DNA of 64,000 nt from Paludibacteraceae bacterium (lineage in GTDB: Bacteria > Bacteroidota > Bacteroidia > Bacteroidales > Paludibacteraceae). Below, in pieces: positions 1 to 64,000 of this stretch; position 1 is the first letter of the stretch, and every line of letters starts with the position of its first letter. The notes beneath the pieces were generated by a model. The model was not told the DNA's origin. It saw nothing but the letters and a program-made list of their open reading frames with translations, and made no database searches. The position numbers were made by a program, and so were the translations under genes. The stretch lies in contig JAFZKQ010000015.1 in the NCBI GenBank assembly GCA_017553575.1, forward strand, positions 1-64,000, given 5' to 3'.

Positions 1-195
1 ACACCAAGGTCTCACTGACCCACATAGTTCTGTTTTTTTTTGCAAAATGGGGTATTCTATATTAACCTTACAAATATAACGACAAAATGGCTTTAGACAA
101 AAAAAGAAAAGATTTAGGCAGGCATGATTCATGCGATGTCACATTCCGAATGTCAAAAATCGGAAGAAATTCCTTTTTCAGTCATCTTTTTTTCT

Positions 196-203
196 TATAT
201 TTG
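196..203 (+). promoter_or_regulatory. gyrB promoter, -7 element
   Basis: TATATTTG matches the Bacteroidota -7 consensus TAnnTTTG exactly and lies 46 bases before the gyrB start. No clear TTTG -33 element is visible at the expected spacing. The rest of bases 1-249 is AT-rich and shows no gene I would defend; the preceding gene is not in the window. Confidence 0.6.
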
Positions 204-243
204 CTAGTTGAAAATAGGCATTTGACCTCAAAAACAAAATTAA

Positions 244-2196
<1,953 letters not shown>

Positions 2197-2230
2197 GGAA
2201 ACTTTTTAATAAAACCTAAGAGGGAGCCTA

Positions 2231-2322
2231 TAGCAAGAGTCCTCGACTCAAGCTACCCCAAAGAAAAAGCCGTTTTAGATTGGTTATGGATTTCAATCCA
2301 AAATCTCTTCTAAAACGGCTTT
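2231..2322 (+). terminator. tandem hairpins after gyrB
   Basis: Two stems follow gyrB. The first pairs 2231-2241 with 2245-2255 (4 bp, an A-A internal loop, 5 bp, CTC loop). The second has perfect 14-nt arms at 2266-2279 and 2309-2322 (AAAGCCGTTTTAGA and its complement) around a 29-nt loop that can partly pair inside. Only a short T-rich stretch follows, so intrinsic termination is likely but not certain. Confidence 0.6.
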
Positions 2323-2548
2323 ATTTCCAACAAGGCCACACTCGAAACAGTCCAAACTTCTACTTTTTTGCATTTACCATGGCTGGAATCTTCTATGGTA
2401 GAAGACGAGCTGCCCGAACAGTTCTCCTATTTTGCCCAAAGGATTGTCGAATGACAAGTCGCCCGACGTCAACCAAACAAAATAAAAACGCCGCCACCAC
2501 ATCCGTCAAAAAAACGTTTCTCGTAAGGGCATAATCAAGATAATTTTC
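2323..2548. other. intergenic stretch, no gene seen
   Basis: Between the gyrB hairpins and the fumarase promoter I see no open frame with family resemblance, no RNA gene and no repeat. A short open frame (2280-2534) overlaps the terminator arm and has low-complexity, shadow-like sequence. Confidence 0.4.
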
Positions 2549-2556
2549 TAAATTTG
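2549..2556 (+). promoter_or_regulatory. fumarase promoter, -7 element
   Basis: TAAATTTG is an exact TAnnTTTG match 73 bases before the fumarase ATG. It implies a leader of about 65 nt. The -33 element is not obvious. Confidence 0.55.
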
Positions 2557-2629
2557 CGAGAGTTGCTGCCCTATGGCGGCTTTTCACTTGTTAATTCGTA
2601 ATTAATTTATTTATAAACAAAAAAGTATT

Positions 2630-4279
2630 ATGGCTACACCAGAGTTTAAGTATGCCCCTATGTTCCAAACGGGCAAGGACGACACGGAATACTACTTGCT
2701 GAGCAAAGAAGGCATCAGTGTAGGGAATTTCGAAGGTCACGAAATCATCAAGGTTTCAAAAGAAGCCCTCACCCTACTTTCCCAACAAGCATTCCATGAC
2801 GTGGAGTTTATGCTCCGTCGCTCACACAACGAACAAGTGGCTGCCATTCTGAAAGATCCAGAAGCATCCGAAAACGACAAATACGTGGCACTCCAATTCC
2901 TCCGCAACGCAGAGGTGGCATGCAAAGGCATCCTTCCTTTCTGCCAAGACACTGGTACGGCCATCATCCACGGTGAAAAGGGACAACAAGTATGGACTGG
3001 CTTCGAAGATGAAGAGGCTTTGTCTAAGGGTGTCTTCAACACATTCACGCAAGACAACCTCCGTTACTCCCAAAACGCTCCGTTGAACATGTACGACGAG
3101 GTGAACACACGTTGTAACTTGCCTGCTCAAATCGACATCGAGGCAGTGGAAGGTGCAGAATACCGTTTCATCATGGTTGCAAAAGGTGGAGGTTCCGCCA
3201 ACAAGACCTACTTCTACCCAATGACCAAGGCAACCATCCAAAACGAGGGCACATTGCTTCCTTTCCTTGTAGAGAAGATGAAGAGCCTCGGAACAGCCGC
3301 TTGTCCTCCTTACCATATTGCATTCGTCATCGGTGGTACTTCTGCCGAGAAAAACTTGCTCACGGTTAAGTTGGCTTCCATCAAATACTACGACAACTTG
3401 CCAACGACAGGCGACGAGACAGGCCGCGCATTCCGCGACATCGACTTGGAGAACAAGCTACTCAAAGAGGCGCACAAGATTGGTTTGGGTGCACAATTCG
3501 GCGGAAAGGCTTTGGCCCACGACATCCGCGTCATCCGTTTGCCTCGCCACGGCGCATCTTGCCCTATCGGCATGGGTGTCAGCTGCTCGGCAGACCGTAA
3601 CATCAAGGCAAAAATCAACAAGGACGGTATCTGGATCGAGAAGATGGATTCTAACCCAAGCGAGTTGATTCCTGCTGAATATTGCAAAGCTGGAGAAGGC
3701 AGCAACAGCGTTGTCATCGACCTTGACAAGGGCATCGACGCTGTACGCAAAGAGTTGACCAAATATCCTGTCAGCACACGCATCAACCTCAAAGGAACCA
3801 TCATCGTGGCACGTGACATCGCACATGCTAAGTTGAAAGCCCGCTTGGACGCTGGCGAGGACATGCCTGAATACTTCAAGAAATACCCTGTGCTCTACGC
3901 TGGTCCAGCAAAGACGCCAGAAGGCTACCCTTGCGGTTCTATGGGTCCTACCACAGCCAACCGTATGGATCCATACGTTGACGAGTTCCAATCAAAGGGT
4001 GCATCATTAGTCATGATCGCCAAAGGAAACCGCTCCGACGTGGTTACGGAAGCCTGCAAGAAGCACGGTGGTTTCTACCTCGGTACCATCGGAGGTGTTG
4101 CCGCTGTTCTCTCACAAAGCTCCATCAAGAGCATCGAATGCGTGGAATACCCAGAATTGGGCATGGAGGCTATTTGGAAGATCTCCGTGGAGGACTTCCC
4201 TGCATTCATCCTCGTAGACGATAAGGGCAACGACTTCTTCAAGCAATTGAAGCCTTGGTGCCCAAGCTGCAAGAAATAA
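2630..4279 (+). CDS. class I fumarate hydratase (4Fe-4S)
   Basis: Interconverts fumarate and malate in the cytoplasm. In Bacteroidota it serves the reductive branch that makes succinate. The 549 residues are the usual length of the fused class I enzyme, with alpha (N-terminal) and beta (C-terminal) halves in one chain. Visible motifs are PFCQDTGT with Cys105 as a likely cluster ligand, [14 protein letters not shown] and [11 protein letters not shown] with two further candidate ligands, and the beta-domain block [20 protein letters not shown] followed by GNRSDVV. The enzyme is oxygen-labile in known members, which fits an anaerobe. Own promoter and own terminator, so probably a single-gene unit. 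Fumarase is favoured over tartrate dehydratase because the chain is not split. Confidence 0.94.
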
Positions 4280-4291
4280 TCACAGAACTAT

Positions 4292-4331
4292 AAAATCCAA
4301 GCGATGTGCCTTAGGACGTCGCTTGGATTTT
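4292..4331 (+). terminator. terminator after fumarase
   Basis: Perfect 13-nt arms at 4292-4304 (AAAATCCAAGCGA) and 4319-4331 enclose a 14-nt loop and run into TTTTCTT. Confidence 0.85.
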
Positions 4332-4450
4332 CTTCATTTTCAACTGAAGAAAACTCGAACTGAAATTTATAACCGACTGAAAACAAAGACTCAAAACAAA
4401 CTAAATAGTAATCAAGACAAAAGCTAATTGCTTTTCTAAAACGAACAATC

Positions 4451-6568
4451 ATGACCAAAACTTTACGGAACTCACTTTGTGGACTCTTGGGACTTTTCTC
4501 CATAGGGTCAAGCCTTGCCGCCGAGAAATATGAAGCGGAAGAGGCAATACTGGACAACTGCGCCAAAGCGACAGCGACGTCCGCATCAGGCGGGGCGTAT
4601 GTCAAGATGCAATCGGGAAACATGACGTTCAATGTCAAGGCCGAAGAGGCCGGCACCTACGACGTCACCTTCTTCTATTCCCAGACCTATGGCGACACAA
4701 AGACACAAAACATAGTCGTCAACGGCACCTCAGCAGGAAGCGTAACCTTCCCGAAGACCGAGGCTGCCACAGAATTCATCGGCTTATCAGGCACTTTCAA
4801 ACTTCAGCCAGGCGACAACGAATTCAGCATCACCAACTCTTGGGGATGGGTTGACATTGACTACATCACGGTCGAGAAGCATCAATTCTCAGCCTTCGAA
4901 ATCGACAAAACATTGGTGACCCCCAACCCTATCGAGTCGGCAGTGGAACTCTATCAATTCCTTTCCGACAACTTCGGCAAGAAGACCATCAGCGGTGTCA
5001 TGACAAACGCCATCGTCGGTGTCAATAAATTGGAAGACCAAGAGGAGATTAAATTCATCACCGACGCTTCAGGCAAAGCACCTGCGCTCATCGGCTTCGA
5101 CTTTCTACACTCCACAGGCAAAAGTTCAGACACCAACTCATGGCACCAGAGCTACTCGTCCAACACCCTCACGTTAGGCGCACAACTTTGGAAGAAGGGC
5201 GGTATACCAGCCTACTGTTGGCACTGGAAAGACCCTCGCAAAAACGACGAGGCTTTCTACAACCCAGGCAGTGGTACTCCTTCGACAGACTTCGACTTCA
5301 CACAAGGCTTCAAGGCTGGAACAACAGAATGGGACACGACAAGCAGCACCTACGCTGCCCTCATCAACGACATCGACATTGTCTCCCTACAACTAAAGAC
5401 CTTGCAATGCAAAGGCACCGCCGTGCTTTGGAGACCACTCCACGAGGCTAGTGGTGGCTGGTTCTGGTGGGGTTCGAAAGGAGCCAAGAGCTATCTGGCT
5501 CTCTATAAACTCGTCTTCGACCGAATGGTTAAGGTGAACGGAGTACGGAACGCCATATGGGTATGGAACACAGACGGTAGCGACAAAGATTGGTATCCGG
5601 GTGACGAATATGTGGACATCATCGCCAGAGACTTCTACTACTACCCAAGAGAGACGAACCACGCCTCCCTCATCGGTGAATTCGAGAAGTTGAAGAACGC
5701 TTTCGGAAACAAGAAGATCATCACTTTGGCAGAGAACGGTTCCACACCTTACCCTTCCGAGATGTTCGCCGACGGAGCACCTTGGTCCTACTCCATGGCT
5801 TGGTATGGTGACTATGCCATGCCAAGTGGAGGTTATGACGACAATACGGCTGAGGCTTGGGACAAAATCATGAACAGCGAATACAACCTTTCCCTAAGCG
5901 AAATGCCAGGGTGGAAATCGGCCGCACCTGAAGATTGCGGCATACCCGATCCCTGCAAAAGCGACGGTTCCATCTATGAGGCCGAATGCGCCGACGATGT
6001 AAACGCAAGCATCGAGAAGGTTAAGTGTCGGTCAGGAAACGGTGTCAACCTCCAAAACAACACCGACTACATCAAATTCAACATTGAGAAGAGTGAAGGC
6101 ACCTACCGACTTTTCGTAGGCTATGCCCTCAACTACTCGGGAGGGAAAGTCGTAACCTGTGCAGTCAACGGCGAGAAGAAAGACATCGCCTTGGGTACAG
6201 AAGATGACGAAGTAGGCTCTTGCGGAGAGGTGGAAGTAGGAACATTCACACTGAAAAACGGAGAAAACCTCATCGAGATCACCCCTAACTGGACGTGGGC
6301 CGTCATCGACTACATACACCTAGTAGAGACCGGCAACACTGCAACGGAAGCGATCCAAGCAGAGGAGATCTCCATTCATGGAGCTACCGGAAGCGAGGAC
6401 ATCATCCTCCAAGGAGCGGCAGGCAAAAAGGTCTCCATCGTAGAGGCAACTGGTCGCATCATCGATGAATTTGTGGCAGAAGAAGAGAGCGTTCTCTCCA
6501 CAAAAAACTGGAGCAAAGGCATCTATCTCATCAAGGTGGAGAATCAGGTGTTCAAAATCATCCGATAA
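4451..6568 (+). CDS. secreted GH26 endo-beta-mannanase, two CBMs, T9SS tail
   Basis: Predicted to cut beta-1,4-mannan backbones outside the cell. Order of parts in 705 residues: signal peptide (1-24, ending SLAA); a CBM35-like beta-sandwich (about 25-142); a GH26 TIM-barrel (about 150-495); a second CBM35-like module (about 512-630); and a C-terminal sorting domain (about 645-705, ending GIYLIKVENQVFKIIR). The acid/base is Glu332 in WRPLHEASGG and the nucleophile Glu428 in ITLAENGS, both standard GH26 signatures; ISGVMT opens the barrel. The tail fits T9SS type A cargo, so the enzyme is probably anchored to the surface or released by that route. It heads a same-strand run with sugar uptake and kinase genes, although a terminator lies directly behind it. 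Mannanase is the commonest GH26 activity; glucanase or xylanase cannot be excluded. Confidence 0.9.
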   Translation: MTKTLRNSLCGLLGLFSIGSSLAAEKYEAEEAILDNCAKATATSASGGAYVKMQSGNMTFNVKAEEAGTYDVTFFYSQTYGDTKTQNIVVNGTSAGSVTFPKTEAATEFIGLSGTFKLQPGDNEFSITNSWGWVDIDYITVEKHQFSAFEIDKTLVTPNPIESAVELYQFLSDNFGKKTISGVMTNAIVGVNKLEDQEEIKFITDASGKAPALIGFDFLHSTGKSSDTNSWHQSYSSNTLTLGAQLWKKGGIPAYCWHWKDPRKNDEAFYNPGSGTPSTDFDFTQGFKAGTTEWDTTSSTYAALINDIDIVSLQLKTLQCKGTAVLWRPLHEASGGWFWWGSKGAKSYLALYKLVFDRMVKVNGVRNAIWVWNTDGSDKDWYPGDEYVDIIARDFYYYPRETNHASLIGEFEKLKNAFGNKKIITLAENGSTPYPSEMFADGAPWSYSMAWYGDYAMPSGGYDDNTAEAWDKIMNSEYNLSLSEMPGWKSAAPEDCGIPDPCKSDGSIYEAECADDVNASIEKVKCRSGNGVNLQNNTDYIKFNIEKSEGTYRLFVGYALNYSGGKVVTCAVNGEKKDIALGTEDDEVGSCGEVEVGTFTLKNGENLIEITPNWTWAVIDYIHLVETGNTATEAIQAEEISIHGATGSEDIILQGAAGKKVSIVEATGRIIDEFVAEEESVLSTKNWSKGIYLIKVENQVFKIIR

Positions 6569-6582
6569 AAAATTGGCATCAC

Positions 6583-6615
6583 ATAGGGAGAGATTAAAAA
6601 CTCTCCCTATCTTTG
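6583..6615 (+). terminator. terminator after GH26 with embedded -7 promoter element
   Basis: Perfect 10-nt arms at 6583-6592 (ATAGGGAGAG) and 6601-6610 with an 8-nt A-rich loop. The right arm reads straight into TATCTTTG (6608-6615), an exact -7 consensus for the next gene, in place of a U-tract. Terminator and promoter therefore share bases. Confidence 0.55.
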
Positions 6616-6643
6616 TCTATAGATAACCTTCTATACAGAGATC

Positions 6644-7159
6644 ATGAGCAAAAGAAAAATAGGCATATTACTACTGCTGACTGCCGCTTGCATGTTCAAC
6701 ACATACGGCGGATCAAAAAAATCCAAGAAGAGTAAAGTTCAGGAGGAAGTTCCTACCGTGGTCGAAGCTGCCGATTCCATCAGCAAACCGTTCGACTATA
6801 TCCTCGTCGACCGAAGAGGCGGTGGCGACAAACTTTTCGCCCTTACCCCTAACGGCAACGATAGTTTGGATGCGGAATTTGCACGTTACAGATTCCGGGA
6901 CACCACCTTCACCATCAACCTGAGCAAGAGTGAATTAGGCGACACCTTAAGCAACCTTTTGAGCGGCATCCTCTCTGGAGAACAAAACATCATCAAAAGA
7001 GACAGCGTATACGATGCAAAGGGCTTTATGGTAGGCACTTGGATGAAATGCCACGCTGTAAAAGACACGGTTAAGACCCTCATCACCGAGGAGAAAGCCA
7101 AAGAGGCCATCACGGAAGTTGAACGCTTCATCGAAACCAAAATAGAAGCTAACAAATGA
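6644..7159 (+). CDS. exported protein of unknown function
   Basis: I do not recognise this 171-residue family. It starts with a short positive stretch and a hydrophobic segment (about residues 4-16). Cys16 sits in LTAAC, a poor lipobox because position -3 is Thr, so either a lipoprotein or an ordinary exported protein is possible. A Lys/Ser-rich linker (GGSKKSKKSK) follows, and then a globular part without Cys or obvious motifs, ending in a charged helix. The stop codon overlaps the ATG of the DUF4380 gene (ATGA), so the two are translationally coupled and probably work together. The shared context with a mannanase and sugar uptake suggests an envelope role in sugar handling; that is inference only. 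Confidence 0.6.
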   Translation: MSKRKIGILLLLTAACMFNTYGGSKKSKKSKVQEEVPTVVEAADSISKPFDYILVDRRGGGDKLFALTPNGNDSLDAEFARYRFRDTTFTINLSKSELGDTLSNLLSGILSGEQNIIKRDSVYDAKGFMVGTWMKCHAVKDTVKTLITEEKAKEAITEVERFIETKIEANK

Positions 7160-8094
7160 TCGAGCTATCATACAAAAAGATCAAACTGACCATCCTGCCG
7201 GATGTCGGAGGAAGAATCGTCTCCCTTCAATATGACGGCAGCGAGAACCTGTTGGAGAGCGACGCCAACCAATGGGACGAGAAAGAACGTCCCCAAGCCT
7301 CCCCCTTCAACTTGGATTTCAAGGCTTACAATGGACATGAAGTCTGGATTGGTCCGCAAAGCCAATGGTGGAAGCACCAAGACTTGAACCTGGAGAAAAA
7401 AGTGTCCGACCTCTTTTGGCCACCAGACCCATACATCAGCTACGGCAACTTCACGGTCGAACGTCCTCAAGAGAACCAACTGATCCTGACAGGACCAGAG
7501 AGCCCGATTAGTGGTATTCGTTTTACGAAAACCATCACCATTACCGAGCAAGAGGAGGTCCTGATCGAGGCCAAGGCAACCAATATCCGGAAAGAACCCG
7601 TGGCTTGGGATCTCTGGATGGTGACACGCGTCAACGGACACAACCTCAATTTCGTACCAGCCGAGGCAAACAAGGTGGAGGTTTCCGAACCCACCCACCC
7701 TTACCAAGGATATGCGACTTACAAGATCGAGAATGGCTACTTCTCCTTCACCCCTTTGTTGAAAGACAAAGAGCATGAAGAGTGTACAGCTAAAGCCTTC
7801 ATCACCCCGAGTCGCCCCTTCATGGCTTCCCTATCAGGCAAGCACTTGTTGACCATTCGATTTGCCCACCACGACCCGGCAAGCATCCATCCCGAGCAAA
7901 GAGAGGTGGAGGTTTACAGCTTCGCGACAGACAAAAAAGAGACCTCACTCTTGGAGATGGAATACCACGCTCCTTATGAGACCATTCCGCCAGGAGGCTC
8001 CATCCAAACATCAGAGACTTGGAACATCCACCGTTTCGAAAGAGAGGTGACGAAGAAGGAGGTCATAGACTATCTCGAAAAGGAAGAGAAGTAG
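7156..8094 (+). CDS. DUF4380 family protein (mutarotase-like fold)
   Basis: The 312-residue protein begins IELSYKKIKLTILPDVGGRI, the typical opening of DUF4380, a family related to the galactose-mutarotase beta-sandwich. Other blocks that fit are GHEVWIGPQSQWW (about residues 60-72), ITEQEEVLIEAKATN (about 130-145) and a C-terminal PPGGSIQTSETW segment common in aldose-epimerase folds. No signal peptide is visible, so it probably stays in the cytoplasm. It overlaps the preceding gene by 4 bases. Activity is not established for the family; sugar binding or anomer interconversion is an inference from the fold and from neighbours (mannanase, permease, sugar kinase). Confidence 0.7.
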   Translation: MIELSYKKIKLTILPDVGGRIVSLQYDGSENLLESDANQWDEKERPQASPFNLDFKAYNGHEVWIGPQSQWWKHQDLNLEKKVSDLFWPPDPYISYGNFTVERPQENQLILTGPESPISGIRFTKTITITEQEEVLIEAKATNIRKEPVAWDLWMVTRVNGHNLNFVPAEANKVEVSEPTHPYQGYATYKIENGYFSFTPLLKDKEHEECTAKAFITPSRPFMASLSGKHLLTIRFAHHDPASIHPEQREVEVYSFATDKKETSLLEMEYHAPYETIPPGGSIQTSETWNIHRFEREVTKKEVIDYLEKEEK

Positions 8095-8101
8095 TAGGCG
8101 A

Positions 8102-8118
8102 AATGACAGCTTGTCATT
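8102..8118 (+). other. small hairpin after DUF4380 gene
   Basis: AATGACA (8102-8108) and TGTCATT (8112-8118) form a 7-bp stem with a 3-nt loop. No U-tract follows, so this may be only a weak transcription stop. The remaining bases up to 8325 hold no gene I can support. Confidence 0.35.
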
Positions 8119-8325
8119 CCCAGATTGTGCAACGAGAATCAGTCACAAAACACAATAGAGACTTAACCGTTTCCCCACGCCAAAGCAAGGGGCCATTCGT
8201 TGTGCCGTTCATTCAAGACGGGAAAGGCAAGAAGAAAAGAGCGCTCAATAGGGAATGGAATTAAAATTAAACAGTCTCTACAGGTGAATTTACAAAGCGC
8301 ACCTACATTTTTAGTAAAAAAGAAC

Positions 8326-8333
8326 TACTTTTG
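8326..8333 (+). promoter_or_regulatory. TonB receptor promoter, -7 element
   Basis: TACTTTTG matches TAnnTTTG exactly, 43 bases before the ATG at 8377. Because it lies inside the longest open frame (which could start at 8200), it supports the downstream start. Confidence 0.6.
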
Positions 8334-8376
8334 TATAAAACATAAAAAACAAAAAACGTCTACAAAGGACAAGGCA

Positions 8377-10797
8377 ATGGCACACAAGTTCACCGTACTT
8401 TTTTCAATGTTTCTTTTGGTTCTATGCAACAGCATGGAAGCCAAAAACATTTGGGTGACAGGTGACGTCATCGACCCTCAGGGTTCCCCCATGGAATTCG
8501 TGACTGTGATTGCCGTCGGGACAACCAACGGAGCCAACTCCGATAGCAACGGGAAATTCAAATTCCAAACCACAACCGACCGAGACAGCATCACCCTGAA
8601 ATTCTCCTATGTAGGATACATTACCAAAGAGGTATCAATACCGGCCAACAAAGACACCCTGCACATCCGCCAGAGGATGACGGAAGACAGCCAAGTAATG
8701 GAAGGCATCGAAGTCGTCGAGTTTGTCAAGCAAAAGAACTCTGTACAGACGTTGGATGTGGAAGGGCTAAAAGTGATGCCGAACGCCTCCGGTTCCGCCA
8801 TCGAGGCTCTAATCACCAGTCTACCGGGAGTCAGTTCCAACAATGAGCTCAGTTCACAATACTCCGTCAGAGGAGGAAACTACGACGAGAACATCGTCTA
8901 CGTCAATGACATTGAGGTGTATCGCCCCATGCTCATCCGTGCCGGACAACAAGAGGGACTCAGTTTCGTCAATCCAGACATGGTGGACGAGGTGAAATTC
9001 TCCTCGGGTGGATTCAGTGCCCAATACGGAGACAAAATGTCGTCCGTACTTGACATCCGCTACAAGAAGCCAACCCAATTCGAAGGGTCCGTAGCCGCCA
9101 GCCTCTTAGGAGCCTCCGCCTACATCGGTTCCTCCAGCAAGAAGTTCACGCAAGTCCACGGCATACGATACAAGACTTCCGCCTATCTCTTAGGCTCATT
9201 GGAGACAGAAGGCGAGTACGATCCGAATTTCTTCGACTACCAAACGTACATGACCTACGCCTTTACGCCTAAAGTCGAACTCTCTTTCCTCGGAAACTTC
9301 TCACGGAACGACTATCAGTTCCAACCAAGCAGCCGAGAGACCTCTTTCGGAACCATGACCAACATGAAATCGTTCGTCGTCTATTTCGACGGTCAGGAGA
9401 AAGACCTTTTCCAAACGCTTTTCGGTGCGTTGACACTCAATTATAGTCCTTCCAAAAACACCACGTTGGGCTTGATGGCCGCCTCCTTCAACACTTCGGA
9501 AAAGGAGACCTACGACATTGCCGGAGAGTACCGACTCGGCGACGTGGACGGAAGCAACACAACCACCACCAACCTCAGCGACGGCATCGGCAAATACCAA
9601 GAACACGCCAGAAACTATCTGGATGCCACCGTGACAAGCCTAACGCAGTTGGGAAGCTACAAATTCCTCTCCAACACCCTCAAATGGGGATTGACCTACC
9701 AACAGGAGGTCTTGAACGAGAAAGTGAACGAGTGGGAAATGCGAGATTCGGCAGGCTACTCCATCCCTACCCACGCAGACTATTTAGCACTCTACTACAA
9801 CACCAACGCAGAGAACGACCTGACAACCAACCGGTTCTTAGGCTATCTGCAAAACACCTACGAGAAAAAGACCTCCATCGGAAAGATTTCTCTCACAGGA
9901 GGTGTACGGGCCAACTACTGGGACTTCAACGAAGAGTTGCTGATCAGTCCACGTGCCTCCATCGCTTGGTTCCCGAACTGGGAGAAGAATTTCGGATTTC
10001 GATTGGCCACGGGACTCTATTACCAAGCCCCATTCTACAAAGAGATCCGAGACACCGTGACGAGCGAGAACGGCAACACAGAGGTCAGGCTGAACAAGAA
10101 CATAAAAGCACAACGCTCCTTCCAAATCCTGTTAGGAAGCGACTACTACTTCCGTTCGTGGAACAGGCCGTTCAAATTCACCGCCGAGGTCTACTACAAA
10201 TATCTGGACAGAATCAACCCTTATAGCGTAGACAACGTGAGAATCGTCTACGTCGGAGATAACTGTGCCGACGGTTACGCGGCCGGCATCGACATGAAGC
10301 TATTCGGAGAGTTCGTGCCCGGCACCGATTCCTGGATATCCCTCTCCCTCATGCAAACAGAGGAAGACATCTATGGAGACGGGAAAGGGAAGATCGCCCG
10401 TCCGACCGACCAACGCTACAACATCTCCTTCTTCTTCCAGGACTATATCCCCGGCTACTCAAGGTTGAAATTCAACCTGAAATTAGCGTGGGCAGACGGC
10501 CTTCCATTCGCACCGCCACACAGCCAACGTGCGGACTACGAATTCAGGACGCCCGACTATCGACGGGTGGACATCGGAGCCATCTACTCCTTGGAGAAAA
10601 ACAAGGACAAACTGTTCGAGAAGAGAGTTCTCTCTTGGGCAGAAAGGATCTCATTCAACGCCGAAGTGTTCAACCTCCTCGACATACGGAACGTCAACTC
10701 CTACTATTGGGTGACCGACGTCTCCAACATGCAGTATGCCGTACCGAACTATCTGACAGGAAGAAGGTTGAACTTCAAGATACAGATCGATTTTTAA
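8377..10797 (+). CDS. TonB-dependent receptor with CarboxypepD-like N-terminus
   Basis: Outer-membrane 22-strand-type transporter driven by TonB. The start at 8377 gives 806 residues and a clean signal peptide (MAHKFTVLFSMFLLVLCNSMEA). A start at 8200 would bury it 59 residues in and would put the promoter inside the gene. Parts: CarboxypepD regulatory-like domain (about 25-105, with the GxxSDSNGKF pattern); plug (about 125-250, with IEALITSLPGVSSN, SVRGGNYDENIVYVND and GGFSAQYGDKMSSVLDI); a beta-barrel; and a terminal Phe (QIDF). No SusD gene is adjacent, so this is not a standard SusC/D pair. The neighbouring mannanase, permease and kinase suggest an oligosaccharide ligand (inference). Spacing to the permease gene is only 24 bases. 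Confidence 0.88.
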   Translation: MAHKFTVLFSMFLLVLCNSMEAKNIWVTGDVIDPQGSPMEFVTVIAVGTTNGANSDSNGKFKFQTTTDRDSITLKFSYVGYITKEVSIPANKDTLHIRQRMTEDSQVMEGIEVVEFVKQKNSVQTLDVEGLKVMPNASGSAIEALITSLPGVSSNNELSSQYSVRGGNYDENIVYVNDIEVYRPMLIRAGQQEGLSFVNPDMVDEVKFSSGGFSAQYGDKMSSVLDIRYKKPTQFEGSVAASLLGASAYIGSSSKKFTQVHGIRYKTSAYLLGSLETEGEYDPNFFDYQTYMTYAFTPKVELSFLGNFSRNDYQFQPSSRETSFGTMTNMKSFVVYFDGQEKDLFQTLFGALTLNYSPSKNTTLGLMAASFNTSEKETYDIAGEYRLGDVDGSNTTTTNLSDGIGKYQEHARNYLDATVTSLTQLGSYKFLSNTLKWGLTYQQEVLNEKVNEWEMRDSAGYSIPTHADYLALYYNTNAENDLTTNRFLGYLQNTYEKKTSIGKISLTGGVRANYWDFNEELLISPRASIAWFPNWEKNFGFRLATGLYYQAPFYKEIRDTVTSENGNTEVRLNKNIKAQRSFQILLGSDYYFRSWNRPFKFTAEVYYKYLDRINPYSVDNVRIVYVGDNCADGYAAGIDMKLFGEFVPGTDSWISLSLMQTEEDIYGDGKGKIARPTDQRYNISFFFQDYIPGYSRLKFNLKLAWADGLPFAPPHSQRADYEFRTPDYRRVDIGAIYSLEKNKDKLFEKRVLSWAERISFNAEVFNLLDIRNVNSYYWVTDVSNMQYAVPNYLTGRRLNFKIQIDF

Positions 10798-10821
10798 GAA
10801 GAAAAGTTTAAAAGACACAAT

Positions 10822-12207
10822 ATGGAAGAAAGCAAAAAAGGGAACTATTTAGTTCCATTGGCCACACTGACCACCTTATTTTTCATGTGGGGATTCATCA
10901 CCTGCATGAACGACATTCTTATTCCCTACCTGAAAGGAGTTTTTCAACTAACCCATTTCCAATCTAACTTGGTGCAGTTCGCCTTCTTCGCGGCCTACTT
11001 CATCATATCCCTAATCTATTTCTGCATCTCCGCAACCATAGGAGACCCTATACGGAAGATTGGGCACAAGAACATGATTGGTAGCGGTCTGCTCATCTCG
11101 GCAACGGCCTGCTTCCTCTTCTTCGTAGAGGCAAAATCGGAAGAACCGACGTTCATCGTCTTTCTCTTCGCCCTCTTCCTCTTAGGTACGGGCTTCACCT
11201 TTCTGCAAATAGCGGCCAACCCCTTAGTGGCTCAGTTAGGAACGGCAGAGACCTCTTCCAGCCGTCTCAACCTCTCCCAAGCATTCAACTCGTTGGGAAC
11301 CACCTTGGCCCCTGTCATCGGAGGTTACTTCGTCTTCAAATATTTCGACGACGGTAGTCAAAGCGCCTCGGCAGTACAGATACCTTACCTGCTCTTGGCC
11401 AGCCTGCTATTCATCTTGGCAGGTATCATCTTCTTCGCAGAGATCCCGAACATAGAGACCGACGAAGAGGAGAAAGAGAATGATCCTATCGGAGCATTGA
11501 AACACCCCAACCTTGTATTCGGAATGATCGGCATCTTCTGCTACGTCGGAGGCGAGGTGACAATCGGAAGCAACTTGGTTTCCCTCATGAAGGAAGTACA
11601 CGGAATCGCAGAACTACAAGCGAGCAAACTGCTCTCCTTCTATTGGGGCGGTGCCATGATTGGACGTTTCATGGGTTCCATATCCATGAGTAAGCTAGAC
11701 AACAATCTCAAATATTTGTTGATGTTTTTGGCCGGAATAGGAGCCTACGGACTTATCTATTTCATCACCGGCATCAAATACGAGGAGACATTATACTTCC
11801 TGCTCTTCTTAGGACTCAACTTCCTCGTCTTCATCTTCGCGAAATCCGCTCCATCAAGGACGTTGGGACTATTTGCCATCGTAAACATGGCCCTCATCCT
11901 CATCATGCTCAACACACAAGGAATGGCCTCCCTTTGGACCATTCTCTCCGTGGGACTCTTCAACTCCATCATGTTCTCCAACGTCTTCACGTTGGGAATC
12001 CGCAACTTGGGGAAATACACCTCCCAAGGTTCGTCCCTATTGGTGATGATGATTTTGGGTGGAGCCGTCGTGCCACCATTGCAAGGCTTGTTGGCTGACA
12101 TTTTCAACCCACAATTGGCATTCGCCGTTCCTTTGGCATGCTACGCATATTTGGCATGGTACGGCTTCGTCGGATGCAAGCCCAAGAAAACAGTAGAGAA
12201 TCAATAA
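10822..12207 (+). CDS. sugar:H+ symporter, FucP/GluP-type MFS permease
   Basis: Imports a monosaccharide across the inner membrane. The 461-residue protein is almost wholly hydrophobic, with about 12 membrane spans. The opening FFMWGFITCMNDILIPYLK (about residues 14-32) is the hallmark of the fucose/glucose/galactose symporter family, as are GTGFTFLQIAANPLVAQLG (about 120) and FNSLGTTLAPVIGGYF (about 155). Family members carry fucose, glucose, galactose or N-acetylglucosamine; the ROK kinase 21 bases downstream suggests an unphosphorylated hexose such as glucose or mannose. The TonB receptor just upstream would supply sugar to the periplasm, so the three genes form a plausible uptake-and-capture operon. 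Confidence 0.9.
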   Translation: MEESKKGNYLVPLATLTTLFFMWGFITCMNDILIPYLKGVFQLTHFQSNLVQFAFFAAYFIISLIYFCISATIGDPIRKIGHKNMIGSGLLISATACFLFFVEAKSEEPTFIVFLFALFLLGTGFTFLQIAANPLVAQLGTAETSSSRLNLSQAFNSLGTTLAPVIGGYFVFKYFDDGSQSASAVQIPYLLLASLLFILAGIIFFAEIPNIETDEEEKENDPIGALKHPNLVFGMIGIFCYVGGEVTIGSNLVSLMKEVHGIAELQASKLLSFYWGGAMIGRFMGSISMSKLDNNLKYLLMFLAGIGAYGLIYFITGIKYEETLYFLLFLGLNFLVFIFAKSAPSRTLGLFAIVNMALILIMLNTQGMASLWTILSVGLFNSIMFSNVFTLGIRNLGKYTSQGSSLLVMMILGGAVVPPLQGLLADIFNPQLAFAVPLACYAYLAWYGFVGCKPKKTVENQ

Positions 12208-12228
12208 TTATCAAAAAATATAGAGTTT

Positions 12229-13197
12229 ATGAAGAATGAAATGAAACCCAATGTAGTAGGTATCGACATTGGCGGAACGAACACCGTATTTGGAATCGTC
12301 GACCAGAAAGGAACGGTATTGGCATCCAACTCCATCAAGACACAGGCATACCCTGAGTTGGAGAACTACATGAACACCTTGTGCGAAGGCATCGCAAAAC
12401 TCGTTGCCGACACATGCGGAATGGACAAGATTCAAGGAATCGGTGTCGGTGCACCAAACGCCAACTTCTACACAGGCAACATCGAACACGCAGCCAACCT
12501 CCCTTGGAAAGGCATCATTCCTTTTGCAAAAATGATGTCGGAGAAACTAGGCGTACCAGTTGCCTTGACCAACGATGCCAACGCTGCAGCCATCGGCGAG
12601 ATGAAGTATGGTGTAGCCAAAGGCATGAAGGATTTCATCATGATCACCCTAGGAACTGGCGTAGGTAGCGGCGTCGTTGCCAACGGACAACTCATCTACG
12701 GACATGACGGATTCGCAGGAGAGTTGGGTCACGTCATCGTTGAGCGCAACGGACGACCTTGCGGTTGTGGAAACAAAGGATGCTTGGAGACCTACACATC
12801 AGCAACCGGCGTAGCTCGCACGGCTAGAGAATTTTTGGAGAAGAGAGCCAACGAAGACTCTTTGTTGCGCAAAATCCCAGCAGACCAAATCACCTCAAAA
12901 GATGTATTTGACGCAGCCAAGGCAGGTGACGCCATCGCAAAGGACATCTTCGCATTCACAGGCGAAGTCTTGGGTTCGGCTTTGGCAGACTTCATCAAGT
13001 TCAGTAGCCCAGAAGCCATCGTATTGTTCGGTGGTTTAGCAAAATCAGGCGACCTTCTTCTCGTACCTTTGAAGAAAGCGATGGAAGACAACTTGATGCC
13101 TATCTTCAAGAACAAAGTCAAGGTTCTATTCTCAGGCATGAAAGATGCAGACGCAGCCGTTTTGGGCGCATCAGCATTGGGATGGGATGCGAAATAA
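12229..13197 (+). CDS. glk: ROK-family glucokinase-like sugar kinase
   Basis: Phosphorylates an imported hexose with ATP in the cytoplasm. The 322 residues contain the phosphate loop VGIDIGGTNTVFGIVD (about 10-25), the catalytic segment LTNDANAAAIGE (about 115-126), the second phosphate motif TLGTGVGSGVV and the ROK signature GELGHVIVERNGRPCGCGN with a CxCGxxGCxE zinc site (about 160-190). No N-terminal helix-turn-helix is present, so it is an enzyme, not a ROK repressor. Glucose is the usual substrate in Bacteroidota; mannose or fructose is possible given the mannanase locus. Last gene before a strong terminator. The downstream ATG (residue 5, MKPNVVGIDIG) is an alternative start. Confidence 0.9.
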   Translation: MKNEMKPNVVGIDIGGTNTVFGIVDQKGTVLASNSIKTQAYPELENYMNTLCEGIAKLVADTCGMDKIQGIGVGAPNANFYTGNIEHAANLPWKGIIPFAKMMSEKLGVPVALTNDANAAAIGEMKYGVAKGMKDFIMITLGTGVGSGVVANGQLIYGHDGFAGELGHVIVERNGRPCGCGNKGCLETYTSATGVARTAREFLEKRANEDSLLRKIPADQITSKDVFDAAKAGDAIAKDIFAFTGEVLGSALADFIKFSSPEAIVLFGGLAKSGDLLLVPLKKAMEDNLMPIFKNKVKVLFSGMKDADAAVLGASALGWDAK

Positions 13198-13217
13198 GAC
13201 AAACGACTAAATTCAGG

Positions 13218-13255
13218 ATAAGGTACGTGCAGAGTGTGCGTACCTTATTTTTTTG
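13218..13255 (+). terminator. terminator after ROK kinase
   Basis: Arms ATAAGGTACG (13218-13227) and CGTACCTTAT (13239-13248), 10 bp perfect, 11-nt loop, followed by a T-run. Confidence 0.88.
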
Positions 13256-13267
13256 TTTCATTTCCTA

Positions 13268-13314
13268 GTGCACCGATTTCCATTGCAGGCCTTGAGAGAA
13301 GGCCTCCTTAGCAC
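13268..13314. repeat. structured intergenic element upstream of purL
   Basis: An inner perfect stem AGGCCTT (13287-13293)/AAGGCCT (13299-13305) with loop GAGAG is enclosed by GTGC and GCAC at the outer ends. It is followed by a GGTTTCAGCC stretch that resembles the GGCTGAAAGCC units near 33.5 kb. Probably a degenerate palindromic repeat rather than a terminator, since no U-tract follows. Confidence 0.4.
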
Positions 13315-13376
13315 GACGGTTTCAGCCTTTCGTAAACTCAATGCAAAAAATATAGTCCCATTTGAGATTTATTATT

Positions 13377-13384
13377 TACCTTTG
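13377..13384 (+). promoter_or_regulatory. purL promoter, -7 element
   Basis: TACCTTTG, an exact TAnnTTTG match, 72 bases before the purL ATG. A TTTG lies at 13361-13364, but its 12-base spacing is too short for a standard -33 element. Confidence 0.5.
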
Positions 13385-13456
13385 CAAAAGATATGTTAGC
13401 CATCGTGCGAACCTATCCGTTTCATAAAATTAGGGAAAAACTAATTAATCATAAAT

Positions 13457-16400
13457 ATGATTCTATTCTTCAAAAAAGAGGATGCAGGCATAATCGCAGT
13501 CGATTCAAAGTCTGCACTTAACACTCAAGACATCGAGAAGTTGACTTGGTTGTTCAGCGGAGCTAAATACACCAAGGAGACAGAGATCAATGGATGGTTT
13601 ATCGGCCCACGCCGTGAGATGATAACCCCATGGAGTACGAATGCAGTCGAAATCACCCAAAACATGGGATTGAACGGGTTGCAAAGAATCGAGGAATACT
13701 TTGCTGCTCAAGGTGCCGACTCCGAACATGACCCGATGCTCCAACGCATCTATCCGAAACTGGACCAGAACATCTTCACGATAGACAAGCAACCCGATGC
13801 CATCGTCCACATTGACGACATTGAAGAATACAACAAAAAGGAGGGATTGGCACTCAATCCTGACGAAATTGCCTATCTGAACAGCATCAGCGAAAAGATC
13901 GGCAGAAAGCTTACGGACAGCGAGGTCTTCGGATTCTCACAAGTAAACTCAGAGCACTGCCGCCACAAAATATTCAACGGACTTTATGTCATCGACGGAA
14001 AAGAGATGGAGAGCTCCCTCTTCAAACTCATCAAGAAGACATCAGAGACCAACCCTAACAAATTGGTTTCCGCCTACAAAGACAATGTAGCTTTCAACGA
14101 AGGTCCAGAAATCGAGCAATTCGCTCCTGCCAGCGGTGACAAGCCAGACTTTTTCGAAGTGAAAAAGATCAAATCCGTCATCTCACTCAAAGCAGAGACC
14201 CACAACTTCCCTACTACTGTTGAGCCTTTCAACGGAGCAGCCACAGGTTCAGGTGGTGAGATCCGCGACCGTCTCGGCGGAGGAAAGGCCAGCTTGCCTA
14301 TGGCAGGTACAGCCGTATACATGACCTCCTACCCTCGCACAGAGAAAGGAAGAGCATGGGAGAACAGCATGGACGAGCGCAAATGGCTCTACCAAACTCC
14401 AGAACAAATCTTGATCAAGGCTTCCAACGGAGCCAGCGATTTCGGAAACAAATATGGACAACCGCTCATCTGCGGTTCCCTCCTCACCTTCGAGCACGCA
14501 GAGAACTACAAGAAGTTCGCTTACGACAAAGTTATCATGTTGGCCGGAGGTATCGGCTTCGCCAAGATGAAAGACAGTCTGAAAGGCGAGCCTGTTCCAG
14601 GTCAGAAGGTCATCGTCATGGGTGGTGACAACTACCGCATCGGTATGGGTGGTGGTGCCGTTTCATCCGTAGACACAGGACAATACAACAACGCAATCGA
14701 GTTGAACGCCGTTCAACGTGCCAACCCTGAGATGCAAAAACGTGTATCCAACGTCATAAGAACACTCGCAGAGTCAGACAACAATCCTATCGTATCCATC
14801 CACGACCACGGAGCAGGAGGTCACTTGAACTGCCTCTCTGAGTTGGTGGAAAGCACCGGTGGAAAAATCGACATGGACAAATTGCCAGTCGGTGACCCTA
14901 CCCTCTCCGCAAAAGAGATCATCGGAAACGAGAGCCAAGAGCGTATGGGATGCTTGGTCAACGAGAAGGACATTGAACTCATCAAACGAATTGCCGACCG
15001 TGAGCGCGCTCCAATGTATGTCGTGGGAGAAACCACAGGCGACATGCGCTTCGTCTTCGAAAAGGAGAATGGCGAGAAGCCTATCGACCTCCGTCTCGAC
15101 TACATGATCGGTAAGCCACCTCGCACTGTCATCAAAGACAAGACCGTGGTGGAGAAATACGAAGATATCAAGACCGACCCAAGCAAGCTAAAAGAGTACT
15201 TGAACAACGTACTCCAACTCGAATCGGTTGCCTGCAAGGATTGGTTGACCAACAAAGTAGACCGTTCCATCACAGGAAAAATCGCAAGACAACAATGTGC
15301 AGGAGAGATTCAATTGCCATTGAACGACTTGGGTGCAGTTGCCTTGGACTACAGATACAAAGCAGGTATTGCGACTTCCATCGGACATGCGCCAATGGCA
15401 GCCATGATCAACCCTGCTACAGGTTCCGTGCTCTCTATCGCAGAGGCCTTGACCAACATCGTTTGGGCACCTTTGAAAGACGGAATCAGCAGCGTATCGT
15501 TGAGTGCCAACTGGATGTGGCCTTGCAAGAACGAAGGAGAAGACGCTCGCCTCTACAAAGCTGTCGAGGCTTGTAGCAAATTCGCCTGCGCTTTGGGTGT
15601 AAACATCCCGACAGGAAAAGACTCCCTCTCCATGACCCAGAAATATGGAGAAGACAAAGTATACTCACCAGGTACGGTCATCATCTCCGCAGGAGCAGAG
15701 GTATCCGACGTACGGAAGATTGTAGGCCCTGTTATCGAGAAGAGAGAGGGCACCAGCATTTATCACATAGACTTCTCATTCGATGAGTTACAACTCGGTG
15801 GTTCCGCATTGGCACAGACCCTCAACAAAATTGGAGCCAAAGCGCCAACTGTCAAGAACACAGAATATTTCGTCGATGCCTTCGAAGCCATCCAAACCAT
15901 GGTTGACAAGGGACTCATCCTCGCAGGACATGACATCTCCGCAGGTGGTATGATTACCGCCCTCCTTGAGATGTGTTTTGCAAACAAAGAATACGGTCTA
16001 CAAGTCAATTTGGATGAGATTCCAGAGAAGAACTTGATCAAAGTGCTCTTCAGCGAGAACCCAGGTGTCCTCATCCAAGTGGAGAAAGAGGCCGAAGTAG
16101 AGAAGATCTTGAAGAAGGAAGGCATTGGATTCGCCAAGATTGCGACGGTCATCAAAGAGCGGAAAATCGAGCTTGAGAAAGACGGCAAGAAAGAGTTGTT
16201 CGACATTGATGCATTACGTGACACATGGTTCCGTTCCTCTTATTTGCTCGACCGGAAACAAAGCGGAGAGCAATGCGCAAAAGAGCGTTTCGAGAACTAC
16301 AAGAGCCAACCGCTCGTATATGACTTCAAGAATTTTGCAGGCAAACTCTCTAAATTGGGCGTATCGGCAGACCGTAAAGAGAAGAGCGGCATCAAGGCAG

Positions 16401-17143
16401 CCATCATCCGAGACAAAGGAACGAACGGCGACCGTGAGATGGCTTACTCCTTGTGGTTGGCTGGATTCGATGTGAAAGACGTCCACATGACCGACTTGGC
16501 AACAGGAAGGGAGACGTTGGAAGATGTCAACATGATTGTCTTCTGCGGTGGATTCTCCAACTCCGATGTTTTGGGCTCTGCCAAAGGATGGGCAGGAGGA
16601 TTCCTCTACAACGAAAAGGCAAAACAAGCCCTCGACAAGTTCTATGCTCGTAAGGACACGCTTAGCTTAGGTGTCTGCAACGGTTGCCAAGTTATGGCTG
16701 AGTTGGGTCTTGTCTATCCAGAGCACGAGAAGAAGCACAAGATGTTGCACAACAACTCGCATAAGTTCGAGTCCAGCTTCGTAGGTTTGGACATTCCAGC
16801 CAACAACTCCGTCATGTTCGGTTCACTATCGGGCACGAAATTGGGTATTTGGGTAGCCCACGGAGAAGGAAAGTTCGACTTCCCTTACCAAGAGAGCGAG
16901 TACAACATCATTGCAAAATATAGCTACGATGGCTATCCAGCTAACCCTAACGGCTCACAATTCAGCGTAGCCGGCGTTTGTTCAAAGGATGGTCGTCACT
17001 TGGCCATGATGCCTCACTTGGAGAGAGCCATCTTCCCTTGGCAATGGGCTTACTACCCATCCGACCGAATCCAAAGCGACGAGGTAACTCCTTGGTTGGA
17101 GGCCTTCGTCAACGCTCGGAAATGGATTGAGAAAAACAAATAA
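13457..17143 (+). CDS. purL: phosphoribosylformylglycinamidine synthase, single-chain
   Basis: Fourth step of de novo purine synthesis: converts FGAR, glutamine and ATP to FGAM. The 1228 residues match the large proteobacterial/eukaryotic-type enzyme with all parts in one chain, so no separate purQ or purS is needed. Order: PurS-like N-terminal domain (about 1-150); linker with SEHCRHKIFNG (near 170); two AIR-synthase-like ATP domains (KAETHNFPTTVEPFNGAATG near 245 and a second half near 600-900); and a class I glutaminase domain (about 970-1228). The glutaminase nucleophile is Cys1074 in GVCNGCQ; PHLERAIFPWQ near the end holds the His/Glu of the triad. Single-gene unit with its own promoter and terminator. 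Confidence 0.96.
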   Translation: MILFFKKEDAGIIAVDSKSALNTQDIEKLTWLFSGAKYTKETEINGWFIGPRREMITPWSTNAVEITQNMGLNGLQRIEEYFAAQGADSEHDPMLQRIYPKLDQNIFTIDKQPDAIVHIDDIEEYNKKEGLALNPDEIAYLNSISEKIGRKLTDSEVFGFSQVNSEHCRHKIFNGLYVIDGKEMESSLFKLIKKTSETNPNKLVSAYKDNVAFNEGPEIEQFAPASGDKPDFFEVKKIKSVISLKAETHNFPTTVEPFNGAATGSGGEIRDRLGGGKASLPMAGTAVYMTSYPRTEKGRAWENSMDERKWLYQTPEQILIKASNGASDFGNKYGQPLICGSLLTFEHAENYKKFAYDKVIMLAGGIGFAKMKDSLKGEPVPGQKVIVMGGDNYRIGMGGGAVSSVDTGQYNNAIELNAVQRANPEMQKRVSNVIRTLAESDNNPIVSIHDHGAGGHLNCLSELVESTGGKIDMDKLPVGDPTLSAKEIIGNESQERMGCLVNEKDIELIKRIADRERAPMYVVGETTGDMRFVFEKENGEKPIDLRLDYMIGKPPRTVIKDKTVVEKYEDIKTDPSKLKEYLNNVLQLESVACKDWLTNKVDRSITGKIARQQCAGEIQLPLNDLGAVALDYRYKAGIATSIGHAPMAAMINPATGSVLSIAEALTNIVWAPLKDGISSVSLSANWMWPCKNEGEDARLYKAVEACSKFACALGVNIPTGKDSLSMTQKYGEDKVYSPGTVIISAGAEVSDVRKIVGPVIEKREGTSIYHIDFSFDELQLGGSALAQTLNKIGAKAPTVKNTEYFVDAFEAIQTMVDKGLILAGHDISAGGMITALLEMCFANKEYGLQVNLDEIPEKNLIKVLFSENPGVLIQVEKEAEVEKILKKEGIGFAKIATVIKERKIELEKDGKKELFDIDALRDTWFRSSYLLDRKQSGEQCAKERFENYKSQPLVYDFKNFAGKLSKLGVSADRKEKSGIKAAIIRDKGTNGDREMAYSLWLAGFDVKDVHMTDLATGRETLEDVNMIVFCGGFSNSDVLGSAKGWAGGFLYNEKAKQALDKFYARKDTLSLGVCNGCQVMAELGLVYPEHEKKHKMLHNNSHKFESSFVGLDIPANNSVMFGSLSGTKLGIWVAHGEGKFDFPYQESEYNIIAKYSYDGYPANPNGSQFSVAGVCSKDGRHLAMMPHLERAIFPWQWAYYPSDRIQSDEVTPWLEAFVNARKWIEKNK

Positions 17144-17164
17144 GAAATAGATTCAGAAGATTAG

Positions 17165-17201
17165 AAAGGTCGGGGACTTGGAGGTCTCCGACCTTTTTAT
17201 T
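17165..17201 (+). terminator. terminator after purL
   Basis: Arms at 17165-17177 (AAAGGTCGGGGAC) and 17184-17196 pair with one G-U, 6-nt loop, then TTTT. Well formed. Confidence 0.88.
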
Positions 17202-17234
17202 GGGCTATCGTTTAGGACAGACAATGGCAAAAAT

Positions 17235-17300
17235 GATGCAACATGAAACAACAGAGACGATGCAACATGAAAGAGCAGAGACGATGTGCACATCGTCTCT
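17235..17300. repeat. two 24-nt direct repeats ending in a 24-bp perfect palindrome
   Basis: Units GATGCAACATGAAACA... at 17235-17258 and 17259-17282 differ at two positions, and a third partial unit begins at 17283. The block ends in a perfect palindrome at 17277-17300 (half-site AGAGACGATGTG, centre TGCA). It lies between the purL terminator and the stop codon of the minus-strand TonB-like gene. It looks like a REP-type or mobile palindromic element; a role as loop-less terminator for the minus-strand gene is also possible. Confidence 0.7.
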
Positions 17301-17310
17301 ACAGGGGGTC

Positions 17311-17613
17311 TCATTTTTCTATGAATTTTATCATTGTCCGAACTGGTGAATTTTTCAGTAGGGCAGGTTCCCAATTCCCCATATTCTTTACCAAACGGAT
17401 AGCCTCCTGGTCAAGAGACTCATCCACAGAACGCTGTACCCGTATATTAGAAAGAGAACCATCCTTATTGACAACAAAACCAACCAACACGACACCTTGC
17501 ATACCTTCTTCCCTCGCCTTTGCTGGATAAAACAAATTTTTTGAGAGATAGTGTTGCAAATTCCGAATGGACTTCAAAAACTCGCACTTTCTTTTGCCGT
17601 AATACATAAGCAA
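17311..17613 (-). CDS. orphan TonB C-terminal domain protein
   Basis: The 100 residues contain little besides a TonB C-terminal fold: YPAKAREEGMQGVVLVGFVV, then NKDGSLSNIRVQRSVDESLDQEAIRLV and the closing WEPALLKNSPVRTMIKFI. In known TonB proteins this domain contacts the TonB box of outer-membrane receptors. What is missing is the N-terminal membrane anchor and the proline-rich spacer; the first 25 residues are charged and not hydrophobic, so neither export nor contact with ExbB/D is explained. An exact -7 element 30 bases upstream suggests that the gene is expressed from this short start and is not simply a fragment. It could be a decaying TonB gene, a cytoplasmic adaptor, or a domain exported by other means. 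Confidence 0.65.
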   Translation of the reverse strand: MLMYYGKRKCEFLKSIRNLQHYLSKNLFYPAKAREEGMQGVVLVGFVVNKDGSLSNIRVQRSVDESLDQEAIRLVKNMGNWEPALLKNSPVRTMIKFIEK

Positions 17614-17642
17614 TACATTTTTAGATTTTTACAATCACCACA

Positions 17643-17650
17643 CAAAGTTA
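17643..17650 (-). promoter_or_regulatory. promoter of orphan TonB-domain gene, -7 element
   Basis: On the minus strand this reads TAACTTTG, an exact consensus match about 30 bases before the ATG at 17613. A transcript from here would have a leader near 22 nt, too short to encode an upstream membrane anchor. Confidence 0.5.
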
Positions 17651-17770
17651 TAATTTTCGATAAATTATTCCCGACAAGAGTCTCCTTTTCATCGGGGAGA
17701 AACCGAAAAGGAGATTCACGCGACACCCTCTTAACGTTGCAAAACAAAAAACAATAATTTAAATCAATTT

Positions 17771-17801
17771 TTTGTTTTTTTAATAACTATGATTAACTTT
17801 G
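17771..17801 (+). promoter_or_regulatory. full consensus promoter of the T9SS adhesin operon
   Basis: TTTG at 17771-17774, exactly 19 bases, then TAACTTTG at 17794-17801. Both elements and the spacing equal the Bacteroidota primary sigma consensus, the best promoter in the window. Confidence 0.8.
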
Positions 17802-17808
17802 GGGGCTT

Positions 17809-17989
17809 GTAATGGAAAAGTACGTTTCTTTATACATGCAAGTTATAAAATGTTCCGAGGAACCGAATTGTCATACGAAGGTAGTTACTCACCATTACTG
17901 CTTTTTCAAACGATGACAAATATCGTCAAAAGGACTAAATAATAGACGAAGTCTAACGACTTGAAAAACATTAAATTCTAAATACTGAA
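17809..17989 (+). other. long 5' leader of the adhesin operon
   Basis: About 180 nt separate the predicted start of transcription from the ATG. The stretch contains small stems: GTTC-CGAG-GAAC near 17852, TGAC/GTCA near 17917-17933 and AAGTC-TAAC-GACTT near 17949-17962. No ligand-binding RNA class is recognised. The bases between the TonB-domain promoter and 17770 are AT-rich and show no gene. Confidence 0.4.
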
Positions 17990-20900
17990 ATGAGAAACAG
18001 GCATTATCTCAGTTCGATTCATTTGTCTAAAGGGCAAAAGAGAGCGAAGAAAAGTTTCGCAACGTTGTTCATCACAGCATTGATGTCAATTTTCTACACG
18101 GGAATGCAGGCTCAAACCGTTTCCGTCCTAAAAAACAATAAGGTCACCATCTCGACAAAAAGCATCGACGAGTGTTCTTCCATCCTTGAGGTGTCTCTAT
18201 CCTCTTTCGAAGACGAATACTACTTCGACTTTTACATCACAGAAGATGGGGAAAAATTGACATCCTCCGACATTCGATTCGAAGGGGAGGCCACAGTATT
18301 CCAATTCAACGAGCACAACAACATCAAATTCGAGTCGGGCTCCTATAACGGACGTCCAACGACTTACTATTTGAACACTCGAAACGGGAAACCATATACG
18401 TTCTCGTCCGAAAAGCCGTCAATGGACGACGCTTATGTGCGAATCAACGGAAAAACAACTATCAATGAGGGCGAAAATGTGAGCTTCACAAGCCTCGTAT
18501 GCCCTTCTGCCGACGACTGCACATACCAATGGTACGAAGACGGAACAGCCATAGAGGGAGCTACTTCCTCATCACTTTCCGACCATACTCCAAAAACGGC
18601 GAAAAGCACTTACAAACTGGAAGTCAGCAAAAACGGCAGCCTTTTCAAGAGTGCCACGGTTTCCATCCGAACTTTAGGCAAAAACAAACGATTCGAGATT
18701 ACGCCTTGGTGGGGTATCTCTTCTTCTAAATTCACGGAAATTGCAGGATATTGCAACTCGCTCTACATGGTAGAGATGACATTCAACGGCAACGAGCCTC
18801 AATTCGCCCTCTCAAGCGATGGTGAGATAGTCAGCGAACTCGGTTCCGAATCTTCAATAAAAGTCGAGAAGAAGATGGGAGACGATGGAACAGCTGGTTG
18901 GAAAATCACCAACAGCGACATGGACGGCAAGTCCCTCACGTTCTATATCGACGCAAGGACTACCCCTATGAAGCTGACCGACAAGATTGAAGAGAAAGAA
19001 TTCTTCGTGCCTTCCATCCAAATAACCAAAGGAAGCCATAAGGTGGAACGTGGAGAAGCCATCTCCTTCGGTTCAGACATCTGTAAGAGTTCATCAAGCG
19101 AATTGACCTACCAATGGCAATACAGCACGAACAATGGTACATCATGGACAGCCATCGATGGAGGAACGAGCAGCGAACTAACCGATTATGTTGTTCCAGC
19201 AGACGGAACACAAGTTCGTCTAGTCGTTTCTAACGGCAGTTTCTCAAATGCCTCTGACCCAATCACCATTATTTACGCTCCATCCGAAATTGCTATCGAG
19301 ATTGAGCCAGCAGAGAAAATCAACGAGACGGAATTTGAAGTGCCAGTACACGAAATCGTCAACATGAAGGTTATCGCAGAACGAATGAGCGATGCCGTCA
19401 TCAGCGTAAAGGTTAAGGATTTCTCTTCCAACACATGGAAAGACACCACGTTTGGCACAGGCGATGTTTGGACTTTCGTGCCTAAAGAAAACTTGGTTTA
19501 CAAAATCACAGCAGATGGTACACTCAACAATACAAATGAGAAAGGTTCTATCACACGTGAATTCATCCTTCGTATCATTTACAAGTGCGACAAGAATGCC
19601 GCAACTGACGTATTGTGGCACGATGACTTCGGAAGCTTTACCGACGCAAGCACTTACGTAACGAAGGATGTTGACGAAGTTGAGCAAACACACTCAGGTA
19701 GCGTCACAGACGAGAACGGTAATGTATGCAACATCAGCAACTACATGTCCGCTGATCCGAACTTCTTCGTAAAGCAACACAATTTTGCAGGATTGGATCC
19801 ACTCTTCGGCCCTTACAGCTCTGACAACTGTGCTTCTGACGGTTATCAGCACTATGCATGTTGGGAAGATTGTAACGGTATCCGTGTAGAGGACGGCTAC
19901 TACGCCATCCTATCCAACCCGAATACTAGTAACTGTGGTAGAGAAGACCGTGACTATTGGGACGGTGGCGACCACACCGGCAACACGAACGGAGGTATGC
20001 TTTTCGTGAACTGTAGTAACGACAGTAAAGGAGCCATCATCTACGAACGAGAATTGACCCTCAGCAACGAATGTGACAACGTTCAACTTTTGTTCTCTGC
20101 CTTCATCAGCAACGCTGCCGTTAAGGAAGGACAAAAGCCAGTGAATGTCCGTCTTGACATTCTCGACGAGAACAAGACTCTTGTCCACTCCGTTGCATCT
20201 GGCGATGTCATGCCACGTACGACAGGAGAGAAATGGTCAAACATGACATTCCAGTTCAAATCAACAGGAAAGAAGAAATACATCATCCAATTGACGAACA
20301 ACAATCCAGGTGGTGCAGCCAACTACGGTAACGATATTTTGTTGGACGACATCTCCATCACCATCTGCTACCCTAACGTCAAACTGATTGCAGACCTTGC
20401 AGACAAGACCAAGGACGTTATCGAGACTTGTCAATTGGACACGACCATCAAATTGTATGCCTTCAACGAAATAGGCATCAAGAACTACATTGATGAGCCA
20501 GTATACCTTTTCCAATACAAGAAAGCTGACAAACCAGATTCGCCATGGCAAGACATCGAAACAGCAGGAGAAGGCATCCACATGACTGACATCGACAACA
20601 TCGCAATAAAGTTGGATCGTGACGACGCACGCTTCTTCGGAACAACCAAGTTCAGAGCCATCGTAGCTTCCAGCAAAGAGGTTTTGACACAAATCATCGA
20701 AGAAGAAGACACGACAGGCAAGATTACGATGACAGTCGACTGCGACCACGTATATGCGATAGACTCGGCGTTCACCGTCATCTTCCACTACAGCGGTCCA
20801 ATGGGTCCAGACATCGATACAGCAGGCTGTATCAAAGAGGTCATGACCATCATCGGTGGATCCTCTGATAAACCTATGTTCAAATGGTTAAATGCAGAGG

Positions 20901-23900
20901 ACAGCACACTTATTTCCGAAGGAGAGAAATCTTTGACTTTCGATATCGATGGAACCAAAGACGATTACTACTACTTCTTCGTCGGAACCGAGGAATTAGG
21001 CTGTACAGACACTCAAAAAGTACACGTAAGGAAGAAAGAGAATGTTTGGTTCGACGCACCTAAGGAATTCGTAGTCTGCGAATTCGACTCGGCCGTGACC
21101 TTGACAGACATTGTCCTCAAAAACGGAGCTGCAGGTCTAAAGCCTACTTTCACTTGGGAACTTAACGGAGAGGTCGATGCCACTCAAACAGGAAGCAAAT
21201 TCAAGATTCCTGAGACGGCTCCATTGGAAGGAGACATCAAGGTAACAGGATCTGCAGAAGGCTTCTGTGACTCAACAAGAACGATTAAGTATACCATCCA
21301 CAAAAAGTACGAATTGAAACTTGACACGGATGTGGAAGACGATCGTTTGTGTTTCAACACAACCAACAACACAGTCAAATTGACCGCAACATTCAAGCCT
21401 GAGACTGCACGTCCAAACAAATTCTATTGGTATAACAATGGGGTATTTGTCGGAGAGAGTGACGGGCCTGAATACCAAATCAGCATCACGGAAAATGGCA
21501 AATACAAATTCACGGTGAAATCGACGGACGACATCTGCTACAAAGACACAGCAGATTCAAAAACGCCGGTCCAAGTAGACTCCATTTCCGCAAGCCGTTC
21601 CATGGACATGGAAGTCAAGACCGTTCCAGAGAACGCAATTATCTGTGAAGGCGAATCCATCCAATTCAACCTAAAAATAGGAAATGCGTTGGATGACAAA
21701 GATGCGACTTGGGAGTGTGACGATTTCGAGGGTGGAAAGAAAGAGACCAAGACAGAAAACTTCTTGAGCAGCGTAACCATCACGCCAACCAAGACTAATG
21801 ATTTCACAGAGAATCGAATAATGAGTGTCAAAATCTATGATGAGATCTGTGGTAAAGACATCAAGGTGAAGACCGAGTATGAGGTTCACAACAAAATCAA
21901 GCTTAGCATCGACCCTATCGACACCTATTGCTTAAGCGCAGGCGATAAGATCGACTTGACGGCTACTGTGATTTCTGGTGTTCCAACAAAGTATGTATGG
22001 TTGGAAGGAGAGACAAGACTCGACTCAACAGCGGACAACCAAGCGAAAATCACCATCAAGGAGGGTTCAAACAACTACTCCGTGATTGCAAGTGATGACG
22101 TATGTGAAAGCAAGACATCCGATGTCATGACGACGGAAGCCCGTCAACCAATCACAATTGACATCATGCCAAAGGATACCGTCTTCTGTGAAGGAACGAC
22201 AATCACTTTCCGTGCTACCATCGAAAATGCGTTGGACAAAGTGAACGTACCAGTTATCTGGTCTGGCGATGACCTCGCAAAAGACTCAACCATCAAGGGT
22301 GAGCGATGCACATTGACCCTCACGCCAGCCAAGAGCAACGTAAAGACTGAACAACGTAGCATCACCATCAGCACGGCCGATGAGGTCTGTGGTCAAGGTG
22401 GATTTGTGAAATCAGAAACGACCTACTCCATCCACAACAAGATGGACATTGCCATCGAGGCAGACCGTACCGACGGACTCTTCTGTTTGACAGACAAAGG
22501 TGGCAACGACCAAATCAATTTGAAGGTCAACGTGAAAGCAGGAGAGCCAACTCTTTACAATTGGTATAAAGACGAGCAAGCCCTAGGTTCTGCTCTCAAA
22601 GGCGACACGGCCTTGACGATTGGCGAAGGCTCCAACCAATACAAAGTCGTCGCAAGTGACGGCATTTGTAACGACACAAGTTCAGTCGTCTTCCCTATCA
22701 AGGCAAGACATCAATTGGGATTGGATTTGAATCCGAAGAATGCCAGCATCTGTGAAGGCGAAGAGATTAAATTGACGGCTACCCTTACCGATGTCTTAAA
22801 CGACGACATCACCGTATCTTGGGAAGGTGACGACATTGCCGAAGGTTCAACAACCTCAGGCAACCCATCCTCTTACACGGTGACTACGACCAAGACAGAC
22901 AACAAGAAACAAGTCGGAAAAGCAACCATTAAAGCAACAGACGCTGTCTGCCTCCGCGACACCGTGGTAAGCGTTGAATACAACGTCTTCATGAAGGTTG
23001 ACATTCAATTAGTCTCTGACATTGCAGGCGGCCGAATCTGTAAAAAAGATCCGAACAGCAGCAAGGCAACCCTTACCATCAAGGTCAAGAAGGGAGATCC
23101 AAACAGCTTCATCTGGAATGACGGAAAGATTTGCGCTGGCAACGACACCATAAGAACGATCGAATTGACAGAAGGAACCAACACCTTCTCTGTCAGTGCA
23201 ACCGACGATGTCTGCAACAAGAAAGATGTATCGGAAGCAATCGCCAACAACTCAATTGAGACACGCGAGCCAATCGAGGTCGATTTGTTCTTGGACAACA
23301 GTTTGGTCTGCATCGGAAACCAAATCAAGGCTACGGCATCCATCAAGAACAGCCACGAAGGAGCAACCTCCGTCATCAAGTGGTCTGACGGTCAGACAGT
23401 CAGCAACGCTTCAAACGGAGAGCATTCCGAGTCATTCACGCCAAGCGTAGGTTCTCAAAGCATCAACGTCAGCGTAGTAGATGCAAAATCCGACATCTGT
23501 CCTGCGACAGTAAAGGGTGCTGTCATCTCTGCTCAAGACTCACTCCGCTTGTTCATCACTCCTAGTCAAGAGACACTCTGTCAAAGGGCAGACACTACCC
23601 AATACATCAAGTTGACGGTAGGAATCAAGACAGGATGGCCAAGCAACGTGGTATGGTCTACTGGAGATACGACAAGAATCGACACAACAAACACGACTCA
23701 CATTCTCGTAGGTCCTAACACGAACACCGTTTATTGGGCATACGGAACTGACAACATCTGTAAGAACTCGGATAAGATTTACACAAAAGAGATCCAAGTT
23801 TCCAACAAACTCCAAGTGGAAGTGGAGATCGAGAAGCCAGAATTCCAAATGGGCGAAGAGGTCAACTTGATCGCAAACCTCTCTAACGACGAATACAACA

Positions 23901-24328
23901 CCATCAAATGGTACAACACGGAGACAGGCGAGTTCTTAGGCGAGACCAGCGACAATCGATTCACCTACCAACTCAAGGATGACGCTTACGGAATATTCAA
24001 ATTCGGCGTAGTAGTCGACAACATGTATTGTGGCGACATCACTTCAGGAAAGAGGAAGATTACCGTGGCTGACTACACTGAAGTTCCTAACATCATCACT
24101 CCATACAACAGCAATGGAAAGAACGATGTGTTCATGGGACCAAAAGATGGCAAGCCTGGTTACAAGGTAGAGATTTACAACCGTTACCAACAACTGATCT
24201 TCGAAGGTGACGAAGGTTGGGACGGCATCTACAGAGGCTATATGGCAGAGCCAGGAACCTATTTCTATAGAGTTCACATGAAAGATGGTCGCGTTTTCAA
24301 AGGAACGCTTGAAGTCGCTAAATTCTAA
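17990..24328 (+). CDS. giant T9SS type B cargo protein with tandem Ig-like modules
   Basis: Cell-surface or secreted adhesin-like protein of 2112 residues. A long-n-region signal peptide ends near MQAQ (about residue 42). Next come Ig-like domains (about 140-220 and 345-425; both have the TYQW core), a Cys-rich jelly-roll-like section around 540-790, and five tandem double modules of 181-189 residues starting near 1024, 1213, 1394, 1582 and 1768. Each module opens with a variant of ICEGExI and has a second half with a FxW/YxW core and DDxC. The final 85 residues (VPNIITPYNSNGKNDVF...TYFYRVHMKDG...) form the gliding-motility C-terminal domain that marks T9SS type B substrates. OmpA-like and PorP/SprF genes follow at 35 and 17 bases, the usual partners for tethering such cargo. 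No enzymatic motif was found. Confidence 0.88.
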   Translation: MRNRHYLSSIHLSKGQKRAKKSFATLFITALMSIFYTGMQAQTVSVLKNNKVTISTKSIDECSSILEVSLSSFEDEYYFDFYITEDGEKLTSSDIRFEGEATVFQFNEHNNIKFESGSYNGRPTTYYLNTRNGKPYTFSSEKPSMDDAYVRINGKTTINEGENVSFTSLVCPSADDCTYQWYEDGTAIEGATSSSLSDHTPKTAKSTYKLEVSKNGSLFKSATVSIRTLGKNKRFEITPWWGISSSKFTEIAGYCNSLYMVEMTFNGNEPQFALSSDGEIVSELGSESSIKVEKKMGDDGTAGWKITNSDMDGKSLTFYIDARTTPMKLTDKIEEKEFFVPSIQITKGSHKVERGEAISFGSDICKSSSSELTYQWQYSTNNGTSWTAIDGGTSSELTDYVVPADGTQVRLVVSNGSFSNASDPITIIYAPSEIAIEIEPAEKINETEFEVPVHEIVNMKVIAERMSDAVISVKVKDFSSNTWKDTTFGTGDVWTFVPKENLVYKITADGTLNNTNEKGSITREFILRIIYKCDKNAATDVLWHDDFGSFTDASTYVTKDVDEVEQTHSGSVTDENGNVCNISNYMSADPNFFVKQHNFAGLDPLFGPYSSDNCASDGYQHYACWEDCNGIRVEDGYYAILSNPNTSNCGREDRDYWDGGDHTGNTNGGMLFVNCSNDSKGAIIYERELTLSNECDNVQLLFSAFISNAAVKEGQKPVNVRLDILDENKTLVHSVASGDVMPRTTGEKWSNMTFQFKSTGKKKYIIQLTNNNPGGAANYGNDILLDDISITICYPNVKLIADLADKTKDVIETCQLDTTIKLYAFNEIGIKNYIDEPVYLFQYKKADKPDSPWQDIETAGEGIHMTDIDNIAIKLDRDDARFFGTTKFRAIVASSKEVLTQIIEEEDTTGKITMTVDCDHVYAIDSAFTVIFHYSGPMGPDIDTAGCIKEVMTIIGGSSDKPMFKWLNAEDSTLISEGEKSLTFDIDGTKDDYYYFFVGTEELGCTDTQKVHVRKKENVWFDAPKEFVVCEFDSAVTLTDIVLKNGAAGLKPTFTWELNGEVDATQTGSKFKIPETAPLEGDIKVTGSAEGFCDSTRTIKYTIHKKYELKLDTDVEDDRLCFNTTNNTVKLTATFKPETARPNKFYWYNNGVFVGESDGPEYQISITENGKYKFTVKSTDDICYKDTADSKTPVQVDSISASRSMDMEVKTVPENAIICEGESIQFNLKIGNALDDKDATWECDDFEGGKKETKTENFLSSVTITPTKTNDFTENRIMSVKIYDEICGKDIKVKTEYEVHNKIKLSIDPIDTYCLSAGDKIDLTATVISGVPTKYVWLEGETRLDSTADNQAKITIKEGSNNYSVIASDDVCESKTSDVMTTEARQPITIDIMPKDTVFCEGTTITFRATIENALDKVNVPVIWSGDDLAKDSTIKGERCTLTLTPAKSNVKTEQRSITISTADEVCGQGGFVKSETTYSIHNKMDIAIEADRTDGLFCLTDKGGNDQINLKVNVKAGEPTLYNWYKDEQALGSALKGDTALTIGEGSNQYKVVASDGICNDTSSVVFPIKARHQLGLDLNPKNASICEGEEIKLTATLTDVLNDDITVSWEGDDIAEGSTTSGNPSSYTVTTTKTDNKKQVGKATIKATDAVCLRDTVVSVEYNVFMKVDIQLVSDIAGGRICKKDPNSSKATLTIKVKKGDPNSFIWNDGKICAGNDTIRTIELTEGTNTFSVSATDDVCNKKDVSEAIANNSIETREPIEVDLFLDNSLVCIGNQIKATASIKNSHEGATSVIKWSDGQTVSNASNGEHSESFTPSVGSQSINVSVVDAKSDICPATVKGAVISAQDSLRLFITPSQETLCQRADTTQYIKLTVGIKTGWPSNVVWSTGDTTRIDTTNTTHILVGPNTNTVYWAYGTDNICKNSDKIYTKEIQVSNKLQVEVEIEKPEFQMGEEVNLIANLSNDEYNTIKWYNTETGEFLGETSDNRFTYQLKDDAYGIFKFGVVVDNMYCGDITSGKRKITVADYTEVPNIITPYNSNGKNDVFMGPKDGKPGYKVEIYNRYQQLIFEGDEGWDGIYRGYMAEPGTYFYRVHMKDGRVFKGTLEVAKF

Positions 24329-24363
24329 AAAAAGAATAAGGAATCCATGTAAATAAAAGAAAC

Positions 24364-25656
24364 ATGAGAAAATTAATTTATATCGTGATGATGATTGCGT
24401 TGATTCATAACATCAACGCCTCTGAAGACAAGTTCAGCGAGGGAAAATTTGAATTCATCTCGTCTAACAAGAACACGAGAGCAGAAGAATGTCCAATGTC
24501 CCCTTACCGCAAAGGATCCATCGTATTCTTCAGAAACGACACCGCATATATGTTCTATCCAAGAATGGACTTGGAATTGGATACCCCTATCGTATGCACC
24601 GAACTGATGGGATTGGACATCCAAGGAACTTTTGCTTACGACAAGAACGCCAACAAACTCTACTTCTCCAAAAACGACGGAGCAGGGAATTATGAATTGT
24701 ACGAGGCAAGTTATTCCGGCAACAGATGGATTGACGTGAAGAAACTGAAGATCAAAGGTGTGATGCCAAGCAAAATGGTCATCAAAGGTTCCTCCCTCGC
24801 CGCAGGACGTTGGAACCACACGGTAAGAGGTACGACAGGATTCTTTAACCCTTCTATCGGAAGAGGTGGAAAGCGACTCTACTTCTCGGGAACCTTCTTG
24901 GCAGGAAAAGGAAATAGAGACCTTTGGTATATTGATGCCGAAAGCGACGGACTTTGGAGCCGTCCGAAGAGTCTCGGAGACTCCATCAACACGGAAGCGA
25001 AAGAGGACTTCGCCTATGTTGTCGGAGATACGGCTCTCTACTTTGCATCCACGAAAGAGGGTGGTTTCGGTGACATGGATATCTACGTATCCCACAAAAG
25101 CCGTAAAGACACCGTATGGGGTGCTCCTGAAAACTTAGGAGACCACATCAACTCCTCCGCTTCCGACTACAACGTAGCATTCAACAAAGTTTCCGCCTAC
25201 TTCATCTCCAACAGAGCAAGCGGCAAAGGAAGGGCCGACATCTATCGCCCTATCTGGATCCACCCTGCCAGAGAGAAAGAGTTGGTTGCGAACATGACCA
25301 TAGAGGAGCCTAAGGGATTCAATTGGGTACTCTTCTTCTTCGACTTCAACATGACCTCCATGAAACCAGAATATGAGGCCCAAGTAGACGAGTTGGTCTC
25401 TGCCATGAAGGAGTTCCCTGGAGGAAGATTTGAGATCAGCGGACACACCGACTCACGTGGTTCTGAAGACTACAACAAGAAACTCTCCCAGAAACGTGCC
25501 GAATACATCAAAGACATGTTGTCGAAGAGAGGCATCCCATTCGAGAATTTGATTGCGGTGGGACGAGGCATGAGCGAGCCTGTCATTCCTGATGCAAAAG
25601 AGGAGGCAGAGCACGAGCAGAACAGACGTGTAGACATCAAGATTATTAACGAATAA
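24364..25656 (+). CDS. OmpA-family protein with PD40-type repeats
   Basis: Likely periplasmic or outer-membrane protein that binds peptidoglycan and links the T9SS cargo or PorP partner to the wall. In 430 residues: a signal peptide (about 1-20), a WD40-like beta-propeller section with PD40 patterns (FNPSIGRGGKRLYFSGTF and ALYFASTKEGGFGDMDIY, about 155-300), and a C-terminal OmpA domain from FDFNMTSMKP (Phe326) through SGHTDSRGSEDYNKKLSQKR to NRRVDIKI. The Asp/Arg pair of the diaminopimelate-binding pocket is present in the GHTDSRG and NRRVDI motifs. No lipobox Cys is seen, unlike PorE of Porphyromonas, so anchoring may rely on partners. Sits between the adhesin and PorP genes in one operon. 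Confidence 0.87.
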   Translation: MRKLIYIVMMIALIHNINASEDKFSEGKFEFISSNKNTRAEECPMSPYRKGSIVFFRNDTAYMFYPRMDLELDTPIVCTELMGLDIQGTFAYDKNANKLYFSKNDGAGNYELYEASYSGNRWIDVKKLKIKGVMPSKMVIKGSSLAAGRWNHTVRGTTGFFNPSIGRGGKRLYFSGTFLAGKGNRDLWYIDAESDGLWSRPKSLGDSINTEAKEDFAYVVGDTALYFASTKEGGFGDMDIYVSHKSRKDTVWGAPENLGDHINSSASDYNVAFNKVSAYFISNRASGKGRADIYRPIWIHPAREKELVANMTIEEPKGFNWVLFFFDFNMTSMKPEYEAQVDELVSAMKEFPGGRFEISGHTDSRGSEDYNKKLSQKRAEYIKDMLSKRGIPFENLIAVGRGMSEPVIPDAKEEAEHEQNRRVDIKIINE

Positions 25657-25673
25657 CAAGAGGAGACTGCATA

Positions 25674-26597
25674 ATGAAAAGAATACTGGCACTTATTTGC
25701 CTTATGATGATGGGAGTTGCCACACAAGCGCAACAAGATTTGCTTTTGTCTCAACAATTCTATTCCCGTATCAACAAGAACCCTGCGGGAACAGGTAACG
25801 TGCCCGATTACGACTTTTTCCTATTGGGGCATTACCAATACATTGACGTAAAAGATGCGCCAAAGTCACTCGTATTCAACTTCCAATCATTCATGGAACA
25901 ATACAATTCCGGTATCGGCTTCTCCCTCTCCTACGACAATATGGGTGTGGCAAAGAGCACGACCAACGCAAAAGCCGTATATGCTTATAGCTTGAAATTA
26001 AACGAGACCGCACTTCTCTCCTTCGGTCTGTCAGCAGGTATTCAATACGGCTATTTCAATGCAGCGGAATACACCTATGAAGATTACTCCGAGGTGACGG
26101 ACGGTGAGGCTCCAAACGAGAAGATGACCAAGCTGAATCCTGACTTCGACTTCGGTTTCGAGTTCTCTACGCCAAGATTCCTATTCGGTGCATCTGTCAC
26201 CCACTTGAATAACAACGAATCAACTACGCTCACAGCAGGCCGGCACTTCTATGCCTACACCCGCTATATGTTCACGTTGAACGACACTTGGGATGTTGCA
26301 CCAGCACTCGTCTATATGCACAAAGATTTGATTGACGTGACGGAGTTGAGTGCGACAGCCTTCTACAACAGATTCATCTGGGGAGGCTTGACCTACCATC
26401 CAGACATCAATTCCAGTTTTGAGTCCAACCCTGTGGCCGTATCCTTGGGCGTTGAATACCGTTCTTTCCGTCTAGGCTATGTATTTGACTATGCATTCGG
26501 AAAAGTATCGAGACTCTCTGGAACTTCTCACGAACTGATGTTCTCCTACTCTTTGGAGAACAAGCGCAAATCAGTTGTTTACGAGAAATTCGAATAA
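25674..26597 (+). CDS. PorP/SprF-family T9SS membrane protein
   Basis: Outer-membrane barrel of the PorP/SprF family. Members are encoded beside type B cargo and help secrete it or hold it on the cell surface. The 307 residues start with a signal peptide ending TQAQQD, followed at once by the family opening LLLSQQFYSRINKNPAGTG. The remainder alternates in the way of transmembrane beta-strands: SGIGFSLSYDNMG, AVYAYSLKLNETALLSFGLS, FLFGASVTHLNNNES and VAVSLGVEYRSFRLGYVFDY. Last gene of the three-gene unit, 17 bases after the OmpA-like gene, with a strong terminator behind. The pairing with the giant adhesin suggests that this copy is dedicated to it rather than being the core PorP. Confidence 0.9.
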   Translation: MKRILALICLMMMGVATQAQQDLLLSQQFYSRINKNPAGTGNVPDYDFFLLGHYQYIDVKDAPKSLVFNFQSFMEQYNSGIGFSLSYDNMGVAKSTTNAKAVYAYSLKLNETALLSFGLSAGIQYGYFNAAEYTYEDYSEVTDGEAPNEKMTKLNPDFDFGFEFSTPRFLFGASVTHLNNNESTTLTAGRHFYAYTRYMFTLNDTWDVAPALVYMHKDLIDVTELSATAFYNRFIWGGLTYHPDINSSFESNPVAVSLGVEYRSFRLGYVFDYAFGKVSRLSGTSHELMFSYSLENKRKSVVYEKFE

Positions 26598-26619
26598 GCA
26601 CAACTTACAAGAAAATCAT

Positions 26620-26660
26620 AAAGGTGGTAAATGGAGCTTCATTTACCACCTTTTCTTTTT
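26620..26660 (+). terminator. terminator of the adhesin operon
   Basis: Perfect 14-nt arms at 26620-26633 (AAAGGTGGTAAATG) and 26640-26653, 6-nt loop GAGCTT, then T-rich sequence. Confidence 0.92.
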
Positions 26661-26760
26661 TAACGTCCCTTTCAATGAACATTTCCCTGAACATTTGCGG
26701 AAAGAGGAGAAATGCGAATACATTCCCTCGGAATGTGTAACGAGACAGGCACCGAGGTGC

Positions 26761-26905
26761 TACCTTTGTATCAAAGAAAGGACAACGGCTAACGTTGTTG
26801 GTCACTATCAAGTATAAATGTTTACAATTGCCTTTAATCGTCTATCTGAGAAGAAGAGTAAGGGGGGAGACAAAGTCCGAAAGGAACGTCTCCCTTTCTT
26901 ATTTT
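26761..26905 (+). ncRNA. candidate small RNA 1
   Basis: A compact transcription unit without a protein frame. It has the -7 element TACCTTTG (26761-26768), a hairpin ACAACG-GCTAA-CGTTGT (26782-26798), the core GGTCACTAT (26800-26808) followed by AAGTATAAATGTTT (26810-26823), and a terminator pairing 26865-26871 with 26888-26894 (GGGAGAC) closed inside by TCC-GAAA-GGA and followed by a T-rich tract. The predicted RNA is about 130 nt, from near 26775. The same order of parts recurs in candidate 2. No known RNA family is recognised from memory. It might alternatively be an attenuated leader of lost genes. Confidence 0.55.
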
Positions 26906-27221
26906 TGAGTGAAGCCAACGAATAATGAGCCATATAAAATCCCCAAAAACGACAGAGCGAGAAATCACCCATTTTACAAGCGAAATCACCCCACAATAAG
27001 AGCAAAAAAACAAGTGAACAAGTCATTTTTCTCCTTCACACGAATGTTTTTCTCCTTTTAGTCCCCAATGCGGCAAAATGCCCATTTCATCGAAAAAAGA
27101 GATTTCATTCAACCGAAAACCAAGCAGAAAAAAAGATTAACATTCCACTTAACAATAGAGGAAAAAAGGAAGATGTTAAGCATTTAAATCAACTTGTGAA
27201 TCCCAACAAGAGAAAGCCCAA
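26906..27221. other. AT-rich spacer between the two candidate small RNAs
   Basis: About 316 bases, rich in A-runs, with no open frame that resembles a protein and no strong hairpin. I see nothing further here. Confidence 0.4.
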
Positions 27222-27375
27222 TACATTTGCAATGAAAGAAGGACGATAGCAATCGTCATTCGGTCACTATTCAAATATAAGTGTTTTATGGTTCAAACAT
27301 CTATCGGAAATCGATCTAATTAACCCAAACCGACAAAATCTACTCAAAGGGGACCATTGGGTTCCCTTTTTTTAT
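27222..27375 (+). ncRNA. candidate small RNA 2
   Basis: Built like candidate 1. The -7 element is TACATTTG (27222-27229), followed by the hairpin GACGAT-AGCA-ATCGTC (27242-27257), the core CGGTCACTAT (27261-27270) and AAATATAAGTGTTTT (27273-27287). A terminator has arms AAGGGGACC (27347-27355) and GGTTCCCTT (27360-27368) with one G-U pair, ending in TTTTTTT. The stretch between the -7 element and the hairpin also aligns with candidate 1 (both carry GAAAG or AAAGAAAGGAC-like sequence ending GGAC). Changes in the hairpin stem keep pairing, which favours selection on RNA structure. Predicted RNA about 140 nt. Confidence 0.55.
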
Positions 27376-27403
27376 TGTTTTGAAAAAATCTTCCTTATAT
27401 TTG
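27375..27403 (+). promoter_or_regulatory. promoter of the AraC-type regulator gene
   Basis: TTG at 27375-27377, 18 bases, then TATATTTG at 27396-27403 (exact -7 consensus), 23 bases before the ATG. The gene is therefore likely transcribed separately from the small-RNA unit just upstream. Confidence 0.6.
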
Positions 27404-27426
27404 TAACGAAAACATAGAATAGGGAA

Positions 27427-28536
27427 ATGTCCAAAAAGAAAATACTATATATAATATTAATCCTTCTTCCGGTTATCCTATTTACCATACTATATACTCT
27501 CATCAGGAAACCAACCATCAACGTCTTGGAGGATGAGAACTTCCGTCTCGAGATGTGGGAGGAACCTATGGCAAAAGGATTGGCTACGACAGGACTCATT
27601 TGGCACAAAGAGGGCGTGAAATTTCAGTTCACCCTCTCCGACTCTTTGCCCTACCCCTATGCAGGACTTAGCGTCATGGACAAGCGGGATTCACTCTTCT
27701 CCTTGACCGATTACGAACTTCAGATCAAGGTAAAAAGCAAGGAGAACATTCCTCTAATCGTCCGAATCAACAAATTCATTGAGAACTATACGGACAAGAA
27801 TAAATGGGACACCTATCTTCTCTGTTCCAAGACCAAAAGCCTAAGTAAAGGAGAGAACGAGATCCAACTGAAGGTGAAAGATATTGACGAGACCCCTAAC
27901 TGGTGGTACTCCATCAACAAGGCTTGGGCCATGAAAGGTTTCCAGACCGACAAAGCGGAAATCGGAGAACTGACCTTGGTCTTCGAGAACGGCGTTCCGG
28001 TCGGAAGAGAGATTGAGTTGGACTTCGAAGAGTTCAAGATAGTCTATGACCAAAGCGGACTCCTTCCTTACGTCATCTTCATATTCCTCTACTACATTGC
28101 TTTGACCATTCTCTATTTCGTAAAGAAATCCAAAGTCAACGGAGAGGTGAAATATGTCGTCGTGCCTATCAAAGAGACGGAGACAAAGGGAGAGAAAGAT
28201 TCTCAAAAAGATGTAGAGATCGTCTCCTACATCGGGGAGAACTATCCGAATCCCGATTTCAAAATCAGCGACGTGGCCAACCACTTCAACTTGACGGAAA
28301 ACGAGGTTGCCGACCTACTAAAAGAGTATTGTGACAAGACATTCCGACAATACCTCAACCAAATAAGAATGGAAGAGGCTAAACGACTTTTGAAAGAGAG
28401 CAAGCAACAAATTTCAAGCATTGCCTTCTCCGTCGGCTACAACAACGTCCAACATTTCAACCGCGTATTCAAAGAATACACAGGCGTCTCTCCTACGATC
28501 TTCAAAAGCGGCAAAGAGGAAGAAAAGGAGGAATGA
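27427..28536 (+). CDS. membrane-spanning AraC-family regulator
   Basis: One-chain sensor and transcription factor of 369 residues. A first membrane segment (ILYIILILLPVILFTILYTL, about 5-25) is followed by a periplasmic domain (about 30-210) with alternating beta-strand pattern and several Trp residues (WHKEGVKFQF, DETPNWWYSINKAW). It resembles a jelly-roll sugar-binding fold, but I cannot name the family. A second membrane span (about 213-235) leads to a charged linker and the AraC DNA-binding domain (about 270-366), with IRMEEAKRLLKESKQQISSI and AFSVGYNNVQHFNRVFKEYTG, the classic second helix-turn-helix. No kinase or receiver domain is present, so it differs from the hybrid two-component systems of polysaccharide loci. 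Target genes are unknown; neighbouring TonB receptor and GH9 genes are candidates. Confidence 0.85.
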   Translation: MSKKKILYIILILLPVILFTILYTLIRKPTINVLEDENFRLEMWEEPMAKGLATTGLIWHKEGVKFQFTLSDSLPYPYAGLSVMDKRDSLFSLTDYELQIKVKSKENIPLIVRINKFIENYTDKNKWDTYLLCSKTKSLSKGENEIQLKVKDIDETPNWWYSINKAWAMKGFQTDKAEIGELTLVFENGVPVGREIELDFEEFKIVYDQSGLLPYVIFIFLYYIALTILYFVKKSKVNGEVKYVVVPIKETETKGEKDSQKDVEIVSYIGENYPNPDFKISDVANHFNLTENEVADLLKEYCDKTFRQYLNQIRMEEAKRLLKESKQQISSIAFSVGYNNVQHFNRVFKEYTGVSPTIFKSGKEEEKEE

Positions 28537-28737
28537 CGGAGGAATCAAATTGACATCTCTATTGGCAAGAAACCTCGGTTTTGCAGAGAGTGCAGACTGT
28601 CTGTCTATTCGTCAATGCGAAAACAATATCTCACTCCAACTTGCGAATTCTAAATACTTCTAAGAAAGCATATAATGGTTTGGACAAGCCTCTATTCTTC
28701 TTTTCCATAGCATAGTAGCATATTCTCCAAAAAATCG

Positions 28738-28745
28738 TATCTTTG
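28738..28745 (+). promoter_or_regulatory. promoter of the DUF2946-like gene, -7 element
   Basis: TATCTTTG, exact consensus, 24 bases before the ATG at 28769. It supports this short gene being real and expressed together with the TonB receptor downstream. Confidence 0.55.
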
Positions 28746-28768
28746 CCAACGTTTCGTTAAAAGATGGG

Positions 28769-29119
28769 ATGCCGATGTGGTCTAACACGAAAAGAGGATG
28801 GACAGGAATTTTCCTACTGGCAATATACTTGATATTATTGTCAGCAAGCTCTTTGCACACCCACCAGCACGAAAAGCACGACTTTTCTTGCCAAGACTGC
28901 ATCAGCCACGTAAAGCATAACGGTCATATCAGCACTGCCTCTCCGACTGTGGGAGAGTGTCTCCTCTGCGACTTTTCGACAACGCCTTACCTCTCCATCC
29001 CGCTTCTTGCCCTACCAGTTCTACTCTTGGGCTCTTGTTGCCACGCCATCAAGTCGATTCAAAATACAAACTTCCGTAAGAGCCTGGTTCTCTCGCTCCG
29101 TGCCCCACCCTGTCTTTAA
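28769..29119 (+). CDS. small His/Cys-rich membrane protein, DUF2946-like
   Basis: The 116-residue protein has an N-terminal membrane segment (about 9-28), a His/Cys-rich loop (HTHQHEKHDFSCQDCISHVK, then HNGH, about 29-55), CLLCDF near 67, and a second hydrophobic stretch (IPLLALPVLLLG, about 78-90). Histidines and CxxC pairs of this kind suggest binding of a transition metal. The layout fits small DUF2946-type proteins often found just before metal or haem TonB receptors; that assignment is from memory of the pattern. It precedes the receptor gene by 85 bases on the same strand. The metal (Cu, Zn, Fe) cannot be told from the sequence. Confidence 0.6.
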   Translation: MPMWSNTKRGWTGIFLLAIYLILLSASSLHTHQHEKHDFSCQDCISHVKHNGHISTASPTVGECLLCDFSTTPYLSIPLLALPVLLLGSCCHAIKSIQNTNFRKSLVLSLRAPPCL

Positions 29120-29204
29120 TAACATACTGGAAAACATTCCTAGTGGACCACAACAAAAGGCCCACTCTATTAGCATGTTTATTAATTATTAAAGACAAAA
29201 AATC

Positions 29205-31286
29205 ATGAAAGCAGTAAGGATTTTCGTCCTATTGCTCTGTCCTGCTCTATGCGCCCACGCACAGATGAGCGAACCAACGACAGAACTTGACACGTGTGAC
29301 CATTTGGACGAAGTGGTCGTGACAGGAGTCACCGGCAACACACGCATTAGAGAGATAGCAACCCCAGTCAGCATCATATCCAACGTGGCACTAAGCAGCC
29401 ACCCATCAACCAACATCATCGATGCCATCAGTCGCCAACCGGGTGTCAACCAAGTAACGACAGGTAGCGGCATTTCCAAGCCCGTCATACGAGGACTCAG
29501 CTACAACCGCATTCTCGTGGTCAACAACGGCATTCGACAGGAAGGACAACAATGGGGAGACGAGCATGGCATCGAGATAGACGGCAACTCCGTCAACTCA
29601 GTCGAAATCTTAAAAGGCCCAGCCTCCCTCATGTACGGTTCTGATGCCATGGCTGGTGTCATCATCATGCACGAGGCTCCCGTAATGTCTCCAGGAGAGA
29701 TGTATGCCGAGGCTGGTTCCGAATACCAAACCAACAACGGACTATTCGGCTATACGCTCAACTACAAAGGAAACCAACAGGGCTTCACATGGGATTGGCG
29801 TTGGAGCCAGAAGTTGGCTCACGACTACCATGCGCCAGAAGACGGCTATGTACCCAACAGCGCCTTCCGTGAACAAGCCTTGAACGGTTCCCTCGGGGTA
29901 ATCAAAAATTGGGGCTACTCCCGCCTCAACGTCAGTTACTATCACCTAACCCCGGGCATGGTCGAAGTAGAAGATGAATATGAGGAGGGCGGCAGAGACT
30001 ACAAAATCGAAGCCCCATTCCAAGAAGTTAAGCACTACAAGGCAGTCCTCAACAACTATGTCAGTCTCGGAGAGGGCTACCTAAAAGCCATTGCGGGCTA
30101 CCAACAGAACCGCCGACAAGAGTTTGAAGAGGAGGACGAATGCGGACTCGATTTCCGTCTGCACAGCATCAACTACGACGTCCGCTATGTATTGCCGGAA
30201 TGGCACAAGTTCAACACCAACCTGGGAATCGGCGGAATGTACCAAAAGTCGGAGAACTTAGGAGAAGAGTTCCTGATTCCTGCCTACAATCTTTTCGACA
30301 TCGGTGTGTTCGCTACGGCCTCACGCTCCTTCTATGATCGGTTGCATCTCAGTGGTGGCCTACGCTACGACCACCGCAAACTTCACAGCCTCGCCTTAGA
30401 AGAGGAGGGCGAAGAACGCTTCTCCGATTTTCGACGGAATTTCGGTGACTTCTCAGGAAGCTTAGGTGCCATCTACAACATCAACCAACGTTTCGACCTG
30501 AAGGTCAACCTCTCACACGGATTCCGCGCCCCTAACATGAGTGAACTGGGCAGCAACGGCGAACACGAAGGAACGTTCCGCTATGAGTTGGGCAACCAGG
30601 ATTTGGACCCTGAGCATAGTTGGCAATTCGACCTTGGGTTAGACTACGCCAGCCGTATTCTCTCCTATAGCCTAGCCCTCTTCGCCAACCGAATCAACGA
30701 CTACATCTACATCCAACGGACGGGAGAAGAGATGGACGGAACTCCATTGTATCAATTCACATCGGGCGACGCACGCATCTTGGGCGGAGAGGCTCGAGTC
30801 ATCCTCCACCTGCTCCACCATCTACACTTCGAGAACTGCTTCTCCTATGTGGATGCGCAACAACTCCACGCAGAGAAGGATGCCAAATATTTGCCGTTCA
30901 CACCCGCCCCTCGCTGGCTCTCTACCCTACACTACGACATTCCGCTCCGTTCCCGCATCATTCGGGGAGCCTATGCCGAGGTGGAAAGCGACATGAACTT
31001 CAAACAGACGCACATCATGGAGGCGAACGACATGGAGACTCCGACATCCGGCTACACACTGTTCAACTTAGGCATTGGAACCAACATCCATCTTGCCAAC
31101 GGTCGAAAGCTCTGTTCCATCGGGCTCTCAGCCTCCAATCTGTTCGATAAAGCCTACCAATCACATTTGAGTCGATTGAAATATGCCGAAACCTACCCTA
31201 TCACAGGCCACAACGGCATCAATAACATGGGCAGAAACATCGGCATCAAAATATTGTTCCCTATCGAGATGATGGGCGAAAATTAA
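29205..31286 (+). CDS. TonB-dependent receptor, metal/haem type
   Basis: Outer-membrane transporter of 693 residues without the CarboxypepD-like extension typical of glycan receptors. A signal peptide (to CAHAQ, about 22) is followed by an early TonB-box-like LDEVVVTG (about 35-42), then the plug with ATPVSIISNVALSSHPSTNI, RQPGVNQVTTGSGISKPVIRG and VEILKGPASLMYGSDAMAGV (about 45-150), and the barrel. A His and acid-rich loop pattern (HYHAPEDG-like, EFEEEDECG) and the preceding His/Cys-rich protein point to metal or metal-chelate import, in the manner of ZnuD or haem receptors; substrate is inference. The barrel ends within ILFPIEMMGEN rather than at a terminal Phe, somewhat unusual. A terminator follows. 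Confidence 0.87.
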   Translation: MKAVRIFVLLLCPALCAHAQMSEPTTELDTCDHLDEVVVTGVTGNTRIREIATPVSIISNVALSSHPSTNIIDAISRQPGVNQVTTGSGISKPVIRGLSYNRILVVNNGIRQEGQQWGDEHGIEIDGNSVNSVEILKGPASLMYGSDAMAGVIIMHEAPVMSPGEMYAEAGSEYQTNNGLFGYTLNYKGNQQGFTWDWRWSQKLAHDYHAPEDGYVPNSAFREQALNGSLGVIKNWGYSRLNVSYYHLTPGMVEVEDEYEEGGRDYKIEAPFQEVKHYKAVLNNYVSLGEGYLKAIAGYQQNRRQEFEEEDECGLDFRLHSINYDVRYVLPEWHKFNTNLGIGGMYQKSENLGEEFLIPAYNLFDIGVFATASRSFYDRLHLSGGLRYDHRKLHSLALEEEGEERFSDFRRNFGDFSGSLGAIYNINQRFDLKVNLSHGFRAPNMSELGSNGEHEGTFRYELGNQDLDPEHSWQFDLGLDYASRILSYSLALFANRINDYIYIQRTGEEMDGTPLYQFTSGDARILGGEARVILHLLHHLHFENCFSYVDAQQLHAEKDAKYLPFTPAPRWLSTLHYDIPLRSRIIRGAYAEVESDMNFKQTHIMEANDMETPTSGYTLFNLGIGTNIHLANGRKLCSIGLSASNLFDKAYQSHLSRLKYAETYPITGHNGINNMGRNIGIKILFPIEMMGEN

Positions 31287-31312
31287 AACAAAGCAGACAA
31301 AAGCACCCCAAG

Positions 31313-31345
31313 GCCATCAGCGGTTCTTCCGTTGATGGCTTTTTT
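31313..31345 (+). terminator. terminator after metal-type TonB receptor
   Basis: Arms at 31313-31323 (GCCATCAGCGG) and 31329-31339, one G-U pair, 5-nt loop, then TTTTTT. Confidence 0.9.
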
Positions 31346-31426
31346 GTCATAAATTGGAGAATCCAGGCCTATTTTCAACCATTCGATAAAAAAGTCTGAA
31401 TATCACACAGAAATCACAAATATTCG

Positions 31427-31490
31427 TATATTTGCAAACCTTACACTTGTAAAGTGATATACGTATAAATGTTTTAATGTTGATATTCAT
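31427..31490 (+). promoter_or_regulatory. GH9 promoter and leader element related to the small-RNA core
   Basis: TATATTTG (31427-31434) is an exact -7 element. The leader then has the hairpin CACTT-GTA-AAGTG and GTATAAATGTTTTAATGTTG (from 31463). The stretch shares 12 identical bases (GTATAAATGTTT) with candidate small RNA 1 and TATAAnTGTTTTAnTG-like spacing with candidate 2. No terminator intervenes before the GH9 ATG at 31509. Confidence 0.5.
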
Positions 31491-31508
31491 GATTAACACA
31501 ATTCAAAT

Positions 31509-33356
31509 ATGGTAAAATTAAAGTATTCTGTATTGGGTTCCTTGGTCAGTGTTTTCTGTTGCAACACATTCGCTCAAAATGAGCCTGCATTCGACAAGGA
31601 ACAGTATCAAAAGGCGTTGTGGATGACCACACGTTTCTATGGTGCCCAGCGTATGGGCGAAGGCGTCAATTGGCTCGTCGAGACACACGAGGCCAACAAC
31701 GTATCCGCTAACATCAATTTCGACCGAAGCAAATTCGTGCAAGGGAAATCCTTTCTGAAGGATTATGACGGAGACTACGACCTGCGCGGAGGATGGGCTG
31801 ATTGTGGAGACTTTGTGCTCTTCGGACAAACATTCTTCTACTCTGCTTACATGTTGGTGCTAGGTTATAACGCCTTCCCCGAGGGTTATCCAGACTTCTA
31901 CTCGGAAGACTACCACGGATATGTCAACTCAGACGATTACACTTGGGAAGGAAAACAAGGTGTGCCAGACGGCATTCCTGACATCTTGAACGAGGTGAAA
32001 TATGCCACAGACTTCATCTTGAAGGCTGTTCGTGACAATCGTACCTTCTACTACCAAAAGGGAGATGGAGACGTGGACCACAAGGTGTGGTGCACCTCAA
32101 CGGTCAAATCAGCTCTCCCAAAAAGTTTGGGAGGAGAAGCGGACGGTTCCCGTATGATCTTGAAAGCGACAGGAAATGCCACTGCCATGGCTTCACAAGC
32201 TGCATCCGCACTTGCCGCAATGGCGCGCGCATACGCTAAATACGATGCGGATTACGCTGCCGCCTGCATAGAGAAGGCTAAGGTGGCCTGCGAATTCGTG
32301 GAAAACACCCAAAAGGGAACCACCAAGGCTGCATATTATCCAGTAGAAGACCGCTACATTCACGACATGGTCTCCATGTACGTGGAACTCTACAAGACGA
32401 CTAAAGATCCTGAGTACTTAAAAAAGGCAGAGGAGAATTGTTCCTGGATGGATAATGAGAAGTCGTACAACTACAACTATAGTCTTTGCTACGACCATAG
32501 AGAAGACCTCGCAGCCTACAATATGGCATCCCTTGGCGATGAATCATCTTACGGGGGAAAAGCGCTCGATGTCTTGAAATTCTACGCGACCACCATGTAC
32601 ATTCCTAATTCCGGCTACTTCTTGAACAAACTACCAGGAAAGAGTTGGGGTGGCGAGCCATGGGGCGTGCTCCGTTTCCCATGTAATCAAGCTTTTGTCC
32701 GCGCACTATACGACAAACTAACAGGCGAGGAAACTATCAGCCCGTACATCACAACCACTATAGACTATATGATGGGCCACAACGGAAAGAACTTCTCTTA
32801 CATTGTGGGATTCGGAGACAAATATCCAGCCTACGCCCATCACAGAAACCTATACAGAACCGATATCAATGATTTGGAGAAAGAGACGGACAAATTGCCG
32901 AAGATAGACAACAATTACAAGTTCGCCCAATTGGGTTACCTAGTCGGAGGTTCTCGAAACGACGGAGATTACAATGACGATATCAACAATTACTCAGGTA
33001 CAGAAGGTGGTATCGACTACAATGCAGGATTGGTCGGCGCCTTGGGCTACATCAACTCCAAGATGAACCCAGTTCCAGAGACAGAAACTTCAGTGGAAAC
33101 GGTCACAAAAGAGGAGATGGCCTGCGTTTTGGGTCCAAACCCAGCAGAAGACCACCTGAACATCTACTTCGGCGGAAAACCTGAGGGAAAGACGACGATA
33201 GAAGTAATCGACATGATGGGAAGCCTCTGCATAAGCAATGCAGTTTCGGGCAAATCCATCCACACCATCAATTTGGAAGGTCTCAACAAAGGCATATACC
33301 TTGTACGAATCATCTCAGGCAACGAGACCATCACAAAACAGTTCATCAAGAAATAA
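31509..33356 (+). CDS. secreted GH9 endoglucanase with T9SS type A tail
   Basis: Predicted to cleave beta-1,4-glucan (cellulose or mixed-linkage glucan) by inversion, outside the cell. The 615 residues comprise a signal peptide (1-22, ending NTFAQ), the GH9 (alpha/alpha)6 barrel (about 28-520) and a type A sorting domain (about 540-615, VLGPNPAEDHLNIYFGG ... NKGIYLVRIISG ... QFIKK). GGWADCGDF holds Asp98 and Asp101, matching the paired Asp of the GH9 DAGD motif, with Cys in place of the usual Ala. The proton donor fits Glu499 in TEGGIDYNAG. No N-terminal Ig-like domain or CBM is present, so it is the minimal architecture. Stands alone between terminators. Confidence 0.9.
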   Translation: MVKLKYSVLGSLVSVFCCNTFAQNEPAFDKEQYQKALWMTTRFYGAQRMGEGVNWLVETHEANNVSANINFDRSKFVQGKSFLKDYDGDYDLRGGWADCGDFVLFGQTFFYSAYMLVLGYNAFPEGYPDFYSEDYHGYVNSDDYTWEGKQGVPDGIPDILNEVKYATDFILKAVRDNRTFYYQKGDGDVDHKVWCTSTVKSALPKSLGGEADGSRMILKATGNATAMASQAASALAAMARAYAKYDADYAAACIEKAKVACEFVENTQKGTTKAAYYPVEDRYIHDMVSMYVELYKTTKDPEYLKKAEENCSWMDNEKSYNYNYSLCYDHREDLAAYNMASLGDESSYGGKALDVLKFYATTMYIPNSGYFLNKLPGKSWGGEPWGVLRFPCNQAFVRALYDKLTGEETISPYITTTIDYMMGHNGKNFSYIVGFGDKYPAYAHHRNLYRTDINDLEKETDKLPKIDNNYKFAQLGYLVGGSRNDGDYNDDINNYSGTEGGIDYNAGLVGALGYINSKMNPVPETETSVETVTKEEMACVLGPNPAEDHLNIYFGGKPEGKTTIEVIDMMGSLCISNAVSGKSIHTINLEGLNKGIYLVRIISGNETITKQFIKK

Positions 33357-33377
33357 GGCTTATTGTCTAATAAATGA

Positions 33378-33413
33378 CAAGGGAGGCATTGGAAAATGTC
33401 TCCCTTGCTTTTT
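33378..33413 (+). terminator. terminator after GH9 gene
   Basis: Arms at 33378-33387 (CAAGGGAGGC) and 33398-33407, one G-U pair, 10-nt loop, then CTTTTTT. Confidence 0.88.
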
Positions 33414-33490
33414 TATGACTTCGACGATGCGTCACCCCAGTCATGCGAACATATGTTAGTTTGTTTTGAATCAGGAATCTGCACCTCCTT

Positions 33491-33677
33491 GGCTGAAAGC
33501 CAACCCCATTAGTAACCGGGTACGGAGTGCCCGGTAGGCATGGTAGGCGACCACGTGGCTGGAAGCCACCCCTAATACAGGTAGGATACGAAGGCTTCCA
33601 GCCTTTTTCCTCGTCTTAGCCACCTACCGACAGCACCTATCGGTGCAATCGGTTACTAATAGGAAAGGCTTCCAGCC
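33491..33677. repeat. intergenic palindromic repeat block (GGCTTCCAGCC units)
   Basis: Four 11-nt units occur: GGCTGAAAGCC (33491-33501), GGCTGGAAGCC (33557-33567), and the inverted form GGCTTCCAGCC (33593-33603 and 33667-33677). Inside them ATTAGTAACCG (33508-33518) and its complement CGGTTACTAAT (33650-33660) form a further 11-bp inverted repeat. The whole is therefore a large imperfect palindrome between convergent genes. It looks like a REP-like element or the remnant of a mobile miniature element. No protein frame is supported between 33357 and 33820. Confidence 0.7.
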
Positions 33678-33820
33678 TATAAGAAATCGAAATTCTTTTC
33701 AATCTCTGCATCTCTCTAAATTGATTTGGGTGACGAATGATGGGGTCAATAAACAATTCGGCAGAGGCAAGCCTAAGCCTCCCCCGCCGAACCATTTTGA
33801 AATGAAATTCAAATAACAAA

Positions 33821-34342
33821 TTACTTCACTGCCTCCTCATAAGAGGGCACCATCACCATGTTGCGCATTATCTCACTTGGAGGGTATGGAACTTTGGCAT
33901 CCAAAAGTCGGATGTCGTCACCAGAAAGATGGTAAATCTGTTTGAATTGACAAGAATGTTCCAACTCTTCCCATGTTTTTCCTTCATACTCTTCCTTGTC
34001 CAATATAAAAAGGGATAGCGTGTCAACAGAAGACCAATAAGCATTAGGTCCCTCATCTGATGAAATATGAAGGCAATACTCATTTGTGTTAGAAAGTATT
34101 TTTGTCACTTTAACATAATAAAAAGAAGAGTCCTCTGTCAAATGCAATTGATTCTGACGATTGTACTCAGAATGAGAATCATACTCATATAAAACATACA
34201 CATCCGAAGGAGAAAGATTATTCAGCATCACTCCATTTTCCTCATCATCACCTAACCACTTATGACAAGAAGGCAAAGTCACGACAAAAGCACCAAAGGC
34301 CAACAATAGCAATAAATTTCTTATTTTTTTCATAACTTTCAT
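33821..34342 (-). CDS. putative lipoprotein of unknown function
   Basis: I do not recognise this 173-residue protein. It has a lipoprotein signal: a basic start (MKVMKKIRN), a hydrophobic core and the lipobox LPSC with Cys26, so it is likely attached to a membrane facing the periplasm or surface. The mature part is acidic at first (GDDEENG), then has beta-strand-like stretches (SDVYVLYEYD, SSFYYVKVTKIL) and a C-terminal helix. Only one further pair of Cys is seen. The start could also be the Met at residue 4. It follows a BspA-type gene on the same strand with a 94-base gap that contains CCCC-N7-GGGG (34389-34403). No function is proposed. Confidence 0.6.
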   Translation of the reverse strand: MKVMKKIRNLLLLLAFGAFVVTLPSCHKWLGDDEENGVMLNNLSPSDVYVLYEYDSHSEYNRQNQLHLTEDSSFYYVKVTKILSNTNEYCLHISSDEGPNAYWSSVDTLSLFILDKEEYEGKTWEELEHSCQFKQIYHLSGDDIRLLDAKVPYPPSEIMRNMVMVPSYEEAVK

Positions 34343-34436
34343 TTTGATGTAGGATAATTCATTTCTATATCATTTGTCCATACCTGATCCCCATATTTTG
34401 GGGTAAAGTGCCTCTTACCATAAAACACACCCTCGT

Positions 34437-35390
34437 TCAATGAATGAAAGGCCAAAACAAGATCTCAAACACACCCTCCCAAACATCCTCCCAAACATCG
34501 GAAAGACGGTCAGAAAACCGAGTAAGAAAGCTATCGCCAAAAGCATCCCGATCCACCTTCACTTTCCTACCTATGGCTAGTTTCTGTTTGTCCAACTTAG
34601 GGCATCCATCAAAAGCATTGGCCTCGATAAATTTCAAAGATGAAGGAAGGTGAACTCGCTCCAGCGATGAACAGTTTTCAAACATTCCTTCTTCGATCGT
34701 CTCCAGCGAATCCGGCATTGTGACACTGACAAGATTTTCACAACATCTGAAAGCTCTCGCCCTCACATGCGTCACAGAAGCAGGAATATCAATAGTTTTC
34801 AGACTCACACACTCCTCAAAAGCCACATATCCAATGTATTCCAGCGCACTCGGAAAGGTGACACGTTCCAAGGCTTTACATCGTGAAAACGCACCATATT
34901 TTATCGAAGAGAGCGAATCAGGAAAAGTCACTTCCTTCAAAGAGACACACGACTCGAACGCCTCCCTCGCAATAGAATTCAACCCCTTTGAAAGTTGCAC
35001 ACGCTTCAACTCCAAACACTTCGAGAAAGCGCACTCACCCAAATATCTTACCGAATTGGGCATTACGACCTCCTCAATTCTCGAATTAGCAAAAGCATAC
35101 TCACCAATAGAGTCTAACCCCTCCGAAAAGAGCACCTCTTTCAATGAGCTACAGTCACGAAAGGTATAATTGTCAATTTTCCGCAAAGAAGAAGGAAAGG
35201 TTACTTTCTTTATAGAATGTTTATCCAAGCCCCAAAAATCCAAAGATTCGAACTCCGTCACCCCCTCTTGGATCATCAAGGTGGAGTCTTTCAAAACATA
35301 CTTGAGTTCGTCAGCCTGGACAGTAGTGATAACAAACCATAGGAAGGCAAGGAGCAAAGAAACGACGACTGGAATTCTGTTGAACTGCAT
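34437..35390 (-). CDS. secreted BspA-like leucine-rich-repeat protein
   Basis: The start at 35390 (MQFNRIPVVVSLLLAF) gives 317 residues with a good signal peptide ending VQA; an upstream Met would add a non-signal-like 22-residue extension. From about residue 50 onward there are roughly eight repeats of 23 residues with the LRR_5 pattern (SLKEVTFPDSLSSIKYGAFS, ALERVTFPSALEYIGYVAFE, SLERVHLPSSLKFIEANAFD). Such repeats in the BspA family bind host or bacterial surface proteins, but these are also common in gut Bacteroidota without known ligands. No C-terminal sorting domain is evident; the chain ends in a short hydrophobic WEGVFEILFWPFIH. It lies just behind yqeY of the dcw cluster. Confidence 0.8.
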   Translation of the reverse strand: MQFNRIPVVVSLLLAFLWFVITTVQADELKYVLKDSTLMIQEGVTEFESLDFWGLDKHSIKKVTFPSSLRKIDNYTFRDCSSLKEVLFSEGLDSIGEYAFANSRIEEVVMPNSVRYLGECAFSKCLELKRVQLSKGLNSIAREAFESCVSLKEVTFPDSLSSIKYGAFSRCKALERVTFPSALEYIGYVAFEECVSLKTIDIPASVTHVRARAFRCCENLVSVTMPDSLETIEEGMFENCSSLERVHLPSSLKFIEANAFDGCPKLDKQKLAIGRKVKVDRDAFGDSFLTRFSDRLSDVWEDVWEGVFEILFWPFIH

Positions 35391-35480
35391 AGGCATATAA
35401 ATGAATAAATGAAAGAAGAGGGGCGTAATCAAATCTGATGCACCCCCTCTATTCAAAAATCGACAAAGTAATTATTCATA

Positions 35481-35930
35481 TTACGCAAGCAAAGACTTCA
35501 CCTTCTCAGAGATAGCCTTTCCATCGGCACGGCCTGCCAATTTCTTGGAAGCGACACCCATGACTTTACCCATCTCCTTGGCGGAAGTCGCACCTACCTC
35601 TGCAATGATGGCTTTCACCTCTGCCGTCAACTCCTCGTCCGTCATCTGCTTAGGCAAATACTTCTCGATGACAGCCAACTCAGCCAACTCATTCTCGGCC
35701 AAGTCTGGACGATTTTGTTGCGTAAAAATATCTGCGGAGTCCTTACGTTGCTTCACCATCTTTTGGATGATTTTCACAGCTTGCTCATCCGACAATTCAC
35801 CGTCATTACCCTTCGCTGTCTTGGCCTCAAGAAACTCCTTCTTGACACCACGCAAAGCCTCCAATCTCACTTTATCCTTAGCAAGCATAGCTTGCTTAAT
35901 ATCCTCACTGATTTGATCAAACAATGCCAT
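35481..35930 (-). CDS. yqeY: GatB/YqeY domain protein
   Basis: Small cytoplasmic protein of 149 residues, the stand-alone form of the helical C-terminal domain of the amidotransferase subunit GatB. It matches the family along its whole length: MALFDQISEDIKQAMLAKDK, LEALRGVKKEF, QRKDSADIFTQQNRPDLAENE, KYLPKQMTDEEL and the closing GKVMGVASKKLAGRADGKAI. A role in tRNA-dependent amidation or tRNA binding is assumed from homology; the true function is unsettled. It follows ftsZ by 50 bases, the usual place in Bacteroidota, and probably ends the dcw transcript. Confidence 0.9.
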   Translation of the reverse strand: MALFDQISEDIKQAMLAKDKVRLEALRGVKKEFLEAKTAKGNDGELSDEQAVKIIQKMVKQRKDSADIFTQQNRPDLAENELAELAVIEKYLPKQMTDEELTAEVKAIIAEVGATSAKEMGKVMGVASKKLAGRADGKAISEKVKSLLA

Positions 35931-35980
35931 AATATTCTAAATTATTTAAGTTCTGGTGAGTTTTTTGAACACACCCTATA

Positions 35981-37342
35981 TCAATCTACGTTATTATGAA
36001 GATAACTGTTCGTATCCTTTATTTCGACCGAATCGCCGTCATTACTCAAAGAGAAGTTGGAAATATCTCCATCAAGGTATGACTTACTAGCCACATTCGC
36101 TTTTTTTCGAATGTAGGCAGGTTGTGATTCGATTGTATCATACAATTCATCAGAGCCATCCAACGTGACAGTGACAGTTGTTTTTTGCTGTTGTGTCTTC
36201 ACTTCTGGAACAGTAGGGGTCTCCACTGGGGCATGAACCGGCTCTTGCTTAGTTTTTCTCACATTATCGCCATAATAGATACTCATGTCGACAGGCGCAG
36301 GCTTCTCCTCCTTTACAGGTTCTGGCTTCGGAATAAATCTTGCAGCGGTCTCCTCCCCATAACGTTCCTCACTTGTCAGGTCAAAGCCCGTAGCAACAAT
36401 CGTCACATTCACAGCATCACCCAACGTATCATCAATGGTGTAACCCCAAATCGTTTCCGTTTCATCCCTATCGATCTGATCGTCGATGAAATCCGTAATG
36501 GCCTGCAACTCGTTCACCAAAAGAGGATGCTCGTTGCTATAGGCAATATTCAGAAGTATATTTCTTGCGCCCTCCAGATTCGTCCTTTGAAGAAGTGGAG
36601 AATGCAACGCAGACTCTATCGCCTCGACAGCACGGTGGTCGCCTGTGCAACGAGCAGAACCCATCACAGCATCGCCACTATCCTTCATAACCGTCTTCAC
36701 ATCCTCCAAGTCGACGTTGACCGTTCCATGGACAGTAATCAACTCGGCAATACCCTTGGCAGCAATGGTCAAGACATCGTCGGCTTTTCCGAAGGCCGTC
36801 TCCAAGCTGATGTCGGAATACAAACTATTGATACGCTCCGTATTGACCACCAAAATGGCATCGACATGCTTACGCATCTCCTCGACACCAGCGATGGCTT
36901 GTTGAACACGTCTTTTTCCCTCGAACAAGAACGGAATGGTCACGATGGCAATCGTCAAGATACCCATATCTTTGGCAGCCTGGGCAATAATCGGAGCAGC
37001 TCCGGTACCCGTACCACCTCCCATACCAGCCGTAATAAACACCATCTCTGTCGACGCAGACAAGATTTCTTGAATCTTAGGCAACGACTCAATGGCTGCA
37101 GCCGCACCATTTTGAGGTTTGTTTCCTGCACCAAGGCCCTTCTCTCCCAACTGAACCTTGATAGGAACCGGAGACTTGTCCAATGCCATCTTATCCGTGT
37201 TACAGATGACGAAATCCACGTCACAGATACCTTGATTGAACATGTGGTTCACTGCGTTACCACCGCCTCCACCGACACCAATCACCTTGATGATTGGGGT
37301 ATTCTCCGAGAGGTTCCCAAAATCGATTTTAACTTCTTCCAT
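35981..37342 (-). CDS. ftsZ: cell division protein FtsZ
   Basis: Tubulin-like GTPase that forms the division ring. The 453 residues include an N-terminal nucleotide-binding domain with the tubulin signature GGGTGTG at 108-114 and the T7 synergy-loop sequence [11 protein letters not shown] (about 215). The GTPase body ends near residue 325. A long acidic and Thr/Gln-rich linker follows, with a QPAYIRKK motif (about 407-414) that looks like the conserved C-terminal peptide for FtsA/ZipA-type partners. About 40 more residues extend beyond it, more than in most FtsZ proteins. It lies 82 bases after ftsA in the dcw cluster. Confidence 0.97.
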
Positions 37343-37424
37343 AAGCCTATATCTTTCTATTTTTATTTTCCTTTTTCCCTAAGAGAGGCATCCGACTCAA
37401 GCCCCTCAATCCTACCATTGGAGC

Positions 37425-38804
37425 CTATTTTTTATTCTCCTCGTCGTAATAAACGCTATCGGCTATTCCCACAATCGTACTCTTTATACGGTCGAATAGT
37501 CCTTTTTGCTTGGGTTGCTCCGTCTTGCTGACTGGTTTCTTTACCTGCCTCCGAACAGTATCTGTCATCTCCTCCATAGAGACATGCGTGACATCCTGCA
37601 CACAAGAGCCACCGGCCATCTCCAACAAGCCCAACACTTGAGCAAACTCAGGATTGGAAGCAAAAGATTTGAATGAATCGTCCTCCAATAGCACATGTCC
37701 ATAATTAGGCTTTCCGATTCGGACATCCACACCCGTGCTCAAAACAATCTTCTCCTGCAGATTCTTAAGCTTGGAGGCGCTACCTGTCAATACGATTTCA
37801 TTGATATGGCACAAAGCATGGGTCGACTCCAAATATTGCCAAATGGAATCAAATATCTCATCCATACGAGATTCAATGATCTCAGACAAGAAACGGGAAT
37901 TCACCGTAATATTGCCGACAACATAATCGACATCATCCGTCTTATCCGGCAAAGTGGAACCATACAACACCTTCAAGCGCTCAGCCATCCCCTCCGGCAT
38001 TTTCAGCGAGGCGATATCACTGGTGATGACATTTCCGCCAAACGGAGCCACCAACAAATTACGGAGTACGCCCCTGCTATAGACAGCAACCGAAGTCGTA
38101 CCTCCACCAAAATCGAAAATGGCACATCCAGCGTTCTTCTCTTCTTGAGACAAGACAGAGGCCGCCGAAGCCTCAATAGAGAGCGGCGACTCCATCAACT
38201 CATACCCTGCGCGCTTGACACAAGCCTCCAAATTCTTACGCAAGGAGACATCGCCTGAAACGATTTTATAACGGCCTGATATTCTGTTTGCAAGACATCC
38301 AATCGGGTTGAGTTCGTCTTCATCGTCAATGGAGAATTCCTGAGGGACGATCTTCAAAATTTCGGAATCAACCATCTTTATTCCCTTCGCCTCTTCGTAA
38401 AGGGACTCCATCAACTCCATCGTCACCTCCTTCTGCTCGGAACCCAAACTACGAAGGACTTGGTTCTCCGTAGTCTTAATGGACTTACCATTCAAGCCGA
38501 CACAGACTTTCCGAATCTTGAGTTTGATTCTGCTATCCGCCTCACGCTCCTCGTTAAATAGCTTATTCAATTGGTTTTCCAATTTCACGAGAAGATTCTT
38601 TATCACGAAAGCCGAAGTCTCCAAATTATAGACACGACCGCGTTTCACGCCTTGGGAGGAATCCGAAATATAGCACAATAGTTCTACACAATCTCTGCCC
38701 TCTTCATCTTTGCAACGAACACCGGCTGCCGCCCTGAATTTGGACGAACCCAAATCCAACACCACGACCAGGTCTTCAACTGAAATGTCATTCAAATCCG
38801 TCAT
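37425..38804 (-). CDS. ftsA: cell division protein FtsA
   Basis: Actin-like ATPase that ties FtsZ to the membrane. I choose the Met at 38804 (MTDLNDISVEDLVVVLDLGSS), giving 459 residues; the upstream Met at 38846 would overlap ftsQ and add a basic extension not typical of the family. Motifs: phosphate 1 LDLGSSKFRAAAGV (about 14-28), the 1C/SHS2 region near 85-170, phosphate 2 AIFDFGGGTTSVAVYS (about 225), and adenosine-binding EIVLTGSASKLKNL (about 335). The C-terminus (GLFDRIKSTIVGIADSVYY) can form the amphipathic membrane helix. Sits between ftsQ and ftsZ. Confidence 0.94.
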   Translation of the reverse strand: MTDLNDISVEDLVVVLDLGSSKFRAAAGVRCKDEEGRDCVELLCYISDSSQGVKRGRVYNLETSAFVIKNLLVKLENQLNKLFNEEREADSRIKLKIRKVCVGLNGKSIKTTENQVLRSLGSEQKEVTMELMESLYEEAKGIKMVDSEILKIVPQEFSIDDEDELNPIGCLANRISGRYKIVSGDVSLRKNLEACVKRAGYELMESPLSIEASAASVLSQEEKNAGCAIFDFGGGTTSVAVYSRGVLRNLLVAPFGGNVITSDIASLKMPEGMAERLKVLYGSTLPDKTDDVDYVVGNITVNSRFLSEIIESRMDEIFDSIWQYLESTHALCHINEIVLTGSASKLKNLQEKIVLSTGVDVRIGKPNYGHVLLEDDSFKSFASNPEFAQVLGLLEMAGGSCVQDVTHVSMEEMTDTVRRQVKKPVSKTEQPKQKGLFDRIKSTIVGIADSVYYDEENKK

Positions 38805-38830
38805 ATATATCAATCTTTTTATTTTCTTCT

Positions 38831-39562
38831 CTACCTTTTGACACAAACCACTTGGTTGTCGAATTTCAAATTAATTGTCCTGTACTTGTTCCACCCCGTC
38901 CGACTGAAACCGTTTTTATATACAGAATACAACTTCTCCAACTTATATTCGTAGTTCTCCAATGAACCCAAGAGGATAACATGGTCGCCGACCCGCGGAA
39001 CCAACTCTATCTCCTCATTGCCATCCACATAGATTTGCTCCACTTGAGCATTCCAAAACTTGTGTTTCCGGAGAAACATGGCAAAATCGTACAAACCGTT
39101 TTTCGCCAAATTCACCGATATGGACCCCGTCGCTATCGGGACATAGGCCGTATACTCATTGGAGACTGGCATAATCTCCCCATCGCTATCTATGTAAAAG
39201 CCCTGTCCCCCTGTCATCACCCGCAAGACAGGCTCACGCTGCATAATCACGATACCTATCTTTCCGTTCGGGGTCTTAAAACATTCCGCACGCTTTATGC
39301 GGGGCTGCTTCCTAAGCAAAGATTCCAAACCATCCAAACGGATATTTTTCATCGTACTCCCCACCGGATTCAGGTTCTCCCGGTCCAAAAGACGAATGAT
39401 TTCCCGCTCGGAAATAAAACGAAGTGAGGCGCTATCACTAATTTCCACAAAGACGCCTCTGCACACTTGTTCATGCGACCTATACGTAAATGCAAAGATC
39501 GAAAAAATCAAGTAACCCAAGATGACTACCGACACAATTATTTTAGTCCATCTCTCACGCAT
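38831..39562 (-). CDS. ftsQ: cell division protein FtsQ/DivIB
   Basis: Bitopic membrane protein that recruits the FtsB/L-FtsW/I complex. Of its 243 residues a short cytoplasmic tail (MRERWTK) and one membrane span (IIVSVVILGYLIFSIFAFTY, about 8-27) come first, then the periplasmic region. The POTRA part (about 35-110) includes FISEREIIRLLDRENLNPVG and SLLRKQPRIKRAECFKTPNG; the beta domain follows, with YIDSDGEIMPVSNEYTAYVP. Sequence is less conserved than other dcw proteins, so position in the cluster is a large part of the call. Its start overlaps the end of murC by 8 bases. Confidence 0.9.
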   Translation of the reverse strand: MRERWTKIIVSVVILGYLIFSIFAFTYRSHEQVCRGVFVEISDSASLRFISEREIIRLLDRENLNPVGSTMKNIRLDGLESLLRKQPRIKRAECFKTPNGKIGIVIMQREPVLRVMTGGQGFYIDSDGEIMPVSNEYTAYVPIATGSISVNLAKNGLYDFAMFLRKHKFWNAQVEQIYVDGNEEIELVPRVGDHVILLGSLENYEYKLEKLYSVYKNGFSRTGWNKYRTINLKFDNQVVCVKR

Positions 39563-40928
39563 TCGCCTTATCTAAAAGAACCTGTTTCAACTCTGGAATC
39601 ATCAAGTCAATATCGCCTGCCCCAATGGTCAAGAAAACCTCCTGCCTATGATTGCGAAGATACTCAACAAGTCCACTTTTTGTACATATTCGCTTTTGGG
39701 GTATAGTTATTTTATCTAGCAACAATTGCGAAGTCACCCCTTCTATCGGAAGCTCACGAGCAGGATAGATATCCAGCAAGATCACCTCGTCGAGCAGGGA
39801 GAGGCTACGGGCAAAGTCATCCGCGAAATCACGGGTACGCGTATACAAGTGGGGTTGGAAAACCGCACAGATATGCTTATCCGCATACAAAGCCCGAACC
39901 GACTCAATGCACGACTTCAACTCCATCGGATGGTGCGCATAATCGTCGATAAAGACAAGATCATCGCGCTTGATATGAAAGTCGAAACGACGCTTCACGC
40001 CTGCAAAAGAGGCCATCGCCGCACGCATCTCATCGGCAGTCACACCATTCAAATGGGCCATCGCCATCGCTGCCACCGCATTCTCCACATTGATCATGAC
40101 AGGGACACCCAACTTCACATCGCGAACAACGGCATCGGGTGCGACAAAGTCGAAGACCAAATCACCCTGTCCTACACGGATATTCTCCGCATGGAAATCA
40201 CCCTCCGAAGAAGAATAGGAGAAGACCCGAACAGAAGGAACGGACTGTGGCTTTATCGGCAAGCCCTTCTTAATCAACAAGACACCGTCTTCACGCACCA
40301 AGGAAGTGAACGACTCGAACCCTGCCCTATACTCCTTTTCCGTGCCGTAAATATCCAAATGGTCGGCATCCACTGCCGTAACGACCGCCATATAAGGGGA
40401 GAGCGTCAAGAAGGAACGATCATATTCATCCGCCTCTATCACGACCAAATCACTTTTATCCGACAAGAGCAAATTCTGCTTGAAATTCTTAGAGATACCC
40501 CCCAAGAAGGCATTGCAATCCAGATGGGAATTCCGCAAGAGATGAGCCGTCATCGTCGATGTCGTGGTCTTTCCGTGGGTTCCAGAGATACAAATACCCC
40601 GCTGCATCTTCGTGATTTCACCCAAGACCTGAGAACGCTTCATCAAGGTAAAGCCTTGCGTCTTGAAATATTGGAGTTCCGTATTGGTCTGAGGAATGGC
40701 TGGCGTAATGACAACCAGAGTCGCCTCCTTCTCCTTGAAAGGAGCCGGAATCAATGAGCAATCATCCTCATAATGGATGGAGATACCCTCCGACTGCAAA
40801 TCCTTCGTCAAAGCGGAAGCCGTACGGTCATAGCCGGCCACACGGAAACCTTTGGCATTAAAATAACGGGCCAAAGCACTCATTCCGATGCCACCAATAC
40901 CGATAAAATATATGTTCTTTCTTTCCAT
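39555..40928 (-). CDS. murC: UDP-N-acetylmuramate--L-alanine ligase
   Basis: Adds L-Ala to UDP-MurNAc, the first amino-acid step of peptidoglycan precursor synthesis, in the cytoplasm. The 457 residues have the three Mur-ligase domains: a Rossmann-like UDP-binding domain (IYFIGIGGIGMSALARYF, 6-23), the ATP-binding domain with GTHGKTTT at 116-123 and EADEYDRSFL (about 170), and the C-terminal domain with DDYAHHPMELKS and FQPHLYTRT (about 320-350). The HxGKTTT with GxGGxGM start separates MurC from MurD and MurE. It lies between murG (11-base gap) and ftsQ (8-base overlap). Confidence 0.97.
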   Translation of the reverse strand: MERKNIYFIGIGGIGMSALARYFNAKGFRVAGYDRTASALTKDLQSEGISIHYEDDCSLIPAPFKEKEATLVVITPAIPQTNTELQYFKTQGFTLMKRSQVLGEITKMQRGICISGTHGKTTTSTMTAHLLRNSHLDCNAFLGGISKNFKQNLLLSDKSDLVVIEADEYDRSFLTLSPYMAVVTAVDADHLDIYGTEKEYRAGFESFTSLVREDGVLLIKKGLPIKPQSVPSVRVFSYSSSEGDFHAENIRVGQGDLVFDFVAPDAVVRDVKLGVPVMINVENAVAAMAMAHLNGVTADEMRAAMASFAGVKRRFDFHIKRDDLVFIDDYAHHPMELKSCIESVRALYADKHICAVFQPHLYTRTRDFADDFARSLSLLDEVILLDIYPARELPIEGVTSQLLLDKITIPQKRICTKSGLVEYLRNHRQEVFLTIGAGDIDLMIPELKQVLLDKANA

Positions 40929-40939
40929 TCGCTAATCCA

Positions 40940-42040
40940 TTATCTAACTAAAGACAAAATCTCCGACGCTATACGGTCGGCCGAATCCAACTGCGCCATG
41001 TCATGCGAATTCTTCGAGATGGCAGCCAACCTTTCGTCATCGAAAATCAACGACAAGACCGCATCAATCATCTTCTCGGGAGCCTCCGCATCCGAAATCA
41101 TGACCGCCGCATTCCGGCTAGCCAAGGCCATAGCATTCTTCGTCTGGTGGTCTTCCGCCACATTCGGAGAAGGCACCAAAACGGCAGGCTTACCTAAGAG
41201 GCACAATTCAGAGATGGAGCTGGCTCCTGCCCTCGACACCACCAAATCGGCCATCGAATAGGCATAATCCATACGCTTGACAAAATCCGTCACCAAAAGT
41301 GAATCCGACGCAAAGGCCTCAGATTGCTTCTTCATCTCCTCATAATAGAATTTACCCGTTTGCCACAAGACTTGAATGCCGGCGTCGCTCAATTTCTGCA
41401 AGCCCAGCAACATACTCTTGTTCAACGTACGCGCACCAAGGCTACCGCCGATAATCAACAACGTACGCTTTTCGGGTGAGAAGCCGAAGAACTTGTAAGC
41501 CTCCTCCGACTTAGGAGCCACCTCCAAGAAATCTTGGCGGACAGGATTTCCCGTCAACAAAATGACATCCTTGGGGAAGAACTTCTCCATTCCTTCATAG
41601 GCAACACATATTTTGGCAGCCTTCTTTGCCAAGAGTTTATTCGTAACGCCCGCATAGGAGTTCTGCTCCTGCAAAACAGTCGGGATGCCTAACGAATTGG
41701 CAGCATAGAGCGTAGGACCACTCGCATATCCACCGACACCGACCACCACATTCGGCTGAAACTCCTTGACAATACGCTTCGCCTGAAACAAACTCTTAAC
41801 TAAACAGAACAACACCTTAATGTTCTTCAGCATATTTTTTCTGTCGAATCCGAATACAGGAAGTCCCTTTATCTGGTAGCCCGCAGCTGGAACTTTTTCC
41901 ATCTCCATCCTGCCCTCCGCTCCGACAAAAAGGAACTCCGCATCAGGGACGCGCCTCTTCAACGCATTCGCTATTGATATGGCTGGGAAGATATGTCCCC
42001 CAGTTCCACCTCCACTGATTATGAATTTCAACTTACTCAT
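40940..42040 (-). CDS. murG: lipid II synthase (UDP-GlcNAc transferase) MurG
   Basis: Transfers GlcNAc from UDP-GlcNAc to lipid I at the inner face of the membrane. The 366-residue GT28 enzyme opens with the glycine loop ISGGGTGGHIFPAISIA (8-24). A second glycine loop, VVGVGGYASGPT (about 98-109), lies in the same domain, and the C-terminal donor domain has IIGGSLGARTLN (about 195) and SRAGASSISELCLLGKPAVL (about 263-282). Translation is likely coupled to ftsW, whose stop overlaps its start by 8 bases. Confidence 0.97.
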   Translation of the reverse strand: MSKLKFIISGGGTGGHIFPAISIANALKRRVPDAEFLFVGAEGRMEMEKVPAAGYQIKGLPVFGFDRKNMLKNIKVLFCLVKSLFQAKRIVKEFQPNVVVGVGGYASGPTLYAANSLGIPTVLQEQNSYAGVTNKLLAKKAAKICVAYEGMEKFFPKDVILLTGNPVRQDFLEVAPKSEEAYKFFGFSPEKRTLLIIGGSLGARTLNKSMLLGLQKLSDAGIQVLWQTGKFYYEEMKKQSEAFASDSLLVTDFVKRMDYAYSMADLVVSRAGASSISELCLLGKPAVLVPSPNVAEDHQTKNAMALASRNAAVMISDAEAPEKMIDAVLSLIFDDERLAAISKNSHDMAQLDSADRIASEILSLVR

Positions 42041-43244
42041 TTTTATCCTTGTTTTCTTTTTTTACCTTTTTCTCCTTTTGTTCAACCGCCTCCTTCTGTA
42101 GCATGGATTCTCGGCTAACACCCAACATCAATCCGAAGTAGGCACTCGTAATGATGATGGAAGTACCACCCCTACTGATGAGCGGAAGAGGCTGTCCCGT
42201 AACGGGGAACAACCCGACAGCGACCGCCATATTTATGAATGCCTGGAAAACAATCATCGTCGAAAGTCCCATGACCAGAATGGCGGAATAGATACTGTCG
42301 CACTCCTTGGCAATCATGGCCGCTCGATACATAAGAATCAAATACAACAGCAGCACCAAGCAAGCCCCGCCTATGCCCATCTCCTCAATGATGATGGCAA
42401 AGATGAAATCCGAAAAGGCCTGCGGCAAGAAGTCACGCTCTATGCTATTGCCGACACCCTTGCCCGTATACTTACTGTTCGAGATGGCGATCTTCGCATG
42501 GGCCACCTGATAATTCTTGTCGTCCACCTTAAACTTCGCATCCTCATCCGTAGGGGCTGTGAAATTCTTCAGACGATTAACCCAAACGCTCGTACGGTGG
42601 GTAACCGCATTCTCCGGCAAAACCTGGGCCACAGAGAAGAAGAGGACGACGAATAAGAGCAGACACCCTATCGTCTTGGCCATCCATTTCAACGGAACCT
42701 TCGCATAGAACATCATGGTAAACGTGACAAGTCCACACAAAAGAGCCGTGGAAAAGTTCTCCGGGAAGATCAAGAGACAGACCACACCCGCCGCAGCCAA
42801 CGCAACCCAATAAGAGACCTTCTTCGAGAAGAAGCGCTCCTGCGTGAAGAGTTGCAAGATGATGGAGAGATTGACCACCAAAGCCAACTTCGCAAATTCA
42901 GAAGGTTGGAAGCGCACACCCATCAAATTGGCCCATCGAGCCGCCTCGTTGACCGACACACCAGAAATAAGCACCCATACCAACGTGACTATCGAAAAGA
43001 GATATAAAAGAGGTGCACACAGCATGACGACCTTCGGTGAGAGCAAGTGCAAGAGGAATGCGAACAAGAAGCCCCCACAAAGGAATGTGATGTGACCCCA
43101 CACCGGCATGAAGTAGCTCGCCTGTTTATAGGCAAGCGAACTGGATGCGCTATACATCTCCAATGCGGAAAGAGACAAGAACAGTCCGAATATAATCCAT
43201 AGGATCTTATCTCCCTTAAACGTATTACTCAAAAACTCTTTCAT
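42033..43244 (-). CDS. ftsW: SEDS glycosyltransferase FtsW
   Basis: Polytopic membrane enzyme that polymerises lipid II for the septum together with FtsI. The 403 residues have about ten membrane segments. SEDS hallmarks are visible: GARW-like NEAARWANLMGVRFQPSEFAKL (about 100-121, trimmed core RWANLMGVRFQPSEFAKL), the catalytic-loop region around FSDFIFAIIIEEMG (about 280), and the C-terminal TGQPLPLISRGGTSII (about 353-368). The last 20 residues are a Lys/Glu-rich cytoplasmic tail. FtsW is chosen over RodA from its place between murD and murG. Confidence 0.94.
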   Translation of the reverse strand: MKEFLSNTFKGDKILWIIFGLFLSLSALEMYSASSSLAYKQASYFMPVWGHITFLCGGFLFAFLLHLLSPKVVMLCAPLLYLFSIVTLVWVLISGVSVNEAARWANLMGVRFQPSEFAKLALVVNLSIILQLFTQERFFSKKVSYWVALAAAGVVCLLIFPENFSTALLCGLVTFTMMFYAKVPLKWMAKTIGCLLLFVVLFFSVAQVLPENAVTHRTSVWVNRLKNFTAPTDEDAKFKVDDKNYQVAHAKIAISNSKYTGKGVGNSIERDFLPQAFSDFIFAIIIEEMGIGGACLVLLLYLILMYRAAMIAKECDSIYSAILVMGLSTMIVFQAFINMAVAVGLFPVTGQPLPLISRGGTSIIITSAYFGLMLGVSRESMLQKEAVEQKEKKVKKENKDKNE

Positions 43245-43283
43245 AGACCACAGCAGGAATGAGAAAACCGTTCCGGACAGCGA

Positions 43284-44615
43284 TTATAGATTCCTTACTT
43301 GCTCCTTAAATTGACGACCTCTATCCTCATAACTTTGGAAAAGGTCAAAGCTTGCGCAACAAGGAGAGAGCAACACCGTGTCACCCTTCTGCGCATAAGC
43401 GAAACACTTATCTACCGCCTCCTTCATGGAGAGGGCATCCGAAATGGCAGGCACCTTGCCATCGAAAAAGGCATGCAACTTAGCATTGTCGACACCCAAG
43501 CAAACGATAGCGCGAACCTTCTCCTTCACCAAATCCTCGATTTCAGTATAGTCGTTACCCTTGTCAGTTCCGCCCAAGATCAAGACCACCGGTGTCTTCA
43601 TACATTGCAAAGCATACCAGCAAGAGTTCACATTCGTCGCCTTAGAATCGTTCACGAACAAGACATTACGTACTTTTGCCACTGGCTCAAGACGATGCTC
43701 AACTCCGCGGAAATCGCTAAACGACTCACGGATGCTCTCCTTCTTGATTCCCGAAATACAAGATGTAATACCAGCAGCCATTGAGTTATACACATTATGC
43801 TGTCCCTTCAACGATAATTTATTCAATTCCATATCAAACTCGCTATCTTTTACTTTTATTTTCAACAATTCATTCTCTACATAAGCAACCAAGCCCTCTT
43901 TCTTCTCCAAAGCGAAAGGACATTTCGTGGCACGAATATCTCTCTTGGCCAACTCCTTTTGAATCACAGGATCGTCATTCCAATAGATGAAATAGTCGTT
44001 CTCCGTCATGTTTTGGACGATGCGGAACTTAGAATCAATATAATTTTGGAATTTATATTCATACCTATCCAAATGGTCTGGCGTGATATTCAGCAAGATG
44101 GCAATATCTGCCTTGAAGTCATACATACCGTCCAATTGGAAACTACTCAACTCAATGACATAGTAGTCGTGTGGATCAATCGCCACCTGCCTTGCCAAAC
44201 TGAAACCGACATTGCCGGCCAAACTAGCATCCAAACCCGCCTTTGTCAAGACATGGTGAATCAAGGTCGTCGTGGTGGTCTTTCCGTTGCTACCCGTGAT
44301 ACAAATCATCTTAGAATGGGAATAGCGTCCAGCGAACTCAATCTCAGAAATGATAGGGGTTCCCTTCTCCCTCAAAAGCTTGATGATAGGAGCCTTTTCC
44401 GGAATGCCTGGACTTTTGATCACCTCGTCCGCAGCAAGGATACGAGACTCCGTATGCTGTTTTTCCTCCCACTCGATTGAGTAGTCGTTCAATTCTTTCT
44501 TGTATTTCTCCTTTATCTCAGACTTATCGGAGACAAAGACCTCAAAACCTTTTACCTTCGCAAGAATGGCGGATCCGACACCGCTCTCACCTGCTCCCAA
44601 TACAACTATTTTCAT
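43284..44615 (-). CDS. murD: UDP-N-acetylmuramoylalanine--D-glutamate ligase
   Basis: Adds D-Glu to UDP-MurNAc-L-Ala. I prefer the Met at 44615 (MKIVVLGAGESGVGSAILAK), which gives 443 residues and starts directly at the Rossmann strand as in other MurD proteins; the Met at 44639 touches the mraY stop codon and adds eight unconserved residues. ATP-binding GSNGKTTTTTLIHH is near residue 107, NITPDHLDRYEY near 185, and the C-terminal FVNDSKATNVNS and LGGTDKGNDY near 320-350. Catalytic Lys and His candidates sit in these blocks. It follows mraY by 24 bases. Confidence 0.95.
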   Translation of the reverse strand: MKIVVLGAGESGVGSAILAKVKGFEVFVSDKSEIKEKYKKELNDYSIEWEEKQHTESRILAADEVIKSPGIPEKAPIIKLLREKGTPIISEIEFAGRYSHSKMICITGSNGKTTTTTLIHHVLTKAGLDASLAGNVGFSLARQVAIDPHDYYVIELSSFQLDGMYDFKADIAILLNITPDHLDRYEYKFQNYIDSKFRIVQNMTENDYFIYWNDDPVIQKELAKRDIRATKCPFALEKKEGLVAYVENELLKIKVKDSEFDMELNKLSLKGQHNVYNSMAAGITSCISGIKKESIRESFSDFRGVEHRLEPVAKVRNVLFVNDSKATNVNSCWYALQCMKTPVVLILGGTDKGNDYTEIEDLVKEKVRAIVCLGVDNAKLHAFFDGKVPAISDALSMKEAVDKCFAYAQKGDTVLLSPCCASFDLFQSYEDRGRQFKEQVRNL

Positions 44616-44639
44616 ATTATTGAACTTATTTCCAATCAA

Positions 44640-45854
44640 TTAACGCATCTTCAATGTCACAATCGTCAGCATGGCCAAAAGGATGCCCACAATCCAAAAG
44701 CGGGAAACAATCTTCGCCTCAGGCAAGCCCAACTTCTGGAAATGGTGGTGAAGCGGTGCCATACGGAAAATACGCCTTCCCTCACCATATTTCTTCTTCG
44801 TATACTTGAAGTAATAGACCTGAATCATGACAGAGAGATTCTCGACCAAGAAGATTCCGCACAAAATCGGAATCAACAACTCCTTATGGATAATTACGGC
44901 AAAGACAGCTATCACACCACCCAACGTCAAACTACCCGTATCGCCCATGAAGACTTGAGCCGGATAGGAGTTATACCACAAGAAACCGATGGTGGCTCCC
45001 ACGAAAGCACAGATGAAAATAACCATCTCCTCCGAATAAGGGATATACATGATATTCAAATAGCTGGCATACTCCACGTGGCTTGACAAGTAGGCCAGCA
45101 CACCCAGCGTAGTTCCTATGATGGCCGATGTTCCCGTGGCCAAGCCATCCAAGCCATCCGTCAGGTTAGCACCATTGGAGACTGCCGTCACAATGAAGAT
45201 GGTCACCAACACGAACAAGATCCAACCACAAGTCTGTGCCTTGTCGCCCATGAAGGTGAAGAGGTCGGCATAATCCAAGTTGTTGTCCTTAACGACAGGG
45301 ATAGTCGTCTTCGTCGATTTCTCGCAAGAAGCAGCATATTGAACCACCTCCTCCGTCTTAACCACCGTCACCGTATTCTCACGCATCATGACATCATCAC
45401 TGAGATAGAGGGTCAAACCGACAATCAATCCCAAGCCGACTTGGCCGACAATCTTGAAACGTCCGTGCAATCCCTCCTTGTCTTTCTTGAAAACCTTGAT
45501 GTAATCGTCCAAAAAGCCGATGCAGCCCAACCATACCGTAGAGACCATCAAGAGAATCATGTAGACATTGTCCAATTTTCCCAACAAGAGGCACGGAATC
45601 AAGATGGAGATGATAATGATGATACCACCCATCGTAGGCGTACCACGCTTACTCATCTGACCCTCCAAATCCAGGTCACGGATGATTTCTCCAATCTGAT
45701 GTTTTTGCAACTTGTGAATGATTTTCTTACCTATGATCGTCGCGATAAGCAACGATAAGATAAACGCCAAAGCCGAACGGAAGGAGACGTACCGGAACAT
45801 TCCCGCTCCCGACACGTTCAGTTCTGACAAATAGTGGAAAAACTGGTATAACAT
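44640..45854 (-). CDS. mraY: phospho-MurNAc-pentapeptide transferase
   Basis: Integral membrane enzyme that makes lipid I from UDP-MurNAc-pentapeptide and undecaprenyl phosphate. The 404 residues hold about ten spans. Family motifs are [14 protein letters not shown] (about 68-81), [20 protein letters not shown] (about 108-127) with the Asp pair that binds Mg and substrate, [16 protein letters not shown] (about 230-245) and [13 protein letters not shown] with GDTGSL further on. A periplasmic insert of about 50 residues (around 152-200, with two Cys) makes it longer than the E. coli form, as is usual in Bacteroidota. Follows murE by 16 bases. Confidence 0.97.
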
Positions 45855-45870
45855 ATCTTTATTAAATTTT

Positions 45871-47325
45871 TTACATTACCTCTGCAAGCACCTCTTTATC
45901 GTCGAAATGATGCTTGACTCCTTTTATCTCCTGATAATTCTCATGGCCCTTTCCAGCCACCAAGATGACATCGTCTGGCTGCGCCAACATGCACGCCGTC
46001 TTGATTGCTTGGTAACGGTCCACCACCACCAAAACCCGACGCTTGTCAGCCACGTCAACGCCTTCCATCATATCATCGAGAATCGCCTGAGGATCTTCGC
46101 TCCGCGGATTGTCGGAAGTCAGGATCACCTGGTCGCTGCCAGCCAAAGCCTCCTTCGCCATCATCGGACGTTTACCCTTGTCACGGTCGCCACCACAACC
46201 GACCACCGTAATCAAGCGACCCTTGCCGCAACGAATCTCGTTGATCGTATTGATCACGTTCATCAAAGCATCCGGCGTATGCGCATAATCGACAATGGCA
46301 CGGTAGCCATCCTTCGACTTGACCACCTCGAAACGTCCTGATACAGAGCGTAAAGCACTCAAATGAACCAAGACCTCCTCTTCGGGCTTACCCAAGAGAA
46401 CCGCCGCACCAAAGACCGCCAACAAGTTGGAGGCATTGAAACGGCCAATAAACGGAACTACCACCTCACGACCATTCATCTCCAGGAGCATTCCGTCGAA
46501 ATTGTCTTCCAAAACCTTCGCTTTGAAATTCGCCATCGAACGAGTCGAATAGGTGTATTTGGATGCAGGTGTGTTTTGCAACATCACCATGCCGTTCTTG
46601 TCATCAATATTCGTCAAGGCAAAAGCCTCAGCCGGCAATTCGTCGAAGAAACGCTTCTTCACAGCCAGATAGTTGGCGAACGTCTTATGGTAGTCCAAAT
46701 GGTCACGCGTAATATTGGTGAAGAGTCCACCGACAAAAGAGAGACCCGCTATACGGCGTTGGTCAATCGAATGGGAACTCACCTCCATGAAAGCATACTC
46801 GCAGCCAGCCGCCACCATATCCGCCAACAAAGCGTTCAGAGAGAGCGGATCTGGAGTTGTGTGAGTGGAAGGACGAGCCTCGCCTGCCACATAGTTGCAG
46901 ACCGTCGAGAGCAAGCCGCAACGATGACCGAATCGGCCAAACAATTGATACAGAAGAGTTGCCGTCGTCGTCTTTCCGTTCGTACCCGTCACACCTACCA
47001 AACGCAAGTGAGAAGAAGGATAGTCATACCACGCAGAGGCCAAACGACCCAACGCTTCGTTCGCATCCGCCACCTGCACGAAAACCGCTTTATCATCCAC
47101 GTTTTCAGGCAATTTCTCGCAGACAACCACAGAAGCCCCCTTCTCAATAACAGAAGGGATGAAATCATGTCCATCCACCTTCGTACCGACAGTAGCGACA
47201 AACAAGTCGCCCTTCTCCACCTTTCGGGAGTCAGCACGGACACCCGACACTTCCACTTCCGTGGAGCCGATGCACTTCAGTACATCCAATGTGCGTAGTA
47301 TATCTTTTAATATCTTCATTTTCAA
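45871..47325 (-). CDS. murE: UDP-MurNAc-tripeptide synthetase, meso-DAP type
   Basis: Adds the third amino acid to the peptidoglycan peptide. The 484 residues carry the UDP-binding domain ([18 protein letters not shown], about 27-44), the ATP site GTNGKTTT at 114-121 and a C-terminal domain with DNPR at 405-408. DNPR is the known marker for meso-diaminopimelate as the added residue, so the cell wall should be DAP-type; this agrees with the OmpA domain elsewhere in the window. The Met at residue 3 is an alternative start. It sits between ftsI (12-base gap) and mraY. No murF follows in the cluster. Confidence 0.97.
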
Positions 47326-47337
47326 ACCAATAAAATT

Positions 47338-49476
47338 CTATTTTAATTCAATTACCACCGTCTCGTTGGATTCTATCCTATCCCCGGGATTCTTCGATTG
47401 GGCGGCCACACGGCCTTTACCCGATAGAGAGACCCGCAAGCCCTTGTTCTCCAAGAGGAAAATAGCATCCTTAGCTCCCATTCCTCGCACATCCGGCATA
47501 TAATTGCCCGAAACCTTGTGAGGTTTCAGAAGGACTTCTTTGCTTTGCACCTCCGAGAAGACCCATTGGCAAGGATGCTTCTTGTTGGCATCTTGGTCCA
47601 CGTAAGGGATCTTCAGATTGTCCATCACCAACTTCAGACTGGCCACATCACCATCCTTCGTAATCGGAATCTTGCAATTGTCCTCATCCGAAGAGAAAGG
47701 GTCCGTATGGATGAGCGGACTTTGGGCATAGACCCGCTCCGCTATAGTCTTGAAGACAGATCCCGAAATGGCACCCGCCGAAGGGTAACCCTTCTTCGGA
47801 CTCCAAACGACGACAATCATGGAGTATTTCGGATCGTCAGCTGGGAAAAAACCGCAGAACGTAAGTTGGTGCGACTTTCTAACCCCTCGCTTACCGTAAT
47901 CCACTTGGGCCGTACCCGTCTTTCCCGCAATCTTGAAATGCTCGGACTTCACATTCCTCGCCGTTCCGAACTCGACCACCCCGACCAACATATCCTTCAC
48001 CTTCGCCAAAGTCTTTTGGCTACAGATAGCATGGTTTATGACACTTGTCGAGAACTTTTTCTTCTCCACACCATCCTTGCAGATGGACTTCACGAAATAT
48101 GGTTTTATCATTCTTCCGTTGTTGGCAATCGCGTTATAGAATGTCAACATATAGATGGGCGGAATCTGCGTTTCGTAACCGAAGGACATCCACGCCAAGG
48201 AGGTACCCGACCAATTGGGTGAAGAAGTATATTTTATCTTCGGCTTTCCCGCTCCTGGGATTTCCAGATCCATCGGTTCATTGAGTTTCATTTCGTACAA
48301 ACGATCAACAAACCGGCTCGGATTATTTCCGTAATAGTTATCAATCACCTTCGCCACTCCGATATTCGAAGAGTAGGCAATTGCCTGATTCAGAGAGATG
48401 ACATGGTAACCACCCTTGTTCCAGTTATGGTCTTTTACGTTGACCCCTTTATAGTTCCAGATACCATTCTCCGTGTCCACCTTATAGGAGGTATCGACCA
48501 CACCATCTTCGAGAGCCACCATGACAGAAGCGACCTTGAACGTGGAGCCCGGCTCCGTCTCGCTACTCACCGCAAAATTTTGGCGTTCGACATATCGGCC
48601 GTCCTCCCTACGCTGCAAGTTGCTGATGGCCTTCACCTCGCCAGACTGCGTCTCCATCACCACGGCACATCCCCTATCCGCCTCAACCTCCATGAGTTTC
48701 GCAAGCAATGCCGACTCGGTGATATCCTGGATGTTGACATCAATCGTCGTCTTCACATCAAAGCCGTCCTCCGGATCAATCAAGTTGATGGAACGGAAAC
48801 GGCCCGCGATCTTCTGCTTCGTAATGACTCCGCTCTTTCCACGTAAATAGGAGTCGTACTTCATCTCCAAGCCACAGCTTCCACCCTTGTCCGATTCCGC
48901 ATAGATGTCGCCGATCGTACGGGAAGCCAAAGAACCCAACGGCTTTTTCCTCGAAACCTGCTCATAGAAAGCATAACCGCTCTTGTTAGGTCCCATCCGG
49001 AAGAAGGGAAACTGCTGCACCTCCTTCTTTTCGTTGTAGGTCAACTTCTTATTGTTCACCTTATACCAACGAGACTGAGATTTGAAGCCCTTCAAAATAT
49101 GGTTCTTCAACTCGGCAGGCGACTTGTCCGTATAGACACGGGACAAACAGATGGACAAAGAGTCGATATACTTATACAGCGTATCTTTCACCATTCCGTC
49201 TGCACGGAAATCCATATACAACGTATAGGAAGGGATGGTACTTGCCAACAACTTTCCGTCGCACGCCAATATATTTCCCCGATTCGGACTAATCTCCAAA
49301 CTGTCGCGCTTATAGGTGGAGCCTACCTGTCGCCAACGCTCGCCATCACGGGCGATAGTCATCACCGCAGAGCCCACGATACAGAACGCCATCAGAAAAG
49401 CCAATGCGTAGACGATGAAAAAGCGAACCAATATACCCTTCTTAACAGACACGACAGCGACCTCCTTACTATTCAA
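47338..49476 (-). CDS. ftsI: septal penicillin-binding protein FtsI with PASTA region
   Basis: Peptidoglycan transpeptidase of the divisome, anchored by one membrane span (about 14-36, RFFIVYALAFLMAFCIVGSA). The 712 residues have a pedestal domain (about 60-250), the transpeptidase domain with nucleophile Ser311 in GSTFK, the YSSN motif (about 370) and GKTGTAQ (about 505), and a C-terminal extension ending in a PASTA-type domain (MPDVRGMGAKDAIFLLENKG to the end). PASTA-bearing FtsI is common in this phylum. The start overlaps the ftsL end by 8 bases, consistent with coupled synthesis of the partners. Confidence 0.95.
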   Translation of the reverse strand: MNSKEVAVVSVKKGILVRFFIVYALAFLMAFCIVGSAVMTIARDGERWRQVGSTYKRDSLEISPNRGNILACDGKLLASTIPSYTLYMDFRADGMVKDTLYKYIDSLSICLSRVYTDKSPAELKNHILKGFKSQSRWYKVNNKKLTYNEKKEVQQFPFFRMGPNKSGYAFYEQVSRKKPLGSLASRTIGDIYAESDKGGSCGLEMKYDSYLRGKSGVITKQKIAGRFRSINLIDPEDGFDVKTTIDVNIQDITESALLAKLMEVEADRGCAVVMETQSGEVKAISNLQRREDGRYVERQNFAVSSETEPGSTFKVASVMVALEDGVVDTSYKVDTENGIWNYKGVNVKDHNWNKGGYHVISLNQAIAYSSNIGVAKVIDNYYGNNPSRFVDRLYEMKLNEPMDLEIPGAGKPKIKYTSSPNWSGTSLAWMSFGYETQIPPIYMLTFYNAIANNGRMIKPYFVKSICKDGVEKKKFSTSVINHAICSQKTLAKVKDMLVGVVEFGTARNVKSEHFKIAGKTGTAQVDYGKRGVRKSHQLTFCGFFPADDPKYSMIVVVWSPKKGYPSAGAISGSVFKTIAERVYAQSPLIHTDPFSSDEDNCKIPITKDGDVASLKLVMDNLKIPYVDQDANKKHPCQWVFSEVQSKEVLLKPHKVSGNYMPDVRGMGAKDAIFLLENKGLRVSLSGKGRVAAQSKNPGDRIESNETVVIELK

Positions 49477-49831
49477 TTCGGAACGGAGGCGTAGTCGACT
49501 CGGTCAAATCCACGCCATGGTTCTTTATTATCTTCTTGACCTGCGACTGGCGGCTTATCAACATCAAATCGGAAGTACGCGTCAACGCATCCAACTTCAC
49601 GTCAAGCAACTCCTTCTGCAAGCGGTCAATCTCCATTATCTTCTGTTGGCACACATAGCGGTTGCCCACATAGCAAAAAAGCATCGCCAAAATCATCAAG
49701 AAAAGCCACCCCTGACGCAAGAAGAACTCTTTCTTGAAAAAGTTGCCAGCAATGACGTTTCTTGCGGAACTCCCCGTCAAATCGGAGAACTCCTTCACGT
49801 TTCCCAATGCTTTTTTAGTCCAACCGAACAT
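49469..49831 (-). CDS. ftsL: FtsL-like cell division protein
   Basis: Small bitopic divisome protein of 120 residues. It has a cytoplasmic tail of about 38 residues, one membrane span (WLFLMILAMLFCYVGNRYV, about 42-60) and a periplasmic coiled-coil stretch with heptad-like leucines (IMEIDRLQKELLDVKLDALT, about 66-85). Sequence alone is weak evidence; the size, topology and position between rsmH and ftsI make FtsL the clear call. The tail is longer than in E. coli FtsL, as in other Bacteroidota. Confidence 0.88.
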   Translation of the reverse strand: MFGWTKKALGNVKEFSDLTGSSARNVIAGNFFKKEFFLRQGWLFLMILAMLFCYVGNRYVCQQKIMEIDRLQKELLDVKLDALTRTSDLMLISRQSQVKKIIKNHGVDLTESTTPPFRIE

Positions 49832-49839
49832 ACACTCTC

Positions 49840-50757
49840 CTATTTAATAAGTTCCGCCGCGCGCAACTTGGCACTTCTCGACCTCGGATTACGAGCAATC
49901 TCTTCATCGTCGGGCACAATCACCTTATTGTTTACCAAGCGGAACGGAGTCAATCTATTACCAAAAAAATCCTGCTCTACACGACCCTCGAAATTACCGG
50001 CACGGAAGAAATTCTTCACCAGACGGTCTTCCAAGGAGTGGTAGGTCAAAATAACGATGCGGCCTCCCGGTTTCAGGACAGCCTGAGCTTGCGTCAAAAA
50101 GCGTTTCAACACATCCATCTCGTGATTCACCTCGATACGAATGGCTTGAAATACTTTTGCCATATCCTTCTTCTGCTTATCCTTGGAGAAGAAAGGATCC
50201 AAGACGGCCAACAGATCCGAGATACGCTCGATCCTTTTTGAGGAACGGGCCTTTACGATGGCAGCCGCCAGCTTGCGAGCATTGGAGAGTTCACCATAGA
50301 GATAAAACACGTCGGACAACTGTTCTTCAGAATAGTTCTCAATCAGATCAGCCGCCGTGATGGAGGCCTTTTGATTCATCCTCATATCCAATTTACCGTC
50401 GAAACGGAAGGAGAATCCCCTCTCTGGGTCATCGAAATGGTGGAAAGAGACGCCCAAATCGGCCAAGATTCCATCCACCTGCTCCACACCATAATATTTC
50501 AAGAAATTGGAAAGATAGCAGAAGTTGCCACGGACAAAGGTGAAGCGACTGTCGTCCAATGCATTTTGCAACGCATCCTCATCTTGGTCAAAGCCCAAGA
50601 GACGACCCTTCTTCCCCAAGCGTCTCATAATCTCACGCGAATGACCTCCACCGCCAAACGTCACATCCACATAAACGCCATCCGGCTTAATGTCCAAGGC
50701 ATCCATGCAGGGCTGTAAAAGGGCAGGAACGTGATATACAACTTTCTCTTCTTCCAT
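49840..50757 (-). CDS. rsmH: 16S rRNA (cytosine-1402-N4)-methyltransferase
   Basis: Methylates C1402 in the decoding centre of 16S rRNA with S-adenosylmethionine. The 305 residues start with YHVPALLQPCMDALDIKPDG and contain the SAM-binding VDVTFGGGGHSREIMRRLG (about 30-48), the family block ILADLGVSFHHFDDPERGFS (about 98-117) and the C-terminal RIVILTYHSLEDRLVKNFF (about 250-268). A helical insert lies between. Encoded in second place in the dcw cluster, 5 bases after mraZ and 8 before ftsL. Confidence 0.97.
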   Translation of the reverse strand: MEEEKVVYHVPALLQPCMDALDIKPDGVYVDVTFGGGGHSREIMRRLGKKGRLLGFDQDEDALQNALDDSRFTFVRGNFCYLSNFLKYYGVEQVDGILADLGVSFHHFDDPERGFSFRFDGKLDMRMNQKASITAADLIENYSEEQLSDVFYLYGELSNARKLAAAIVKARSSKRIERISDLLAVLDPFFSKDKQKKDMAKVFQAIRIEVNHEMDVLKRFLTQAQAVLKPGGRIVILTYHSLEDRLVKNFFRAGNFEGRVEQDFFGNRLTPFRLVNNKVIVPDDEEIARNPRSRSAKLRAAELIK

Positions 50758-50762
50758 ATTAA

Positions 50763-51224
50763 TTATAATGCAGGACCTTTATTCCCCATTTTACTTTGCA
50801 TGGCAGCGGAGAAGTCCTCCACTCCATATAGACTCGCTTCAAAATTATCTTTGTTCCAGATCTCGAAGTAATTGCCGATTCCGACAAACAAAGCATCCGT
50901 CTCCACCCCGATCAGATCCAAATATCTTTTCGCGATCAAGACACGGCCACTGCTGTCCAACTCGATGGGCTCCACGCTTGCTGTGAACTGACGATAGAGC
51001 GCCAAATCCTTCTGATCCCACAAATTCAAATTGGCAGTAAACTCGGCATCCATCTTCTCCCAAATCGACTCGGGATAAAGTTTCACGCACTTGTTGATAG
51101 GGTCCACTTTCATAATGAGGGATGCTTCGCCAGACTTCTCCAGCGACTTCCGGTAGAGTGCAGGAACGAACAAGCGTCCTTTGCTATCTGCCTTAGCTTC
51201 AATATTTCCCAAAAACTTAAGCAT
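50763..51224 (-). CDS. mraZ: transcriptional regulator MraZ
   Basis: DNA-binding AbrB-like ring protein that controls its own dcw operon in the bacteria where it was studied. The Met at 51224 (MLKFLGNIEAKADSKGRLFV) gives 153 residues. The longer frame from 51254 is excluded because its start codon lies inside the -7 promoter element, so it would not be on the transcript. Two SpoVT/AbrB-like halves are visible: KADSKGRLFVPALYRK (about 11-26) and ELDSSGRVLIAKRYLD (about 88-103), each with the GR turn used for DNA contact. The tail after about 143 is charged and probably loose. First gene of the cluster. Confidence 0.94.
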   Translation of the reverse strand: MLKFLGNIEAKADSKGRLFVPALYRKSLEKSGEASLIMKVDPINKCVKLYPESIWEKMDAEFTANLNLWDQKDLALYRQFTASVEPIELDSSGRVLIAKRYLDLIGVETDALFVGIGNYFEIWNKDNFEASLYGVEDFSAAMQSKMGNKGPAL

Positions 51225-51251
51225 ACCCATTTCATGCCAATATTCAAATGT

Positions 51252-51293
51252 CAAAGATAGCGATTAATTTATTCCCCCACTATCCCCCACTAT
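51252..51293 (-). promoter_or_regulatory. dcw promoter with overlapping MraZ boxes
   Basis: Read on the minus strand, two adjacent copies of ATAGTGGGGG (51284-51293 and 51274-51283) give TGGGG-N5-TGGGG, matching the TGGGN repeats with 5-base spacing known for E. coli MraZ, which has three. They lie upstream of TATCTTTG (51252-51259, exact -7 element) and cover the place where the -33 element should be. This predicts repression or tuning of the operon by its first product. The leader to the MraZ ATG would be about 20 nt. Confidence 0.75.
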
Positions 51294-51299
51294 CATTTT

Positions 51300-51671
51300 T
51301 TTTCACAGCACTTCAACTTATTATTAACAAGTTATTAACAAAAACCATTCCATTCCGCTCTCCATCGGCATTCTTTAACTGCATAGAAATCTTACATTTA
51401 AGGAATTTTTCCCTAAAAATGGGGCAAAGTGGAGCAAAGAATCAGGCAAAATGAGGATTTGAGGCTTCCCAAGCTACCCATTCAGGGCGTTTTTTTCATG
51501 GATGAAAGAGAAAACAAGCCTCGATTCCAGAGCAAACCGAAGGGGAAAAGTTCCTCACAAAAGAGAGAAGAGCAGACAAAAGTCGTCCAATCGGTCCTCC
51601 CTAAAATCAAGAAAGAGAGAGCCATCACCATTTTATCGCAAGAAAAAGTAACTTGATTGACAAAAAAGATA
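51300..51671. other. intergenic stretch between divergent dcw and lipid genes
   Basis: About 370 bases. A Lys/Arg-rich open frame (51499-51656 in its plausible core) has no family resemblance and no upstream promoter element, and I do not call it a gene. No RNA gene or repeat was seen. Confidence 0.4.
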
Positions 51672-51679
51672 TAAATTTG
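51672..51679 (+). promoter_or_regulatory. promoter of the glycine-lipid gene pair, -7 element
   Basis: TAAATTTG, exact TAnnTTTG match, 34 bases before the acyltransferase ATG at 51714. Confidence 0.55.
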
Positions 51680-51713
51680 AACTCTTATTTGATTATAGGA
51701 AACTAAATCATAA

Positions 51714-52544
51714 ATGTCGCACAAGATGACGAACACCGACAAGAAGAAGGTTGACATAGACGCGATCCTCGAGAATAAAGCACCCGGGTTGAAGAAGCGG
51801 TTACCCAACTTCATCGTCTCCTACTTGAAGAAGACGATCCACCAAGACGACCTGAATGAGATTTTCAGCGCAGACAAGGATAAGATGGGGAATGAATTCA
51901 CGGGGTCGAACATGATCCGATTCAATTGGAAATTGAACATCGAAGGGGAAGAGAACCTTCCCAAAGACGGACGTGTCATATTCGCATCCAACCATCCCTT
52001 GGGAGGTGCAGACGGCGTTGTCCTGCTAGACTTTCTGAGCCGGAGATACCAAGAGGTGAAAGCCCCCGTCAACGATCTCCTCATGCATGTCGAGAACATG
52101 CAGAATTTCTTCATCCCCATCAACAAATTCGGTGGACAGGCCAAAGAGACGACCGTAGAGATCAACAAGACCTACGAATCGGATGCCACCATCCTCTACT
52201 TCCCAGCAGGAATGGTCTCCCGTCGTCAACCCAATGGGGAAATCAAGGATTTGGAATGGAAAAAGACCTTCATCGTCAAATCCGTCCAATACCAACGGGA
52301 CATCGTTCCCCTCCACTTCATCGGACACAACTCCAAGTTTTTCTATAACCTCGCCTACTATCGCACCAAATTGGGCATCAAGGCAAATATAGAAATGCTC
52401 TACTTGGTCGACGAGCTATTCAAAAACAAGAATGCCGTCTTCACAGCCAAGATAGGGAAGCCAATTCCTTGGCAAACATTCACAAAAGAGAAGACGCCTC
52501 TACAATGGGCGGCTCAAATCAAAGAAATCGTTTACAACTTATAA
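51714..52544 (+). CDS. PlsC-like O-acyltransferase, probable glycine-lipid synthesis (GlsA-like)
   Basis: The 276-residue protein has the acyltransferase fold of lysophosphatidate acyltransferases. IFASNHPLGGADGVVLLDFL (about 83-102) is a variant of the HX4D block with His89, and LYFPAGMVSRRQPNGEI (about 160-176) stands where the FPEG block is expected, with Ala in place of Glu. The next gene, 13 bases on, is an OlsB-type GNAT. In Bacteroides thetaiotaomicron such a pair (GlsA and GlsB) makes glycine lipids: the GNAT N-acylates glycine and the PlsC-like enzyme adds the second acyl chain. By analogy this protein is the O-acyltransferase at the inner membrane. A direct role in phosphatidic acid synthesis is less likely, given the altered motifs. 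Confidence 0.82.
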   Translation: MSHKMTNTDKKKVDIDAILENKAPGLKKRLPNFIVSYLKKTIHQDDLNEIFSADKDKMGNEFTGSNMIRFNWKLNIEGEENLPKDGRVIFASNHPLGGADGVVLLDFLSRRYQEVKAPVNDLLMHVENMQNFFIPINKFGGQAKETTVEINKTYESDATILYFPAGMVSRRQPNGEIKDLEWKKTFIVKSVQYQRDIVPLHFIGHNSKFFYNLAYYRTKLGIKANIEMLYLVDELFKNKNAVFTAKIGKPIPWQTFTKEKTPLQWAAQIKEIVYNL

Positions 52545-52557
52545 CGGATAAGGACAA

Positions 52558-53532
52558 ATGGAGAACATTATAAATCCAATCGACGAAAGATTGCTTGAGT
52601 CTGAATTGACACCTGAACGCCTTCTCAGGAAGACGAACAAGGGCAACAACGAGATTTATGTGGTCAACCACCACAACGCACCCAACGTAATCAGAGAGAT
52701 TGGCCGATTGAGAGAGATCTCTTTCCGAAACTCGGGAGGTGGCTCCGGCTTGGCTTGCGACATCGACATTTATGACACGATGGACGTTCCCTACGAACAA
52801 CTTATCGTTTGGAATCCTGAAGAGAAGGAGATTATCGGCGGCTACCGCTACATCCACGGCTCCAACGTCACCTTCGACAACAACGGGAAACCCATGCTCA
52901 CCTCTTCCCACTTGTTCGACTATTCCGAAAAGTTCATCAAGGAATACCTCCCTTATACGATTGAATTGGGTCGGTCGTTCGTCCGCCCTGAATATCAATC
53001 CACCAAGATGGGAGCCAAGAGCCTCTTTGCCCTAGACAACATCTGGGACGGACTCGGTGCCCTAATGGTCACCATCCCTGCCACCAACTACTTCTTCGGC
53101 AAGGCCACCATGTACCCGACCTTCGGCGTCGAGGCAAGAAACATGATCCTCTATTTCATGAAGAAATATTTCCCTGACCGGGATCACCTCGTCTATCCTT
53201 ACAAGCCAATGCCTGTAAACTACGACGAGAAAGAGATGGAAACGCTCTTCTGCGGAAGCACCTACAAAGAGGACTACGCTACGTTGAAAGAGCAGGTCCG
53301 CAAATTCGGAAGGAACATTCCGCCTCTAATCAACGCCTACATGTCCCTCTCCCCTTCCATGAAGACCTTCGGCACTTGCATCAACGACGAATTCGGTGAT
53401 GTGGAAGAGACTGGCCTCATGATCACCATCCAAGAGATTTTCGAGGAGAAACGCATCCGCCACGTACAAAGCTATTTGGAAGAGTGCGTCACCAAAGGGA
53501 AAGACGAAACGGGATACGGCAAGATCTGCTAA
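52558..53532 (+). CDS. OlsB-type GNAT N-acyltransferase, probable glycine N-acyltransferase (GlsB-like)
   Basis: The 324 residues match the 'hemolysin-like' GNAT proteins related to OlsB: NVIREIGRLREISFRNSGGG (about 43-62), then CDIDIYDTMDVPYEQLIVWN, IIGGYRYIHGSN (about 93-104), and ELGRSFVRPEYQ (about 138-149) with the acyl-carrier binding segment, followed by KSLFALDNIWDGLGAL. In the Bacteroides pathway this enzyme attaches a 3-hydroxy fatty acid to the amino group of glycine to give commendamide-like N-acyl glycine. It is the second gene of the pair and is followed by a terminator. Ornithine instead of glycine as acceptor cannot be ruled out from sequence. Confidence 0.82.
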   Translation: MENIINPIDERLLESELTPERLLRKTNKGNNEIYVVNHHNAPNVIREIGRLREISFRNSGGGSGLACDIDIYDTMDVPYEQLIVWNPEEKEIIGGYRYIHGSNVTFDNNGKPMLTSSHLFDYSEKFIKEYLPYTIELGRSFVRPEYQSTKMGAKSLFALDNIWDGLGALMVTIPATNYFFGKATMYPTFGVEARNMILYFMKKYFPDRDHLVYPYKPMPVNYDEKEMETLFCGSTYKEDYATLKEQVRKFGRNIPPLINAYMSLSPSMKTFGTCINDEFGDVEETGLMITIQEIFEEKRIRHVQSYLEECVTKGKDETGYGKIC

Positions 53533-53556
53533 CCATTCAAAATCAGATAGAAACAG

Positions 53557-53593
53557 GAGGGAAATTTCGGACAGAAGTTTCCCTCTTTTTTTC
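53557..53593 (+). terminator. terminator after the glycine-lipid genes
   Basis: Arms at 53557-53568 (GAGGGAAATTTC) and 53574-53585 with one G-U pair, 5-nt loop, then eight T. Confidence 0.92.
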
Positions 53594-53675
53594 TTAAAAA
53601 ATCCAAGAAACACGAACAATGGGGATTTTTTTCGTATCATTGCATGACAATTACCAATAACCAAAAATTCACAAA

Positions 53676-54296
53676 ATGAAACAGCTAATTCTGTTTGGTG
53701 CTACGCTAGCACTATTCCTATTCGGAGGATGCTCTTCCGAGGAGAAACAAACCACCAGCAACTCACCCTCTTTCGATGAGGTCTTCTTGTCACGCAGAAG
53801 CATACGCAACTATGACGCTTCAAAGAAGATTTCAGAGGCGGAAGTACGCGAACTACTCAAAGCCACCCAAGAGGCTCCATCGTGGGCAAACCAACAACCG
53901 ACAAAGTACTACGTTGCCATCAGCCCCGAAAAGTTGACGGCCGTTCAAGATATGGTCGGAGCGAACAAAGAGAGAATCGCCAATGCACCAGTCCTTATCG
54001 TTTCCACGTTTGAACGCGGGAAATCCGGTTTCTTCCAAGGCAACCAAACCAACGAGATTGGCGACGGATGGGGAGCCTACGACAACGGACTCAGCAACTG
54101 CTACTTGATCTTGAAAGCACGCGCCATGGGCTTTGACACACTCATCATGGGAATGCGCGATTCTGACAAGCTCCGCCAACTATTCGGCATACCAGAGAAC
54201 GAGACCGTCATGGCTGTCATCGCTTTGGGATACAGGGCATCAGAGCCCAACTATCCGAGCAAAAGAGATTTGGATGAAATCGTAACGTTCTTCTAA
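53676..54296 (+). CDS. lipoprotein nitroreductase
   Basis: FMN-dependent oxidoreductase of the nitroreductase family, 206 residues. The N-terminus is a lipoprotein signal (MKQLILFGATLALFLFGGCS) with Cys19, so the enzyme should sit on the periplasmic side of a membrane, unlike the usual cytoplasmic members. The catalytic domain starts at FDEVFLSRRSIRNYDASKKI (about 31-50), with the FMN-binding Arg pair and ATQEAPSWANQQP (about 68-80), and ends in LGMP-like VIALGYRASEPNYPSKR. The physiological substrate is unknown. A near-consensus -7 element (TATCATTG, 53635-53642) precedes it. The next gene encodes another exported flavoprotein 47 bases on. Confidence 0.88.
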   Translation: MKQLILFGATLALFLFGGCSSEEKQTTSNSPSFDEVFLSRRSIRNYDASKKISEAEVRELLKATQEAPSWANQQPTKYYVAISPEKLTAVQDMVGANKERIANAPVLIVSTFERGKSGFFQGNQTNEIGDGWGAYDNGLSNCYLILKARAMGFDTLIMGMRDSDKLRQLFGIPENETVMAVIALGYRASEPNYPSKRDLDEIVTFF

Positions 54297-54343
54297 GTTT
54301 TCGCGAAAAGCGAACAGACAAGTCATCAAACAAGACCAACCAA

Positions 54344-54916
54344 TTGAAAAACAAAATGATAAAAAGAATTTTATTGTTCATCTCCGTGCTTTTCGCAACC
54401 ACAATTTGTGCGAATTCACAGAACAAGAACCTAAAATCTAATCAAATGGGCAAAAAGACTTTAGTAGCTTACTTCTCGGCTTCGGGCGTAACGGAGAAGG
54501 TTGCCAAAGATTTGGCGGAAGTGGCCAGTGCGGACCTTCACGAAATCAAACCTGCCCAACGCTACACCGATGCCGACTTGGATTGGCACGACAAGAATTC
54601 ACGTTCGTCAGTGGAGATGGCCGACAAGAAATCCCGTCCTGCCATCACAGACAAACTATCGAACATGGCAGACTACCAGACAGTTTATGTGGGCTTCCCC
54701 ATCTGGTGGTACACCTGCCCGACCATCATCAACACCTTCCTGGAGAGCTATGACTTCTCGGGCAAAACCGTCATTCCTTTTGCCACATCGGGCGGCAGCA
54801 CCATCGACAAGGCTTACCATGATTTGAAAGCGACCTATCCAAAAATCAACTTCAAATCAGCCAAACTGCTCAACCGTGCGACAAAGAAAGATTTAGAGGC
54901 GTTCTGCGGGAAATAG
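54344..54916 (+). CDS. flavodoxin with apparent signal peptide
   Basis: The 190-residue protein contains a flavodoxin-like FMN domain: the phosphate-binding loop TLVAYFSASGVTEKVAKDLA (about 39-58, core SASGVT), GFPIWWYTCPTIINTFLE (about 119-136) and PFATSGGSTIDKA (about 149-161). Such 'flavodoxin_4' proteins reduce or carry electrons and are mostly cytoplasmic. Here a hydrophobic leader precedes the domain (MIKRILLFISVLFATTICANS), which suggests export. A start at the Met of MGKKTLVAYF (54446) would give a cytoplasmic form of about 156 residues; both are possible. The exported reading fits the lipoprotein nitroreductase upstream. Confidence 0.82.
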   Translation: MKNKMIKRILLFISVLFATTICANSQNKNLKSNQMGKKTLVAYFSASGVTEKVAKDLAEVASADLHEIKPAQRYTDADLDWHDKNSRSSVEMADKKSRPAITDKLSNMADYQTVYVGFPIWWYTCPTIINTFLESYDFSGKTVIPFATSGGSTIDKAYHDLKATYPKINFKSAKLLNRATKKDLEAFCGK

Positions 54917-54943
54917 GAGGAAGCATTCCCCTCGGATTCAAAT

Positions 54944-54972
54944 ATAGGGCTGTCCCAACAAGGCAGCCCTAT
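54944..54972 (+). terminator. terminator after flavodoxin gene
   Basis: Arms ATAGGGCTG (54944-54952) and CAGCCCTAT (54964-54972), perfect 9 bp, 11-nt loop. The U-tract is poor (TTGTAT). Confidence 0.65.
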
Positions 54973-55003
54973 TGTATAACTGACGAAGAGAAGAAAAAAC
55001 AAG

Positions 55004-55510
55004 ATGTCCTACATTACAGACTACAGAACGCCCGTCCCTTTCGACGACATACGCCTAATTTCCGACGGAGAGTTCCTTACGGGTCTCTATTTCATCGGCT
55101 CACCGAATGCGGAAAAACATTCGCACGGGTGTCAAGTGGCCGACCTGCCCATTTTTCAAGAGACACATCGCTGGCTCGACTGCTATTTTTCGGGCAGGCA
55201 ACCCGATTTCACGCCCCGCTACAAATTGGAGGGAGTAACCCCTTTCCGTAGCGAAGTGACGGAGATCCTATGCACGATTCCTTTCGGGGAAACACGGACC
55301 TACGGAGAGATTGCGGCACAAATCGCCCAAAGGCACGGAGTGGAGAAGCTATCGGCACAGGCCGTAGGCGGTGCTGTGGGTTGGAACCCCATTTGCCTAA
55401 TCATCCCCTGCCATAGGGTGCTGGGAGCAGGCGGAAAACTCACAGGCTACAGTGGAGGACTCAACAACAAAATAGCCCTGCTGAGGCAGGAAGGAATCTT
55501 GGTAAAATAG
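55004..55510 (+). CDS. ogt: methylated-DNA--protein-cysteine methyltransferase
   Basis: Suicide DNA-repair enzyme that takes the alkyl group from O6-alkylguanine onto its own cysteine. The 168 residues have a loose N-terminal domain and the conserved DNA-binding C-terminal domain: VTEILCTIPFGETRTYGEIA (about 85-104) with the helix-turn-helix, then AVGGAVGWNPICLIIPCHRV (about 122-140). The acceptor is Cys136 in PCHRV, and GYSGGLNNKIALLRQEG closes the domain. There is no Ada-type regulatory domain. Followed by a kinase gene after 11 bases. Confidence 0.94.
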   Translation: MSYITDYRTPVPFDDIRLISDGEFLTGLYFIGSPNAEKHSHGCQVADLPIFQETHRWLDCYFSGRQPDFTPRYKLEGVTPFRSEVTEILCTIPFGETRTYGEIAAQIAQRHGVEKLSAQAVGGAVGWNPICLIIPCHRVLGAGGKLTGYSGGLNNKIALLRQEGILVK

Positions 55511-55521
55511 GAGGTTTTAGA

Positions 55522-56055
55522 ATGATACTATTAATCACCGGGGCATCCCATACAGGTAAAACACTTCTGGCACAAAGGCTGCTTGAGAAGTTCAAACTGC
55601 CCTACCTTTCAATCGACCATCTGAAGATGGGACTTATCAGAAGCGGACAAACGGACCTAACGCCCCTAAGCGAGACAGATGCCCTCACCCGCTATCTGTG
55701 GCCGATCGTCCGTGAAATGATAAAGACTGCCATTGAGAACAACCAAAACCTAATGGTAGAGGGTTGCTACATTCCTTCCGACTGGCAACACGATTTCGAC
55801 GAGCACTATTTACCCGCCATCCGCTTCGTCTGCCTTGCCATGAGCGACAACTATATCGACTCGCACTTTGAAGAGATTAAATCCCACGCATTCGACATCG
55901 AGTCGCGACTTGACGACGACTGTACGATAGAAAGCCTGAAAGAGGACAACCAAGAAGTAATCAGCAAACACAGAGAAACCATCACCCTGATCGACACTGA
56001 TTATGGAGAAACTATAAACAGGCTAGAAAAAGAACTCGAAAAAGCTTTGAAATAA
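55522..56055 (+). CDS. small P-loop kinase-like NTPase
   Basis: Cytoplasmic nucleotide-binding protein of 177 residues. The Walker A motif GASHTGKT is at residues 7-14. SIDHLKMGLIRSGQ (about 33-46) fits a substrate-binding segment, and LMVEGCYIPSDW (about 76-87) a Walker B-like strand. The charged C-terminal half (EIKSHAFDIESRLDDDC) resembles lid regions of adenylate-kinase or 2-phosphoglycerate-kinase-like AAA families. The substrate cannot be told. It lies 11 bases behind the DNA alkyltransferase, so the two are probably co-transcribed, though no functional link is evident. Confidence 0.75.
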   Translation: MILLITGASHTGKTLLAQRLLEKFKLPYLSIDHLKMGLIRSGQTDLTPLSETDALTRYLWPIVREMIKTAIENNQNLMVEGCYIPSDWQHDFDEHYLPAIRFVCLAMSDNYIDSHFEEIKSHAFDIESRLDDDCTIESLKEDNQEVISKHRETITLIDTDYGETINRLEKELEKALK

Positions 56056-56063
56056 GTAAAAAA

Positions 56064-56147
56064 CAAGCCCCAAGACCAAAAAATGGAACTAAAAGAGGAC
56101 GAAATAACCTTCAGGGCAATGCCACTACACCGTACCCTCGGGGCTTG
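56064..56147. terminator. long stem-loop between convergent genes
   Basis: CAAGCCCC (56064-56071) pairs with GGGGCTTG (56140-56147) around a 68-nt loop, inside which AGGG (56113-56116) can pair with CCCT (56135-56138). It sits between the convergent kinase and VOC genes and may act as a two-way terminator or be another structured element. Confidence 0.4.
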
Positions 56148-56172
56148 CTTATAGGAGAATAATAGATACGCT

Positions 56173-56577
56173 CTATTCCGTAAACGAACCTATCTCTATC
56201 AGGTTACCGTCAGGATCGGCCACATAGCAAGTGCGCTGTCCCCAAGGCTCTGTCGTAGGAACAAGCACAGACATCGCACCATGATCGAGCGCATTCTGGT
56301 ATTCCTTATCCACATCAGCAAAAGTAGGCACATCAAAAGCCAACTCGACCGTGCCGTTGAAACCCTCAGGATAATTGAACTTCCGTGAGACCATTCCCTC
56401 AAAAGCCTCCCGAGGGAAGAGGATGATACGCATATTGCCCAATGTCATCTCCACGTGGGGACTAACACCATCCCAATCTGTAACAAAACCGAAAGTCTTG
56501 GTATAGAAATCAACCGTAGCCTTATTGTCTCTTGTAAAAAGACCAATGGTATTAAAGTTAAAACGAGTTTTTCCCAT
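56173..56577 (-). CDS. VOC/glyoxalase-fold protein
   Basis: Vicinal-oxygen-chelate fold protein of 134 residues. Paired beta-alpha-beta units are visible: FNFNTIGLFTRDNKATVDFY and DWDGVSPHVEMTLGNMRIIL in the first half, and ELAFDVPTFADVDKEYQNAL and YVADPDGNLIEIGSF in the second. The DPDGNLIEIG ending is the most constant feature. Metal-binding residues are partly replaced, so bleomycin-resistance-like binding or lyase activity is a guess. Last gene in a minus-strand run of small genes, 27 bases after the GNAT gene. Confidence 0.85.
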   Translation of the reverse strand: MGKTRFNFNTIGLFTRDNKATVDFYTKTFGFVTDWDGVSPHVEMTLGNMRIILFPREAFEGMVSRKFNYPEGFNGTVELAFDVPTFADVDKEYQNALDHGAMSVLVPTTEPWGQRTCYVADPDGNLIEIGSFTE

Positions 56578-56604
56578 TATCTACTAATTATATTTTATCG
56601 AAGC

Positions 56605-57060
56605 CTATTCTTTTATCTTTTCCATGTATACCCATGTCAACCCGTGGCCGATCTCCTCGCTCTTGAAGACTTTGAAGCCTTCGCGAAGATAGAATTGATA
56701 AGGAGCAGGAACTTGCGGACAAGTGCAGAGCCATGCACGAGTATGGGGATGACGTTCTTGCAATTCACGGAACAAAAACTTGCCGATGCCTTGTCCCCAA
56801 TATTCAGGCAATACCATCAAGCGAGCCATCCACAACGAACCCTCTGTCACATTTCCGCGGATAGAGCCTACTATTCTGCCATCAGGGCCCTCCACCTTAT
56901 ACGTAGTGTAACTTTTGAACTCTTCATAGGCCTGCTCCAAAGTTTCCGTCATAGGAAGAGCATCCATGAAGTCCAACTCCCGGCATTGGGGGCCGAATGC
57001 CTTGCGCTGCAAATCCAGCAACGCTGGAACATCCTCTAGGGTAGCCACCTTAATCTCCAT
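56605..57060 (-). CDS. GNAT-family N-acetyltransferase
   Basis: Acetyl-CoA-dependent acetyltransferase of 151 residues. The acceptor is unknown. Motif A is seen as LMVLPEYWGQGIGKFLFREL (about 85-104) with the Q/RxxGxG/A pyrophosphate loop. GRIVGSIRGNVTEGSLWMAR precedes it as strand beta-4, and FYLREGFKVFKSEE (about 127-140) is motif B. It starts one base after the DUF3795 stop codon, so translation is likely coupled. Confidence 0.88.
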   Translation of the reverse strand: MEIKVATLEDVPALLDLQRKAFGPQCRELDFMDALPMTETLEQAYEEFKSYTTYKVEGPDGRIVGSIRGNVTEGSLWMARLMVLPEYWGQGIGKFLFRELQERHPHTRAWLCTCPQVPAPYQFYLREGFKVFKSEEIGHGLTWVYMEKIKE

Positions 57061-57061
57061 A

Positions 57062-57406
57062 CTATTTTTTCTTTATCGTCATTTGCTTTTCCATTGTCAT
57101 TTTCTCGGCAAAGGCCTCCTCGCCATGCTCGCGGATATAACGGATGCAGGCCATCCTATCACTTTTGAAGAGGAACGCAAAGATCTTGCCGACGAAGTTG
57201 TTGAGAGTCTTACACTCCTTCACATCCTTGTCACACGCCGCACAAGTATGGATGCCCTTCTCTTGGCAACACTTGCGGATTTTACACCACGACGCCTTTT
57301 CGTTCTTCTCGCATCCTGGACATTTTCCAGCAAGGAACTTCTTACAGGCACCGCAATAAAGGCCACAAGCGGCAATCTGCTGGGGATTCTTTGTAATTGT
57401 CTCCAT
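57062..57406 (-). CDS. DUF3795 cysteine-rich protein
   Basis: The 114-residue protein has a dense Cys pattern in its first half: CGLYCGACKKF, GKCPGCEKN, WCKIRKCCQEKG and CAACD (about 14-60). This matches DUF3795, a family thought to bind zinc or an iron-sulfur cluster; function is unknown. The second half is a basic helix (FVGKIFAFLFKSDRMACIRY) and a Lys-rich end. Encoded between the ICMT-like gene (24-base gap) and the GNAT gene (1-base gap). Confidence 0.85.
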   Translation of the reverse strand: METITKNPQQIAACGLYCGACKKFLAGKCPGCEKNEKASWCKIRKCCQEKGIHTCAACDKDVKECKTLNNFVGKIFAFLFKSDRMACIRYIREHGEEAFAEKMTMEKQMTIKKK

Positions 57407-57430
57407 TTCTTAGTTTTATTGGGGGAATAA

Positions 57431-57919
57431 TCAGAACGGCAGAAACCGACCCGTGCGACGACAATAGGCCTCGTACTCCTCACCGAAGTCACGTCGAAGA
57501 CGATTCTCCTCCGTACGAACTTGGACCAGCATTATCACCACAAAAATGACAAAGACAGCCACTGCCTGCCACGTCCACAACCAAAGGCAAATGCCTATCA
57601 AGTAAAGGAAGGTTCCCGTAAGCATTGGATTACGGCTCAAACGGTAAGGTCCGTCAGTCATCAGATGTTGAGTACGAGGTGCCACCTCGTGACCGAAGGC
57701 ATCCATCGGATTGCCGTTGCCCTTGTTACGCATATGAACGATAGACCACACACTCAATGCCAGTCCAAACAATGCAAAAACAGCCCCTGCCACAAGCCTC
57801 AACACTTCCGATGGAATCAACGCAGGCCTGCCCGACACAATCCACATGATGGATGGAATCAAAGCCACAAACAAGATACCACCCAAGAGATAACCGAATA
57901 TTTCTTTTACTATTTTCAT
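57431..57919 (-). CDS. ICMT/PEMT-like membrane methyltransferase
   Basis: Integral membrane protein of 162 residues of the isoprenylcysteine carboxyl methyltransferase or phospholipid methyltransferase group. Two N-terminal spans (about 5-25 and 40-62) are followed by the conserved GPYRLSRNPMLTGTFLYLIG (about 90-109), a further paired span, and RTEENRLRRDFGEEYEAYCR (about 133-152), where the RxxxE, E and Y contacts to S-adenosylmethionine are expected. The bacterial substrate is not known; lipids are likely. It starts only 6 bases after the M60 gene ends, so it is on that transcript. Confidence 0.86.
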   Translation of the reverse strand: MKIVKEIFGYLLGGILFVALIPSIMWIVSGRPALIPSEVLRLVAGAVFALFGLALSVWSIVHMRNKGNGNPMDAFGHEVAPRTQHLMTDGPYRLSRNPMLTGTFLYLIGICLWLWTWQAVAVFVIFVVIMLVQVRTEENRLRRDFGEEYEAYCRRTGRFLPF

Positions 57920-57925
57920 AATTTT

Positions 57926-60900
57926 TTACTTCACCCAAATGATTTTCTTTCCGTTCCGCACATAGACCGTTGAAGCTCGTTGGTCCACCACCTTGCGCCC
58001 GAACAAGTCATAGAGGGCATTCTCCTCTGAGGTCTCAGAGCTATCACTCAACGGTTGTTGAACGTGTGTCGGTACACTGAAATCATAATCATCCAAATCG
58101 CCTACGATAGTTTCGTATTTCGCCCAATCAGAGGCCTCATAGTCAGCAAGCGACTCGGCATAGACATGAATGACTGGCTCTGACGAGAAGAGGTAGTTGC
58201 CTATGGCAGGAGGCGTTTTGGCCTTCACATAGACATGCTTCACCTCTGAGTTATAAAAGACACCCTGATCCAACCGCTTGACATTGGAGCCTATCTCCAC
58301 GATCGACAGTTGACCGCAATAGGCAAATGCATCCATTCCTATGCCCGAAACACTCTCCGGAATCTGAACCTTCATCAAGCCTGATTGCGCAAAGGCATTG
58401 GTACCAATATAGGTAGCCGTCTGTGGCAAAGCGATCGACACAAGTCCGAGATGGTTGTAGAAGGAGTAAGCCCCCATATCGTCATCACTCGTTTTGTAGG
58501 ATTCATAATAGGCATCCCCACCGCTCACGATAGTCGCCTCCGAGAGATCGATAGACTGCAAGCCTCCTTCCATGACAAGTTGGCGGAGGTACTTGATATC
58601 AGTACCGTTGATAGGCCCGCTGATTGTGGCTTTTATGGCTTGAGCGGAAAGAACCTCAGAGAGGGTTCCAGCCTCCGTCAAATGAACGACCTCGGCTCCC
58701 GTTCCCTGCTTCGTCACCTCATGCATCGTTCCATCCAAATCAACCGAATAGAGGGTAAACTCCTCGTCGACACAAGAAGGGATGCAGAAGCGCAAAGCGT
58801 TAGCAGCATAAACCATTTTACCCTCACTATTGAGAGCCACGAAGCCGATACCGCCCGTACCAGACAAGGCATAAAGGGAATCGGCATTAGCATACGTATA
58901 TTCCGAAGGCTGAGAGACACCCGAAAGGAAGTCGGTGAACTGTCCCAAGTTTCCGCACTGACCAATCTGATCCCAGCCTACCCGTCTTCCGTCGGAAGTG
59001 ACAAGGAAATCTCCTGCCGGTATCTCCTCGATACGATCTTCGATGAATAGAATTTCCCTATTCTTCTTCGGGTATTTGGAAATCTCCTCCAATGTCTTGT
59101 CGATGTCAGCCTGCGTCACAGTGAGGTCATAAGTTCCGTAGTCATCGATCGTCAAATGGCAAGGCTCAAAGAAGCCCCAAGCCATGAAGAAGTCGGTCAA
59201 GTCCTCCTGAGCCACCTCGCAGACCTTTCTAACAAACTTCAACGAGCTATTGTAGGTATTTGACCACAACTCCAACGGATCGTTGCGCAACTCTTGGAAA
59301 AGAGTCGGATAGAACGCCGTATTTTTTCCAGCCTGATGATAGTAGAGATAGAGTTGATAATACATTCTCATCTTGCTCGTGACATGTCTTGAGAAGAATG
59401 GCACATGGTGAGCATAATCGTTCATCGTGGTTGAGAGTGGGTAGCCCTTGGTGGTAGTTGCGCCATCGAGGAAACAGATGACATTAGAGAAGAGGTTGTT
59501 GGAGACCTCCGTGCAACTCTCCAAGTTGATCGCTTGTTGGTTATTATGGCCACACTCATGAGCCGCGCACCAGTCGTCCTGCCCTGCCTGCACGACAAAA
59601 GAGTTGCGTATGCAGTCCACCGAATTGTAGGAGGTACGATAAGGCGACGAGTTGGCATATCCATCATCCGACGCCTTGCCCTCTATGGCGAAGTTAGGGT
59701 TGTTGTAATAGATCGGGAAGATAGCTTCACCACCCGTCAGACGATAAGGAGCTGCTGCCCGCTGTCCCAAGGCCACCGACTCGCAGAATCCCATCAACTC
59801 CTTTTCCCAAACGGTAAGGCTATCAAACCAAATGACACTCTTGTCGATAGTAGAAGGGAAAACCGTCTTATAGGTGGAGGTCTTGAAATTGAGTATCGTC
59901 TCAGAGCCTTTGACGGTAAACAAATCGTGTGTAGCCTGGTTCAAGAGTTCCACATAGTCACTATCACTATGGCGCGCCACATCGTAGTAGCCATTCACCA
60001 CACCACCCTCAATATGGATTTTGATCTTCGGCCACTCGTCGAGTTTCTTTGTTTTTGAACGAGTGTCAGCCGTATAGAGGACATAATACAACGCATCCTT
60101 CATTCCATCAACGACATTCAAGCCCTTGGTCAATTTCTGACCCAATTTGGCATTCCCGATAAGGTCGTTGTTGAGGCAACCGGCAAAATAGAGCGTCGCA
60201 TCAGAAGGGATGTCCTGATCGACAAAGACGTAGATCGGACTGTTGTCTGAGGCATAAATTCCCGTCGGATTTCCCATATAGGAACCACCCGTAGCCATCA
60301 GGACTTGGTTCCAATAATTTGCATCACTATAAGCCTTGTATTCATGGACACGGAAATCCTTCTCGTAAGCCGCCCAATTGTCATTTCGGATCTTCAGAAT
60401 CATGCTGACGATCTCCTTCGGAAGTCCGTCACCTTCCAAGTTATGGCATAAGGCATCTATGTGCATAGAGAGATACTCACTCTTTAGTTGCGTACAAGCC
60501 TTATCCTCAAAATAGTTGTCGAGCAACGACTGCAAAAGTTTCGAACTCTCATCCTGCGGATAAAAATCCTCCAGACTTCCGACAATCGTTCCAAAATCAT
60601 TCCAATCCGAATCGGCGAAATCCTCTTTCATCTCCGAATAGACACAGATCGTAGGGTTGGAGGAGAAGAGATAGTAACTTACGGCAGGCAACGAAGAGGT
60701 CCGTACATAAACCATCTTGACAGAGGAGCCATAGAAGGCACCCTGTTCCAAGCGACTAACCTTCCTACCCAACACAACCGTATCCAAAGAGCCACAATAG
60801 GCAAACGCATCGAAACCCAGCGTCATCACCTTATCGGGAATCTCAATTTTCTTAAGGCCAGAGTTGGAGAAAGCATTGGTGGAGACCTCCGTGATGCTAT

Positions 60901-61255
60901 TCGGCAAACTAATATATTTCAAGTTTTTACACTGAGTGAACATATAGTCACCGATGACATCGTCTTTTGTTTGATACTCTTCGTAATAAGCATCGCCGCC
61001 ACTCACAATCGCGACGTCAGACAAATCCAACGAAGTTACGTCCCCGTTGTTTATCCGTTCACGAAGATACTTGACATCCGAGCCGTTGATAGAACCCGTG
61101 ATTTTAACCTCCTTCTCCATCGTTGTCAACAGGGAGGAGAGGCTTCCTGATTGTTGCACATGGACAATTGTTTCCGCCCATACGGGAGAAACACCAGACA
61201 TGACGAAAGCAAATACAATCGTCAGGATCCCTATAGTAATACGCTTTGTTCCCAT
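57926..61255 (-). CDS. secreted M60-type metallopeptidase flanked by duplicated LRR modules
   Basis: I take the Met at 61255 (MGTKRITIGILTIVFAFVMS) as start because it begins a clean signal peptide ending PVWA. Earlier Mets (61300, 61375) add residues that do not fit one. The 1109 residues comprise an LRR_5-type module (about 31-232); an unassigned region and a beta-rich domain (about 240-470); the M60-like peptidase domain with zinc motif His566-Glu567-x-x-His570 (HECGHNNQ); a second copy of the LRR module (about 857-1058); and a short T9SS type A-like tail (ALYDLFGRKVV ... IIWVK). Known M60 enzymes cleave mucin-type O-glycoproteins, so host or dietary glycoprotein is a likely target (inference). 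Four small genes follow closely. Confidence 0.82.
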   Translation of the reverse strand: MGTKRITIGILTIVFAFVMSGVSPVWAETIVHVQQSGSLSSLLTTMEKEVKITGSINGSDVKYLRERINNGDVTSLDLSDVAIVSGGDAYYEEYQTKDDVIGDYMFTQCKNLKYISLPNSITEVSTNAFSNSGLKKIEIPDKVMTLGFDAFAYCGSLDTVVLGRKVSRLEQGAFYGSSVKMVYVRTSSLPAVSYYLFSSNPTICVYSEMKEDFADSDWNDFGTIVGSLEDFYPQDESSKLLQSLLDNYFEDKACTQLKSEYLSMHIDALCHNLEGDGLPKEIVSMILKIRNDNWAAYEKDFRVHEYKAYSDANYWNQVLMATGGSYMGNPTGIYASDNSPIYVFVDQDIPSDATLYFAGCLNNDLIGNAKLGQKLTKGLNVVDGMKDALYYVLYTADTRSKTKKLDEWPKIKIHIEGGVVNGYYDVARHSDSDYVELLNQATHDLFTVKGSETILNFKTSTYKTVFPSTIDKSVIWFDSLTVWEKELMGFCESVALGQRAAAPYRLTGGEAIFPIYYNNPNFAIEGKASDDGYANSSPYRTSYNSVDCIRNSFVVQAGQDDWCAAHECGHNNQQAINLESCTEVSNNLFSNVICFLDGATTTKGYPLSTTMNDYAHHVPFFSRHVTSKMRMYYQLYLYYHQAGKNTAFYPTLFQELRNDPLELWSNTYNSSLKFVRKVCEVAQEDLTDFFMAWGFFEPCHLTIDDYGTYDLTVTQADIDKTLEEISKYPKKNREILFIEDRIEEIPAGDFLVTSDGRRVGWDQIGQCGNLGQFTDFLSGVSQPSEYTYANADSLYALSGTGGIGFVALNSEGKMVYAANALRFCIPSCVDEEFTLYSVDLDGTMHEVTKQGTGAEVVHLTEAGTLSEVLSAQAIKATISGPINGTDIKYLRQLVMEGGLQSIDLSEATIVSGGDAYYESYKTSDDDMGAYSFYNHLGLVSIALPQTATYIGTNAFAQSGLMKVQIPESVSGIGMDAFAYCGQLSIVEIGSNVKRLDQGVFYNSEVKHVYVKAKTPPAIGNYLFSSEPVIHVYAESLADYEASDWAKYETIVGDLDDYDFSVPTHVQQPLSDSSETSEENALYDLFGRKVVDQRASTVYVRNGKKIIWVK

Positions 61256-61405
61256 GAGTCCACCTTTTAATCGATCTTTAGAGATACGCAAATTAGCCAT
61301 TTTTTCATAAGAATCCAAAGAAACACAGATAGGATTACAAACAGCCGCTCTAAAAAATAGTCTATTAATTTTCAAGCGAAAATAGTAATTTTATACAAAA
61401 AGAGT

Positions 61406-61413
61406 TATCTTTA
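61406..61413 (+). promoter_or_regulatory. possible promoter of the 368-residue secreted protein gene
   Basis: TATCTTTA differs from TAnnTTTG only in the last base and lies 66 bases before the ATG. The 104-base gap is shared with the divergent M60 gene. Confidence 0.35.
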
Positions 61414-61479
61414 CATAAGTGGCTTCTCTTTTACGAAGTTACACAAACACCAAATTATAAATTTTAAACACACTACCAT

Positions 61480-62586
61480 ATGAAAAAAATTTTACTTTCA
61501 TTATTGTTGCCTGCTACCTTCATACAAGTCAGCGCAACCGATTTCGACTCTTCGGACAAAGAAGACCTTGGACAAATTAAGTTTGCCCCAGAATCAATAG
61601 AGCAAGATGAGTACGAGAGCATCATATATGTGCCAGGAGACAACCCTATACCCGTCTATTTCACGAGTAAAGAGAGACTTCAAGAGTTTCTCATGGGAGA
61701 AAACAGAATTGTAGAATTCGAGGAAGAGGTTCCAGAGGATTGGGCAGAATTGGACAATGTGATTGTCAACGGTGTGGCCAACCGAATCATCTTGTCCAAC
61801 AAAGCCGAGTATGGATACAACGGCAAGGGATTTACGGCGAAAAAGGTCGAATTCACCTACTACTTCGAGACGAAGGCAGATAAGAACGGTGGTTGGAACT
61901 CCCTAGTCATCCCTTTCACAGGGGAACCTGAGATTGTGCCTCTCACGGAAGCGACCAAGAAGAGCGGCAAGTATTGGGCAAAAAAATACGTTGGATCCAC
62001 AGCGACAGACCTCATCTTCAAAAACTTAGATGAACCTATCTTCGAAGCGAACCAAGCCTATCTTCTCGCCTTCCCAGGCGAAAGCTATGGCAGCAACGAA
62101 TACCCAGGGAACGCCCTAACGATTTCGGCAGAAAATGCGGAACTGCATTCCAATTACCAAAAGCCAATCTACAACGGCATGTACGCCATGGCACCCAACT
62201 ACCAAAGTAAAAGTTCGTTCTGCTACATTCTCAACTCTCAAGAGAACAAATTCATTTACCACAAGGAGTCAACAGATTGCACACCTTTCTCTGCCAAGGT
62301 TTACCACAAGACCAAGAGTGCCGCTGCTCCTCGTTCCTTGGGCATCCTCGACGAAGAGCAGAACCTGACAAAGGCAATGTCCATCGAAGCCAACAGCAGT
62401 GTTGCCGTCTATTCCGAAGAGGGAGCCATCGTCATCCGTGCAGAAAAAAGTGGTGTGACCTCCATCTACAATTTGAATGGTGCAATCGTCAAGAGAAACC
62501 TCAAATATGACGAAGGAGAGACTCGCATTACAAGCTTGAGCGCAGGTGCCTACATTGTAGCTGGTCAGGTGGTGATTTTGAGATAA
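61480..62586 (+). CDS. secreted protein of unknown function with T9SS-like tail
   Basis: The 368 residues start with a signal peptide (MKKILLSLLLPATFIQVSA). The body is not recognised. It has an acidic N-terminal section (DFDSSDKEDLGQI), a beta-rich middle (VEFTYYFETKADKNGGWNSL, then LIFKNLDEPIFEANQAYLLA) and repeated aromatic and Asn positions typical of surface proteins of this phylum. The last 70 residues (VAVYSEEGAIVIRAEKSGVT, IYNLNGAIVKRNL, LSAGAYIVAGQVVILR) follow the pattern of type A sorting domains. It is transcribed away from the M60 gene and ends in a strong terminator. The lack of known catalytic motifs suggests a structural or binding role. Confidence 0.75.
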   Translation: MKKILLSLLLPATFIQVSATDFDSSDKEDLGQIKFAPESIEQDEYESIIYVPGDNPIPVYFTSKERLQEFLMGENRIVEFEEEVPEDWAELDNVIVNGVANRIILSNKAEYGYNGKGFTAKKVEFTYYFETKADKNGGWNSLVIPFTGEPEIVPLTEATKKSGKYWAKKYVGSTATDLIFKNLDEPIFEANQAYLLAFPGESYGSNEYPGNALTISAENAELHSNYQKPIYNGMYAMAPNYQSKSSFCYILNSQENKFIYHKESTDCTPFSAKVYHKTKSAAAPRSLGILDEEQNLTKAMSIEANSSVAVYSEEGAIVIRAEKSGVTSIYNLNGAIVKRNLKYDEGETRITSLSAGAYIVAGQVVILR

Positions 62587-62618
62587 GGGGAGAAAACAGT
62601 AGTCCTCCTTCAAAAATT

Positions 62619-62656
62619 AGAGGAGCATGTCACAACGGCATGTTCCTCTTTTTATT
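62619..62656 (+). terminator. terminator after the 368-residue protein gene
   Basis: Arms AGAGGAGCATG (62619-62629) and CATGTTCCTCT (62639-62649) with one G-U pair, 9-nt loop, then TTTTTATT. Confidence 0.9.
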
Positions 62657-62851
62657 TATTTGAGTTTGAACTTATTCGGCAACGACAGCCCGGATAATTT
62701 GTCCTTGGGGCCAACTAATTCCACATACCCCCATTGCATTTCATAGAACCCATAATTTCAACCTTACAAAGGCAGTTCATTCCGCTCACACCTCACCACC
62801 ATTTTATACTATGCAACATATTTAACAAAAGGCAAACCCATCAAAATCAAA
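62657..62851. other. intergenic stretch, no gene seen
   Basis: Between the two terminators I see no gene, RNA or repeat; a short plus-strand frame here is without family features. Confidence 0.4.
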
Positions 62852-62881
62852 GAAGGGGCACACCCAACGGCATGCCCCTTC
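62852..62881 (-). terminator. terminator of carB
   Basis: Perfect 9-nt arms GAAGGGGCA (62852-62860) and TGCCCCTTC (62873-62881), 12-nt loop. On the minus strand it lies 22 bases after the carB stop codon and is followed by TTTGATTTT-like sequence. Confidence 0.8.
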
Positions 62882-62903
62882 TCGTATATATCTCCTATTC
62901 CAA

Positions 62904-64000
62904 TCAATACTCTTGCCAAGTCTTGATTTGGATGTCAGAAAGGTTCTTCGCACACAAAGCACGGATGTAGGCGCTTGCCAATCGTGCGTTGGTCATCAAC
63001 GGAATATTATGGTCGATAGCCGAACGACGGATACGATAGCCGTTGGTCAACTCCCTACGCGTGTGATTCTTCGGCAAGTTGATCACCAAATCAATCTCAT
63101 GCTTCGACATCAACTCCGCAATGTTAGCGTTGCCCTTCACCTCTTCGTCTGGCCAAGAAACGGTTGTTGCCTCAACGCCATGTTCGCCCAAGAACTTCTG
63201 AGTTCCCTCTGTGGCAAAGATCTTATAGCCTTTTCCGTAAAGCAACTTGCAAGCATCCAACAACTCTACCTTACCATGGACATCTCCTGAAGAGACCAAA
63301 ACGCCCTTGCTAGGGATTGGGTATCCTACCGAAATCATGGAGGTCAACAACGCCTCGTCAAAGTCAGCTCCGATACAACCCACCTCACCGGTTGAGGACA
63401 TATCCACGCCCAAAACTGGGTCTGCCTTGTGTAGACGGGCGAATGAGAATTGTGAAGCCTTAACACCTACATAGTCAATATCGAATGTAGAAGAATCTGG
63501 CTTTTCAACAGGCACATCCAACATGATCTTCGTTGCCGTCTCGATGAAGTTACGCTTCAAAACCTTAGAGACGAATGGGAAGCTTCGTGAAGCACGCAAG
63601 TTACACTCGATTACCTTCACGTCGTTGTGCTTAGCCAAGAATTGGATGTTGAAAGGTCCACTGATATTGAGTTCTTGTGCAATCTTCTTACTGATCTTCT
63701 TGATACGGCGAGCCGTCTCCAAATAGATCTTTTGTGCTGGGAAGACCAACGTAGCGTCACCTGAATGGACACCCGCGAACTCCACATGCTCAGAAATTGC
63801 ATATTCGATGATCTCTCCGTGCTTAGCCACCGCATCGAACTCGATTTCCTTAGCCTCCTGCATGAAGACAGAAACCACAACTGGATACTCCTTGGAAACA
63901 TTTGCAGCAGCCTTCAAGAAGACGTGCATCTGCTCCTTGTTGTAGCAAACGTTCATGGCCGCACCTGAGAGCACGTAGGATGGACGAATCAAGACAGGGA
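62904..64000 (-). CDS. carB: carbamoyl-phosphate synthase large subunit, 3' part
   Basis: Partial: the gene runs off the window at 64000, so about 365 C-terminal residues of roughly 1070 are present. The enzyme makes carbamoyl phosphate for pyrimidine and arginine synthesis. Visible are the end of the second ATP-grasp domain (RPSYVLSGAAM at the edge, then AISEHVEFAGVHSGDATLVF, NIQFLAKHNDVKVIECNLRA and RSFPFVSKVL) and the C-terminal MGS-like allosteric domain (SGDVHGKVELLDACKLLYGK, FATEGTQKFLGEHGVEATTV, DLVINLPKN). The MGS domain is where UMP and related effectors act in other bacteria. No frameshift is seen in the part present. Confidence 0.95.
   Translation of the reverse strand, partial: PVLIRPSYVLSGAAMNVCYNKEQMHVFLKAAANVSKEYPVVVSVFMQEAKEIEFDAVAKHGEIIEYAISEHVEFAGVHSGDATLVFPAQKIYLETARRIKKISKKIAQELNISGPFNIQFLAKHNDVKVIECNLRASRSFPFVSKVLKRNFIETATKIMLDVPVEKPDSSTFDIDYVGVKASQFSFARLHKADPVLGVDMSSTGEVGCIGADFDEALLTSMISVGYPIPSKGVLVSSGDVHGKVELLDACKLLYGKGYKIFATEGTQKFLGEHGVEATTVSWPDEEVKGNANIAELMSKHEIDLVINLPKNHTRRELTNGYRIRRSAIDHNIPLMTNARLASAYIRALCAKNLSDIQIKTWQEY

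Follow-up and report, generated by a model that had tools for sequence, protein, structure and literature searches.

Tandem small RNA units beside an AraC-type regulator gene of a Paludibacteraceae genome as putative sponges of a second small RNA family of inverted homology

The small RNA (sRNA) units a and b, which lie in tandem upstream of the gene of a membrane-bound AraC-family regulator, closely match, as reverse complements, a second and more widespread sRNA family of the same genome, which is trans-encoded and termed c. Hence, they are probably decoys that soak up c. Sequence comparison lends good support to a and b being two independent sRNA genes of one paralogous, genus-specific family as opposed to leaders. 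That they are anti-sRNA sponges of the c copies c1 and c4, born by inversion and perhaps driven by AraC, is held to be moderately probable. Herein, the transcription of a and b, the duplex in the cell, the titration, the control by AraC, and mRNA targets of c are steps that we infer. If true, the system would be a specific, predicted example of an sRNA and its anti-sRNA, including the exact sites of pairing, from a phylum that is dominant in the breakdown of polysaccharides in the gut, and it suggests a one-step origin of an anti-sRNA through inversion of a copied target.

The window, meaning the whole stretch of 64,000 nucleotides that was analyzed, belongs to a Paludibacteraceae (Bacteroidales) MAG of an uncultured gut bacterium with a genome of 3.39 Mb. 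The comparison set consists of 61 genomes, four of which are of the own genus (G000–G003; genus g1) and 57 of which are outside relatives. A covariance-model screen covered 358 genomes of the family with the stricter filters of a search of that size, by which weak homologues could be missed. The own genus is represented by four genomes of a single genus, partly fragmented MAGs, and all predictions are made from sequence.

Both units are encoded on the plus strand. Unit a is a predicted sRNA of ~135 nt (26773–26907) and unit b one of ~140 nt (27235–27373), and both are conserved in four genomes, each with a promoter and a terminator of its own. The predicted RNAs share the order purine stretch, short hairpin, GGTCACTAT, AAGTATAAATGTTT in a or AAATATAAGTGTTTT in b, variable part, and terminator. 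The sequence GGAC is located at 26780 in a and at 27241 in b. The 5′ hairpin of a (26781–26799) is formed by the stem GACAACG/CGTTGTT and that of b (27242–27257) by the stem GACGAT/ATCGTC; in the RNA, the a stem (GACAACG/CGUUGUU) is separated by 0 to 1 nt from GGUC and the b stem (GACGAU/AUCGUC) by 4 nt. GGTCACTAT is identical in both units (at 26800 in a and 27262 in b). In a, the pairing core GGTCACTAT C AAGTATAAATGTTT spans 26800–26823, with the AAGTATAAATGTTT segment at 26810–26823, and is complementary to the cores of c4 and c1. The counterpart of this segment in b is AAATATAAGTGTTTT at 27273–27287, which lies within an invariant core of 67 nt (27259–27325; 67/67 positions identical in four genomes), of which 27262–27287 is complementary to c. 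The terminator of a (26863–26906) is a GC hairpin with a T-rich tail, and b has a separate one at 27347–27373. Single-sequence folding energies are moderately below those of shuffles (z of −3.0 and −1.9) and are not used as support.

A preceding sequence-only reading had described these tandem units, and all the elements it listed are present at their positions. In the genome of 3.39 Mb, the a/b signature has exactly two occurrences, and the b version of the combination GGTCACTAT..TATAARTG has 0.00 expected occurrences in shuffles of the window. A scan of all genome contigs returned only the 10 copies of the genus and two chance matches within coding sequence. The same reading had taken the stem bases that differ between a and b, and still pair, as compensatory changes. 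This difference is not compensatory in itself because the two stems sit in different register. A few true double changes do exist between copies and species: in the RNAalifold analysis of all copies, two pairs of the a hairpin are changed on both sides, and one pair of the b hairpin is so changed in G003, with G-C replaced by U-A in a and by A-U in b. The argument is weak in its original form and holds modestly between species. The claim that no protein frame is shared was borne out, since an encoded peptide was considered and rejected: the core of the extra G002 copy of b contains a 1-nt insertion and several a-type frames run into immediate stops, which excludes a conserved peptide. A known Rfam family was likewise rejected, as the a/b loci stay below every gathering threshold of release 15, in line with the initial impression that no named family matches.

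The −7 elements, TACCTTTG for a (26761–26768, plus strand) and TACATTTG for b (27222–27229, plus strand), follow the pattern TAnnTTTG in all 10 copies known from the genus. Starting from TAnnTTTG, the 10 promoters align without gaps and contain TKAACAT at −85 and −73, aTGtkAA at −49, and aTGTGaA at −28. On the plus strand of the window, these half-sites correspond to TGAACAT (26676), TGAACAT (26688), ATGCGAA (26712), and ATGTGTA (26733) upstream of a, together spanning 26676–26739, and to TTAACAT (27137), TTAACAA (27149), ATGTTAA (27173), and TTGTGAA (27194) upstream of b (27137–27200), where the spacing to the −7 element equals that of unit a and of the other genomes. The common architecture thereby reaches back ~85 bp from the −7 element, a part that the sequence-only reading lacks. 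The two proximal half-sites repeat directly at a distance of 21 bp (type a has variants of them), and the TKAACAT pair is oppositely oriented. Direct repeats with this spacing are typical of AraC-family sites. Direct repeats at about this distance beside the −7 region are found in all 10 copies, an arrangement that fits other regulator families too. When the genome was searched with a loose TTAACAT direct repeat, the b site was the sole match with zero mismatches, and a reversed-pattern control gave equal numbers of one-mismatch matches. A further motif, GCCCATTTCATCGAAAA, is present once in this window (27080–27096) and is intergenic, often 100 to 200 bp before these sRNA promoters (L002, L003, L016 at 845, L018 at 1179, and L051); it recurs in several genera and also in other places of the genome.

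The 10 copies of a and b are distributed over all four genomes of the genus, with both types in each of the three others. Extra copies include a third, tandem a-type unit in G003 and a further b-type unit on another contig in G002. Each copy shows the −7 element, the half-sites at fixed distances, the 5′ hairpin, GGTCACTAT, and its own terminator, so the assignment as paralogous sRNAs of 130 to 140 nt is well supported by the comparison. Four species agree at all 67 nt of the b core, as compared with 34 to 65% identity at the 4-fold sites of AraC. With own promoter, intrinsic terminator, conserved core, and no conserved frame, a and b have, at the level of sequence, what defines trans-encoded sRNA genes. 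Outside the genus, no credible copy was found among the 57 relatives, where one 37-bp match in G033 looks like chance, and the covariance search of related genomes, which had been proposed along with the initial reading, found the a/b copies confined to the own genus among the 358 family genomes under the stricter filters named above; its one weak extra match is a c unit on the reverse strand.

Family c comprises four tandem trans-encoded genes (c1–c4) in an array that lies upstream of an RlmL-like methyltransferase gene in 4/4 genomes of the genus, in each of them on a contig other than the one with a and b. In G000, the array (L133) is located on the minus strand of contig C1 at about 9778–11090; the further arrays are L134, L135, and L136. 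In G000 and G003, a queA-like gene precedes the array. Each c unit contains a −7-like element and a strong terminator. The c core is AAACATTTATACTTTAAATAGTGACC, and the family, beside the rlmL-like gene, is marked by TTTCGTTCTCAGGAAACATTTATACTTTAAATAG plus the terminator hairpin. The 18 c sequences from g1, g4, g5, and g27 that were aligned agree in all 16 nt of AAACATTTATACTTTA, and in five pairs of the terminator stem both partners have changed. Family c is found in 28 of the 358 family genomes and in five genera (g19 weakly): all four genomes of the own genus with four copies each, 16 of g27 (loci L142–L157), one of g4, one of g5, and six weak matches in g19. In g27, a c copy precedes the same rlmL-like gene as in the own genus. 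None of the c sequences reached an Rfam threshold; the nearest family is BTnc231 (RF04180) for c3, with 30.0 and 20.2 bits as compared with a threshold of 80.4. Family c represents an undescribed sRNA family with a 16-nt core that is invariant across four genera. A phage origin was considered and rejected, as the exact 21-nt c core was not found on viral contigs. Further c-like copies are a c3-like one at G002:C8:31071 and a degenerate one at G000:C23:2211. The c-like element of g19 (L189–L194) consists of TATACTTTTTAAATAG and the same CTCTGTGAAGAG hairpin and lies between phosphate-permease-like and superoxide-dismutase-like genes; unit c1 of G002 sits behind a superoxide-dismutase-like gene.

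The relation between the two families is visible both as complementarity and as inverted homology. The c4 core AAACATTTATACTT-TAA-ATAGTGACC and the core of a are complementary over 9 and 14 consecutive base pairs around a 1 × 3 internal loop. Changes in the pairing segments are mostly G·U-tolerant, namely ATAGTGGCC in c1 of three genomes, AGGTATAA in copy G3x, and AAGTG in b, and the pairing segment of b contains one A·C mismatch. When the cores, trimmed of their terminators, are ranked by duplex energy among 3106 genomic windows of equal length, a:c1 and a:c4 occupy ranks 0 to 17 and b:c1 and b:c4 ranks 2 to 5; the pairing of the outer copies c2 and c3 is mostly not above background in this ranking. 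At full length, the duplex of G0a and G0c1 has −73 kcal/mol, as compared with −34 ± 4.5 for shuffles. The complementarity of a and b to the conserved core of c is thus conserved and above background, as is expected of an anti-sRNA. Among the exact complements of GGTCACTAT in the four genomes, the c sites are the only intergenic ones common to all four. In predicted structures, the pairing segments are moderately accessible.

Moreover, the reverse complement of c1 and c4 can be aligned with a and b across the A run, the hairpin, and the core, and therefore the terminator hairpin of c corresponds to the 5′ hairpin of a and b. A covariance model of c, run over 71 kb, gave 10 matches (E of 0.04–0.75 each), which are exactly the a/b units, every one of them hit in antisense orientation; a model of a/b, run over 51 kb, gave eight matches (E of 4e-5 to 0.008), which are exactly the c1/c4 units and likewise without exception antisense. 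Each of these reciprocal matches is modest, and jointly they are hard to explain by chance. Because, in the genomes searched, c occurs without a and b, and a and b never without c, a and b would most simply be derived, inverted copies of c.

For the mechanism, it is proposed that the a/b core GGUCACUAU..AAGUAUAAAUGUUU would pair with the c core AAACAUUUAUACUU(UAA)AUAGUGACC and that this pairing would titrate or destabilize the c sRNAs. The family most likely originated as an inverted copy of a c gene, whereby the old terminator hairpin would have become the 5′ hairpin of a and b. Their transcription would probably be switched by a regulator bound to the fixed array of upstream half-sites, for which the adjacent membrane-bound AraC protein with its carbohydrate-binding-module-like sensor is the leading candidate. 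The A·C mismatch in its pairing segment and an invariant 3′ half outside the part complementary to c suggest that b may have some additional role. The wider scenario is possible and put forward tentatively: an inverted duplication of the older Bacteroidales family c, with its terminator hairpin and seed put to use again in reverse, would have created a genus-specific anti-sRNA family of two to three copies beside an AraC regulator with a CBM-like sensor, and in response to a glycan, RNA titration would set the c regulon free.

Several other readings of a and b have to be weighed against the sponge. They may be ordinary trans-acting sRNAs that act on mRNAs, with the complementarity to c being a relic of the inverted origin and having no present role. 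In favor of this, the 3′ half of the b core is invariant beyond what pairing with c explains, and one complement site is located 9 bp before a start codon (L074 in G000). However, inspection of all non-self sites with an exact GGTCACTAT complement gave none 5′ of the same gene in 4/4 genomes, while the c sites are kept in all, and the changes in the pairing segments mostly preserve pairing by G·U; this reading is unlikely, if still of appreciable weight. The roles could also be reversed, with the AraC-controlled a and b being the regulators and the c array being their sponge or buffer. Pairing is symmetrical and c is present in four copies, as such an arrangement would have it, but c is found in four other genera where no a or b was found and must therefore have another function there, which renders a reversal distinctly unlikely.

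Two further readings concern the transcript itself. If the functional transcript were the minus strand, a and b would be degenerate c genes. Their minus strand does align to the c model, and the b core on the minus strand (27273–27281) contains TATATTTG, a perfect Bacteroidota −7 element that is possibly there by chance. Against this, the directions of transcription are opposite: T tracts follow the c hairpins, and none follow the a/b hairpins on the minus strand, where CCTTTCTTTGAT replaces TTTTTTT. Type a has no minus-strand −7 element, and the plus-strand promoter, the conserved upstream sites, and the terminator exist in 10/10 copies, so that this reading is very improbable. The sequence-only reading had also offered a conserved attenuated leader, in this case of the AraC gene, and b indeed lies directly upstream of that gene on the same strand in four genomes. 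It is rejected, with next to no probability remaining, because the AraC gene has a separate −7 element, TATATTTG (27396–27403, plus strand), which is kept 3′ of the b terminator in 4/4 genomes; hence, leader and gene would not form one transcript free of further promoters, and a and b are taken as independent genes. In addition, no gene lies directly behind unit a, the third copy in G003, or the extra b copy in G002, and in two g19 genomes a gene intervenes between an analogous RNA unit and AraC.

The proposed sponges resemble known systems in part. AgvB of Escherichia coli O157 antagonizes the trans-encoded sRNA GcvB by pairing with its seed region; it is phage-encoded, has 51 to 60 nt, and matches the seed consensus alone (PMC4104026). 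As is proposed for a and b, which are known from sequence alone, it is a small RNA directed against a trans-encoded sRNA. Unlike AgvB, a and b have 130 to 145 nt, are chromosomal and multi-copy, and are homologous, as reverse complements, to the core and hairpin of their presumed target. OmrA and OmrB are tandem sibling sRNAs (reviewed in PMC4211561), and like a and b, they are adjacent paralogues with a common 5′ part, a diverged remainder, and shared promoter sites. They differ in having no sequence relation to a and b, which have the pairing core in common, whose best conserved complement is another sRNA family, and for which control by a single regulator is presumed. Hence, a and b are homologous to neither AgvB nor the tandem sibling sRNAs. 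The Bacteroides sRNAs BTnc231 (RF04180) and BTnc201 (RF04177; PMC7366714) are, like a and b, intergenic Bacteroidales sRNAs with promoter and intrinsic terminator, yet do not match them. What is unusual is that an sRNA family and its presumed sponge, encoded in trans, are homologous as reverse complements; no precedent for this was found in the open-access literature, a search that counts as weak evidence. No described sRNA sponge of the Bacteroidota was found in that literature either, where absence is not proof. Sponges of sRNAs are known mainly from Proteobacteria.

The AraC-family regulator (27427–28536, plus strand; HTH_18/HTH_AraC) adjoins the units in 4/4 genomes, and it is by this neighborhood alone the natural, leading candidate for the activator of a and b. 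Its HTH_18 domain lies behind predicted membrane helices, and its sensor domain, as modeled with modest confidence (mean pLDDT of 59.5), resembles CBM11, CBM30, and CBM4. In the sister genus g19, a homologue of this AraC (about 33–36% identity) has a conserved RNA unit upstream in 8/9 genomes, which, read by eye, contains a similar-looking repeat pair. The unit (L051 at about 1060–1390; also L046, L048, L050, L052, L053, L058, and L059) is conserved in its 3′ 65 nt (TGTGTTAGATTGAGTATATTTAGGCATCATTGGCCGTGAGGTTAATGATG), which can fold as a hairpin with a 12-nt loop. It has no sequence relation to a and b, and as a distant sponge it was rejected, because its duplex ranks of 917 to 1397 and alignment ranks of 414 to 619 among 1576 are not significant versus the g19 c-like element. 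Thus, the linkage of AraC and RNA may be general and the sponge function not.

On the other side of the sRNAs lies a type IX secretion-linked operon (17990–26597) that encodes a 2112-aa protein with a CHU_C domain, an OmpA-family protein, and PorP/SprF; it adjoins the sRNAs in G000 and G001, is 2.5 kb off in G003, and is absent there in G002. Near the AraC gene, 31509–33356 encodes what looks, by its sequence, like a cellulase of the GH9 type that has a sorting-like tail at its C terminus.
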